Source: an uncultured Lachnospiraceae bacterium (GTDB lineage: Bacteria > Bacillota > Clostridia > Lachnospirales > Lachnospiraceae). From it: DNA of 44,443 bases. This document shows, one piece after another, positions 1 through 44,443 of this stretch. The stretch's first letter is position 1; each line of letters opens with the position of its first letter. Position numbers and translations under genes: made by a program. The notes below the pieces were generated by a model. That model made no database searches. It was given only the letters and a program-made list of their open reading frames with translations, and had not been told where the DNA came from. The stretch covers positions 1 to 44,443 of the forward strand of contig CAMKQB010000008.1 in NCBI GenBank assembly GCA_946414825.1, in the 5' to 3' direction.

Positions 1-182
1 ATAATATGTCCCTTCATAGGGATTGTAACCTCTATCTTCTGTCTCTCCTTTTCTACAGATAGAGTAACCTGCGCATTTGCATCCTCGGCGAAAAACTTTT
101 CAAGTCTTCCAAGCTTGTCATAGATAGCTGACTTAAGTCCCTCTGTTACATCAATATTCTTTCCACTGATCATATAGTTCAT
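1..182 (-). CDS. hpf: Ribosome hibernation-promoting factor (partial, N-terminal part)
   Basis: The first 60 residues are visible; the gene runs off the left edge. The start reads MNYMISGKNIDVTEGLK, followed by KLGRLEKFF and a beta-strand/charged stretch (VTLSVEKERQKIEV), which is the typical beginning of the HPF/RaiA family. Family members bind the small ribosomal subunit and pair or inactivate 70S ribosomes in stationary phase. Firmicute proteins are usually the long form with a C-terminal dimerisation domain, but that part is outside the window. The ATG at 180-182 is preceded by AAGGAG (complement of 192-197) with 9 nt spacing. A second in-frame ATG three codons later has no better site. 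Confidence 0.85.
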   Translation of the reverse strand, partial: MNYMISGKNIDVTEGLKSAIYDKLGRLEKFFAEDANAQVTLSVEKERQKIEVTIPMKGHI

Positions 183-578
183 AATTTTAGTCTCCTTCTC
201 TCTAGAAATACATGCTTTCCAGAAAACCCCCTTTCCGGATACATGTTTAAATGAATTATATCATAATATATTACTTCATTCAATCAAAGTTACATCATCA
301 TAAATGATTAAATGACTCAAAATTTTAATAAAATTGTAAAAGTTTGTTAGAAATCACGAAATTTTATTATTTTATAACTCTCCAAAAAACAGATTATGTC
401 CACCATTTTCATGTTGACAATGTGGATAACTTTGTTAATAACACGAATTTAGTGCGTTTGTGGGCTTAGTTATCAACACGCAAAATAATAAGGTTATGTT
501 AATTATGGTCAACCGACATCACCTTCTATTGTGCAACTTGCACAATTACCCGCTAGTTTAGCGTATAAATAACAAAAA
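183..578. other. Intergenic region: AT-rich leader plus three DnaA-box-like 9-mers
   Basis: No gene is visible here. 230-380 is strongly AT-rich and would be the untranslated leader of hpf. TGTGGATAA at 421-429 is a perfect reverse-orientation DnaA box. TGTTAATAA at 433-441 and TTATCAACA at 470-478 are close variants. The three sit within 58 bp just upstream of the predicted hpf promoter. The neighbouring genes (hpf and a wall hydrolase) are not those of a chromosomal origin, so DnaA-linked control of hpf or chance is likelier than oriC. Confidence 0.35.
393..420 (-). promoter_or_regulatory. Predicted sigma-A promoter of hpf
   Basis: On the minus strand TTGTCA (415-420) and CATAAT (393-398) are separated by 16 bp, which fits a housekeeping promoter. 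It would give a leader of about 200 nt before hpf, most of it very AT-rich. The element directly abuts a DnaA-box-like 9-mer at 421-429. Confidence 0.45.
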
Positions 579-601
579 TCCCCGGAATTCGCTTCCGGGG
601 A
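579..601 (-). terminator. Rho-independent terminator of the NlpC/P60 gene
   Basis: TCCCCGGAA (579-587) and TTCCGGGGA (593-601) form a perfect 9-bp stem with a 5-nt loop. On the minus strand it is followed by TTTTTG. It lies 25 bp past the stop of the NlpC/P60 gene. Confidence 0.9.
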
Positions 602-626
602 CTGTTTATAACTAAATTGTTACAGA

Positions 627-1964
627 TTACTGTCCGATAACTCTGACAGCCTTAACAGGTGTTCTGTAGTCATATGAAGATGTCTTGATACCATCTCTAG
701 AGTTAGATGCGTGTACAATCTGTCCATTACCTTCATAAATAGCTACGTGACCAATATCTCCACCATTACTATAGAAGAGAAGGTCTCCTGCCTGAATATC
801 TGAAAGGCTAACCTCTGTACCTGCTCCAGACTGCTGAGCTGCTGTACGAGGAAGTGAATATCCATAATTAGCATATACTGACTGAACGAAACCTGAACAG
901 TCTGCACCGTTTGTAAGTGAAGTACCACCCCACTTATAAGAGTTACCAACGAACTGATTAGCATAGTTTACAAGATCTGCTCCACCTGAACCAGCTGGTG
1001 CTGCATATGTTTGAGTTGGTGCTGGAGCTGCTGCTCCGCCGCCGCCACCGCCACCAGTTGTCTGGGTAGCAGTATATGTAGCCTGTCTTCTTGTTCCGCC
1101 GCCGCCACCTTGTGGTGCAGCTGCCTGCTGCTGAAGTGCAGCCTGCTGAGCCAGATACTCAAGCCATGCTCTATCTGCCTCTTCCTTAGCAATTCTATCC
1201 ATCTCTGCCTGTTCTTCTACTGAAACAGCTCTTGGATTATTGAAAGATACATCTATATACTCACTCTTTACAAATCCACGGATGTCATCATCAACAGCGA
1301 TTTCTGTCCATTCATCGCCCTGACTATATACATAATACTCTTCGCCTTCAGGTATAAGAGTTAAGCATTCGCTGTTCTCGTCCTTTTCTGCTCTAACCTT
1401 CAGTGTAGCTGTATTAACAACACCACTTCTGACGATACCATTATCAAGGCACCACTGACCTGCGTCATCACCATATGCAAGGTACTCATTTGCGATATAA
1501 CCTACGCAAGTACCAGACTCAATAAGTGACCACTCATCACCAACCTCATCAACAAGACATACACCACCTCTATCAAGAGCACCGATAACCTCGGCATCTG
1601 TACTAGAAGCAACTCTGATGTTAACCTTGCCTTCTGTTGTTGCTACAGCTCTATCCTGGAACTGTGGAAAGATTTCCGCATTTGTGAGTGAAGCTGTCTT
1701 TGCCTGAAGATCAACCTCAGGTTCAGCATCTGTTGCTGTTGGTTCAGCATATACATCAGCCATAGTAACACTGCCATCTGTAAGATCAGATACAGGATCC
1801 TCGGCTCCATTTCCTTCCAAATATTCTCCTACTTTTACAGAGATTCCCACGTTAGATGAGTCATAATCCTGTCCAGCTTGTACATCAGAACGTACTCCGA
1901 CAACTGTCAGAAGCATTCCTGCAGCTAGGCAAGCAGCTAAAACTCTCTTAGTTGGTTTATACAT
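627..1964 (-). CDS. Secreted SH3b/NlpC-P60 peptidoglycan endopeptidase
   Basis: Exported cell-wall hydrolase of 445 aa. A signal peptide (KPTKRVLAACLAAGMLLTVVG) ends near residue 31. Two bacterial SH3 domains follow, roughly 100-165 and 175-240, then an Ala/Gln/Glu-rich probable coiled coil and a linker with two polyglycine runs. A C-terminal NlpC/P60 domain closes the protein, with catalytic Cys356 in DCSGF, His406 in GHVAIY and His418 in VHAS. The family cuts D-Glu/diamino-acid links in stem peptides, with SH3b domains targeting the wall. The start was set at 1964 because AGGAGG (1972-1977) lies 7 nt upstream; an ATT seven codons earlier would overlap that site. It is monocistronic with its own promoter, WalR-like boxes and terminator. 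Confidence 0.93.
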   Translation of the reverse strand: MYKPTKRVLAACLAAGMLLTVVGVRSDVQAGQDYDSSNVGISVKVGEYLEGNGAEDPVSDLTDGSVTMADVYAEPTATDAEPEVDLQAKTASLTNAEIFPQFQDRAVATTEGKVNIRVASSTDAEVIGALDRGGVCLVDEVGDEWSLIESGTCVGYIANEYLAYGDDAGQWCLDNGIVRSGVVNTATLKVRAEKDENSECLTLIPEGEEYYVYSQGDEWTEIAVDDDIRGFVKSEYIDVSFNNPRAVSVEEQAEMDRIAKEEADRAWLEYLAQQAALQQQAAAPQGGGGGTRRQATYTATQTTGGGGGGGAAAPAPTQTYAAPAGSGGADLVNYANQFVGNSYKWGGTSLTNGADCSGFVQSVYANYGYSLPRTAAQQSGAGTEVSLSDIQAGDLLFYSNGGDIGHVAIYEGNGQIVHASNSRDGIKTSSYDYRTPVKAVRVIGQ

Positions 1965-2009
1965 TATGTAACCTCCTATAATCACTTAAGCCACAATATC
2001 TTGTGGTTT

Positions 2010-2057
2010 GTTACATTTTTTTTACATTCTCAATCGATTTGTTACGAAATTGTTACA
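2010..2057 (-). promoter_or_regulatory. Two tandem WalR-type boxes in the NlpC/P60 leader
   Basis: On the minus strand 2026-2010 reads TGTAAA-N5-TGTAAC and 2057-2041 reads TGTAAC-N5-CGTAAC. Both match the published WalR (YycF) direct-repeat consensus TGTWAH-N5-TGTWAH; the second has one mismatch. They lie at and just downstream of the predicted transcription start, a position that would favour repression. WalRK homologs control wall hydrolases in Firmicutes, which fits the product. No WalR gene is recognised in the window. Confidence 0.55.
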
Positions 2058-2062
2058 GGTAA

Positions 2063-2091
2063 ATAATACCATCAACACCTTTTCTTGTCAA
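2063..2091 (-). promoter_or_regulatory. Sigma-A promoter of the NlpC/P60 gene
   Basis: TTGACA (complement of 2086-2091) and TATTAT (complement of 2063-2068) are separated by exactly 17 bp. This gives a leader of about 90 nt, which contains a CCACAA/TTGTGG hairpin (1991-2006) near the ribosome binding site. Confidence 0.8.
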
Positions 2092-2180
2092 CACAAAAAC
2101 GTTATGTATCGAAACATAAACTATACAGGATTGAAATAAAACATATTTTATGCTACTCTTTCCTATGTTAGTGTTTTCAA

Positions 2181-2217
2181 GCTTTTCGGTAGTATACTAC
2201 TGCCATTCCTGAAAAGC
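2181..2217. repeat. Nested palindrome upstream of murT
   Basis: GCTTTTC (2181-2187) pairs with GAAAAGC (2211-2217) around a perfect 12-bp palindrome GTAGTATACTAC (2189-2200). It has no T-run on either side, so it reads more like an operator or cruciform than a terminator. The rest of 2092-2317 is AT-rich and I see no confident promoter for murT in it. Confidence 0.4.
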
Positions 2218-2317
2218 AATACTGATTATATGACAATAATATCAACTATATTATTGTACCAAATTATTACATCAAATAAGCATACAAAAATTTACATTAT
2301 ATAATAGGAAGAAACTC

Positions 2318-3718
2318 ATGAAAAAACACTTAGGACTTACAACCTTTTTGTCCGTAGCAGCTTGTAAAATAACAAGAAATGCTCTTCGGCTTGGTCACCG
2401 CGGAGGAACTACTCTTCCAGGCCGCGCCGCAATGGTTTTCGATAAAAGAATCCTTGAGGTAGTCTCTAAAGATATGGAGATTATCGTTGTAACAGGAACA
2501 AATGGCAAGACCACCACCTGCAGCATGCTGAGAAATGCCCTTCAGGAAAGTGGAATAGAGCCCCTGTCAAATATCTCCGGCGCGAATCTACTGACTGGAG
2601 TTACTGCCGAGTTCACATCTAACGCCACTTTAAGCGGGCGTCCAAAGAAAAAATACGCAATAATCGAATGTGACGAGGGTGCTCTTAAGAAGGTTGTCCC
2701 TCTTATAAAGCCAAAGGTTATTGTAGTTACTAACCTTTTCAGAGACCAGCTCGATAGATACGGTGAAGTCATGCATACTCTCGAAGAGATAAGGCGTGGC
2801 GTCAGCCTTGTCCCAGATTCTACTCTTTGTTTAAATGCAGACTGTTCTCTTACCTCGTCCCTTGCAAAGGATGTTCCTAACAAGGTCTACTATTATGGTA
2901 TAGGAAAGTCCGCCGCGACGGACGACTCGAAAGCCGACGAGCTGTCCGATGCAAAATACTGTATCAGCTGCGGAACTGAATATAAGTATGAATATCATAC
3001 ATATGCACATTTAGGAGGCTTCTACTGTCCTAATTGTGGCTATAAGAGAATGACGCCAGACCTTGAAATCGAGTCTATAAACATTTCTGCTAAGGGAAGC
3101 GATATAAAAGCACATTTCAAAGCTGATAATAATATAGAAGAAATCCATATCGGTCTTCCCGCTCTATATAATGTATATAATGCTATCGCAGCTATAGGAG
3201 CATACGAGGCTGCCGGCTGGAACAAGGCTGATATTACAAGTTCACTTGCAAATGTAAGCTCCAGCTTCGGACGAATGGAAACCTTTACATATAATAATGT
3301 AGATATTCAGATGATTCTGGTCAAGAATCCTGCAGGATGTAACCAGTCACTTAGCTACTTATCCTCTCTTGGAGAGGACTATATTGCAGTATTCTGTTTA
3401 AATGACAAGACTGCTGATGGTCACGACATCTCCTGGATATGGGATGCAGAGCACGAAAAGGTCGCTCACGACCCTCACTGTAAGCATATATACGTATCAG
3501 GAACTAGAGCTACAGATATGCAGGTTCGTCTCAAGTATGCAGACGCCCCTGAGGATCATATAACACTTATTGAAGACAATAATAAGTTGCTAGAGCAAAT
3601 GACTAGCCATAAGTTACCAGTATTTATCTTGCCAAACTATACCTCCATGCTGGCTCTCAGAGCTGTAGTTGGTGCCGCAACGGGCAAGAAAGAATTTTGG
3701 AAGGATCAGAAAGCATAA
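2318..3718 (+). CDS. murT: Lipid II isoglutaminyl synthase, Mur-ligase subunit MurT
   Basis: Synthetase half of the MurT/GatD complex. It activates the alpha-carboxyl of D-Glu in the lipid II stem peptide so that ammonia from GatD can amidate it to D-isoglutamine. The Mur-ligase ATP loop GTNGKTT is at residues 60-66. A Cys4 zinc ribbon typical of MurT is visible at Cys215, Cys218, Cys237 and Cys240. The C-terminal part (about 320-440) fits the DUF1727 domain of the family. The length of 466 aa is normal. AGGAAG lies 6 nt before the ATG. The stop overlaps the gatD start by one base, so the two are translationally coupled. It is the first gene of a four-gene operon. Confidence 0.95.
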   Translation: MKKHLGLTTFLSVAACKITRNALRLGHRGGTTLPGRAAMVFDKRILEVVSKDMEIIVVTGTNGKTTTCSMLRNALQESGIEPLSNISGANLLTGVTAEFTSNATLSGRPKKKYAIIECDEGALKKVVPLIKPKVIVVTNLFRDQLDRYGEVMHTLEEIRRGVSLVPDSTLCLNADCSLTSSLAKDVPNKVYYYGIGKSAATDDSKADELSDAKYCISCGTEYKYEYHTYAHLGGFYCPNCGYKRMTPDLEIESINISAKGSDIKAHFKADNNIEEIHIGLPALYNVYNAIAAIGAYEAAGWNKADITSSLANVSSSFGRMETFTYNNVDIQMILVKNPAGCNQSLSYLSSLGEDYIAVFCLNDKTADGHDISWIWDAEHEKVAHDPHCKHIYVSGTRATDMQVRLKYADAPEDHITLIEDNNKLLEQMTSHKLPVFILPNYTSMLALRAVVGAATGKKEFWKDQKA

Positions 3719-4476
3719 TGGCAGACAGAACTATTCGAATAGCCCATATGTTTCCAGAGGTGCTGAACCTCTACGGAGACAGAGGAAATATAATATGTCT
3801 TAAGAAGCGTCTTGAGTGGCGAGGAATCGACTGCGACGTGACCGAGGTAAAGCTGGGTGACCAGCTGAGTCTCACTGATTTCGACCTTTTCTTCATCGGT
3901 GGAGGCCAGGATTTCGAACAGGAAGTTCTTCTCAGTGACCTAAAGGCAGGCAAAGGTGACAACATCAAGGCTGCTATCGAGGATGGCAAAACCTTCCTCT
4001 GCATCTGTGGTGGCTACCAGATGATGGGACATTACTACGAAACCAAGGAAGGCGAGAAAATGCAGTTTCTCGGAGCAGTAGATTTCCATACTATCGGTGG
4101 CGACGTCAGAATGATCGGCAATTATGCCTTTCACTGTCCGCCAGAAGCAGGCGATACAGATATAGTAGGCTTCGAGAACCACAGCGGCCGTACTTATCTA
4201 GGCGAGGGAACAAATCCTCTCGGAACTATACTAAGCGGTTTCGGCAACAATGGCGAGGATAAAACGGAAGGAATACATTATAAAAATGTATATGGTTCCT
4301 ACAGTCACGGTCCTATCCTTCCAAAGAATCCTAAGTTCGCTGACCATCTGATCAGCGTTACTCTGAAGAACAAATACGGAAATGGAGATATCGAACCATT
4401 ACCTGACACATATGAAAATACCGCTCATGACCATATACTTGAGAAGGTCCTAAGCGGAAATATGAGTGGAGACTAA
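3718..4476 (+). CDS. gatD: Lipid II isoglutaminyl synthase, glutaminase subunit GatD
   Basis: Class I glutamine amidotransferase-like subunit of 252 aa that hydrolyses glutamine and passes ammonia to MurT. The nucleophile is Cys97 in CICGGYQMMG and the catalytic His is His197 in SHGPILPKNP. The N-terminal MFPEVLNLYGDRGN is characteristic of the CobB/CobQ-like branch. The ATG at 3718 overlaps the murT stop (TAATG). An in-frame TTG at 3697 is possible, but there is no reason to prefer it. Confidence 0.95.
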   Translation: MADRTIRIAHMFPEVLNLYGDRGNIICLKKRLEWRGIDCDVTEVKLGDQLSLTDFDLFFIGGGQDFEQEVLLSDLKAGKGDNIKAAIEDGKTFLCICGGYQMMGHYYETKEGEKMQFLGAVDFHTIGGDVRMIGNYAFHCPPEAGDTDIVGFENHSGRTYLGEGTNPLGTILSGFGNNGEDKTEGIHYKNVYGSYSHGPILPKNPKFADHLISVTLKNKYGNGDIEPLPDTYENTAHDHILEKVLSGNMSGD

Positions 4477-4478
4477 GA

Positions 4479-5564
4479 ATGAACATAGAAACCAGACTTT
4501 TCTCCGACGACGATAAAGATATAGAAAGCGCCGCCGAGATACTTAAAAATGGCGGACTAGTGGCATTTCCAACGGAAACAGTTTATGGACTCGGAGGAAA
4601 TGCTCTCTCTTCAACGTCATCAGAACATATATATAGCGCAAAGGGAAGACCTTCCGACAACCCACTGATAGTTCATATCGCAGATACAGCATCTGTGTAT
4701 GAGCTAGCCACAGAGGTTCCCGAAACCGCCAAGGTACTTATGGAAGCCTTCTGGCCAGGTCCTCTCACCATAATACTACCAAAAAAAGAAATAGTTCCGG
4801 ACACCACAACCGGAGGACTCTCTACAGTCGCTATAAGAATGCCTTCACATCCTGCAGCACTGAAGCTGATTAACCTAAGCGGACTCTATATAGCCGCACC
4901 ATCAGCCAACACCTCTGGACGTCCATCCCCAACAACTGCTCAGCATGTTATGGAGGATCTAAACGGAAGAATTGAGGCAGTAATCGACGGAGGACCGGTA
5001 GGAATCGGAATAGAATCAACAATAGTTGACCTGTCCGGCGACAAGCCTACTATACTAAGACCTGGATATATAACAAAGAAAATGCTAGAGGAGTTGATTG
5101 GTGAGGTAGATATAGATCCGACTCTTATTCGACCAGACCCTAATATCAGACCTAAGGCTCCTGGTATGAAATATACTCACTATTCTCCTTCAGGAGAGCT
5201 ATCCATAGTTGAGAAAAGCGCAGACTGTGAAAACAGTCAGGTCAAATCATTAGATTCAGACTCAGCTACAACTGTAGCAGATAAGATAAATGCACTATAT
5301 AATGAGAAAAAATCTTCTGGGTATATAGTTAAAATACTAGTACCACAGGAACACGCTCACCTATATAATACTGACGATGTAATAACAGTCGGAAGTGTAA
5401 CTGATGGAATAACTGTTGCCGCAAGGCTTTATAGTGCACTTAGAGAATGCGATGATATGGGCGCAGCCTATATTTATAGCGAAAGCTTTATGGACTATGA
5501 ACTAGGCGGAGCCATAATGAACCGTCTGCTCAAGGCGGCGGGACACAGAGTAATATATGTATAA
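4479..5564 (+). CDS. sua5: L-threonylcarbamoyladenylate synthase (Sua5 type)
   Basis: Makes threonylcarbamoyl-AMP from threonine, bicarbonate and ATP, the first step of tRNA t6A37 synthesis. The YrdC domain covers about residues 10-200, with FPTETVYGLGG, KGRPSDNPLIVHI and SANTSGRPSPT motifs. A C-terminal Sua5 domain follows from about residue 235, reached through the PGMKYTHYSP linker. At 361 aa it is the long Sua5 form rather than the short TsaC form. It begins 2 nt after gatD and is followed closely by rpiB; a Sua5-family gene near rpiB is also seen in Bacillus (the ywlC/ywlF region). Confidence 0.94.
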   Translation: MNIETRLFSDDDKDIESAAEILKNGGLVAFPTETVYGLGGNALSSTSSEHIYSAKGRPSDNPLIVHIADTASVYELATEVPETAKVLMEAFWPGPLTIILPKKEIVPDTTTGGLSTVAIRMPSHPAALKLINLSGLYIAAPSANTSGRPSPTTAQHVMEDLNGRIEAVIDGGPVGIGIESTIVDLSGDKPTILRPGYITKKMLEELIGEVDIDPTLIRPDPNIRPKAPGMKYTHYSPSGELSIVEKSADCENSQVKSLDSDSATTVADKINALYNEKKSSGYIVKILVPQEHAHLYNTDDVITVGSVTDGITVAARLYSALRECDDMGAAYIYSESFMDYELGGAIMNRLLKAAGHRVIYV

Positions 5565-5582
5565 ACATTATTGGAGGTAAAT

Positions 5583-6011
5583 ATGAAGGTTTATATTGGA
5601 AGCGATCACGGCGGATACGGACTTAAACAGGAAATAATAGACCACCTGTCAGAGCGAGGCATCGAGATGACAGATGTAGGGACATATAGCGAGGAGTCCT
5701 GCGATTATCCAACCTATGCAAAGCCTGTAACTGAGGCTATTATAAACGGGGAAGCCGAACTCGGAATACTTGTATGCGGAACAGGGATTGGAATGTCAAT
5801 GGCCGCTAATAAAGAAAAAGGTATCAGAGCAGCACTGTGCCATGATACTTTTTCTGCAAAAGCCACTCGCGAGCATAACGATGCAAACATCCTATGCCTG
5901 GGAGCTAGAGTTATAGGGCCTGGACTTGCCCTTATGATAGTAGATACATTCCTCGATACACCTTTCTCAAACGACGAAAGACATATCAGAAGAATCAGCA
6001 TGTTTTCTTAA
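5583..6011 (+). CDS. rpiB: Ribose 5-phosphate isomerase B
   Basis: Interconverts ribose 5-phosphate and ribulose 5-phosphate in the pentose phosphate pathway. It belongs to the RpiB/LacAB fold. Visible motifs are SDHGGYGLK at the N-terminus, the active-site loop CGTGIGMSMAANK and REHNDANILCLGARVIG. The length of 142 aa is normal. GGAGG at 5573-5577 lies 5 nt before the ATG at 5583; an in-frame TTG at 5571 would precede this site and is unlikely. LacA/LacB or an allose isomerase are alternatives, but no galactose or allose genes are near. The stop is 2 nt from the stop of convergent mecA, leaving no room for a terminator. Confidence 0.9.
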   Translation: MKVYIGSDHGGYGLKQEIIDHLSERGIEMTDVGTYSEESCDYPTYAKPVTEAIINGEAELGILVCGTGIGMSMAANKEKGIRAALCHDTFSAKATREHNDANILCLGARVIGPGLALMIVDTFLDTPFSNDERHIRRISMFS

Positions 6012-6013
6012 TA

Positions 6014-6718
6014 TTACATTTCAGCCAGAGACTGCATGGCATTATCCTTTATAAGAAGCTCATAATGCTCTTCAACATAGAATCTGGCGGCATAGCTGAC
6101 ATTTCCGAACTTACCAAATTCTCTGAGATGTCGGCTGACTATATCGAATTCTTCTTCAGAATTTCTATTTCTTGTAAACACAAGATAATATAGACCATCC
6201 TCAGGATTTTTATATAGTGAATTATCACTATCATAGAAGTTCTCAGATAATTTTGCTGCAACAATCAGTCTGTCTATACTCTCAAAGGAGCAAACTCCAT
6301 AGAGAGGGGCAGGCTGTTTTTCTTCTGGTGAAGACTTCTCCTTTTCTTTCACTTGAGGTGCAGGAGCATTAGTGCCATCCTGCTCTCCAAAATCGTTTTC
6401 CTCTACCAAATGTCTGACGCCGTCACGAAGCTTCTTCATTAACTCATATCTAGGATCAAGGTTCTCGCCCTCCCCCAGCTTAGTTACAACAAAAACAAGA
6501 TAGTCTTGATTTATCTGCATAGCTTCCACAACAATAGAAGCATCATTTGTTTCAAAATCATAATCATCCCTAGCCACGTTCATAAGTTCTCTAAGCAGCT
6601 CTTCGGCCTTCTCAGAACGGTTGCCAAGTAAATCATTTATAGTCAGATCATATTTCTCCAGATCATGCTTGCCCAGTGTAATACTTATTTGATTGTCATT
6701 AATTTTTTCAATCTTCAT
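6014..6718 (-). CDS. mecA: Adaptor protein MecA
   Basis: ClpC adaptor of 234 aa. The N-terminal domain starts MKIEKINDNQISITL and holds a helix pair with the LRELMNVARDDYDF motif seen in MecA. An acidic, Lys/Glu-rich linker (about residues 110-138) leads to the C-terminal domain, which in relatives binds ClpC. MecA delivers unfolded or regulatory proteins to ClpCP. The short signature tract DYDFETNDASIVVEAMQ supports the call; sequence conservation in the family is otherwise low. It is monocistronic with a long leader (see 6719-6995). Confidence 0.88.
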   Translation of the reverse strand: MKIEKINDNQISITLGKHDLEKYDLTINDLLGNRSEKAEELLRELMNVARDDYDFETNDASIVVEAMQINQDYLVFVVTKLGEGENLDPRYELMKKLRDGVRHLVEENDFGEQDGTNAPAPQVKEKEKSSPEEKQPAPLYGVCSFESIDRLIVAAKLSENFYDSDNSLYKNPEDGLYYLVFTRNRNSEEEFDIVSRHLREFGKFGNVSYAARFYVEEHYELLIKDNAMQSLAEM

Positions 6719-6773
6719 AGTTGTTACCCAAAACTTTCTGTTGCGGTATTAAAACCTTTTTGATATTATAACC

Positions 6774-6802
6774 TTGAACATCGCACTAGTCCATAGTTTA
6801 TT
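6774..6802 (+). promoter_or_regulatory. Candidate promoter of an orphan plus-strand transcript
   Basis: TTGAAC (6774-6779) and TTTATT (6797-6802) are separated by 17 bp on the plus strand. No coding gene follows on this strand before the terminator at 6959-6985. The match is moderate, so the site is tentative. Confidence 0.3.
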
Positions 6803-6804
6803 TT

Positions 6805-6995
6805 AGCCCAAGTGGCATATTCCCGTAAATAAAGCTATTGGACAAACCGGTTTAGCCAGAGGTTTAGGGGGTAAAACATCACAGTAATTTCCTTTTGGCC
6901 GAGTGAGCTAAACCAAAAAATAAATAATACAGTATATATGGCAAAAACGAACAATTAGCCGGCTGATTCCCCTAAAATCAGCCGGTTTTCTTTAT
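6805..6995 (+). ncRNA. Candidate structured RNA of unknown family
   Basis: The region has a plausible plus-strand promoter, no open reading frame and its own strong terminator, which together suggest a non-coding RNA of about 185 nt. A stem GGTTTAGC (6849-6856) / GCTAAACC (6907-6914) encloses a second stem, CCAGAGG (6856-6862) with CCTTTTGG (6891-6898). Read on the other strand, the same stem lies in the leader of mecA, with a possible promoter TTGTTC-N17-TGTATT starting at 6954. It could therefore instead be a cis-regulatory leader. I cannot match it to a known riboswitch, 6S RNA, SRP RNA or tmRNA. Confidence 0.3.
6959..6985 (+). terminator. Rho-independent terminator, plus strand, with no gene before it
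   Basis: CCGGCTGAT (6959-6967) pairs with ATCAGCCGG (6977-6985), followed by TTTTCTTTATTTTT. The T-run exists only on the plus strand. The nearest upstream plus-strand gene is rpiB, nearly 1 kb away behind the oppositely oriented mecA. Confidence 0.8.
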
Positions 6996-7028
6996 TTTTG
7001 CGACTTATAACAAGAGTCAAACGAATAC

Positions 7029-7056
7029 AAAAAAAGACCATCCCCTTGGGATGGTC
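7029..7056 (-). terminator. Rho-independent terminator of the ferredoxin gene
   Basis: GACCATCCC (7036-7044) and GGGATGGTC (7048-7056) form a 9-bp stem. On the minus strand it is followed by seven Ts (7035-7029). It lies 20 bp past the ferredoxin stop. Confidence 0.9.
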
Positions 7057-7075
7057 CTCTTAGTCTTTTTAGCTA

Positions 7076-7246
7076 TTAGCCTTCTGTGATAGCATCAACT
7101 GGGCAGTTAGCTGCACAAGCTCCACAAGAGATGCATGAATCAGCATCGATAACGAACTGTCCATCTCCCTCTGAGATTGCTCCAACAGGGCAGTTACCTG
7201 CACATGTTCCACATGATATACATGAATCACCTATAACGAATGCCAT
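7076..7246 (-). CDS. 2[4Fe-4S] ferredoxin
   Basis: Small clostridial-type electron carrier of 56 aa. Two CxxCxxCxxxCP clusters are complete: Cys9/12/15/19 and Cys38/41/44/48. The two halves are near-repeats (DSCISCGTCAGNCPVGAI and DSCISCGACAANCPVDAI). The start at 7246 has AGGAGG (7255-7260) 8 nt upstream. A promoter-like pair TTGGCT (7315-7320) / TATACT (7291-7296) with 18-bp spacing precedes it and a strong terminator follows, so it is monocistronic and probably highly expressed. A plus-strand reading frame covers the same bases but has no ribosome binding site. Confidence 0.96.
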   Translation of the reverse strand: MAFVIGDSCISCGTCAGNCPVGAISEGDGQFVIDADSCISCGACAANCPVDAITEG

Positions 7247-7341
7247 AGTAGTATCCTCCTTAAATTAATAATAAATCGATTACTATGGCGAGTATACTAC
7301 ACAGTCACTTGGTTAGCCAACATTAATCTTTGTTTATAGGG

Positions 7342-8208
7342 CTATTTAACCTCATTATCCATATCGACTGCAACCGTATATATGTCCCTCTTACTGACAC
7401 CTCTATCCTGTGCAACCTTTTTGACTGCATCCTTCTTGGAAATGCCCTCATCCATATATTTTCTGATATGTTCCTCGACAGAAAGACTTTCCCAGACAGC
7501 TCTCTTCTCAGATTCTATTGCCTCATCGCTTAGTCCTTCAATAACTAGTACATACTCTCCTCGAGGTTCCGCCTCAGTATTCCTATAAAGATCAAGCTGG
7601 GCTCCGATAGTTGTCTTTATAAAGCTTTCATGCTTCTTAGTAAGCTCCTTACAAACAGTAATTCCTCTATCCAGCCCCAGAGTTTCACCTAAAACCTCAA
7701 GAGTTTTCACCAGCCTATGAGGCGCCTCATAGAGGACGATGGTTCTTCTCTCCCTCTTTAGTTCCTCCAGAACAGCAGAGCATTCCTTTTTATCCTGTGG
7801 AAGAAATGCCTCAAATGCAAATCTTCTAGTCTTCTGACCAGAGGCCACCAGCGCATTTACCGCAGCAACTGCACCCGGCACAGGAACAACTGTTATTCCT
7901 CTCTCGTAGCACATTTCCACGAGCACCTCGCCAGGATCAGAGATTCCCGGAGTCCCGGCATCTGTTATCAGCGCAATATCCAAGCCTTCCTCCAGCTTTC
8001 CAACCAGTTCCTCACCCTTATCATATCTATTAAATTCATGGTAGCTGGTCATATGTGTCTTAATATCAAAATGATTCAGAAGTTTGATACTATTTCTGGT
8101 GTCCTCGGCCGCTATAAGATCAACCTCCTTCAGCAAACGTACAGCACGAAAGGTCATATCTTCAAGATTTCCAATTGGCGTAGCAACCAAATATAATGTT
8201 CCAGCCAT
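7342..8208 (-). CDS. rsmI: 16S rRNA (cytidine1402-2'-O)-methyltransferase
   Basis: SAM-dependent tetrapyrrole-methylase-fold enzyme that methylates C1402 of 16S rRNA. Motifs are LYLVATPIGNLEDMT at the N-terminus, EDTRNS near residue 36, TDAGTPGISDPG near residue 82 and PVPGAVAAVNALVASG near residue 108. The length of 288 aa is normal. It ends the cluster tmk-holB-ricT-trmN6-rsmI, whose order resembles the B. subtilis region tmk...holB-yaaT-...-yabB-...-yabC. Confidence 0.95.
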   Translation of the reverse strand: MAGTLYLVATPIGNLEDMTFRAVRLLKEVDLIAAEDTRNSIKLLNHFDIKTHMTSYHEFNRYDKGEELVGKLEEGLDIALITDAGTPGISDPGEVLVEMCYERGITVVPVPGAVAAVNALVASGQKTRRFAFEAFLPQDKKECSAVLEELKRERRTIVLYEAPHRLVKTLEVLGETLGLDRGITVCKELTKKHESFIKTTIGAQLDLYRNTEAEPRGEYVLVIEGLSDEAIESEKRAVWESLSVEEHIRKYMDEGISKKDAVKKVAQDRGVSKRDIYTVAVDMDNEVK

Positions 8209-8249
8209 ATTTTTACCCTTCTTTTCCTACTACCAAATTATCCTATAAA

Positions 8250-9005
8250 CTATTTACTATCTGATTCCTTGCCGTAGTACCTAAGCAGCTCCTCAGTATA
8301 ATTTCCGTCTTCATCATAAACATTAAGTGTTGGAAGCATTCTGCATTCGCGCCCCGCTTCCTTAACAGCCTCTATCAGAACCAGATTCGGTTCCTTATTT
8401 GCACGCGGCTGCACCAGCTGCATGCGCTTCGGTTCCAAACGATATTTAACCATTAGCTCCATTATTTCAGGAAGTCTTGTAGGTCTATGAACCATTGTAA
8501 ATGTTCCACTGGTCTTCAACAGATAAGAAGCCGCCTGAACTACATCCTCGAGCGTTGCACACACTTCGTGTCTCGCAATCACAACGGTATCCTTCATATT
8601 CTTGAGCCCCGAGCTCTCCTTCATATAAGGAGGATTCGACGTAACTGCGCCAAACTGCCCTGGCTTAAAGAGTTCCTTTATATTCTTAAGGTCTCCCTCG
8701 ACTATATGACATTGGTCTTCTACTGAGTTAAGCTTTACGCTCCTCTCAGCCATATCTACCATTTCAGGCTGAATTTCCAGTCCTGTCCAGCTCTTCCCCT
8801 TAGATTTAGCAGCAAGGAGAAGTGGAATGATTCCGGTTCCGGTTCCAAGATCCAGCACATCTGCCTTTGAACTGATATTTGCAAAGTTTGCAAGTAGCAC
8901 CGCATCCATTCCAAAACAGAAACAAAATGGGTTCTGTATAATACGGAACCCATTTATTTCCAAATCATCTATTCTCTCATTTTCCTTTAGTAGAACATCA
9001 GTCAT
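8250..9005 (-). CDS. trmN6: tRNA1(Val) (adenine37-N6)-methyltransferase family protein
   Basis: Rossmann-fold N6-adenine methyltransferase of 251 aa. The SAM loop is VLDLGTGTGIIPLLLA near residue 50 and the catalytic NPPY motif is in VTSNPPYMKE near residue 122. The N-terminus contains the family segment QNPFCFCFGMDAVLLANF. The start overlaps the ricT stop by 8 nt, indicating translational coupling. The exact target tRNA position is inferred from the YfiC/TrmN6 family (YabB in B. subtilis) and is not visible in the sequence. Confidence 0.88.
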   Translation of the reverse strand: MTDVLLKENERIDDLEINGFRIIQNPFCFCFGMDAVLLANFANISSKADVLDLGTGTGIIPLLLAAKSKGKSWTGLEIQPEMVDMAERSVKLNSVEDQCHIVEGDLKNIKELFKPGQFGAVTSNPPYMKESSGLKNMKDTVVIARHEVCATLEDVVQAASYLLKTSGTFTMVHRPTRLPEIMELMVKYRLEPKRMQLVQPRANKEPNLVLIEAVKEAGRECRMLPTLNVYDEDGNYTEELLRYYGKESDSK

Positions 9006-9915
9006 CGTTCAGCTTGGATCTGCCTTCCTCTTTTTCTAATGCCTCAAGAGCCTCCAGCTCCTTGTCCTCTTTATCTGAGTGAGATGGTTTTTTCTTCTTA
9101 CGAGGCTTAAACCTAAGATCCTCCACCTTATGCTCTTCAGCAGTCTTGTTGCCTTCCTCGTCTGTAACAATGATACGAACCGTCTGTCTCATTACATTTA
9201 CAGAATCAACCTTACCAACAACACCTTCAGCGGTTGTAGCATTATCGCCAACACCCGGCATCTTAGAATTAAGATATTCATAAGCCTCCTGCTCATGCTT
9301 CAGACAACACATAAGCCTTCCGCATACGCCAGAGATTTTAGTCGGATTAAGCGACAGGTTCTGCTCCTTCGCCATTTTGATGGAAACAGGAATGAACTCA
9401 GACAAATAGCTGTTACAACACAGCTCACGGCCACACATTCCTATACCACCTGATATTTTCGCTTCATCTCTTACACCTATCTGACGAAGCTCTATTCTGG
9501 TCTTGAAAACAGACGCCAGATCTCTGACAAGTTCACGGAAGTCTACTCTTCCATCTGCTGTGAAGTAGAAGAGCACTTTGCTACCATCAAATGTATATTC
9601 AGCGGAAATGAGTTTCATTTCCAGCTTGTGCTCTTTTATCTTCTTCAGACAGGTTTGATAAGCTTCCTTGGACTTACGCTCATTATCTGCATATTTTGCT
9701 CTGTCCTCATCATTTGCCAGTCTGATAATTGGCTTCAGTCCTGTTATTCTCTTAGGATCATCTATCTTACGTCTTCCCAGAACACACTTTCCGTATTCAA
9801 CTCCACGAGCCGTTTCAACAATTACATCTGTTCCGACATTTACCAGATAATCCAGTGGATCGAAAAAGTATATCTTGCCATTAGATCTAAATCTAACGCC
9901 TATTACTTCCTTCAT
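8998..9915 (-). CDS. ricT: PSP1-domain protein RicT (YaaT)
   Basis: A 305-aa protein starting MKEVIGVRFRSNGKIYFF. The PSP1 C-terminal domain covers about residues 60-145. Two Cys-rich motifs, GMCGRELCC and GVCGRLMCC, match the Fe-S-binding cysteines known in the RicA/RicF/RicT complex. In B. subtilis that complex supports RNase Y dependent mRNA maturation and development. The tail (from about 265) is Lys/Glu-rich and probably disordered. RicA and RicF are not in the window. AAAGGAG lies 11 nt before the ATG. Confidence 0.92.
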   Translation of the reverse strand: MKEVIGVRFRSNGKIYFFDPLDYLVNVGTDVIVETARGVEYGKCVLGRRKIDDPKRITGLKPIIRLANDEDRAKYADNERKSKEAYQTCLKKIKEHKLEMKLISAEYTFDGSKVLFYFTADGRVDFRELVRDLASVFKTRIELRQIGVRDEAKISGGIGMCGRELCCNSYLSEFIPVSIKMAKEQNLSLNPTKISGVCGRLMCCLKHEQEAYEYLNSKMPGVGDNATTAEGVVGKVDSVNVMRQTVRIIVTDEEGNKTAEEHKVEDLRFKPRKKKKPSHSDKEDKELEALEALEKEEGRSKLNDD

Positions 9916-9948
9916 AAACTACAGTTACTCCTTTATTAGTCTTGAGAC

Positions 9949-10938
9949 TTAATCATACTCCTTAAGTGTAATGATGAGAAGTCTCATTATATCTTCCATC
10001 TTGGCCTTGGCATTTATTCTTTCCTTGGCCGCTGCAATAGCCCGTTCCTTATCGTCCAGTTCATTGAACGATAGATACTTGGCCTGGTCTCTGATCACGC
10101 TATACTGATCCTTGAACATTATCTTGTCAGGATTTCCTGTAACCTTGAGAACCAGAATATCTCTATACCACATCATCATAAGATCCAGGTAATCATTGAT
10201 ATGCATCTGATAATTGGCGCATTTCTGAATAGCGTCGGAAATGTCATCCATGGTCATATCATAGATATTTGCCTCGAGGTCAATCACGGAATTAATGAGG
10301 CCTTCATATTCTTCATTAGTTGCAAGACGTATAGCCTTACCCAGATTGCCCTGCGCATATTCTATGGCAAATGCCGCTTTGCTCTCTTCTACACCCAGCT
10401 TGTCAACCAGATACTCATGAATATCCTTTTCCTTAACAGGCTTTGTGCTGAGAGTTATACATCTGGATCTGATAGTTGGAAGAAGCTTCTCCGGCTGTGT
10501 GGTAATTATGATAATGATTCCATAGGCAGGTGGCTCCTCGATGGTTTTAAGAAGAGCATTCTCCGCCATCTCATTCATCTTTTCGCCGTCCTTTATGATA
10601 TAAACCTTATACTTACTGCTATAAGGCTTAATATCCATAGTGGAAACAACCTGCTCACGAATAGTATCTACAGTGAGGATAGCATTTTCACCCTTCTCAA
10701 CCACAATGATATCAGGATGATTTCCGCTCTCTGCCTGCTTGCAGGATTTACACTCTCCGCAAGCGTCAGATCCTTCAGACTCGCACTGAAGAGCCTTTGC
10801 AAATGCATTTGCCAGGCTGAATCTTCCGCTGCCCTCTTCTCCAGCTATTATGTATGCATGACTGACATGATCTGTTTCTATATTACTTAGAAAGCGACTG
10901 ATTATTTCTTCATGTCCTATTATATTTTTAAAATCCAT
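9949..10938 (-). CDS. holB: DNA polymerase III subunit delta'
   Basis: Clamp-loader subunit of 329 aa. The N-terminus GHEEIISRFLSNIETDHVSHAYIIAGEEGSGRFSLA is the usual delta' start. The P-loop lysine is replaced by Arg (GSGR), as expected for a subunit that need not hydrolyse ATP. A zinc module with spaced cysteines (CESEGSDACGECKSC) is near residues 50-65, and the SRC motif is in IRSRCITL. It has an internal position between tmk and ricT, with GAGGTGA before the ATG. Confidence 0.93.
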   Translation of the reverse strand: MDFKNIIGHEEIISRFLSNIETDHVSHAYIIAGEEGSGRFSLANAFAKALQCESEGSDACGECKSCKQAESGNHPDIIVVEKGENAILTVDTIREQVVSTMDIKPYSSKYKVYIIKDGEKMNEMAENALLKTIEEPPAYGIIIIITTQPEKLLPTIRSRCITLSTKPVKEKDIHEYLVDKLGVEESKAAFAIEYAQGNLGKAIRLATNEEYEGLINSVIDLEANIYDMTMDDISDAIQKCANYQMHINDYLDLMMMWYRDILVLKVTGNPDKIMFKDQYSVIRDQAKYLSFNELDDKERAIAAAKERINAKAKMEDIMRLLIITLKEYD

Positions 10939-10954
10939 AGCAAGTCACCTCGCT

Positions 10955-11584
10955 TTACTTAGAACTAAGCAGTCCTTCTACGCTGCCCTTTATAATACCA
11001 TATATTTCTTCTATTGGTAAAGTAGCATCTATTCTTTTTATTCTCTCCGGAAATCTCTCTGCCATCTCGCGATAGCCTGCCGCAACCTTCTTATGGAATT
11101 CCAGACTCTCGAGCTCCATGCGGTCAAGCTCCTTCTGGTCCTTCTTCCTGCTGATTCCCACCTCTGCAGGAAGGTCCAGCATGATTGTAAGCTGTGGCAT
11201 GTATTCACCAATTGCAACCTTATTGATTTCGTATACAGTCTCTACCCCAAGCCCCCTGGCCATACCTTGGTATACAAGAGAGGAATCAACGAATCTGTCA
11301 CTTATGACTGCCTTGCCGCTCTCGATGGCAGGTCCTATAACCTCAGCTATCAGCTGAGCTCTTGCACTGGCATAGAGCATCATTTCGGTGACTGGGGACA
11401 TTTCCGTATATTCACTATTAAGTATAATTTCTCTTATTGCTTCACTGATTCTGTTTCCGCCCGGCTCTCTCGTTATAAGAACATCGTAGCCTGCGCTCTC
11501 CAGATATTCCTTCAGAAGATCTATCTGTGTAGACTTACCGGATCCGTCAGGACCCTCCATTGTAATAAATATTCCTCTATCCAA
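10955..11584 (-). CDS. tmk: Thymidylate kinase
   Basis: Phosphorylates dTMP to dTDP. The P-loop is EGPDGSGKST (about residues 9-18), the DRF motif is in SDRFVDSSLVYQG, and TREPGG (the dTMP-binding loop) is near residue 38. The length of 209 aa is normal. The first codon at 11584 is TTG: AGGAG (complement of 11593-11597) lies 8 nt before it, and the next ATG falls directly at the P-loop, too late for the N-terminal strand. It is separated by 16 bp from holB. Confidence 0.94.
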   Translation of the reverse strand: MDRGIFITMEGPDGSGKSTQIDLLKEYLESAGYDVLITREPGGNRISEAIREIILNSEYTEMSPVTEMMLYASARAQLIAEVIGPAIESGKAVISDRFVDSSLVYQGMARGLGVETVYEINKVAIGEYMPQLTIMLDLPAEVGISRKKDQKELDRMELESLEFHKKVAAGYREMAERFPERIKRIDATLPIEEIYGIIKGSVEGLLSSK

Positions 11585-11611
11585 TTCACATTCTCCTAAT
11601 ATATAAAGTCC

Positions 11612-12856
11612 TTAATTGGGTTCATCCAGCTCACCATTCATAAAGCTGATTATTCTGTCCGCTATGGTCTGATCCTCTTCTCCGATAGGATAAGGCTGCC
11701 AGTTATTCTGACTTCCTGTATACACATAGCAAGGAATCATTTTTTCCTGCTTATCCACCAGAGTTACCTCATCGCCACTTTTATGCAGCTTCAGATCGTA
11801 CTGATATATAATAGTACGATTAGATCTAGGCGCGGTATTACCACCAAAGCAGAAATTACCCAAGGAATAAACTATATCTACACCATTATAATTTTCTCTT
11901 TTCTGAAGTACATGTGGATGCGCCCCCAGTATTAGGTCCGCTCCATTATCTACCAGCATATGACAGGCCTGAATCTTCCAGTCCTCCGGCTGATATACAT
12001 TTTCCATTCCGCCGTGGAAAAAGATTATCTGGAAATCACTATTCTCCTTGGCGATTTCAAGATATGGAAGTATTCCCTCTGCCTCCTCATAGTAGTAGAA
12101 AGAAACACATACAACTCCTATCTTGTAGCCATCCTCTTCGTAATAGATAACCTTGTCTCTGAAGCCCCAGTCAACTCCAGCATCATCGAGTGCCTTCTTC
12201 GTATCCTCAAAGCATTCAGGTCCATAATCATTTGTGTGATTATTATTAACGGTAACTGCCTCTATATTGTTATCTGAAAATACTCTCGCAAACCATGCAG
12301 GGGATCTGAACCAGAAGTTCCTTCCCTCTCCTTTATCTCTAGGCCCAACTGTGCTGTCTGAGAAAACATTTTCGCAGTTTGCCACCGTCAGGTCATCTTC
12401 TTCAAAATAGCTTCTAACACCATCAAAGAAATATGTGGTCTCGGCATTTGACTCATACCAAAGGAGCGTTCCATAGGAGCTATCCTCAAGGTTTGTCGCC
12501 ATACAGCAGTCGCCCACAAAGGACATATTGATATCGAAGTCCTTCTCCTCAGCATCTGTAGCGCTGGCATCCAGGATAGTAGCTGTATCTACTACAGTCT
12601 CCGTCGTCACTTGACCTTTCTCCTTATCTTGCGCCTTTTTTTCAGGTCTCTCTATTCCAAGACTATCCATTATATTTCCCAGCACTCCAGTTAAGTAAAG
12701 CACTAGAAATGTAATCGCCAGCACTATTAAGATAATAAAGATAGCTAGTAAAGCCCTAAGCCTTTTCGCCTTCTTATATCTCTTCTTATATTCCTCCGAA
12801 TTTTTCGAAGCCTGACTTAGCTGTTCCAATATTTTCTCGTTGTAATCTTCGCTCAT
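11612..12856 (-). CDS. CapA-family membrane-anchored protein
   Basis: A 414-aa protein with a cytoplasmic charged N-terminus, one membrane segment (about residues 33-58), a Thr/Ala/Asp-rich linker and an extracellular PGA_cap (CapA-like) metallophosphatase-fold domain from about residue 105. Family motifs seen are SFVGDCCMATN, NNHTNDYG and ILGAHPHVLQ, followed by VYSLGNFCFGG. CapA of Bacillus takes part in poly-gamma-glutamate export, but most clostridial members stand alone as here, with no capB or capC nearby, so the substrate is unknown. It lies 27 bp upstream of tmk. Confidence 0.8.
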   Translation of the reverse strand: MSEDYNEKILEQLSQASKNSEEYKKRYKKAKRLRALLAIFIILIVLAITFLVLYLTGVLGNIMDSLGIERPEKKAQDKEKGQVTTETVVDTATILDASATDAEEKDFDINMSFVGDCCMATNLEDSSYGTLLWYESNAETTYFFDGVRSYFEEDDLTVANCENVFSDSTVGPRDKGEGRNFWFRSPAWFARVFSDNNIEAVTVNNNHTNDYGPECFEDTKKALDDAGVDWGFRDKVIYYEEDGYKIGVVCVSFYYYEEAEGILPYLEIAKENSDFQIIFFHGGMENVYQPEDWKIQACHMLVDNGADLILGAHPHVLQKRENYNGVDIVYSLGNFCFGGNTAPRSNRTIIYQYDLKLHKSGDEVTLVDKQEKMIPCYVYTGSQNNWQPYPIGEEDQTIADRIISFMNGELDEPN

Positions 12857-12900
12857 TCCCCCTATTTTCCTTCCACCTATTTTTGCTTCTATTTAAACTG

Positions 12901-13875
12901 TTAAACCGCTTTTGTTATAAAGACCTGATTTGCTTTTTTCTCGTCAACTATCTTCCTGTAAGAAGTTTCTGCCGCCTCAAGAGAATCATATATTCCGAAG
13001 ACTGTCGGACCACTTCCACTCATCATAGAATTAATCGCTCCGCCCTCCATCATTAAGTTCTCAAGTGCTTTTATTTCCGGATGATTCTCCGAAGTTACAT
13101 ATTCCAGTACATTCAGGAAGCGATCTGCAACGCCCTTTAGATTTCCTGAATATATTGCATCTACCTGACCATCTACATCTGGCGACTTAACTTTTCTCCT
13201 AGCACTTCCTTCTTCCATTTCCTCAAGCTCACTGATAAGCCTATCATATCCACCATAGGCTTCTCCTGTAGAAACTGAGATAGGAGGCTTCGCAACGAGG
13301 AAATAACAGTCTGGAAGGGGTGGCAGCTGTGTCAGCACTTCACCAATTCCTTCTGATAGAGCAGTTCCTCCCATGATGCAATATGGAATATCCGCCCCCA
13401 AGGTAACGCCCATGTCCATCAGATCCTGGTCCAGAAGTCCTAACTCAAAGAGCTCATTCATTCCTCTGAAGGTAGCCGCCGCATCACTACTACCCCCCGC
13501 CATTCCGGCAGCAATAGGAATATTTTTTGTAAGAGTTATCCTTACCCCAGCATCAGGATTTCTCTTCCATACATATTGCTCCAGCATGAGCTTTGCAACC
13601 TTATATATCAGATTATCCTCATCTAGTGGAACTCTTCCAAGATTCTTGTCCCCTGAGTCCTTTGCATTTGATCCTGTCTCCGAAACTTGACCAGTTTCTC
13701 CGTTTAATAGAACCTCTATCACCGGAGTCTCTAGTCGTTCAAAATCGAGTTCATCTGCAATATCCAGAGACTGCATAACCATCCTTACTAAATGATATCC
13801 ATCCTCTCTTCTTCCAACAATATCCAGGCTTAGATTTACCTTCGCATAAGCCTTTTTAGAAATACTCTTCTCCAT
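12901..13875 (-). CDS. ispE: 4-diphosphocytidyl-2-C-methyl-D-erythritol kinase
   Basis: GHMP kinase of the MEP isoprenoid pathway. The N-terminus KAYAKVNLSLDIVGRREDGYH, the ATP loop IAAGMAGGSSDAAATF and the C-terminal MSGSGPTVFGI are diagnostic. At 324 aa it is somewhat longer than usual. The extra length sits around residues 58-82 (a Gly/Ser/Asp/Asn-rich insertion) and about 210-230. The insertion is in frame and both flanks align with family motifs, so I do not read it as damage. It is followed 44 bp later by the CapA gene. Confidence 0.94.
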   Translation of the reverse strand: MEKSISKKAYAKVNLSLDIVGRREDGYHLVRMVMQSLDIADELDFERLETPVIEVLLNGETGQVSETGSNAKDSGDKNLGRVPLDEDNLIYKVAKLMLEQYVWKRNPDAGVRITLTKNIPIAAGMAGGSSDAAATFRGMNELFELGLLDQDLMDMGVTLGADIPYCIMGGTALSEGIGEVLTQLPPLPDCYFLVAKPPISVSTGEAYGGYDRLISELEEMEEGSARRKVKSPDVDGQVDAIYSGNLKGVADRFLNVLEYVTSENHPEIKALENLMMEGGAINSMMSGSGPTVFGIYDSLEAAETSYRKIVDEKKANQVFITKAV

Positions 13876-13935
13876 CTATAAACCTCAAACTATTATCATA
13901 TAGTTATTTCAAATATTCCAGCCAATTCAAATATT

Positions 13936-14565
13936 CTAGTAACCAAGACTGTCGTTCACTAGAATAACATGAATTCGTCCCGGATGTCTGGAAAATCTGG
14001 TAATCAGAATCTGGCAGCATATAGTATCAGGAGACTTGCAGTTCATGCATGAGCCTGTTTTATTACAAGGTGTGTTGATATCAAATCTCTGAGCATTCAC
14101 CGGCGCAGCTACATTTCTAGCTCTTTTCATTGCACCATCTACATCATCACATATCTTATTCATACCAACTATGAAGATTACCTTCTTTGGTCCCTGAGCT
14201 ATAGCCGATACACGGTTTGCGTTTCCATCGATATTGACGATCACACCATCCTCCGTCATAGCATTTGCACTTGCAAGAAATACATCCGCATCATAGGCCA
14301 TAAGCATTGCAGCTCTCTTATCCTCATAATTATCTCTATCAATGAAGTTATAATCCTCTGTCTTAAGTGCATCAACCAGACCAATCTCGCGAGCACTCAT
14401 ACATCCACCCATAGTTACTGACGCTCCCTTGGGGATAAGCTCCAGCGCCTTCGCAAGAGCTTCCTCACTACTTGCCGCGTAGTAACCACTCATGTTTCTG
14501 GACTCAAGACCTTTGATAACCTTCTCTGCCAGTTTCTCGTTTCTTGTGAAAATATTCTTATCCAT
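13936..14565 (-). CDS. LUD-domain protein (lactate-utilisation family)
   Basis: A 209-aa LUD (DUF162) domain protein. The helical start ends in VIKGLESRNMSGYYA, followed by GASVTMGGCMSAREIGL and the core strand GVIVNIDGNANRVSA. In operons such as lutABC, LUD proteins assist lactate oxidation, but this stand-alone form with a C-terminal Cys cluster (CNKTGSCMNCKSPDTICC) is common in Clostridia and has no assigned reaction. The cysteines could bind a metal or Fe-S cluster; that is an inference. It lies just downstream of larB, which suggests a link to lactate or to a nickel cofactor. Confidence 0.8.
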   Translation of the reverse strand: MDKNIFTRNEKLAEKVIKGLESRNMSGYYAASSEEALAKALELIPKGASVTMGGCMSAREIGLVDALKTEDYNFIDRDNYEDKRAAMLMAYDADVFLASANAMTEDGVIVNIDGNANRVSAIAQGPKKVIFIVGMNKICDDVDGAMKRARNVAAPVNAQRFDINTPCNKTGSCMNCKSPDTICCQILITRFSRHPGRIHVILVNDSLGY

Positions 14566-14605
14566 TTTTATTCCTCTTTTTGTTCCTTACGTTTCTTTAA
14601 TGACA

Positions 14606-15289
14606 TTATTTATTTGCCAACCGATATATCTGAGTGGCAACGTAGCCCGCTCCATAACCGTTGTCAATATTAACTACTGTGATTCCATTTGCGCAGGAGT
14701 TGATCATCGTGAGAAGCGCGGACAAACCGCCGAAGCTCGCACCATAGCCTACGGAAGTAGGAACTGCTATTACAGGATTCGAGACAAGTCCGCCTACGAC
14801 ACTTGCAAGTGCACCTTCCATTCCGGCAACTGCCACAACACAGTCAGCTCCACTTAGCACATCCTTTTGTGACAGCACTCTGTGTATGCCGCTGACCCCA
14901 ACATCATACACCCTTTCGACTCTGGCTCCAAAATATTCCGCCGTCTGAGCCGCTTCCTCAGCAACCGGAATATCTGCCGTTCCGCCGGAGCATACTGCTA
15001 TATATCCATTGGTGTTGCCCGCTAATTCTGCCCTTTTAGGCGTTCCAGCCTTTAGTATCCTCGACACTTCATCGTACTCCACCTCTGGAAGAGCTTCCTT
15101 TACCTTTTCAAACTGGTCAAGGCTTGCTCTGGTACCGAATACGCACCCATCCTTTTCATAGAGCTTCTTATATATTTCTACTAGATACTTATCTGGCTTT
15201 CCCTCGCAGAATACCACCTCTGGAAAACCAGTTCTTTCCTCTCTATTTGTATCCAGCTTGGCAAAATGCATTTCTTCAAATTTATCCAT
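14606..15289 (-). CDS. larB: Nickel-pincer cofactor biosynthesis protein LarB
   Basis: A 227-aa protein with an AIR-carboxylase (PurE-like) C-terminal domain. The GNTNGYIAVCSGGTADIPVAEEA and VAGMEGALASVVGGL motifs match LarB, which carboxylates and hydrolyses nicotinic acid adenine dinucleotide in the first step of the nickel-pincer cofactor of lactate racemase. It starts 9 nt after larC. The ribosome binding site is weak (AGGT), so it may rely on coupling to larC. Confidence 0.92.
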   Translation of the reverse strand: MDKFEEMHFAKLDTNREERTGFPEVVFCEGKPDKYLVEIYKKLYEKDGCVFGTRASLDQFEKVKEALPEVEYDEVSRILKAGTPKRAELAGNTNGYIAVCSGGTADIPVAEEAAQTAEYFGARVERVYDVGVSGIHRVLSQKDVLSGADCVVAVAGMEGALASVVGGLVSNPVIAVPTSVGYGASFGGLSALLTMINSCANGITVVNIDNGYGAGYVATQIYRLANK

Positions 15290-15298
15290 AAAACTTAC

Positions 15299-16189
15299 CT
15301 AATCTTCTATAAGAATAGCTCTCACTATTCCTGGCACTACATGTTCTCTCTTACCCGCTCCAAGTCCGGTCTTCACAACCTTGAAGCCTTCAGGCAGCTT
15401 ATTATCTGTCTGCACCGCAGCCGCAAAGGCCGCACCAGTTGGAGTTACATATTCCCCTTTTCGATTCTCAATCGCAAGAGGAACTCCTGTCTGCTCTGCT
15501 ATCTTAAGAACCGCAGGTACTGGAACCGGCAGAACGCCGTGCTGACATCTTACAGTTCCTGTTCCATCCACCAGCTTAGTTATTATCGTTCCAGTCACAC
15601 CCTTTGAGGTAACTATATCGTCATAGCAAACTGCCGCAGCAATTATATCTACAATTGAGTCTATCGCACCCACCTCATGGAAATGCACCTCTTCGATACT
15701 TCTTCCATGAACAGCCGACTCCGCCTCTGCAACGATAGTAAAGACCTTTATTGCGAGCTCGCGAGCGCCGTCGCTCATTTCTGCAGCGTTTATGATATCA
15801 ACTACATCTCCTAGACTTCTATGCACGTGGTCATGTCCGTGATGATGGCGGTCGTGATCATGGTCATGGTGATGTCCATGTTCGTGGTCGTGCTCGTGAT
15901 GATGCTCGTGTTCATGATGATGTTCATGACTATGAGTATGCTCATGACCATACAGATATTCCATATCGTGATCATGATTATCCGTGTCCAGAATCACATC
16001 AAAATCCGTTGCCATGATTCCCGACTTCTCCACCTTCCTGATACTGATATCGAAGCCATCAACCTTTGTCTTCAGTCCCTCGAGGACATTTCTAAGCTTT
16101 GCCTCGTCCGCTCCAAGATCCAGAAGCGACGCCACCGTCATATCACCACTTATTCCTGTATTACATTCTATATATAACTTCTTACTCAT
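15299..16189 (-). CDS. larC: LarC N-terminal domain only (nickel insertion protein)
   Basis: The start MSKKLYIECNTGISGDMTVASLLDLGA and the EVHFHEVGAIDSIVDI and TPTGAA motifs identify LarC, the CTP-dependent nickel insertase of the pincer cofactor. A His-rich tract (about residues 72-123) between two halves of the domain is a likely nickel store and is usual for the family. The protein stops at 296 aa, after VPGIVRAILIED. Full-length LarC is around 400 aa and carries a C-terminal domain (LarC2) that is absent here. larB follows immediately, so no shifted frame can supply it. This is a LarC1-like product. Confidence 0.85.
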   Translation of the reverse strand: MSKKLYIECNTGISGDMTVASLLDLGADEAKLRNVLEGLKTKVDGFDISIRKVEKSGIMATDFDVILDTDNHDHDMEYLYGHEHTHSHEHHHEHEHHHEHDHEHGHHHDHDHDRHHHGHDHVHRSLGDVVDIINAAEMSDGARELAIKVFTIVAEAESAVHGRSIEEVHFHEVGAIDSIVDIIAAAVCYDDIVTSKGVTGTIITKLVDGTGTVRCQHGVLPVPVPAVLKIAEQTGVPLAIENRKGEYVTPTGAAFAAAVQTDNKLPEGFKVVKTGLGAGKREHVVPGIVRAILIED

Positions 16190-16240
16190 TAAAACTAACC
16201 CTTTAATACTACTAAATTTGCTTCGGTTTTACCTTATTCC

Positions 16241-17719
16241 TTATTCCGCCAGCTTCTTCTCTATAGCTTTGATAACTATCTTAAGAGCTTTGATTCTAGC
16301 ATACTTCTTGTCATTTGATTCCAGTACGTACCAAGGAGCGTATTTAGTATTAGTCTTCTGAAGCATCTCGTCGATGGCTTCCTCGTACTGATCCCATTTT
16401 TCTCTGTTACGCCAATCCTCATCTGTTATCTTCCACTGCTTCTCTGGAGTATTCTGTCTATCCGTGAAGCGTGCCAGCTGAGTATCTTTATCAATCTGAA
16501 CCCAGAACTTGATAACAACTGCATTCCAGTCTGCCAGTTCCTTTTCAAATTCATTTATCTCATTATAAGCTCTCTGCCAATCATTCTCAGAACAGAAGCC
16601 CTCGAGACGCTCCACCATAACACGTCCATACCAGGTACGATCAAATATTGCTATATGTCCGTCCTTTGGAAGCCTGTTCCAGAATCTCCACAGATAATGC
16701 CGTGCCTTCTCTGCTGGCTCCGGACTAGCGATAGGATGCACCTCGTAACCTCTTGGATCAAGCGCTCCGGCTATTCTCTTGATGTTACCACCCTTGCCTG
16801 CCGCATCCCAGCCTTCATAGGCAATGATTACTGGAATCTTCTTATGATAGAGTTCATTATGAAGCTGTCCCAGTCTCTTCTGAAGAACATCCAGCTCCTT
16901 CTTATATTCCTCTTCTTCTATCGTCTTATCGAGAGATATTTCGGAAAGCTTTGGTGTCTCTCTAAGAGGAAATGTATTCTGAAGCAGTGGCGCCTTCTTC
17001 TCGGACTCTGCATTTGCGAGCGCAGTATCTATACTAGCAACGAGAATCTCAGTAACCTGAAGCTCTGACCATTTCTTAGCAGAAGAATCTATGAAATACC
17101 ATGGAGCCACAAACTGATTTGTAGCTTCTATATATTCATCATAGACATCCAGGCATTTATCATAATGCTTGTTCTGCCATTTATCCTTCTCGGATACTCT
17201 CCACTTGGTATGCTTATTTTCTTCCAGTTCCTTCAGTCTCTTTCTCTGAATCTTCTCATCTATATGGAAGAAAAATTTAACCACCAGATAACCATTATCA
17301 TTCAGAGTTCTCTCAAATCTCTTAATACTTGTAAGGTGTTCCTTATATTGCTTCTTACTTATATCCCCATGAAGAAACTGAGAGGTAACCTCACCCATCC
17401 AGCTTCCATCGAAGAAGGAGAATTTACCTTCTTTTGGAATTCTTACAAAATATCTATATAGAAATGGTCTCCTCAGTTCATCACTAGTTGGTTCTGTCAG
17501 AGTCTCACACTTGAAGAATCTTGGATCGAGTCCTTTTATAACTCTTCCAAGAACACTTCCTTTACCTGCCGCTCCCCATCCATCAAAAACCACGAGAACA
17601 GGAAGTCCTTTTTCTTTAACCTGCATCTGACGAACCATCAGTTCTGCACGAGCCTTCTCCAATCTTGCAGAGAGCTCTTCATCAGATGGTCTATCATCCT
17701 TAACCCACTCTTTTAACAT
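16241..17719 (-). CDS. Two-domain polyphosphate kinase 2 (polyphosphate:AMP phosphotransferase type)
   Basis: 492 aa with two tandem PPK2 domains. The second has canonical motifs: GWDAAGKGG at 303-311 and FDRTWYGRV. The first is altered: GWGAAGKGS at 47-55 lacks the Walker-A Asp, and FDGSWMGEV lacks the Arg of FDR. By analogy with two-domain class II PPK2 proteins, this phosphorylates AMP to ADP with polyphosphate, with the C-terminal domain probably catalytic. An extended -10 element (TGGTATAAT, TATAAT at 17773-17778) lies upstream. Confidence 0.9.
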   Translation of the reverse strand: MLKEWVKDDRPSDEELSARLEKARAELMVRQMQVKEKGLPVLVVFDGWGAAGKGSVLGRVIKGLDPRFFKCETLTEPTSDELRRPFLYRYFVRIPKEGKFSFFDGSWMGEVTSQFLHGDISKKQYKEHLTSIKRFERTLNDNGYLVVKFFFHIDEKIQRKRLKELEENKHTKWRVSEKDKWQNKHYDKCLDVYDEYIEATNQFVAPWYFIDSSAKKWSELQVTEILVASIDTALANAESEKKAPLLQNTFPLRETPKLSEISLDKTIEEEEYKKELDVLQKRLGQLHNELYHKKIPVIIAYEGWDAAGKGGNIKRIAGALDPRGYEVHPIASPEPAEKARHYLWRFWNRLPKDGHIAIFDRTWYGRVMVERLEGFCSENDWQRAYNEINEFEKELADWNAVVIKFWVQIDKDTQLARFTDRQNTPEKQWKITDEDWRNREKWDQYEEAIDEMLQKTNTKYAPWYVLESNDKKYARIKALKIVIKAIEKKLAE

Positions 17720-17867
17720 CTGCTACCTCCTTAAAATACTTTCTCCATTTTACCGTAACCCATATATTCATTATTATACCATTCATAAGGTAATAAGTGT
17801 TGTGATTTTTCAAACATTTTGTTAAAATGCTCTTTGTTATTATTGGATGGTTTTTAGGGAGTTTAAA

Positions 17868-18947
17868 ATGAACCAAATTTATTCTAGAATAAAGAAGTCT
17901 TCCGCAGGACTTTTCATTGGCGGCGGACTTGTTTTCTTGCTTATAGCAGTTCTAATTTTTATTTTTGTCTGTTCTACATTTTTCAAATATTTTTTTGCTG
18001 ATGCACCAGACCTTTTCAGTGTTCCTTCTAGTTCTTATTCCACAGGAGATTGGTACACCTGCAACAATAATTTACTCTTTGATTATTATTGTTCAGATGA
18101 GGATGGTAGATATTACGTAACAGCAACAAATGATCTCGAATACTTCGGCTTCTATGTATATAAAAAAGACTTCGATCTCGCGGACCGTATAACAGATGGT
18201 TCCTACAAATATATGAATATGGAAACAGATGCACCTCCAGCTGAGTTTATATCGGCAAAGGGTTATCTTCAGCCAATGGATCCTTCTGAGAAAAGATACT
18301 TCAAGCAGTTCTTTGAGCATGACGATGTTACTGCCGATGATTTTGATATGAAGTTTTATACCTTTAAACCTATGACTCCTTGGCGTGCTCTTACAGATGA
18401 TAATGGAGATAATAATTTATTCTATTTCATTGTTGCGATTGCACTCGCGGTTTCGGGAATCTTTTGTATAATCCACTTCATAACTGGTGGATATAAGAAG
18501 TCCCTCAAAAAATCAATAAGTACTTATGGAATACTGCCTGAACTACTCGAAAATGATATGAACCATGCAGTAAATATCCAGAATGCATATATCGGTTCAG
18601 AGCATGTACTTTTCGCACAGGCTGCAGGGTCCAAGGTTATTCCTTACAATGCTCTTATCTGGGCTTACGTAATGATTACCACAACCAAGCATACGACTTA
18701 CGGAATACCAACTGGAACTAGTAAGTCCTATCAACTTATCTTCTTCGATAGAAACAAGAGAAAGATAATCTTCAATGTCAAAGATGAAGCAATAGGACAC
18801 CAGATGCTAGACGCTATCTTCGCTCGTGCCCCATATATATTCTGTGGCTTTTCAGAGGAGCTAGCAAGTGCCACAAATAATGGCAGATTTGACGAAATGG
18901 TAAGAGCTGTTGATGAGCGACGTGCTCACACAGTTAATCAATATTAA
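17868..18947 (+). CDS. Two-TM membrane protein with extracellular domain, unknown function
   Basis: A 359-aa protein with TM1 at about residues 10-35 and TM2 at about 180-203. An extracellular domain of about 145 residues lies between them, followed by a cytoplasmic domain of about 150 residues. I do not recognise a named family. The extracellular domain ends with KGYLQPMDPSEKRYFKQFFE...KFYTFKPM, which resembles the same region of the next gene, so the two are probable paralogs. The start at 17868 was chosen because AGGGAG (17856-17861) lies 6 nt before it; the ATG at 17847 would sit in front of that site. The next gene starts 17 bp after its stop. Confidence 0.85.
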   Translation: MNQIYSRIKKSSAGLFIGGGLVFLLIAVLIFIFVCSTFFKYFFADAPDLFSVPSSSYSTGDWYTCNNNLLFDYYCSDEDGRYYVTATNDLEYFGFYVYKKDFDLADRITDGSYKYMNMETDAPPAEFISAKGYLQPMDPSEKRYFKQFFEHDDVTADDFDMKFYTFKPMTPWRALTDDNGDNNLFYFIVAIALAVSGIFCIIHFITGGYKKSLKKSISTYGILPELLENDMNHAVNIQNAYIGSEHVLFAQAAGSKVIPYNALIWAYVMITTTKHTTYGIPTGTSKSYQLIFFDRNKRKIIFNVKDEAIGHQMLDAIFARAPYIFCGFSEELASATNNGRFDEMVRAVDERRAHTVNQY

Positions 18948-18964
18948 TACATAAGGAGAAATTC

Positions 18965-19744
18965 ATGAAAAACTTATTTAAATCAAGATTCTTTAAAATC
19001 ACCCTTATACTACTCGTTCTTGGAATAGTATGCTTCTGTCTCGGACTTAGCGACTTCATAGACTCTCGCAAAACCCCAATCGATTATAATACAGCAGCAG
19101 ACGGTTCTCTCAAGAAGGGGGATATAGTAGAAGGTGATATCTATTATAACTACGGTGTTTATGAGACAATCACTACAAAGGAAAATGGCCGTACCACAGG
19201 AACAAGCTATAGATACGTAATTCCTATCGGGGAAGAGTCTTACGTTGGAATCCATGTAAATGATGACAGCACTGTAGATCAGATGGATAAAATGACTGAT
19301 GAAACCTACGACGTAATGGATGGTAAGGCTGATTCAACTCAGACAAAGGTACATTTCAAGGGTAAGGTTATGAAGATGACTAGCGAAGACTATGGCTACT
19401 TCAAAGAATTTATGAAGTCAGGTGGTTTCACAGATGATGAGATCTCTAAGTATGGTTCTGAGCTTTATATCCAGATTCGCCCTATGAATCAGGGACCTGG
19501 AATCATGATCTTCGGACTTGTTCTTTTCCTTGTTGGTGCTGTACTGATTATTGTTCCTATTGTACAGGCTAAGAAAGCCAGTCCTCAGCCTCAGGCAACA
19601 TATAATCAGTCCTTTAATGATGCTTTATCTCCATCTGCGGATGCTACATTTAACCAGATACCAAATGCTACTTTCAATCAGAGCACAGGTGCTACATACA
19701 ATCAGGACACAACAAATATTCAGGGTCCAGAAAACTTTCAATAA
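18965..19744 (+). CDS. Two-TM membrane protein with Asn/Gln-rich tail, unknown function
   Basis: A 259-aa protein with TM1 at about residues 11-30, an extracellular domain of about 145 residues, and TM2 at about 180-202. The segment KGKVMKMTSEDYGYFKEFMK...LYIQIRPM mirrors the preceding gene. The C-terminal 50 residues are Asn/Gln/Thr-rich with a loose repeat AT(F/Y)NQ occurring four times, and are probably disordered and cytoplasmic. Homologous two-TM proteins occur in Lachnospiraceae without known function. AAGGAG lies close before the ATG. aroA starts 7 nt downstream. Confidence 0.85.
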   Translation: MKNLFKSRFFKITLILLVLGIVCFCLGLSDFIDSRKTPIDYNTAADGSLKKGDIVEGDIYYNYGVYETITTKENGRTTGTSYRYVIPIGEESYVGIHVNDDSTVDQMDKMTDETYDVMDGKADSTQTKVHFKGKVMKMTSEDYGYFKEFMKSGGFTDDEISKYGSELYIQIRPMNQGPGIMIFGLVLFLVGAVLIIVPIVQAKKASPQPQATYNQSFNDALSPSADATFNQIPNATFNQSTGATYNQDTTNIQGPENFQ

Positions 19745-19750
19745 TTAATT

Positions 19751-21058
19751 ATGGTAATATCTACAAAGAATAAAAATCTAAGTTTCAAAATAGATGCACC
19801 GCCATCTAAGTCTATCTATCACAGGGAGCTGATCATCCGCTTCCTGTGTGGAGACTACGCTCATCTTGCTCCCCTAGATGGGGATAACGATGACATTCTA
19901 GCGACCAAGTCGGTACTATCCGCACTATACAGTGCTACCCATTCCCAAGAAACAGATTCACCAAACTATAATCCGAAATACTTAGCAGATGAAGGAACAT
20001 CTGTTCTCTTGGCATGTAATGAAAGTGGTTCCACACTTAGATTTATGATACCTGTTGCCGCAGCACTTATTCTTGGAAAATATAGCGGCAAAAAGATCCG
20101 CGACACAAAGGTAACTAGACTCGTCTTCGAAACTAAGGGCAGGCTTTTCGATAGACCACTGGACGAGCTGGAGGATGCACTTAGACCCCATGGAGTATGT
20201 ATTAGTAAGGATTCCATAAGCAGAACAATTATTGTAGAAGGGGAAATGACTCCAGGCGAATACACTATCGACGGAAGCATTTCATCCCAGTATATATCCG
20301 GTCTGCTGATGGCACTTACACTTTTTAACGCCAAGTGCAGCATTCATATAACAGGTAGTCTTAAGTCTATTCACTATATCGAACTTACACAGGACGTCCT
20401 GGAGAAATATGGCGCACCTGCCAGCTTTAGCGCCATGACCTACTACCCTACTACTAATGGATATTTAAACAGTTTACTATCCAACGATTCCGTTCCAGAC
20501 GAGTTAAGGAACTTCAAGGTAGAAGGCGACTGGAGTAATGGAGCATTTCTGTTATGTATGAAAAGATGGTCTAGTATTGAGGTTACAAATCTTCGGGAGG
20601 ATTCTAAGCAAGGCGACAGAGCTATCCTAGATTACCTAAGTCTGGCAGATTCCGAAGATGCTCCTAAGGAAATCACTTGGGATTGCAGCGACATTCCAGA
20701 TATCACACCTTATATGGCAATGGTCGCTCCTTTCGAATTCGCCAAGGTTACATTTACAGGAATATCGAGATTAAGGATAAAGGAATCCGACAGAGTGATG
20801 GCTACCCGCGAGCAGCTATCCGCAATCGGCGTTAAAACCGAAGAAACAGCGGACACACTTACTGTTTATGAATACGAGAGCCCTTCAAAGGAAGAACTGA
20901 CAGAACCTATTCGTCTATCTTCATATAATGACCATAGAATGGCTATGTGTGCTATACTACTAGCAGTGATACTTAAGAAGGATGTTGAGATAGATAGTGT
21001 TGACTGTCTGAAGAAGTCATTTCCGGAGTTTTTGGGGTATTTGGATAAGTACTTTTAA
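19751..21058 (+). CDS. aroA: 3-phosphoshikimate 1-carboxyvinyltransferase (EPSP synthase)
   Basis: Shikimate pathway enzyme that adds the enolpyruvyl group of PEP to shikimate 3-phosphate. Motifs are DAPPSKSIYHR at the N-terminus, ESGSTLRFMIPVAAAL near residue 92, SSQYISGLLMAL near residue 180, RIKESDRVMA near residue 345 and NDHRMAMCAILLA near residue 394. The length of 435 aa is normal. The Shine-Dalgarno is not obvious, and the start lies 7 nt past the preceding stop, so it may be read by coupling. No other aro gene is in the window. Its pairing with the membrane-protein genes looks incidental. Confidence 0.93.
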   Translation: MVISTKNKNLSFKIDAPPSKSIYHRELIIRFLCGDYAHLAPLDGDNDDILATKSVLSALYSATHSQETDSPNYNPKYLADEGTSVLLACNESGSTLRFMIPVAAALILGKYSGKKIRDTKVTRLVFETKGRLFDRPLDELEDALRPHGVCISKDSISRTIIVEGEMTPGEYTIDGSISSQYISGLLMALTLFNAKCSIHITGSLKSIHYIELTQDVLEKYGAPASFSAMTYYPTTNGYLNSLLSNDSVPDELRNFKVEGDWSNGAFLLCMKRWSSIEVTNLREDSKQGDRAILDYLSLADSEDAPKEITWDCSDIPDITPYMAMVAPFEFAKVTFTGISRLRIKESDRVMATREQLSAIGVKTEETADTLTVYEYESPSKEELTEPIRLSSYNDHRMAMCAILLAVILKKDVEIDSVDCLKKSFPEFLGYLDKYF

Positions 21059-21089
21059 TGTCAATTTTTTCTCTTTTATATCAATTTAA

Positions 21090-21118
21090 TTGCACGTCAT
21101 TTTACTTTATGATATCAT
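21090..21118 (+). promoter_or_regulatory. Predicted promoter of the surface-protein gene
   Basis: TTGCAC (21090-21095) and TATCAT (21113-21118) are separated by 17 bp. The -10 lies in a 12-bp palindrome, TATGATATCATA (21109-21120), which could be an operator. Confidence 0.4.
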
Positions 21119-21201
21119 AAAAATGTCAAATCTATTTGAATTCATATCTCAGGAGTTCATATAGGAGATACTTTTGCTTTATTGAAAAATGGAGGTGACG
21201 C

Positions 21202-22701
21202 ATGATTAAGAAGGGGAAAAGAAAAAATATTATTTTAGCAACTTTTGTGGCCGCTGCTATTGCCGTATCACCTATTGGAGGAGGTACTGTACTAGCTGCT
21301 GAGGATAAGAACGAAACTGTAATAGTTGTGACAGATGGCGGAGATGTTGAAATAGAAGCGGGGGATATCACTACCGAAAGAGGTTATGGAATACATGTTA
21401 TTTCAGATGATGAGTACAAAGCTACTGTTACCGCAGGGGATATTGATTCTGTAGATGATGGAATATATATACGTGCGTCTGATGAGTCTGAAGCTACTGT
21501 TACCGCAGGGGATATTGTATCTGAAGATGATGGAGTTAATGTAGAGGCAAATGATGATTCTAAGGTTTCTGTTACTGTAGGGGATATAAAAGCTGATGGT
21601 AATGGGTTAGATTTAGAAGTGAACGGTGAATCTGAAGTTACGATTACGACAGGTAGTATCACATCCTCTGAAGAAGGCTTATATCTTTATATGGGAGAAT
21701 ATGACAATGATAAATCGGTTTTAAGTCTTGTGACTGATGGGGATGTTACATCGGAGGCGACAGGTTTATTTTTTGATACGGACAGTCAGAACGCAAAAGC
21801 AGATGTTCTTGTAACTGGTACTATTTCTGGCAAGAAAGCTGCAATTGAGTTCGAAAACGATGGACTTTTTTATTCAGATGAAGATTATCCCGAGAGTGAA
21901 AGTCTATCTCTTACGGTTTGGAAGATTGAGCTGAATGATGACGGAACAATAGCAAATAATACTTATGATAATTCTAATAATGATCCCGAAGCATTTGAAA
22001 AAAGGATCATGTACATCATGAGAGTTGAGCAGCCTGAAGGAGGAGCTATAGAGCTTTCTGATGGAGATGGTAAGGCTCTTAGTACCAGTCATGATTATGA
22101 AGTAGCAAATGAAGGTGATAAGGTTTTTGTCAAGGTTACTCCAAATGAAGGGTACATACTTACAGGAGCTTATAATGGTACTGACGGAGAGAAGCTGGCG
22201 CTTCTTACGGATGCTGACGGAAAATATTATGTAGAAGTTCCTAAGGGAGGCGGTGTATATCTCACAGCTGAACTTGAGAAAGAAAAGTACGAGATATCAT
22301 TCTACAACGAAGACGGATCAGTATATAGTACACAGACCGTAGCTTACGGAGATTATATTACTATTCCAGCTCTTCCAACACGCGGTGGATACAAAGGTCT
22401 CTATTGGCAGGGATCAATATATTATCCAGGTGATAAATATCAGGTAACTGGACCTCATACATTTAAAGCTATATATGAAAAGATAGAAGAAGAATCTTCA
22501 GATAAAGAGAAAGACGCTTCGGACGCTTCAGACACTTCAACAGATACAGCAGCAGCATCTGTTGTAAATAGTGTAACAAGAACAACTGCATCACCAGCAA
22601 CTGGTGATAATAGTATGGTGGTATTTATGATACTACTTATGATTCTTTCTAGTGCGGGTGTTGCATCTATATGTGCTTGCAAATGTAAAATAAATAGATA
22701 A
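21202..22701 (+). CDS. Repeat-containing cell-surface protein with LPXTG-like sorting signal
   Basis: 499 aa. The signal peptide ends near residue 33 (TVLAAE). Residues about 40-220 hold about seven imperfect repeats of roughly 24 residues, pattern (A/S)xVTxGDI-x(3-5)-DDG(I/V)x(V/I)xA, which suggests a parallel beta-helix. A Listeria-Bacteroides (InlB B-like) repeat lies near 360-430 (YEISFYNEDGSVYSTQTVAYG...). A Ser/Asp/Thr-rich spacer and a C-terminal signal SPATGDN, hydrophobic stretch and positive tail (KCKINR) end the protein. SPATG is a degenerate sortase motif. GGAGGTGA sits before the ATG. Adhesion or wall decoration is an inference. Confidence 0.85.
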   Translation: MIKKGKRKNIILATFVAAAIAVSPIGGGTVLAAEDKNETVIVVTDGGDVEIEAGDITTERGYGIHVISDDEYKATVTAGDIDSVDDGIYIRASDESEATVTAGDIVSEDDGVNVEANDDSKVSVTVGDIKADGNGLDLEVNGESEVTITTGSITSSEEGLYLYMGEYDNDKSVLSLVTDGDVTSEATGLFFDTDSQNAKADVLVTGTISGKKAAIEFENDGLFYSDEDYPESESLSLTVWKIELNDDGTIANNTYDNSNNDPEAFEKRIMYIMRVEQPEGGAIELSDGDGKALSTSHDYEVANEGDKVFVKVTPNEGYILTGAYNGTDGEKLALLTDADGKYYVEVPKGGGVYLTAELEKEKYEISFYNEDGSVYSTQTVAYGDYITIPALPTRGGYKGLYWQGSIYYPGDKYQVTGPHTFKAIYEKIEEESSDKEKDASDASDTSTDTAAASVVNSVTRTTASPATGDNSMVVFMILLMILSSAGVASICACKCKINR

Positions 22702-22746
22702 TAGATATAAATCAAGAGCTAAAGTATAATGAGATTATAATAAAAA

Positions 22747-22774
22747 CCTGCATTTGAAATAATTCAAATGCAGG
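22747..22774. terminator. Bidirectional terminator between surface protein and tRNA operon
   Basis: CCTGCATTTGAA (22747-22758) and TTCAAATGCAGG (22763-22774) form a 12-bp stem with a 4-nt loop. T-runs occur on both strands (TTTTTTT on plus, TTTTTATT on minus). It ends the surface-protein gene and the convergent tRNA transcript. Confidence 0.92.
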
Positions 22775-22782
22775 TTTTTTTG

Positions 22783-22853
22783 AGGCGACTATCAGATTCG
22801 AACTGATGATCAGGGAGTTGCAGTCCCACGCCTTACCACTTGGCTAAGTCGCC
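22783..22853 (-). tRNA. tRNA-Cys (GCA)
   Basis: Full cloverleaf on the minus strand. The acceptor stem is GGCGACT/AGTCGCC and the anticodon loop is CTGCAAC (anticodon GCA). The discriminator is U73, the usual Cys identity base. The T-loop TTCGAAT is intact. CCA is not encoded, so Cca must add it. It is the last tRNA in the operon. Confidence 0.95.
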
Positions 22854-22859
22854 TTAGGT

Positions 22860-22963
22860 ATCGATTTCGAAGAAATCGATGCTGCGCCATGGGGCGCATG
22901 CATTCTGCGAAGCAGAATAAATACTGCACGTAGTGCAGGATTCTTGGTTACGTAGTAACCAAG
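22860..22963. repeat. Array of five short hairpins in the tRNA-Asn/tRNA-Cys spacer
   Basis: Five perfect inverted repeats follow each other with little between: ATCGATTTC (22860-22868)/GAAATCGAT; TGCGCC (22883-22888)/GGCGCA; ATTCTGC (22902-22908)/GCAGAAT; CTGCAC (22924-22929)/GTGCAG; and CTTGGTTAC (22943-22951)/GTAACCAAG. Loops are 3 nt except for the second, which is 4. Past them is a 12-bp palindrome, CCGTGGCCACGG (22993-23004). CACCAAGG (22965-22972) can also pair with CCTTGGTG (23033-23040). Confidence 0.85.
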
Positions 22964-22990
22964 GCACCAAGGTTAAGAATGTAAATCCTA
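22943..22990. repeat. Spacer repeat copy 1 (hairpin plus 30-bp tail)
   Basis: Hairpin CTTGGTTAC/GTAACCAAG followed by a 30-bp tail (22961-22990) that shares 27 of 30 positions with copy 2 at 23231-23260. The first half of the block is the hairpin itself. This is a direct duplication between the two tRNA spacers. Confidence 0.8.
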
Positions 22991-23043
22991 TACCGTGGCC
23001 ACGGGGCCCTCCCTCACTTCGTTCGGGCAATCCCTTGGTGTAA

Positions 23044-23115
23044 CTCCCCGAGTTGGGCTCGAACCAACAACCCTTCGGTTAACAGCCGAATGCTCTACCA
23101 TTGAGCTATCGAGGA
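23044..23115 (-). tRNA. tRNA-Asn (GTT)
   Basis: Cloverleaf on the minus strand. The acceptor stem is TCCTCGA/TCGGGGA with one GU pair, the anticodon loop is CTGTTAA (anticodon GTT), the T-loop TTCGAGC is intact and the discriminator is G73. CCA is not encoded. It is the middle tRNA of the operon. Confidence 0.95.
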
Positions 23116-23119
23116 TTGA

Positions 23120-23233
23120 TCACATTTGCTTCGCAAATGTGAGTGGAGCTTTGCTCCACGCATTTTGCTAGCGTAGCGACGCAAAATCAAGGATGTGCTT
23201 TAGCACATGCTTGCTTGGTTGCTTGCAACCAAG
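23120..23233. repeat. Array of five short hairpins in the tRNA-Ser/tRNA-Asn spacer
   Basis: Perfect inverted repeats: TCACATTTGC (23120-23129)/GCAAATGTGA (23133-23142); GTGGAGC (23143-23149)/GCTCCAC; ATTTTGC (23162-23168)/GCAAAAT (23181-23187), with GCTA/TAGC nested; ATGTGC (23193-23198)/GCACAT; and CTTGGTTGC (23214-23222)/GCAACCAAG. The sequences differ from the first spacer's hairpins but follow the same design (6-10 bp stem, 2-4 nt loop). Confidence 0.85.
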
Positions 23234-23260
23234 GCGCCAAAGTTAAGAATGTATATCCTA
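23214..23260. repeat. Spacer repeat copy 2 (hairpin plus 30-bp tail)
   Basis: Counterpart of 22943-22990. The hairpin is CTTGGTTGC/GCAACCAAG and the tail at 23231-23260 shares 27 of 30 positions with copy 1. It lies just past the 3' end of tRNA-Ser on the minus strand. Confidence 0.8.
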
Positions 23261-23268
23261 ACTTCTAT

Positions 23269-23356
23269 CGGAGATGGAGGGATTTGAACCCTCGCGCCGC
23301 GTTAACGACCTATACCCTTAGCAGGGGCACCTCTTCAGCCACTTGAGTACATCTCC
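23269..23356 (-). tRNA. tRNA-Ser (GCT)
   Basis: Class II tRNA with a long variable arm on the minus strand. The acceptor stem is GGAGATG/CATCTCC, the anticodon loop is CTGCTAA (anticodon GCT, reads AGC/AGU), the T-loop TTCAAAT is intact and the discriminator is G73. CCA is not encoded. It is the first tRNA of the operon; a 10-bp hairpin precedes it. Confidence 0.95.
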
Positions 23357-23362
23357 ATAGGT

Positions 23363-23385
23363 ATTGATTTGCAAAGCAAATCAAT
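23363..23385. repeat. Hairpin in the tRNA operon leader
   Basis: ATTGATTTGC (23363-23372) and GCAAATCAAT (23376-23385), a 10-bp perfect stem with AAA loop, lie 7 bp in front of tRNA-Ser. It has the same design as the spacer hairpins. Confidence 0.85.
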
Positions 23386-23475
23386 GCACATATGCTGAAT
23401 TACTTCTACCAAGTCTAAGCCATTAGCGGCATAAACTGATTATTACAGCCACGCTTCTTTTCAAAGCGCTAGAAT

Positions 23476-23504
23476 ATAATAGCATTTTGCCCCTTGTCTG
23501 TCAA
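23476..23504 (-). promoter_or_regulatory. Promoter of the tRNA-Ser-Asn-Cys operon
   Basis: TTGACA (complement of 23499-23504) and TATTAT (complement of 23476-23481) with a 17-bp spacer: a consensus -35 and a near-consensus -10. The -35 overlaps the stop codon (23501-23503) of the small membrane protein gene upstream. The leader (about 110 nt) carries the hairpin at 23363-23385. Confidence 0.85.
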
Positions 23505-23740
23505 GCGCTTTCACGGTCAGAAGCTGACTCTCTTAATCCCATAGTGATAAGTGCTACGTCAACTATTGCCATCATGGAGTAAATCAAACCAGAGAATATA
23601 TCTGCCTCCATAAAATTGGATATCCCAACCATTATCATTACTGCTGCAAATGCCGCCATAATCAGCACCATTGCTCCTGTAAATAATCTCTTTGGAATAT
23701 CCACGTTCTTTACATTATTTCCTCTTAACACTTCATCCAT
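23501..23740 (-). CDS. Small two-TM membrane protein, unknown function
   Basis: A 79-aa protein (MDEVLRGNNVKN...) with two hydrophobic helices at about residues 18-40 and 46-68 and a short charged tail ending ESASDRESA. I do not recognise a family. The ATG at 23740 has GAGGG 8 nt upstream; a GTG five codons earlier would lie before that site. It stands alone between the CDF gene start region and the tRNA promoter; its stop lies inside the tRNA -35 box. Confidence 0.65.
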   Translation of the reverse strand: MDEVLRGNNVKNVDIPKRLFTGAMVLIMAAFAAVMIMVGISNFMEADIFSGLIYSMMAIVDVALITMGLRESASDRESA

Positions 23741-23860
23741 ACTTTTAACCCTCACTCAAATGTTTAATGCCTTTCATCTGATGAGATTAGTTTACAACAC
23801 AAACCTTAAGAAAAGATTAATATGAAGTGAAATGTTTATTATTTGTCGTAAAATGCAACC

Positions 23861-24967
23861 TTATTCTGACATATCTACGTCTAGGAGAGGGCATATCTTA
23901 TAATCCGGATACTTTTCCTGCACCTCAGCAGTTATATGTTCATATATGGATTCTCTATCTTTGATGTCATAATCTATTATTACATCAAACCTAATAGTGT
24001 TATCTTCTCTCTCTAAATAGAAGCCGTGAACCTCAAGTACGCCGTCATGGCTGAGGCATACTTCCTTAATATCCTTCTCTATCTGGACAGCTTCCTTATC
24101 CTCTGAATTAACCGAGTAAACAGATACTCCAGTCATTGTAACTCCGGTCTCTGCATAAACCTTTCCTGTAATCATACGTCCCAGCCTATCAAGATCCTTA
24201 GCAGTTAGTGTTTCTGGAACCTCTATATGTACTGAGCCTATCAGCATTTCAGGTCCATAATTGTGGATTACCAGATCATAAGCACCATATACATCAGGGA
24301 ATTCCTTGATTATCTTCTTTACATTTCTAGCCAGATCAGAATCAACACGCTCACCGAGAATCTCGCTTATGGTTTCTCTGATCATCTCGAAACCGGACTT
24401 GATAATTATCACAGAAATAATTACACCCAGATAGCTCTCCAGGCTGAAGCCTGTGAAGATAAAGATTATCGCCGCAACGAGGGTCGCAGTTGAAATGATG
24501 GAGTCGAACAACGCATCTGTTCCTGATGCAACAAGCGCATCGGACTTATATTCATTTCCCTTCTTTTTAACATAGAGTCCAAGGAATATCTTAACAAAGA
24601 TGGCAACCGTTACTATCACAATGGCGGCGGTGCTGTAGTCTGGAACCTCTGGATGAATTATCTTCTTCACCGATTCTATAAGTGCAGTAACACCGGCATA
24701 TAAAATGATTATCGAGATAACCAGAGTACTTAGGTATTCAACCCTTCCGTGTCCCAGCGGATGCTTCTTATCAGGCTTCTTATTTGCTATCTTCGTACCA
24801 ATAATTGTAATGATTGAAGAAAGTGCATCTGATAAGTTGTTTACAGCGTCCAGCGTGATTGCCACCGAACGTGATAATAGCCCTACCACTGCTTTAAACG
24901 ATGCTAAGGCTATATTTGCTACAATTCCAACTATACTGGTTTTAATTATCTGTTTCTCGCGATCCAT
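23861..24967 (-). CDS. Cation diffusion facilitator (CDF) family metal exporter
   Basis: A 368-aa protein with about six membrane helices in residues 10-200 and two C-terminal cytoplasmic domains. The conserved metal-site segment LDAVNNLSDAL is at 39-49 and the His-rich loop KHPLGHGRVEYL is at 68-79. A ZT-dimer-like C-terminal region follows (GAYDLVIHNYGPEMLIGSVHIEVP). CDF proteins exchange Zn2+, Mn2+, Fe2+ or Co2+ for protons; the N residue in the first site is more typical of Mn/Fe-type members than of zinc exporters, but that is weak evidence. It lies 73 bp after the ABC-2 permease gene, transcribed the same way. Confidence 0.92.
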   Translation of the reverse strand: MDREKQIIKTSIVGIVANIALASFKAVVGLLSRSVAITLDAVNNLSDALSSIITIIGTKIANKKPDKKHPLGHGRVEYLSTLVISIIILYAGVTALIESVKKIIHPEVPDYSTAAIVIVTVAIFVKIFLGLYVKKKGNEYKSDALVASGTDALFDSIISTATLVAAIIFIFTGFSLESYLGVIISVIIIKSGFEMIRETISEILGERVDSDLARNVKKIIKEFPDVYGAYDLVIHNYGPEMLIGSVHIEVPETLTAKDLDRLGRMITGKVYAETGVTMTGVSVYSVNSEDKEAVQIEKDIKEVCLSHDGVLEVHGFYLEREDNTIRFDVIIDYDIKDRESIYEHITAEVQEKYPDYKICPLLDVDMSE

Positions 24968-25040
24968 ATATAATCCTCACATTTATAAATCTATTTTAAA
25001 CCTAAAATCCGAATCAAACATGTATCCATTTTATCACACT

Positions 25041-25877
25041 TTATGAACCTGTAAAATCATATTTTCTCACTCCCAGCATCCAAAACTTGTAACTGAGATA
25101 GAAGAAAAATGCACCAATCAGTGGAGATAGCCACGAAAGAAGCGGAACATTATCAGGTGTCACAAAAACTAAGCTTGGATAGTAGGCTACAAAAGCAATA
25201 GGTATCAGAAATGTAAAGATAAATCTGAATACTCCATTAAATATACTCGCTGGGTACTTAGCAAAATCCTTGAATCTAAACATAATAACCATTACATACC
25301 CCGAATTAATAATCCAGAAGCAGGTCGCTGCCGCAGCATTCATTATTGCAATCATAAAGAGCGATGCAGTAATAAGAAAAAGTACTGCCTGCAGGATAGT
25401 TATAACATTTACAGGAATTCCTATCTTTGCCCAAGCATAGATAAATGTACCCATACCAAAAATAAACTGGCCGATTCCCTTCACATCAAATACTTCCGAT
25501 ATAAAGTAGAAGAATACATTTATAGGTCTAAAGCAATACTTGATGAAGTCTCCCGAACGCACCATAAATCTCAGATTCCAGTTGTTATCAAAAAAGCACT
25601 GAACTGGAGTAAGCGCGATAAGTGAGAATCCATATAGGAAAAACATGTGATGATAGTCCCATCCATTTATGCTAGGAAAATTATGAAAAAGGATCATAAA
25701 TGTCACAAAGCCAGACAGATTTGTCATAATCATACCAAAAGTCGATATGATAAAATCTGCACGGTAGCTCATTTTACTCTTGAGGTCCTGCACAAGAATT
25801 TTTCTATATATCGATAAATAGAACAGGAGGCCTCTTTTATTGTTTTTCTTTTCGACAGTTTTTTCTATACTAGACAT
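25041..25877 (-). CDS. ABC-2 family exporter permease (second subunit)
   Basis: A 278-aa six-helix permease of the ABC-2 family with the COG3694-like start LFYLSIYRKILVQDLKSKMSYRADFIISTFGM. The start at 25877 was chosen because GGAGG lies 8 nt before it; the ATG at 25892 includes that site. The preceding permease ends in the same bases (AATGGAGGTTAA), so the two are coupled. With its partners it forms a complete exporter whose substrate is unknown. Confidence 0.88.
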   Translation of the reverse strand: MSSIEKTVEKKNNKRGLLFYLSIYRKILVQDLKSKMSYRADFIISTFGMIMTNLSGFVTFMILFHNFPSINGWDYHHMFFLYGFSLIALTPVQCFFDNNWNLRFMVRSGDFIKYCFRPINVFFYFISEVFDVKGIGQFIFGMGTFIYAWAKIGIPVNVITILQAVLFLITASLFMIAIMNAAAATCFWIINSGYVMVIMFRFKDFAKYPASIFNGVFRFIFTFLIPIAFVAYYPSLVFVTPDNVPLLSWLSPLIGAFFFYLSYKFWMLGVRKYDFTGS

Positions 25878-25881
25878 TCCT

Positions 25882-26694
25882 TTAACCTCCATTCACTGTA
25901 ATCTTCTTCACCGCATGATTCCAGAAAAGGTTGCCGGCTATAGTCAGAACTATACACCAAGCAAGCTGTACCCCTAAAAGTGTAACAAGACCCTTCCAAT
26001 TATCAGAACCATTTTTTTTAAGCATTATCGAAAGTGGTATATCATAAACCGCTCTAAAAGGCAGATACTCAACGATCTTTCTTAGCGCTGTCGGAAAGAA
26101 AGCAAGTGGTATAGTTGCTCCCGATAGAAGCAGCACAATAGTTTCCTTAACAATATTTATGCCCCAAGTGGATTCTGTATAGAGACAGATAGGTGCAACC
26201 AGCATCTCAATATTGAAATTGATGATAAGCGCCAGCATTAGGGAAATAACAAAAAATACAAGGTTCATTCCTACAGGAATCGCGCCCTTAGTTATCACCA
26301 TGACTACAACAAAGGTAGGTATAAATGTCAGGAAAAATGAAACCACGTGTGCTCCTGAATAACTCCAGAAGGTATACAGTCTATACTTCATTGGTTTAAG
26401 TAAGTGCATGATTATTTCACCTGACTGAATAGCACGGCTCATGTCCCACACGATAAACATTTCAAGAAAATTAAAAATCGCCGTCGCAAGTATCAGATAT
26501 ATCATTGTATCGTAAAAGGTCATTCCATTTACTGTGTCAGTTCCACTGGAAGCATAAATAGACTTCCAGAGAAAATATACGAGAGCAAGATATATCAGAT
26601 TACCAAAAAGAGTCGTGATTGTGCCGAGTCTAAACTGAAGCGCTTCTACGATTCCAGCCCGAGTCAGCGACGTTAGTTTTTTAGCTTTATTCAT
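25882..26694 (-). CDS. ABC-2 family exporter permease (first subunit)
   Basis: A 270-aa permease with six predicted membrane helices and the start SLTRAGIVEALQFRLGTITTLFGNLIYLALVYFLW, of the COG4587-like type paired with COG3694 and COG4586 proteins. It overlaps the upstream ATPase by 4 nt (ATGA) and ends just before the second permease. It probably forms a heterodimer with that permease. Confidence 0.88.
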   Translation of the reverse strand: MNKAKKLTSLTRAGIVEALQFRLGTITTLFGNLIYLALVYFLWKSIYASSGTDTVNGMTFYDTMIYLILATAIFNFLEMFIVWDMSRAIQSGEIIMHLLKPMKYRLYTFWSYSGAHVVSFFLTFIPTFVVVMVITKGAIPVGMNLVFFVISLMLALIINFNIEMLVAPICLYTESTWGINIVKETIVLLLSGATIPLAFFPTALRKIVEYLPFRAVYDIPLSIMLKKNGSDNWKGLVTLLGVQLAWCIVLTIAGNLFWNHAVKKITVNGG

Positions 26695-27635
26695 GACGCT
26701 TTGCTCCCTTCATATATTTTTCTAATAACCTCTTCTGTAGAGATTTTTTCCAGCTGTATATCCTTGATCTTGTGTGCTTTCTGAGTCTCCTGGATAACCT
26801 GCATTACGTCAGTCTTTTTCTCATCTATTACACGCTCGTCCCAAGACCCATCCTCGAGGCGCATACGCAGAGTTCTATAAGAACCAAAGAAGTTCTTCAG
26901 ATGCTCGATATCATTGTCATATATCTTCTTACCCTCATCTATGATAATGATTCTTTTGCAGAGAGCATCCACGTCGCCCATATCATGTGTTGTAAGAATA
27001 ACCGTAGTCTCCTTCGCCTCGTTGAGTCCCTTTATAAGCTCTCTGATCTTTGCCTTCATAGATACATCCAGTCCAATAGTAGGTTCATCTAGGAACACAA
27101 TACCTGGATTATGCAGAAATGCTGCAAGTATATCACTAAGAGTTCTCTGTCCAAGGGACATTTGACGAACAGGCTTATGTAGGATTGGTTCAATATCTAC
27201 GAGTGAACGATAAAGCTCGAGCATATCTTGATAATCCTTCTCTGGAACCATGTAGATATCTCTAAGCAGTTTAAAGGATTCAATCAGTGGAAGGTTCCAC
27301 CACAACTGACTACGCTGTCCGAAAACAACTCCTATATTTTCAGAATTTCTAGTTCTTTCCTTGTAAGGTACTAGATCATTTACCATTATTTCGCCAGATG
27401 TAGGCTCCAGTACTCCCGTCATCATCTTGATAGTAGTGGACTTTCCCGCTCCATTTGGTCCCAGATATCCTATGATCTCGCCCTTCTCAACGGATAACGA
27501 TACATCATCTACAGCTTTGATAATCTTATAATCTCTGGAGAAGAGATCCTGCAAACTACCCTTTAATCCCTCATGGCGATTCAGAACCTTGAAATCCTTA
27601 CTAACATTTTTCATTACTACTACTTCATTTGCCAT
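26691..27635 (-). CDS. ABC-2 exporter ATPase
   Basis: A 314-aa nucleotide-binding protein. Walker A is GYLGPNGAGKSTTIKMM, the signature is VRQMSLGQRTLSDILAAF (a variant SLGQR) and Walker B is GIVFLDEPTIGLDV. It is of the DUF4162/COG4586 type with a C-terminal extension of about 85 residues. The start at 27635 has GAGGG 7 nt upstream; an ATG at 27665 is in frame but has no good site. It heads the three-gene exporter operon and is divergent from the AraC-family gene. Confidence 0.9.
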   Translation of the reverse strand: MANEVVVMKNVSKDFKVLNRHEGLKGSLQDLFSRDYKIIKAVDDVSLSVEKGEIIGYLGPNGAGKSTTIKMMTGVLEPTSGEIMVNDLVPYKERTRNSENIGVVFGQRSQLWWNLPLIESFKLLRDIYMVPEKDYQDMLELYRSLVDIEPILHKPVRQMSLGQRTLSDILAAFLHNPGIVFLDEPTIGLDVSMKAKIRELIKGLNEAKETTVILTTHDMGDVDALCKRIIIIDEGKKIYDNDIEHLKNFFGSYRTLRMRLEDGSWDERVIDEKKTDVMQVIQETQKAHKIKDIQLEKISTEEVIRKIYEGSKAS

Positions 27636-27759
27636 AACTAATCCCTCTTTAACTTTCACTTTCACTGTTTAAACACTGCTATTATTACTGTATTGACATC
27701 AATTACAATTATAAGTATATTGTATTTATAAACGCATTTATACGGTATAAACGTCTTAA

Positions 27760-27834
27760 TTTTATAACAATATTGCTTAATTGTGTAATATTGTTATAAA
27801 ACTTAGTATTTGCATATCAAATTGTTATAAAACT
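27760..27834. promoter_or_regulatory. Inverted and direct repeats between the ABC and AraC genes
   Basis: TTTTATAACAATATT (27760-27774) and its reverse complement AATATTGTTATAAAA (27787-27801) form a perfect 15-bp inverted repeat with a 12-bp spacer. The 14-mer ATTGTTATAAAACT occurs at 27790-27803 and again at 27821-27834, spaced 31 bp (about three helical turns). Three copies of one core in a divergent intergenic region are a good candidate for the operator of the adjacent AraC regulator. Confidence 0.65.
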
Positions 27835-27869
27835 ATTTTGACTACAGCATTTTATAAAGGGGTAAATCA

Positions 27870-28808
27870 ATGAAGCGAGAATTGATGGGACTTATCGTAA
27901 AAAGAGACGATGGTTCTGAGCAGGTAAACTATGATGATGATTCCTTTCCATCATATATCTACGATGGTTGGATCAGGCCAAATGTAACCTGGGAGAAGGT
28001 TCCACATTTCCACGAGGATATAGAGCTGGTAACTGTTAAGAGTGGAAGGATGGCATACTCTGTCAACGGACAGATAGTAGTCCTGAATGCCGGAGATACT
28101 ATATTCGTTAACTCAAATCAGATTCACTACAGTATCGCTCTGGATGACGATACAGCCACCTATGTCATTTTCATCGTTCATCCAAATGTGCTAAACTCCT
28201 CCGTCGCTGTCGAGATGCAGGCGCTTCAGCCAATCCTCGGCAACTCCAATATAAGCTATCTTCGTTTTAGATATATAAATGAGAATACAAAGAATATAAG
28301 AGATATCATGCTGACACTCCCTGACGTTAGAAGAGATCCCTTCCAGATAACTAAGAAGCTTTTTGATATATGGGAAATAATAATGACCCAGAGCAAGAGC
28401 TACGGAATGTTAGATGACGAAGCAGAGACAGATGTACATTCTAAGTCCTTCAAAACTATGATGTACTATATTCAGAAAAATTATAAGAGCACTATAACTC
28501 TTGACGACATCGCAACCAGTGGAAATATCAGTAAATCACTATGCAATAAAATATTCCACAAATACGTAGGAGACAGTCCTATCAACTATCTCCTAAATTA
28601 CCGCGTAAGAAAAGTCGCCGAGCTACTACGCACGACGACTCAACCTTTATCTGAAATTGCAACCATCACCGGTTTCAACAGAACCAGCTATATGTCTGAA
28701 ATGTTTAAGAAGATTTTCGGAGTTTCCCCTCGCGAGTATAGAAAAGCCTGGGCCATTCAGGATACAGTGGAGCAGACTGGTGACTCTACAGCCACTTCTT
28801 CTTCTTAA
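27870..28808 (+). CDS. AraC-family transcriptional regulator with cupin sensor
   Basis: A 312-aa protein. The N-terminal cupin-type ligand domain contains PHFHEDIELVTVKSGRMAYSVNGQIVVLNAGDTIFVNSNQIHY (typical sugar or small-molecule sensor). The C-terminal HTH pair (about residues 190-295) includes ITLDDIATSGNISKSLCNKIFHKYVGDSPINYLLNYRVRKVAELL and FNRTSYMSEMFKKIFGVSPREYR. AAAGGGG lies before the ATG. It is divergent from the ABC exporter and has repeats in front of its start. The 3' end overlaps the convergent CorA-like gene by 23 bp. Confidence 0.9.
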   Translation: MKRELMGLIVKRDDGSEQVNYDDDSFPSYIYDGWIRPNVTWEKVPHFHEDIELVTVKSGRMAYSVNGQIVVLNAGDTIFVNSNQIHYSIALDDDTATYVIFIVHPNVLNSSVAVEMQALQPILGNSNISYLRFRYINENTKNIRDIMLTLPDVRRDPFQITKKLFDIWEIIMTQSKSYGMLDDEAETDVHSKSFKTMMYYIQKNYKSTITLDDIATSGNISKSLCNKIFHKYVGDSPINYLLNYRVRKVAELLRTTTQPLSEIATITGFNRTSYMSEMFKKIFGVSPREYRKAWAIQDTVEQTGDSTATSSS

Positions 28809-29703
28809 AAAACCAAAGCTCTCCAACGCTTATTAGGATACTCACAAGTATAACTATTGGATATCCCCAACGAGTATTAAGCTCTGGCATATATTTGAAG
28901 TTCATTCCATACCAACCTACTATAAGTGTAAGGGGCATGAAGATTGTTGTAACTACGGTAAGCAGCGTCATTATACGGTTCTGCTTAACGTCTACCTGAG
29001 TATGGTACATATCACGGAGCTGCATCGTGAAATCACGAAGGGAGGATGCAGTATCGTGAAGTCTTGTAACTCTATCGGTAAACAATCTGAAATATCTGGT
29101 ATTCTCTGCCTTGAAAAAATTATTTTCATTCTCCTGCAGCTCCTGACCAAAGTCGATCAGCTGTTCATAATGAATTCTCAGCTCACGGATATTACTACGA
29201 ATCTCATTTACCCTTGTAAGACCCGTCTGCGTAGAAACATCCATCATGTCGTCCTCTATCTCATCCAGCTCCTTCTCGAACTTCTCGAGGATAGACAGAT
29301 CACGGCTGATTATAAGTTCTAGAAAGTCATAGATAAATCTCTCGAGGCACGGAACCTTCCATCTCTTAGTTCTCGCAATCCTCTTTATCATTCTATCCAC
29401 AACGCCTGTTGAATCAATGAAAACTATTCCCTTCTCATCAAGAGCAAAGGCATACTGGTAATCGTTTCCACTTATATCACTTCTACTTGGAACTGAAAAT
29501 GTACCTGTCAGTGAATCATAGTTTACCTCAGCCTTTGTGTTGTGTATATCATTCGGATCTATATCCAACTCGATTCCCATATCAAAGCTGCTCTGTTGCT
29601 GCTTCCATTCATCAACTGTGAGCACAACAACATACTGATATTCGCCCTTATGGATATCTTCCTCGCTACATTCAGTAAGAGTGGTTTTGATTAGATAATA
29701 CAT
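28786..29703 (-). CDS. corA: CorA-family divalent cation transporter
   Basis: 305 aa with a large cytoplasmic N-terminal domain, a long helix bundle (about 140-240), and two C-terminal helices with the pore signature GMN in WYGMNFKYMPEL. A basic tail (FFKKKKWL) follows. CorA proteins import Mg2+ (or Co2+/Ni2+) down the electrical gradient. It is convergent with the AraC gene and divergent from mgtE, which is also a magnesium carrier. Confidence 0.92.
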   Translation of the reverse strand: MYYLIKTTLTECSEEDIHKGEYQYVVVLTVDEWKQQQSSFDMGIELDIDPNDIHNTKAEVNYDSLTGTFSVPSRSDISGNDYQYAFALDEKGIVFIDSTGVVDRMIKRIARTKRWKVPCLERFIYDFLELIISRDLSILEKFEKELDEIEDDMMDVSTQTGLTRVNEIRSNIRELRIHYEQLIDFGQELQENENNFFKAENTRYFRLFTDRVTRLHDTASSLRDFTMQLRDMYHTQVDVKQNRIMTLLTVVTTIFMPLTLIVGWYGMNFKYMPELNTRWGYPIVILVSILISVGELWFFKKKKWL

Positions 29704-29841
29704 TTTTAGACCCCCTTCAATCTGACACTATCAACGTCCTTTTAAACCTTAGATTTATAATACTATGTCTCTATACACATTTTCAAGAATATATGCTTTA
29801 TCATCATAATAAAACGACTGTAAAAATCCTCGTCAAAATGA

Positions 29842-29847
29842 TATAAT
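29842..29847 (+). promoter_or_regulatory. Possible -10 element upstream of mgtE
   Basis: TATAAT lies 57 bp before the mgtE start, in the context ATGATATAATAG. The -35 (CTGTAA at 29818-29823) is weak. I see no M-box magnesium riboswitch in 29704-29903. Confidence 0.4.
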
Positions 29848-29903
29848 AGAGTTTCCTGAGAATATAAGGGTTTCAAAAATAATTATGTCAGGAGGTATGT
29901 GCT

Positions 29904-31256
29904 ATGGATGAGAAAATAATAGACGTTGAAGAAGTTATGGCACTACTTGAAGAGCGAAAATTTGCGGAGCTACGAGATTTGCTGAAAGAGGCAAATCCTA
30001 TTGATGTTGCTCAGTTACTTGGCGAAGTACCCGAGGAGAAGCTTCTCCTTTTATATAGAATGCTCCCGAAGGAAGATGCCGCTGATATTTTCGCAGAGAT
30101 GGAACATGAAGAACAGGAAACCCTGATCAGAGCCTTTAATGACCGAGAGATTCAAGAGGTCATTGCAGAAATGTACATAGATGATGCTGTTGACCTTGTA
30201 GAAGAGATGCCGGCAATCGTTGTAAATAAAATACTCAGACACGCTGACCCAGAAACCCGTAAGGAGATCAACGAACTCCTGAAGTATCCAGAAGACAGTG
30301 CCGGTTCCGTTATGACCACTGAGTACATGAGTCTAAAAAGCGACATGACCGTGGCGGATGCCTTCGAGAGAATACGTCGTACTGCTGACGAGAAAGAGGA
30401 CATTTACACTTGCTACGTAATCGATCCTTTCCGTAAGCTTCAAGGTACTGTTAGTCTCAAGGAAATGTTCCTGGTCCCAAAGGATACCCTGATTGAGGAC
30501 CTGATGGAGACAAATATCATTTCCGCTAACACTCTTGACGATCAGGAGCAGGTTGCCAAGGATATGGCAAAGTACAACCTGACAACCATTCCTATCGTAG
30601 ATCAGGAAAATCGTCTGGTGGGTATCGTTACCGTCGATGATGCTATCGATGTCATCCAGGAAGAGAATACAGAGGATATCGAAATGATGGCCGCTATCAC
30701 ACCTACTGATAAGCCATATATCAGTACAGGCTTTTTCGAGACCTACAAGAAGCGTATACCATGGCTGCTGCTGCTGATGATATCAGCTACCTTTACGGGT
30801 GCCATTATCACCAGATACGAGAGCGCGCTTGGAAGATATGTAATACTTACAGCTTACATACCTATGCTGATGGACACAGGCGGAAATGCCGGTTCCCAGG
30901 CTTCTGTATCTATCATTCGTGGTCTTTCACTGGATGAAATTGAATTTAAGGATATCTTTAGGATACAAGGAAAGGAGATATTAGTTGCACTCCTATGTGG
31001 AGCAACTCTGGCACTTGCCAACTTCACTAAGCTTCTTATATTCGATAAGGTATCCGTTGTTATTGCAGCTGTTGTATGCAGCACACTTCTCCTTACAGTA
31101 GTAGTTGCAAAGTTCGTTGGATGTTCACTTCCTATCCTTGCAAAAAGAGTTGGTTTTGACCCGGCCGTTATGGCGAGTCCATTTATCACAACAATCGTAG
31201 ATGCTATATCACTGATTATCTATTTCCAGCTTGCATCTCATATACTTAGTATATAA
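29904..31256 (+). CDS. mgtE: Magnesium transporter MgtE
   Basis: 450 aa. An N-terminal superhelical domain (about 20-130) with repeated LLEE/MxPEDAADIFAEM helices is followed by a CBS pair (about 135-255; YICYVID-type motifs, TIPIVDQENRLVGIVTVDDAID). Five C-terminal helices include the pore segment MDTGGNAGSQASVSIIRGLSL. MgtE channels Mg2+ and is gated by Mg2+ bound in the cytoplasmic domains. AGGAGG lies before the ATG. Confidence 0.96.
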   Translation: MDEKIIDVEEVMALLEERKFAELRDLLKEANPIDVAQLLGEVPEEKLLLLYRMLPKEDAADIFAEMEHEEQETLIRAFNDREIQEVIAEMYIDDAVDLVEEMPAIVVNKILRHADPETRKEINELLKYPEDSAGSVMTTEYMSLKSDMTVADAFERIRRTADEKEDIYTCYVIDPFRKLQGTVSLKEMFLVPKDTLIEDLMETNIISANTLDDQEQVAKDMAKYNLTTIPIVDQENRLVGIVTVDDAIDVIQEENTEDIEMMAAITPTDKPYISTGFFETYKKRIPWLLLLMISATFTGAIITRYESALGRYVILTAYIPMLMDTGGNAGSQASVSIIRGLSLDEIEFKDIFRIQGKEILVALLCGATLALANFTKLLIFDKVSVVIAAVVCSTLLLTVVVAKFVGCSLPILAKRVGFDPAVMASPFITTIVDAISLIIYFQLASHILSI

Positions 31257-31268
31257 TACGCCCATAGC

Positions 31269-32678
31269 CTAAATGTTATCTGGGATATATATATCAAATT
31301 CCATTTCGTTTTCCTCGGAATTTGCTTTAACATATATATCCCCGTAAAGACATTGGGCTATCTTTTTTGCTTCGAAAAGACCTATTCCATTGCCGCCTAC
31401 CTTTTCAGCATTTGAACCACGCCAGAAGCTATTGAATATATATGGCAGCTCTTTCTCACTGAGAACATTTCCCTTATTCTTAATAACGAAATAGTATCCA
31501 TCCTCTTCTTTATTTAGATTAACGTTTATACCTTCACCATTTCCATACTTAATGGCATTTTCCATTATTTGAGAGAGAATCCTACAAATGCCACTCTTAT
31601 CGCTCTTAACCATCGCATTATGATTCATCTCGAAAGCAAAAGGAATACTCAGCACATTTAATCTATTGCTATATTCCTCTTCAAGAAATTCCACCAGCTC
31701 CTTCAGATAGAACGGTCTTATATCCGGTTCAAAATCCACAACAGTTCCAGAGGTTTTATCTATAAGCTCCTTCACTATTTCCGTAATATCATCTGCATTC
31801 TTACTAATCTTACCCGCTATCTCTGCGTCACTCTTGTTTATCTCTCCATTTTCCTGATAGAGACCCGTGCTTATCGCATCTGCATACAGCTTGATATTAG
31901 CAACCGGAGTTTTGATACCATGAGCAATAGTTGTAAGCATAGTCATCTGATCGCGGCTCAGCTCATCCACCTTCTTCTGCTTATTCTGAATATTATCGCT
32001 GAGCATATTGACACCCCAGATGAATCTTCCAAAAAGACGGTTCTTTGTTTCAGGGAGCTTCTCGGAAATCTCATTCTTTGAAAGCTTTTCAGGATAATCC
32101 GAAAGCTTTTCAAAAGGACGTAGCACAGTACTGCTGATGTAGATGCAGATTCCAAGGGCAATAATAAATGCCGCGGCCAAGGTTATATTCATCAGCTTTT
32201 GAAGATTTGAATATTCAGCATCCTTGTATTCAAAGACAATGAAGCCTACGATGGATTGCTCTCCTGTTTTTATATTTATAGGCCTTAATGCCCACACCTT
32301 ATCTGAAGTATTATCTTTATTGATCAGAGATACGCCAGTTTCACCCTCATTGCTTGAAATGTACAGAACGTTATCCGGAAGTGCCGCCTTGCCATATTCC
32401 TTTATAAAAGCATCGCGGTTCTCCTCCATATAAGTATCAAGATCCGACTGCATATTATTAAACTCAGGATCATTTTTTTCCTCATAAGGAAAAACCGCAC
32501 TCCTTGTATAAGGTACAAACAAGTACTCCATAGAGAATCCTTCTACAATACGATTCATCAGGATGTTATTTGTTTCCTCCTGCTTTTTTGCTAATGAATT
32601 AAAAACAAGATTTGCCACGAGGATAAGTAATGCAAAAAGAAGCACTACGGCAATATAAAGTTTAGCTAACTTTTTCAT
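31269..32678 (-). CDS. Sensor histidine kinase
   Basis: 469 aa. TM1 is at about residues 7-28 and TM2 at 161-183, with an extracellular sensor domain of about 130 residues between them. A linker leads to the DHp domain with the phospho-acceptor His253 in TIAHGIKTPVANIKL. ATPase motifs are the N-box ILSQIMENAIKYG, NKGNVLSEKELPYIFNSFWRG and GGNGIGLFEAKK. The start overlaps the response regulator by 4 nt. The signal is unknown; the neighbouring ABC/lipoprotein cluster suggests envelope stress or peptides. Confidence 0.93.
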   Translation of the reverse strand: MKKLAKLYIAVVLLFALLILVANLVFNSLAKKQEETNNILMNRIVEGFSMEYLFVPYTRSAVFPYEEKNDPEFNNMQSDLDTYMEENRDAFIKEYGKAALPDNVLYISSNEGETGVSLINKDNTSDKVWALRPINIKTGEQSIVGFIVFEYKDAEYSNLQKLMNITLAAAFIIALGICIYISSTVLRPFEKLSDYPEKLSKNEISEKLPETKNRLFGRFIWGVNMLSDNIQNKQKKVDELSRDQMTMLTTIAHGIKTPVANIKLYADAISTGLYQENGEINKSDAEIAGKISKNADDITEIVKELIDKTSGTVVDFEPDIRPFYLKELVEFLEEEYSNRLNVLSIPFAFEMNHNAMVKSDKSGICRILSQIMENAIKYGNGEGINVNLNKEEDGYYFVIKNKGNVLSEKELPYIFNSFWRGSNAEKVGGNGIGLFEAKKIAQCLYGDIYVKANSEENEMEFDIYIPDNI

Positions 32679-33361
32679 TCCTTAGTGCCTCCAAACTTAT
32701 ATCCTACTCTCCAGACGGTTTGTATAAGCATTGGATTCTTTGGATCCTCCTCCAGCTTTTCTCTGAGCCATCTTATATGCACATTAAGACTACCCTGTTC
32801 ACTGAAACAGTCAAAGCCCCAAACCTCGTTGAAGAGTTTCTCTTTTCTAATAACCTGTTCTGGATGTCTCATCATATACTCTAAAAGATCAAACTCTTTT
32901 CCAGTAATAGAGAGTTCTTTACCATCCTTATAAACCGTTCTTGTTGTAACATCCATAGTAATCTTGTCATAGGTCAGAAGCTGTCTATCCTCTGACATAT
33001 CGTAAGCGCGGCGCATAAGAGCCTTTATCTTAAAGCCAAGCACCTCAACAGAAAATGGTTTATCTATATAGTCATCCGCTCCCAGCTCAAGACCCAGTAT
33101 CTTACTCTGATCGTCAGTACGCGCACTCATCATAAGTACTGGAATTCTTTGATCACGTCTAATTTCCTGAAGAGCCTCGTATCCATCCATTCCCGGAAGC
33201 ATAACGTCAAGAAGCAGCAGCTTGAAAGCTGCTGTTTTTACAAGAGCCAATCCTTCTTCAGCATTCATCTTCCACTCCACGGAGTAGCCTTCACGACGTA
33301 GGAAGTCCTGGATTAATCCACCAAGCTCTTCGTTATCTTCAATCACAAGAATGTCTGTCAT
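32675..33361 (-). CDS. OmpR/PhoB-type response regulator
   Basis: 228 aa. The receiver has acidic E8/D9, phospho-acceptor Asp52 (LLLLDVMLPGMDG) and the K-containing YIDKPFSVEVL loop. A winged-helix DNA-binding domain follows (ELSITGKEFDLLEYMMRHPEQVIRKEKLF...). The start at 33361 has GGAG (33368-33371) 6 nt upstream; an ATG four codons earlier would include that site. It is coupled to the histidine kinase and separated from the upstream lipoprotein gene by the inverted-repeat element. Confidence 0.94.
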   Translation of the reverse strand: MTDILVIEDNEELGGLIQDFLRREGYSVEWKMNAEEGLALVKTAAFKLLLLDVMLPGMDGYEALQEIRRDQRIPVLMMSARTDDQSKILGLELGADDYIDKPFSVEVLGFKIKALMRRAYDMSEDRQLLTYDKITMDVTTRTVYKDGKELSITGKEFDLLEYMMRHPEQVIRKEKLFNEVWGFDCFSEQGSLNVHIRWLREKLEEDPKNPMLIQTVWRVGYKFGGTKE

Positions 33362-33448
33362 ATCCATCTCCACAATTGCTCTGCACAGATTCTTTACTAA
33401 TGCAAATATGATAACACTTTACACCTGTCTTTTGTAGTAAATTGTTGC

Positions 33449-33713
33449 TGGCCCCTCACTTATAACAATATGAGTCACAGTACATACTCCTAAAATGATA
33501 ACGAGATTTTTCCTAGATTTAAGGAGCAAGTTTCATTATTTGTAAGCAGCGAGCGCCGCTTGTCTGAGCAAAAATGCCTTCCTAAATCTTATGAAAGGCA
33601 TTTTTGCGAGTTATAGCAAGCTGCATTACAAACTGAAACTTGCGACTATAAATCTGAAAAATCTTAGTGTGTTTTAGAAGTATGTACTGTGATCATATAT
33701 AAGTGAGGGGCCA
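33449..33713. mobile_element. 265-bp near-palindromic element, MITE-like
   Basis: The two ends are perfect inverted repeats of 16 bp (TGGCCCCTCACTTATA, 33449-33464; 33698-33713). Further paired blocks follow inward: TCACAGTACATACT (33475-33488/33679-33692), AGATTTTTC (33504-33512/33656-33664), AGATTTA (33515-33521/33649-33655), GCAAGTTTCA (33526-33535/33634-33643), TTTGTAA (33539-33545/33626-33632) and GCAAAAATGCCTT (33568-33580/33595-33607), with a 14-nt loop. No reading frame is seen. It ends 2 bp from a stop codon. A TAGTAA 6-mer flanks it (33435-33440 and 33717-33722). Confidence 0.65.
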
Positions 33714-33715
33714 TT

Positions 33716-35110
33716 CTAGTAACTGCCAACCTCTAGGAATCTAGGAATATCTTCTGCACAGTCGCCCTTAGTAAAGGAAACATGGATCTTTCCTGTGGCG
33801 TAGTCGACGATTACGGTATGCACATTTCCACTGTTGTGTACGTTGGAAACGATGTACTCATCAACGACTTCCTTTGCCATAAGTCCCTTTGCATCCGCAA
33901 CGGAGAACTTGTCCTTCTCGCTCACCCATTGGTTATATTTTACAAAACGGGTTATATTGAACTCCTCTCCAGTGAACCTGTCCTGATTATCCTTTGTAGC
34001 GAATGTATTCACTATGCAGAGTGCATCTGGTGTATCCCACTCGAGTCCTTCCATGAGTTCTGAGTCTTTAGTTCTGAGAACTGACTTCGCCTTTCCGGTA
34101 GCTGCAACTTCTTTAGTTGCATTCTCACAGCAGAACGCATCCTTTACATCAGTGCATAGAAGATTATTACACCATGTAAAGTCTCCGCTTTCTCCTACTA
34201 AATATTCACCTGCTTCTTTAGCCGTTTCGAAATGTTCAAGAGCATATCTGATTTCAAAGGTGTAACACTTTTTACCTTTGTAAACGAATGGCAGTCCTTC
34301 TTTGGAACCTACATCAAGGATTGCAATCATAACGCCATCGTCATTCACAGCAGTTATTATATCGAGAATTCCGAGAAATCCGATACTTGTTATAGATCCG
34401 TCGCCCTTCTTCATATGAGTTACTGTATGAAGTTCCGTTATCTGGTTTTCACTTCCGGCACTCCATTCAAGATTTCTAATGGATATTCTCTTTCCGCTGA
34501 CGGTTTTTTCTCCTCCAAGAGAAAGTGCACTACAGGCTGTTGGTCTAAGAGCGTCAGGGATGATCTGCATGGTAAGTGCTTCTATATAGCTAAGCTTTCC
34601 GTCTTCTGCATAGCCCTCTTCGCCTTGAGATATAGTCTTGGCAAAGCTTGTAACTTCGTCCTTATATTCCTTAGGCAGTGAATCAACCATTGTTTCTATT
34701 CTTTCTTCAAGGGCTTCCTCATTTATCTTACGTCCATTAAATGCATTCCTTATATTCTCATGAAGATATGGCTCAAAGTTATTCACAAATCCAGGAACAG
34801 CCTCTATGATGGTCTCCGCATAAGCTTTTCCTACTTCGGTTGGTTTACCCTTTTCATAATCCAAAGTAACATCATAATAGGTTGGATACTTCTCGATAAC
34901 GCACAGTCCATCTGCAGAAGAAAAGGTTTCTATAACCTCTTCTATCTCGCTGTCATCTGTGTAAGTCACCTCTTCTTCCACATTCAGAGAGCCAACCTTT
35001 TTCATTCCTTCCGACTGAACTTCCGATACACTATTGCCGCATCCACAGATAGAGAGCAGCATTCCAAGCGTTAAAGAACAGCTTATTATTTTTTTATATA
35101 TTTTATTCAT
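33716..35110 (-). CDS. Secreted lipoprotein of the Ntn-hydrolase (C45/choloylglycine hydrolase-like) type
   Basis: 464 aa. The N-terminal signal carries a lipoprotein-type Cys (LLSICGCG, Cys22 or Cys24). After a helical region of about 165 residues comes an Ntn-hydrolase domain starting at Cys193 (PTACSALSLGG), the candidate nucleophile freed by self-cleavage. Supporting motifs are ISIRNLEW, GFLGILDIITAVNDDGVMIAILDVG and DFTWCNNLLCTD. Such linear-amide hydrolases act on amide bonds of beta-lactams, bile acids or fatty amides; the substrate here is unknown. The start overlaps the permease stop by 8 nt. Its 3' end abuts the 265-bp element. Confidence 0.7.
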   Translation of the reverse strand: MNKIYKKIISCSLTLGMLLSICGCGNSVSEVQSEGMKKVGSLNVEEEVTYTDDSEIEEVIETFSSADGLCVIEKYPTYYDVTLDYEKGKPTEVGKAYAETIIEAVPGFVNNFEPYLHENIRNAFNGRKINEEALEERIETMVDSLPKEYKDEVTSFAKTISQGEEGYAEDGKLSYIEALTMQIIPDALRPTACSALSLGGEKTVSGKRISIRNLEWSAGSENQITELHTVTHMKKGDGSITSIGFLGILDIITAVNDDGVMIAILDVGSKEGLPFVYKGKKCYTFEIRYALEHFETAKEAGEYLVGESGDFTWCNNLLCTDVKDAFCCENATKEVAATGKAKSVLRTKDSELMEGLEWDTPDALCIVNTFATKDNQDRFTGEEFNITRFVKYNQWVSEKDKFSVADAKGLMAKEVVDEYIVSNVHNSGNVHTVIVDYATGKIHVSFTKGDCAEDIPRFLEVGSY

Positions 35111-37574
35111 CTCTGACTCTCCATATCTTTATACTATCAATAGGTTTAAAGGCAAGTACCAAGCTTATTGAAACAAGCATTAGTAGCCCTAGAGGTATAA
35201 CTACCATAAACAGTGCAGTTGGAGATGCAAGTGTAAATTTTCCAACTCCAAGCACTACCATTCCCACTTGGTTAAAGACCGCTTTAGATACTGTGAAGGA
35301 CAGAATAAAACCGAGTATTATCGCACATACGACCAGAATAAGCATTCTGAGATAGTGCCATCCTCTTATGCTGCTCCTATCAACACCAATACTCTTCAGC
35401 ATTGCTATATCAGCTGTTTCTTCCTCAATAAATATCTGCTGATACAGGAAGGTCATTGCAAATATAGTTACTGACATGATAATTGCTATTACCGCAAAGA
35501 GCATATCAAATATTGTTCCATACTCTCTACCAAGATCAAAGTCCAGAACCTGATCAAAGTCCCATATCATTATGTCTTTATTGACACTTCGCATTTTCTC
35601 AATTGTTGCATCATACTCATCGTCAGGTACATCTAAGCTTTCGTTGAAAAGATCCCAGTCATCTATAAAATAGTTTTCATCCGGTTCAGCCATGATAAAT
35701 TCTGGTATTCCACCATTTAGCATTGATTCATAGTAAGCCGTTACAATAAAATCCTTCTTTACATATTTAAGAGAAAAACCGTCATCCTGATATACTCTAT
35801 AAACCAGCGTAACTGTATTACCTAGATTTAAATCCCTTGATTCCTTTAAGCTATGGGATACAGCTACTTCATTTTTCAGCGTAGGAGCCTTGCCACCTTT
35901 TACAAATCTAAGTCTCTCCAGTTCCACATCTTCATTATCAAAATAAAGCTTAATACCAACATCTTCACCTGGCGCTTTCCATGTCGCTTCCTGTGAATCA
36001 ATAATCTGAATATTCAGTGGAACTCCATTCTCGTTATAGTATTTTTCATAATATTCAAATACATTTCTATAACTGCCTTCTTGAGCCACAAGTTTATCTC
36101 TAAGATTATCTTCAGGTCTTATAAACACTTCTCTATCGACGATCATCCAATAATTTTTTCTGAAATCATCACTCACTACGGTTTCCTTCAGCTGGACTAC
36201 TAAGAAAAGCATTGTAACACCTAGAGTGAAGCTTACGATTAGATAAATATATCTTTTAAGTCTTCCTATGATATCCTGAACCGCAAGGAAAAACGGAACT
36301 GAGGAATGTCTGCTCTTATGAAGAAATACTCCCGGAAGCTTCTTAAATCTTTCACCTCTGTTTTCACCATGAATTGTATCCATTACAGATATTTTTCTCA
36401 TTCTTCTTAGCGCAAAGAACGAAAATAATATCATGAGTAAAGTGAATAAAAAGCTCATTAGAATTCCAAGAACAATAAAGACTCCTGTCCTTGGTGTCAG
36501 GGTATTAACTATAAAATGATTAATCATAAATCGAGAGAGTGGTATTCCAAATGCTATTCCCAGAACGCCGCTTAACATGGCGAATGCAATATACTTAACT
36601 ATGAATAGCGATTTATATGCCAGGCTGTCCACACCTATCGCCTTCATGGTTCCAATTTCTTTTTCTTCTCTCTTTATAGTTGCATGAAGACTAAAACGTA
36701 TACTCATAAATATAAGAATAATGAGTGATACTCCCATTATGACCATAAAAATACTGATGATAAAAGTTATCATGGCAGCATTAGAATTCATATTACTTTT
36801 TCCAGTTGTTATATGATCAATATGTCCGTCCAACTTATTGGTATCATTTAGTTTGTTTATATCTACCATAAGGTCATAACCCCATCTCTGGAGTTCAGAC
36901 ATAGATGAAAACCCTTTTTTAAGTCTAACCTCATATAGATCGCTTAGACTATTAAATTCTTTCACAAGTTCCGTATAGTCCTCGTCGGAAAAAACAATCT
37001 TATGGAAAAAGTTTGAACTTGGATCCTTATAGATATGAGACACTGTAAACTCGTATGTATTTCCCATATCAGTGGTGATTCTTATCTTACTTCCAATTTT
37101 CGTTTTTGCATTATTTGCAAGATACTGTGGAATCGCCACGCACCCATTTTCTACCTTAAGCACTTCATCATTCATGTCAAAAGGGATATTCTGATCATTG
37201 CTCACTGTAGTTAAATAAGCTGAGTCCTCATATAGATTAGTGACTGTTCTTCTGTCTACTCCTTCAAAATCAAGCCGTTCTGTTAATATTACTGGGCGCT
37301 CTGAAATCTTAACTTCGCCTATTTCCGGATATTTTTTCAGCGTCCTATTTATTATGGCTCTCTGACCTTCTTTATCGGAGATACTTGTATTAACTGTAAA
37401 CATGATGTCTGCTGTTTTACACCTCTCGTAGGTTTCTTCTGTGCCTATAAAGAAGGTGTAAATGAAACCCGCACTCGTAACAAGGAGTGTCGCTGCTATG
37501 ATCATGAATATACATAGCACTATATTTAAACCGACCTTATCGCGGAGGTCTTTTTTTAACATTCGTAGGTACAT
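35103..37574 (-). CDS. FtsX-family ABC permease (large, two FtsX domains)
   Basis: An 823-aa permease. TM1 (about 15-37) is followed by an extracellular MacB-like domain (about 40-260) and a first FtsX triad (about 265-390). A helix near 435-455, a second extracellular domain, and a second triad near 690-815 complete it. The motif TMKAIGVDSLAYKSLFIVKY and its counterpart MLKSIGVDRSSIRGWHYLR are the FtsX cytoplasmic couplers. It works with the ATPase just upstream. Proteins of this class export peptides or sense antimicrobial peptides; the neighbouring two-component system supports the latter, as an inference. Confidence 0.9.
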   Translation of the reverse strand: MYLRMLKKDLRDKVGLNIVLCIFMIIAATLLVTSAGFIYTFFIGTEETYERCKTADIMFTVNTSISDKEGQRAIINRTLKKYPEIGEVKISERPVILTERLDFEGVDRRTVTNLYEDSAYLTTVSNDQNIPFDMNDEVLKVENGCVAIPQYLANNAKTKIGSKIRITTDMGNTYEFTVSHIYKDPSSNFFHKIVFSDEDYTELVKEFNSLSDLYEVRLKKGFSSMSELQRWGYDLMVDINKLNDTNKLDGHIDHITTGKSNMNSNAAMITFIISIFMVIMGVSLIILIFMSIRFSLHATIKREEKEIGTMKAIGVDSLAYKSLFIVKYIAFAMLSGVLGIAFGIPLSRFMINHFIVNTLTPRTGVFIVLGILMSFLFTLLMILFSFFALRRMRKISVMDTIHGENRGERFKKLPGVFLHKSRHSSVPFFLAVQDIIGRLKRYIYLIVSFTLGVTMLFLVVQLKETVVSDDFRKNYWMIVDREVFIRPEDNLRDKLVAQEGSYRNVFEYYEKYYNENGVPLNIQIIDSQEATWKAPGEDVGIKLYFDNEDVELERLRFVKGGKAPTLKNEVAVSHSLKESRDLNLGNTVTLVYRVYQDDGFSLKYVKKDFIVTAYYESMLNGGIPEFIMAEPDENYFIDDWDLFNESLDVPDDEYDATIEKMRSVNKDIMIWDFDQVLDFDLGREYGTIFDMLFAVIAIIMSVTIFAMTFLYQQIFIEEETADIAMLKSIGVDRSSIRGWHYLRMLILVVCAIILGFILSFTVSKAVFNQVGMVVLGVGKFTLASPTALFMVVIPLGLLMLVSISLVLAFKPIDSIKIWRVRDE

Positions 37575-37580
37575 TTTCTT

Positions 37581-38339
37581 TTACCACCCCAACTCATCCA
37601 ACCATTTTCTTACTTTCTTCTCGCGGAGCGAAAGCTCACCTTCCATTTTGCCGAGGACAAGCTCGCCTCTGATGTCTCCATCCACCAGGTAAAGAATTCT
37701 ATCTGAACTAGCCGCTACCTTTTCACTATGTGTAACCATAAGAACTGTTGTTCCGGCCTTATTGGCATTCACTAATTCGTTCATTACTTCTAGTGAGGCT
37801 TTGGAATTAAGTGCTCCTGTAGGTTCGTCTGCGAAAACTACCTTAGGGCTATTGATAAGGGCTCTAGCAAGGCAGGCACGTTGCAGCTGTCCACCGGATA
37901 CTTCTGTAATTTCGCGCTTTGCCGTTTCCATTATTCCAAGTCTTCTCATAAGATCTTCGGCATCCTTATTTACTTCTTCCCTAGTTTTTTCTTTAGCCTG
38001 ATATCCAGGAAGAACGATATTATCCATTATGCAGAGCTTCTTCATCATATACATCTGCTGGAAGATAAATCCCATCTTACGAAGTCTAAGCTTTGTTAGA
38101 GCTTTATCACTCATCTCTGATATATCCGCCCCATCGAAGATGACATTTCCTGCGGTCATATCGTCCATACCACTGATGGTATAAAGGAGGGTTGATTTAC
38201 CAGAACCACTCGGTCCCATGATGGAAACAAATTCTCCTTCTTCAATTGTAAGGTTGATATTCTGCAGGACATTATTGCTATATCCATCCACTATATATGT
38301 CTTGCATAGATCCGTTGCTTTTAATACTGCATCTGCCAT
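37581..38339 (-). CDS. ABC ATPase of the FtsX exporter
   Basis: 252 aa, MacB/LolD type. Walker A is GPSGSGKSTLL (about residue 38), the signature is VSGGQLQRACLARAL and Walker B is VVFADEPTGALNS. The start at 38339 has AAGGAG 7 nt upstream; an in-frame ATG at 38384 has no such site. It is separated by 6 nt from the permease gene and probably heads the operon ATPase-permease-lipoprotein-(element)-response regulator-kinase. Confidence 0.92.
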   Translation of the reverse strand: MADAVLKATDLCKTYIVDGYSNNVLQNINLTIEEGEFVSIMGPSGSGKSTLLYTISGMDDMTAGNVIFDGADISEMSDKALTKLRLRKMGFIFQQMYMMKKLCIMDNIVLPGYQAKEKTREEVNKDAEDLMRRLGIMETAKREITEVSGGQLQRACLARALINSPKVVFADEPTGALNSKASLEVMNELVNANKAGTTVLMVTHSEKVAASSDRILYLVDGDIRGELVLGKMEGELSLREKKVRKWLDELGW

Positions 38340-38433
38340 TTTTTTCTCCTTTACCAGCTTTCTGAAATCAAGATAACATTTCAATTCTTAAAAAATCTTT
38401 AATAATTAATAATTTTTCAAAAAATATTAAATC

Positions 38434-38463
38434 AAAAAGGAAGCCCTCCTAAAAGAGCTTCCT
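38434..38463 (-). terminator. Rho-independent terminator downstream of the acyltransferase
   Basis: AGGAAGC (38438-38444) and GCTTCCT (38457-38463) form a 7-bp stem on the minus strand, followed by TTTTT (38438-38434). It lies between the acyltransferase/small-ORF end and the ABC ATPase gene. Confidence 0.7.
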
Positions 38464-38507
38464 CTCTACGCCTAAGCTAGCTTAATATTTAAAATGATTC
38501 TATCAAC

Positions 38508-38672
38508 TCATCTATTTTTTTTAGATATGATTCCAGGGTTAGTATAAATGACATATGGATTTCCATTAATAATTGTAACTGTCTGTTTGTCGGTGTTAGT
38601 TATCATTTTATTATAATACGCATTCTTTTGCTCATTTAACTGAGCTTCCTGATTATAGTTTCTTATATACAT
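38508..38672 (-). CDS. Possible small translationally coupled ORF (54 aa)
   Basis: A reading frame begins with ATG at 38672, overlapping the last 10 bp of the acyltransferase gene, and encodes MYIRNYNQEAQLNEQKNAYY... ending in KKNR. It is hydrophilic and has no recognisable domain. The AGAGG-like site is only 2 nt from the ATG. It could instead be a C-terminal extension lost by a frameshift in the acyltransferase. Low confidence. Confidence 0.25.
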   Translation of the reverse strand: MYIRNYNQEAQLNEQKNAYYNKMITNTDKQTVTIINGNPYVIYTNPGIISKKNR

Positions 38673-39715
38673 TTCCTCTCGAACATGGGCTTCGTTTCGT
38701 AAAGGTGGATGATAAGATCCACCTCTAGCTTCAAGATAAATGCTGCTGCCGTCGCAAGCACAAATACCACAAGCACATAAACTGGAACATTCTTTATATA
38801 GCAAACAGGTGGTGTCGTATCATCTATAAAATGATGACCGAAGAGCTGAACAAAGAGTCCATGTATGAGGTAGAACTCGAGGGTCATCTTTCCGTAGAAC
38901 CCTAGCACCAAGCCGCCTATGCGCTGAACTGGGGACATCTCTTTACCCGACGCCAGAATATAAATAGCTAGACTAAAGGCTGCGCCAGCAATTATTTGAA
39001 GCAGAACTATTATAAGATTTACGATACCATAGTTCTTTATTCCAAGCGCAGGATAGAATCCTGGCAGATTTTCAGACAGGATAAATGTAACTACGAAAAT
39101 GATAACGGGAACAATTATTCGAACCAGCTTCTCTTTAATGGTGAGATTTGGTATTGCACCTTCTCCTTCACCCTTAGCCTCTTCGCGGTCTGCCATAATA
39201 ATACCGAGCAGGAATACTGGAGGAGTGTTGTACCACCAGTTGCCGCTTATAAGGATGTAGCAGATAATGCTATATATCAGAATCCAAACTGCCATTAATA
39301 TATGAGAAAACCTATTTTCTTTTCTATAAATAAAGAAGAAGCCGAAATACATAACTATAATGGCATAGACAAACCAAGAATAAGGATTTATTGGCAGATA
39401 AACCGAACCATATAAATGTCTAACAATTAGATATATGATATTCGTGATCACGAATATCATAAGAATCCTATTGGTTCTTCTTACAAGAAATCCCTTAAAG
39501 TAGTCCTCATCATCCTTCATTCTTTTTCTTAGTCCATAACCGGAACAAAAGAAGAAGAACGATACCAAGAGATATCCTATAGGCACAAAAGGCTCCAGCC
39601 CGTGTTGTCTTACGCTGGCTGGAACCCAAGAAGCTGACACCTTCTGCCCAAGATGGTGCATCATAATAAGAATGGCAAATAAGCCAAGTATGTTTTTTGA
39701 TCTTGCTTTACTCAT
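38663..39715 (-). CDS. Acyltransferase-3 family membrane protein (OafA/WecH-like)
   Basis: A 350-aa multi-pass protein with about ten hydrophobic segments. The start MSKARSKNILGLFAILIMMHHLGQKV contains the catalytic MHH of the family, followed by a FFFFCSGYGLRKRM motif. Proteins of this class transfer acetyl or other acyl groups to sugars at the membrane. AGGGGG lies 4-5 nt before the ATG. It is downstream of cca on the same strand, 41 bp apart. The substrate cannot be read from the sequence. Confidence 0.85.
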   Translation of the reverse strand: MSKARSKNILGLFAILIMMHHLGQKVSASWVPASVRQHGLEPFVPIGYLLVSFFFFCSGYGLRKRMKDDEDYFKGFLVRRTNRILMIFVITNIIYLIVRHLYGSVYLPINPYSWFVYAIIVMYFGFFFIYRKENRFSHILMAVWILIYSIICYILISGNWWYNTPPVFLLGIIMADREEAKGEGEGAIPNLTIKEKLVRIIVPVIIFVVTFILSENLPGFYPALGIKNYGIVNLIIVLLQIIAGAAFSLAIYILASGKEMSPVQRIGGLVLGFYGKMTLEFYLIHGLFVQLFGHHFIDDTTPPVCYIKNVPVYVLVVFVLATAAAFILKLEVDLIIHLYETKPMFERKCI

Positions 39716-39756
39716 ATAACCCCCTAAAGCATTTACTACTATTAACCTTTAACCTT

Positions 39757-41088
39757 TTATAAACCTTTTATTATATCTTCGAGCTTACTCTTTTCATTAA
39801 GTGTAGGCTCTTCGAGTACTCTTTCAAGAAGGTAGGATAGCGTTTCTCCAACCTTCGGCCCCTTTGGAATACCCAAATCCATTATATCCTTTCCATTAAC
39901 GGCCAGGTCTTTTATAGATAAAGCATTTCCTTCTTCCATTATCTCGTCATGAAACCTTGTGATATTACTCAGAACCTCCTGACGCTCCGCCAGACGGTAA
40001 TCACTCTGCCCCTTCATATCAGCTCTTTTAATATCTAAAAACTCATCAAAATACTGCTCCCCCATTGAGCTAAGCATTTTGCGAACTGACTTCTTAGTTA
40101 TAACTCCTGAGATACCATAATCATGCCATCTGACAATCTTCTTAACATCGCGAATGGTATCATTATCCATTCTAAGTCTCTTTAGAATCTTAGTGGACAA
40201 TTCCTCACTTACCATAGCGTGACCCTTGAAATGATCCACTCCATTATCGTCTGTAGTCTTGCACTGTGGCTTACCTATATCATGAAGGAGCGCCGCATAA
40301 CGCATAACCTTAGTAGGTGAAACATTTTTAATCACTTCCACAGTATGTCTTCCCACGTCATACATATGATATGGTGAATTCTGTTCTGTCTCCATCATCC
40401 TGTCGAATTCAGGAAGTACAATACTGGTTATCCCCAGCTCATACATATCCAGAACCTTCTCCGGATGATCTGATATGAGCAGCTTGGTGAGTTCTGTTTC
40501 TATTCTCTCCGCACTTACCTGTGTAAGCTCCGGTGCATGCTTTGCAGCCGCTTCTCTCGTAGCAGGATCAACGTTGAAACCAAGCTGTGCCGCGAAGCGA
40601 ACCGCTCTCATGATTCTAAGAGCATCCTCATCGAATCTGTCATCAGGATTTCCGACACACCTGATCACTCCATTTTCCAGATCCTCTATACCGCCATATA
40701 GATCCACTATTCCGTTTTCATCATTATAAGCCATGGCGTTAATTGTGAAGTCTCGTCTCAGCAGGTCCTCTGACAGCTCCCCTGTAAATGTCACCTCATC
40801 AGGTCTTCTATGGTCAGTATATTCTCCATCTATTCTATAGGTGGTCACCTCGTAGCCCTGATCCTTTAGGAGCACCGTTACGGTGCCGTGCTGGAGTCCG
40901 GTATCCACCGTGCGACGGAATATATTTTTCACCTCAAAAGGAGTAGCGGATGTAGTAATGTCCCAGTCATTAGGTGTTCTTCCTAGTATACTGTCCCTTA
41001 CACATCCACCAACTGCATAGGCCTCGAAGCCTCCCTTATTCAGTTCTCCTATTATAAACCTCACATCCTGAGGCATTTCAATCATCAT
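39757..41088 (-). CDS. cca: CCA tRNA nucleotidyltransferase
   Basis: A class II nucleotidyltransferase of 443 aa that adds or repairs the 3' CCA of tRNAs. Motifs are GGCVRDSILGRTPNDWDITT (catalytic Asp pair), RRDFTINAMAYN and ALRIMRAVRFAAQLGF. An HD domain follows near residue 260 (LLHDIGKPQ). It overlaps the upstream gene by 4 nt (ATGA). The three tRNAs in the window lack encoded CCA, so this activity is needed. Confidence 0.95.
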   Translation of the reverse strand: MMIEMPQDVRFIIGELNKGGFEAYAVGGCVRDSILGRTPNDWDITTSATPFEVKNIFRRTVDTGLQHGTVTVLLKDQGYEVTTYRIDGEYTDHRRPDEVTFTGELSEDLLRRDFTINAMAYNDENGIVDLYGGIEDLENGVIRCVGNPDDRFDEDALRIMRAVRFAAQLGFNVDPATREAAAKHAPELTQVSAERIETELTKLLISDHPEKVLDMYELGITSIVLPEFDRMMETEQNSPYHMYDVGRHTVEVIKNVSPTKVMRYAALLHDIGKPQCKTTDDNGVDHFKGHAMVSEELSTKILKRLRMDNDTIRDVKKIVRWHDYGISGVITKKSVRKMLSSMGEQYFDEFLDIKRADMKGQSDYRLAERQEVLSNITRFHDEIMEEGNALSIKDLAVNGKDIMDLGIPKGPKVGETLSYLLERVLEEPTLNEKSKLEDIIKGL

Positions 41089-41462
41089 TTTTTATTCTGT
41101 CCCCAATAATTATTCTTAGGTACTTCCTTATCAATCCTCTGTATCACTATTCCGCCAAGAATGTATCCCAGTATTTTCTCTACATTCTCTTTATTTTTTC
41201 CCATATCAAAAAGCTGCGTAGGCATAGCACATTCAGACTTGATTTCAACCATAGTCTGCTGCTCATTATATGGATACATATGGAGATCTATCTTTTCTCC
41301 CCAGGAGGCGAAGTTTAAATCTGCAGACATCATGAAGCTAACTCCTCCTCTTCCATCTGCCATTTCACCCTTAATTGTAAAGCCCTGAATCGCTCTGGCT
41401 CTTTGTACCAGTGTCATCAGTTGTGCTGTGGCAAGTACTTTATCCGTATATTTAGCTGCCAT
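41085..41462 (-). CDS. Conserved small protein, unknown function
   Basis: A 125-aa soluble protein (MAAKYTDKVLATAQLMTLVQRARAIQGFTIKGEM...). There are no membrane segments and no signal peptide. The middle has an alternating strand/helix pattern (MMSADLNFASWGEKIDLHMYPYNEQQTMVEIKSEC) and may be an alpha+beta fold. The start at 41462 has GGAGG 5 nt upstream, better than the TTG at 41474. Its stop overlaps the cca start, so the two are coupled. I do not recognise the family. Confidence 0.75.
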   Translation of the reverse strand: MAAKYTDKVLATAQLMTLVQRARAIQGFTIKGEMADGRGGVSFMMSADLNFASWGEKIDLHMYPYNEQQTMVEIKSECAMPTQLFDMGKNKENVEKILGYILGGIVIQRIDKEVPKNNYWGQNKK

Positions 41463-41508
41463 ATTTTCCTCCAAATAATAAAAATATCAGCACTATTCTA
41501 ACACAAAA

Positions 41509-42618
41509 CTACTCATTTGTTATAATAATCTTTCCATCAACTATATCTATCTTAACCCGGTTACTGTCTATTCCTGCCGCTTCTCTCATTTCCGCTGATA
41601 ATCTGACTCGGCCAGCCTTGTCCAGGATAGAGAACTCTTCATGAGAATCATCACTAGATGAAGCAACTCCTGTTCCGGCTGTTGCATTATATTCTGGTTC
41701 CACATTTGTACCCTCCTTAAGCAGGGCTTCTCCGGCCTCTATCTTCTTTCTATATTCTTCCTTGAGGATACGCTCTGAACTGATCTTTCCATCAGAAATC
41801 ATAACCACTCTATCAACCCGGTCTGCCAGACTGATATCATGCGTAACTATAATAATGGTAACTCCAAGGGATCTATTAATCTCGCGGAAGAGATCCTGAA
41901 GCATGATGGAAGTCTTTCTATCTACCGCTCCAGTAGGCTCATCCATAAGCAGGAGCTCAGGTTCATTCACAAGCGCTGTTGCTATAGCAACTCTCTGCTG
42001 CTCACCACCGGACAGCTGAGTAGGGAAATTTTTTTCCTTATGTGCAAGTCCAACTGCTTCGAGCATTTTCATCGCTCTTTCATGCTTTTCCTTCTTGCTC
42101 ATATCTGAGAAGAGCAGTGGCATTTCAACATTTTCAACAACCGTGAGATAATTCAGCAGATTATCTGCATTCTTCTGCCATACAAAACCGATATGATCAT
42201 TTCTGAACTTGGCCAGCTCCTTCTCACTCAGCTCTGCGATATTTACTCCATCATATGCCACAAAGCCGGCACTTGGCTTATCGAGTGCGCCAAGCATATT
42301 AAGAAGAGTGGACTTACCACTTCCTGATTTACCAATAATGGCTGTGAGCTCTCCACGCTGAATCTCCAGATCCAGTCCCTGAAGCGCCATAACCTCTATA
42401 CCCTCTGATTTAAATATACGAACCAGACTGTCGCACTTGATATAAGGGACAGATTCTTCCTCTGAGTCTTCCAGCTTGCCGGAGACTTCTTCACTGTCAG
42501 TTTCGATGTTCATATCAGCCCTTTCATCTTCGTGAGAACTAGCATCTGACTCTACTCCTGCCTCTATCTTCTCCTCTACACTCGGCTCTTCTTTAGTTTT
42601 CTTCTTAAATATACTCAT
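41509..42618 (-). CDS. ABC exporter ATPase fused to an AbrB-like C-terminal domain
   Basis: 369 aa. The first 55 residues are an acidic, probably disordered extension. The ATPase core is MacB-like: Walker A IGKSGSGKSTLL (95-106), signature TQLSGGEQQRVAIATAL and Walker B LLLMDEPTGAVDR. After a linker, residues 329-369 read FSILDKAGRVRLSAEMREAAG then DSNRVKIDIVDGKIIITNE, which match a SpoVT/AbrB swapped-hairpin domain. That domain usually binds DNA or dimerises. It is the second ATPase behind the FtsX permease gene at 43331. Confidence 0.85.
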   Translation of the reverse strand: MSIFKKKTKEEPSVEEKIEAGVESDASSHEDERADMNIETDSEEVSGKLEDSEEESVPYIKCDSLVRIFKSEGIEVMALQGLDLEIQRGELTAIIGKSGSGKSTLLNMLGALDKPSAGFVAYDGVNIAELSEKELAKFRNDHIGFVWQKNADNLLNYLTVVENVEMPLLFSDMSKKEKHERAMKMLEAVGLAHKEKNFPTQLSGGEQQRVAIATALVNEPELLLMDEPTGAVDRKTSIMLQDLFREINRSLGVTIIIVTHDISLADRVDRVVMISDGKISSERILKEEYRKKIEAGEALLKEGTNVEPEYNATAGTGVASSSDDSHEEFSILDKAGRVRLSAEMREAAGIDSNRVKIDIVDGKIIITNE

Positions 42619-42628
42619 AGTTTTCCTT

Positions 42629-43309
42629 TTATAATTGAATCAATTTATCCGCCAGTTCTGAGAGTCGGATATCATGTGTTGTCATGATAACAGTTAGGTT
42701 CTCAGTTCTGGTCATATTCTTGAAAAGATCTGCTATATATATACCCGTCGTTGTATCCAGCGCTCCCGTTGGCTCATCTGCGAAGAGTATATCCGGCTTA
42801 TGAGCCATAGCTCTAGCTATTGCTATACGCTGTCTCTCACCACCTGAAAGCTCCGCCGGAAAATGCTTTGCTCTATCTGCGAGTCCAACCTTCTCCAGAA
42901 CCTCCTGGATTCTCTCATCACGGTTTCCTTCGTACCCTGCAGTACGTAGACCAAAATCTATATTCTCGTAGGCCGTCATTACTGGTATAAGTGCTACGGA
43001 CTGGAAGACGAAACCTATTTTATATCTTCTCAGATTCTCTTTATCCTTTACACTCATATGTGAAAAGCTTCTTGTATTACTGTCTCCAGGATCATATATG
43101 ATATCCCCTGAAGTCACATCATCAAGAGTACTGAGAATATTCATAAAGGTTGTCTTGCCCGAACCGGAACGACCCATCAGCATGATGAGCCTATCCTTTG
43201 GAAAATCATAATTAACGTGATCGAGAACCGTAAGTGTCTCACCACTTCCCAGAGGATATGCCTTCACGACATCTCTTGCTGTAAGTATGTTTTGAACATT
43301 TTCTTCCAT
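42629..43309 (-). CDS. ABC exporter ATPase (LolD/MacB type)
   Basis: 226 aa with Walker A GRSGSGKTTFMNIL, signature ELSGGERQRIAIARAM and Walker B ILFADEPTGALD. It begins 21 nt after the FtsX permease stop and precedes the AbrB-fused ATPase by 10 nt. Two ATPases for one permease may form a heterodimer or serve different permeases; the rest of the operon is outside the window. Confidence 0.9.
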   Translation of the reverse strand: MEENVQNILTARDVVKAYPLGSGETLTVLDHVNYDFPKDRLIMLMGRSGSGKTTFMNILSTLDDVTSGDIIYDPGDSNTRSFSHMSVKDKENLRRYKIGFVFQSVALIPVMTAYENIDFGLRTAGYEGNRDERIQEVLEKVGLADRAKHFPAELSGGERQRIAIARAMAHKPDILFADEPTGALDTTTGIYIADLFKNMTRTENLTVIMTTHDIRLSELADKLIQL

Positions 43310-43330
43310 AGACTTTCCTTCAATATATCC

Positions 43331-44443
43331 TTAATCGTCTCCTAGCTTGAGGGCTTCTGTAATATTGAGACCTCGAACTATTCTTCTGATCCAAAAGACG
43401 CAGACAAGTATTACTATCAGTAGTGCTGCCGCCAGTTTTATCAGGTCTCCACCATACGAGCTGGTAAAGACATCTATATTATGCTTCTCCGGTAGATATA
43501 CTGCTGCGAAGATTTTAACAAAGAATTTCGACGCCAACATTCCCGCTACAATTCCTGCAAATATCGACATGAGCGACATGAATATCTGCTCCATTCCCAG
43601 CATATTATTAATCTCGCCCTTGCTTATACCCATTGCTCTATAGATACCAAACATGAGCTCGCGGTCCCTGATAGAGGTTATCCAGTAAATCATATAACCA
43701 ATAATACAAAGAATCAGAGCTATAAGGAAATCCGCGGTGAAGAGACCATTTGTAATCTGCAAAATAGCCGAAGCCTTTGCCTCATCCACCTCATCTCTCC
43801 AGGATACAACTTCATCCAGATATCTACTCTTCTTCGGAAAGGCATCCTTAACCTTCTCGTTAACTATATCCGCCTCTCTGCCATCTCCTTCTATCCCATC
43901 CTCTGCTTTTCCCCATACCTCATAAGGAAGCACTCCAAAATGGCTGGTTGCATTTCCGTAGTTAACTACGGCTAGGTAGTTTTCCTTTTCTGATATCTTG
44001 AACTTGCCATCAACGTTATTATATTCATATTTGTATTTATTATAGCCCGGCCATGAATCAACAATAGCCACGATCTTATAATCCGTATGTGCATAAGCCC
44101 CTGAAATACCCGTCTGTTTTGGAGGATACATATCACAATTGAGGCTGTCTCCTACCTTAAGATCAAAGAGCTCCGCAAGGTTCTCGGATATTATTACTCC
44201 ATCCACTTCTGCTGCGAGCTTATTGAGATAGTTAAACCAATGCTCCTCTGTTAGACCCTCCCTCAGAAAGGCTGTCTCACCGAATTCCTTTGTATGAATA
44301 GCCATAAATGTAACATCCGGAGTTTCCTTACCCTTAACCTTAAGAGTTGCTCTATCTGAAACAAGAACCCTGGTAATCGAAGAAAATGTCCCATCCTTAA
44401 CCAGGCTCTCATATGGATTGTAATCCGGCTCATTAAACTTCCA
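43331..44443 (-). CDS. FtsX-family ABC permease (partial, C-terminal part)
   Basis: The frame is open to the right edge (46 further codons beyond the internal ATG at 44305, reading WKFNEPDYNPYESLVK...), so the start is outside. At least 370 residues are visible: an extracellular domain followed by three helices near the C-terminus. The FtsX coupler sequence IYRAMGISKGEINNMLGMEQI is between the first two. Its ATPase partners follow immediately. Exporter of unknown substrate. Confidence 0.88.
   Translation of the reverse strand, partial: WKFNEPDYNPYESLVKDGTFSSITRVLVSDRATLKVKGKETPDVTFMAIHTKEFGETAFLREGLTEEHWFNYLNKLAAEVDGVIISENLAELFDLKVGDSLNCDMYPPKQTGISGAYAHTDYKIVAIVDSWPGYNKYKYEYNNVDGKFKISEKENYLAVVNYGNATSHFGVLPYEVWGKAEDGIEGDGREADIVNEKVKDAFPKKSRYLDEVVSWRDEVDEAKASAILQITNGLFTADFLIALILCIIGYMIYWITSIRDRELMFGIYRAMGISKGEINNMLGMEQIFMSLMSIFAGIVAGMLASKFFVKIFAAVYLPEKHNIDVFTSSYGGDLIKLAAALLIVILVCVFWIRRIVRGLNITEALKLGDD

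Follow-up and report, generated by a model that had tools for sequence, protein, structure and literature searches.

The near-palindrome at positions 33449 to 33713 of the window, by which we mean the whole analysed stretch of 44,443 nt from an uncultured Lachnospiraceae bacterium, is one copy of a dispersed family of short DNA palindromes without coding capacity in this rumen bacterium. We favour, with moderate confidence, the reading that these palindromes are mobile and that template switching copies one arm onto the other and inverts the segment between them. This reading is based on copies that lie inverted in place between related genomes, and on arms that stay paired while their sequence changes.

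The window hairpin and its parts

The initial annotation had described a near-palindromic hairpin of 265 bp with a 14-nt loop, and both the paired arms (Table 1) and the folding confirm that it is real and far beyond chance. As DNA, the segment 33440-33722 folds with -77 kcal/mol compared to a mean of -24.9 for shuffled sequences (z = -14.1), and the minus-strand RNA of the element reaches -129.8 compared to -55.5 (z = -17.1); in both cases none of 200 shuffles was as good. The absence of coding capacity also held, as no ORF of at least 100 amino acids overlaps the core, and the element does lie between a lipoprotein gene and a response regulator gene. The minus-strand gene run at this locus also holds a histidine kinase, an FtsX-type permease and an ABC ATPase. 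Scans of positions 32600-35200 revealed no terminator, and no promoter inside the element.

The annotation's perfect 16-bp terminal inverted repeats are present in the window copy, but its arms are specific to the locus and not shared across the family (see below). The 6-mer TAGTAA does occur on both sides; however, both occurrences lie some bases beyond the hairpin. This offset, the overlap of one 6-mer with a stop codon and the TAGCAA found in genome G018 speak against a target-site duplication.

Table 1 Features of the window hairpin and its surroundings. Positions refer to the window; an empty strand cell means that no direction is assigned.
Feature	Position	Strand	Remarks
Whole hairpin element	33449..33713		inverted-repeat pairs, DNA and RNA folding
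Left outer arm	33449..33491		locus-private sequence, pairs with right arm
Right outer arm	33676..33713		
Outer arm pair	33449..33464 / 33698..33713		16 nt, perfect
Second arm pair	33475..33495 / 33672..33692		21 nt, 95%
Inner arm pair	33568..33580 / 33595..33607		13 nt, perfect; encloses the 14-nt loop
Family-shared core	33492..33675	+	direction per core alignment; inverted at the window site in G009, G040 and G041
Basal internal loop, left side	33497..33503	+	GATAACG here; GATAGC in distant subfamilies; by eye
Basal internal loop, right side	33663..33669	+	CTTAGTG here; CTAGCGTG type in distant subfamilies; by eye
Apical internal loop, left side	33549..33555	+	GCGAGCG; by eye
Apical internal loop, right side	33607..33621	+	CGAGTTATAGCAAGC; by eye
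Terminal hairpin	33568..33607		module differing or absent in other copies
Left TAGTAA	33435..33440		TAGCAA in G018
Right TAGTAA	33717..33722		overlaps stop codon of lipoprotein gene
Lipoprotein gene	33716..35110	-	no Pfam match
Response regulator gene	32675..33373	-	Trans_reg_C domain

Distant subfamilies keep one plan in which, as judged by eye, the internal loops are conserved and the stems vary. The two sides of the basal loop face each other as GATAGC and CTAGCGTG, or as GATAACG and CTTAGTG in the subfamily of the window, and adjoin GATTTTC / GAAAATC; in the apical loop GCGAGCG.. stands opposite CGAGTT..AGC..GAGC (all by eye). Tandem G.A pairs are conceivable where GGAGCGAG stands opposite CGAGCGAC; the same positions are Watson-Crick paired in copies L008 and L034. 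The tip is modular and consists of a long hairpin between A and T runs, of a short GCGAAGC-type hairpin, or is absent. A two-way terminator was rejected as the conserved function, as the tip varies among copies, its T-run is interrupted in G009 and G040 and no terminator was predicted.

A dispersed family with locus-private arms

Further copies, which the initial annotation had proposed to look for, were found in the host genome and in its relatives. When the own genome (2.05 Mb, 92% complete) was first searched at the DNA level, matches at other places mostly covered the inner 185 bp only, because the loci are unlike one another over the outermost 25-45 bp at either end. A covariance model of this core matched 13 of 61 genomes of the genus. 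Not counting opposite-strand matches at the same place, it revealed ten places in the own genome, seven in G018, nine in G040, eight in G030 and one to four in each of nine others, about 53 in total. In a less sensitive search with this model of 299 genomes drawn from the bacterial family, only the own genome was matched; as this search, which scored eight candidates per genome, recovered eight of the ten own copies, restriction of the hairpins to the genus is likely from these sequence matches rather than proven. Plasmids and phages gave no match to the family, nor did viral contigs for one exact pattern, and a literature search that covered few subscription journals returned nothing on it.

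Within the ten own copies the two arms are on average 0.90 identical to each other (lowest value 0.77), whereas left arms of different loci share an identity of 0.58 (highest value 0.77), compared to 0.50 for shuffled arms. The terminal inverted repeats of the initial annotation therefore belong to the locus and not to the family.

Dispersal, amplified copies in G030 and element-free gaps suggest from sequence comparison that the family is mobile. The eight G030 copies are 94.6-98.3% identical, arms included, and have common ends. One of them (L108) carries a paired change at its outermost ends, which read GTATGC and GCATAC instead of the GTATAC present in other G030 copies. Most G030 copies have a neighbour beside the hairpin, another large structured element that is unrelated to it and carries CCGCGG close to one of its ends (left flanks of L105-L109). 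The comparison with relatives lacking the element, also proposed in the annotation, revealed empty orthologous gaps at recG in G041, G012, G013, G027 and G059, at the C63 locus in G041 and between atpB and atpD in G041 and G027; these gaps could be losses. In G027 (L148) nothing of the element is left between two TACTA repeats at the window site, and the lipoprotein reading frame, read from the sequence, is five codons longer. In G012 and G013 a single arm, which resembles the right outer arm, is the sole remnant at this site. This relic raised the possibility that arms are copied from the target, which appears less likely: it keeps the inner arm end and apparently the last core bases, as would be expected if the core and the second arm had been deleted.

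The search for a transposase with matching ends covered the Y1 family and found none. The covariance model had no match at 30 Y1-transposase loci out of 47 matches listed, ten of which were included in a motif check, and no Y1_Tnp match was obtained in the own genome, which is 92% complete. Nor did the ends of the G030 copies lead to an autonomous element: 14 of 24 end-pattern matches had no or one mismatch and all of these lie at hairpin copies, while those with two mismatches lie at hairpin copies in two cases and elsewhere in eight. No target-site duplication was seen by eye, and the element ends are not sharply defined.

Bacterial MITEs such as Correia and RUP are short, non-coding, dispersed elements with inverted repeats that lie beside genes. 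The hairpin resembles them in all of these respects but differs in its locus-private arms. The MITE-like, non-autonomous character proposed in the initial annotation is therefore retained for a short element without ORF that is dispersed over ten places, amplified in G030 and absent at some orthologous sites; strict membership is not, because neither a transposase or parent transposon (Y1 family searched), nor a target duplication, nor a family-wide terminal repeat was found. REP and REPIN sequences are linked to a RAYT (Y1) transposase and carry a GTAG or CGTC tag. The hairpins share with these and with BIMEs that they are extragenic palindromes near gene ends, apparently mobile and non-autonomous. 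Unlike them, the element measures 265 bp compared to the 20-40 bp given for REP palindromes in PMC3733652, and has about ten copies. With no copy at the 30 Y1/RAYT loci and no Y1_Tnp in the own genome, a REP/RAYT link was rejected.

Inversion in place and paired changes

At ten loci at least one pair of genomes matched on both sides of the element, namely W (the window site), R (recG), Y (tgt-yajC), N, F (fabG-fabF), P (parA), C20, C21, C63 (oadB-oadA) and atpB-atpD. At six of them (W, R, Y, N, C20 and C63) the element is inverted between genomes with both flanks matched; at P, G027 carries it in reverse orientation, with a match on one flank. No inversion was detected at F, C21 and atpB among the genomes compared, although C21 in G018 has a second copy in opposite direction 70 bp away and atpB holds two copies from different subfamilies. 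L125 (C16 of G018) holds two family copies in opposite directions, 70 bp apart. Between G018 and G040, whose flanks are 92-97% identical, three of six shared loci are inverted (W, R and N).

R represents the cleanest inversion, with flanks alike on both sides. At W the element points one way in G000 and G018 and the other way in G009, G040 and G041. Its unequal arm bulges moved along with the core, and the flank on the response regulator side stayed in place in G009 and G040. On the lipoprotein side, these two genomes have about 18 nt more flank than G000, and the W sites therefore differ by more than inversion. The arms at N, Y, C20 and C63 differ strongly between genomes (0.35-0.73), so that replacement of the element is possible there.

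The core alignment comprised 22 of the roughly 53 copies (21 distinct), all of them related and one (L009) misaligned in its middle. Of its 921 cells 99.3% are paired, and 20 of 47 pairs show two-sided changes, with 86 two-sided compared to 10 one-sided cells. Among 500 shuffles none reached the pairing and change values and one reached the number of pair types; sliding the structure along the alignment lowered pairing to 34-44%. A single copy with uncompensated arms, which according to the annotation would have spoken against mobility and structure, was not what we found. Summed over 26 orthologue pairs, which share sequences, 212 one-sided stand against 106 two-sided Watson-Crick changes, and close pairs changed mainly on one side. 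Concerted change is therefore strong only at some loci. The two-sided changes occur in bursts, with 13 at N and at C21 between G018 and G040, and 7 and 8 at Y.

G-U pairs are tolerated on one strand in structured RNA families. We aligned the left half of each of 51 related elements to its own right half with no bonus for G-U. Besides 4889 Watson-Crick pairs this gave 27 G.T, 16 A.C and 78 other isolated mismatches, and 119 G.T, 71 A.C and 488 others when all mismatches were counted. G.T exceeded A.C mildly in every count (55 versus 33 in the orthologue pairs). G-U is thus without clear preference, with a mild lean to one strand.

Template switching as the probable mechanism, and its alternatives

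According to the explanation that we favour, the family would be a non-autonomous mobile element whose copies spread with the help of some enzyme, and landed copies would persist, often directly behind a stop codon. The replicating polymerase would switch template between the two arms and thereby copy one arm onto the other, which would produce paired changes and private arms, and an occasional switch would invert the segment between them. The turning in place and the joint rewriting of the arms would then probably stem from copying errors in DNA replication. Homogenised arms and inverted spacers are reported for template switching between inverted repeats in PMC8604942 and PMC8794818, where the inverted spacers are a few bases long. 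As both are published outcomes of this process, we regard template switching as the most likely engine. Concerted arm change is seen here, although close pairs changed mainly on one side, and so is inversion of the spacer with unchanged flanks, apart from the flank length at W. The two papers deal with scattered short repeats or RNA stems, in contrast to a dispersed bacterial family in which about 200 bp are inverted at six of ten loci. A cellular function is not needed to explain the pattern. Our confidence is kept at a moderate level by the one-sided excess, the mild G.T excess, the three loci without inversion, the length of the inverted segment compared to the few-base spacers, the missing transposase, possible losses and the flank length at W.

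The main rival, which we consider unlikely although it deserves attention, is a dedicated recombinase or transposase that would bind the folded element at its conserved internal loops and, at preferred sites, invert it, cut it out or put another in its place. The constancy of these loops across subfamilies with varying stems would fit such an enzyme, as would the reuse of the same gaps by different subfamilies (atpB by L007 and L105; C21 by L108, L113 and L124) and the inversions with strongly altered arms at N, Y, C20 and C63, which replacement would give; however, no partner emerged from the Y1-family search described above. Invertible DNA switches combine a cognate recombinase with a switched promoter. 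Here, too, a segment between inverted repeats occurs in both orientations, compared between genomes, but the element has no promoter-like site inside. It may be speculated, somewhat more doubtfully still, that these are self-rewriting DNA hairpins: the conserved internal loops of an extruded hairpin would attract a dedicated enzyme, which would turn the element around and copy one arm onto the other, shape would be kept while sequence turns over, and the gaps behind stop codons would serve as slots in which species exchange hairpin families.

Selection on the mRNA appears less probable again. A hairpin active in both directions, for example as a shield for the 3' end of the upstream transcript, would keep its pairing while its arms drift, and use of both strands would likewise disfavour G-U. 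In seven of the ten own copies the stop codon of the nearest ORF (mechanically called) lies 33-46 nt from the core, so that the arm nearly reaches the gene end, and other large hairpins occupy the same gaps in other species. Of ten genomes, the atpB-atpD gap holds this family in one, a different structured element in four and neither in five (two with a short stem); of eleven, the oadB-oadA gap holds this family in three, a truncated relic in one, other large hairpins in four and none in three. Such gaps may be places where an element can land without harm, or sites at which a hairpin of any kind would be of use. Several relatives thus have no large hairpin in the gap, the window hairpin matched Rfam only below gathering scores, and selection leaves the in-place inversion unexplained. 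Among the other occupants of these gaps is the CCGCGG-bearing element (L044-L046 and L048, where it had no Rfam match, and L245), and in the oadB-oadA gap of G012 and G013 (L247, L248) a hairpin family of the form TTTGAAGTGC..GCACTTCAAA, two of them in tandem in G012. The annotation's alternative, an RNA hairpin that sets relative expression of the two operon halves, finds no support where the RNA would act from one strand: relatives carry the element in either orientation at the same place, elsewhere the gap has no hairpin or a different one, and there is no clear preference for G-U. A side effect on the mRNA that does not depend on orientation is possible.

Opposite orientations produced by mis-joined arms in short-read MAGs are highly improbable even though most genomes are fragmented and several copies lie at contig ends, as the perfectly matched parts of the arms span few bases (16 nt in the window, less than a usual sequencing read), different assemblies concur at W (G009, G040 and G041 versus G000 and G018) and arm bulges travel with the core.

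Paired stem changes are usually read as the mark of a functional RNA. The dispersed family described here combines strong pairing with in-place inversion and has no clear G-U preference; it would be a naturally occurring example of palindromes that are maintained as DNA, and could mislead RNA discovery. With many loci of known divergence, the family could allow the rate to be measured at which replication flips or rewrites long bacterial hairpins. That such hairpins turn around and rewrite their arms, yet keep their shape, was unexpected.
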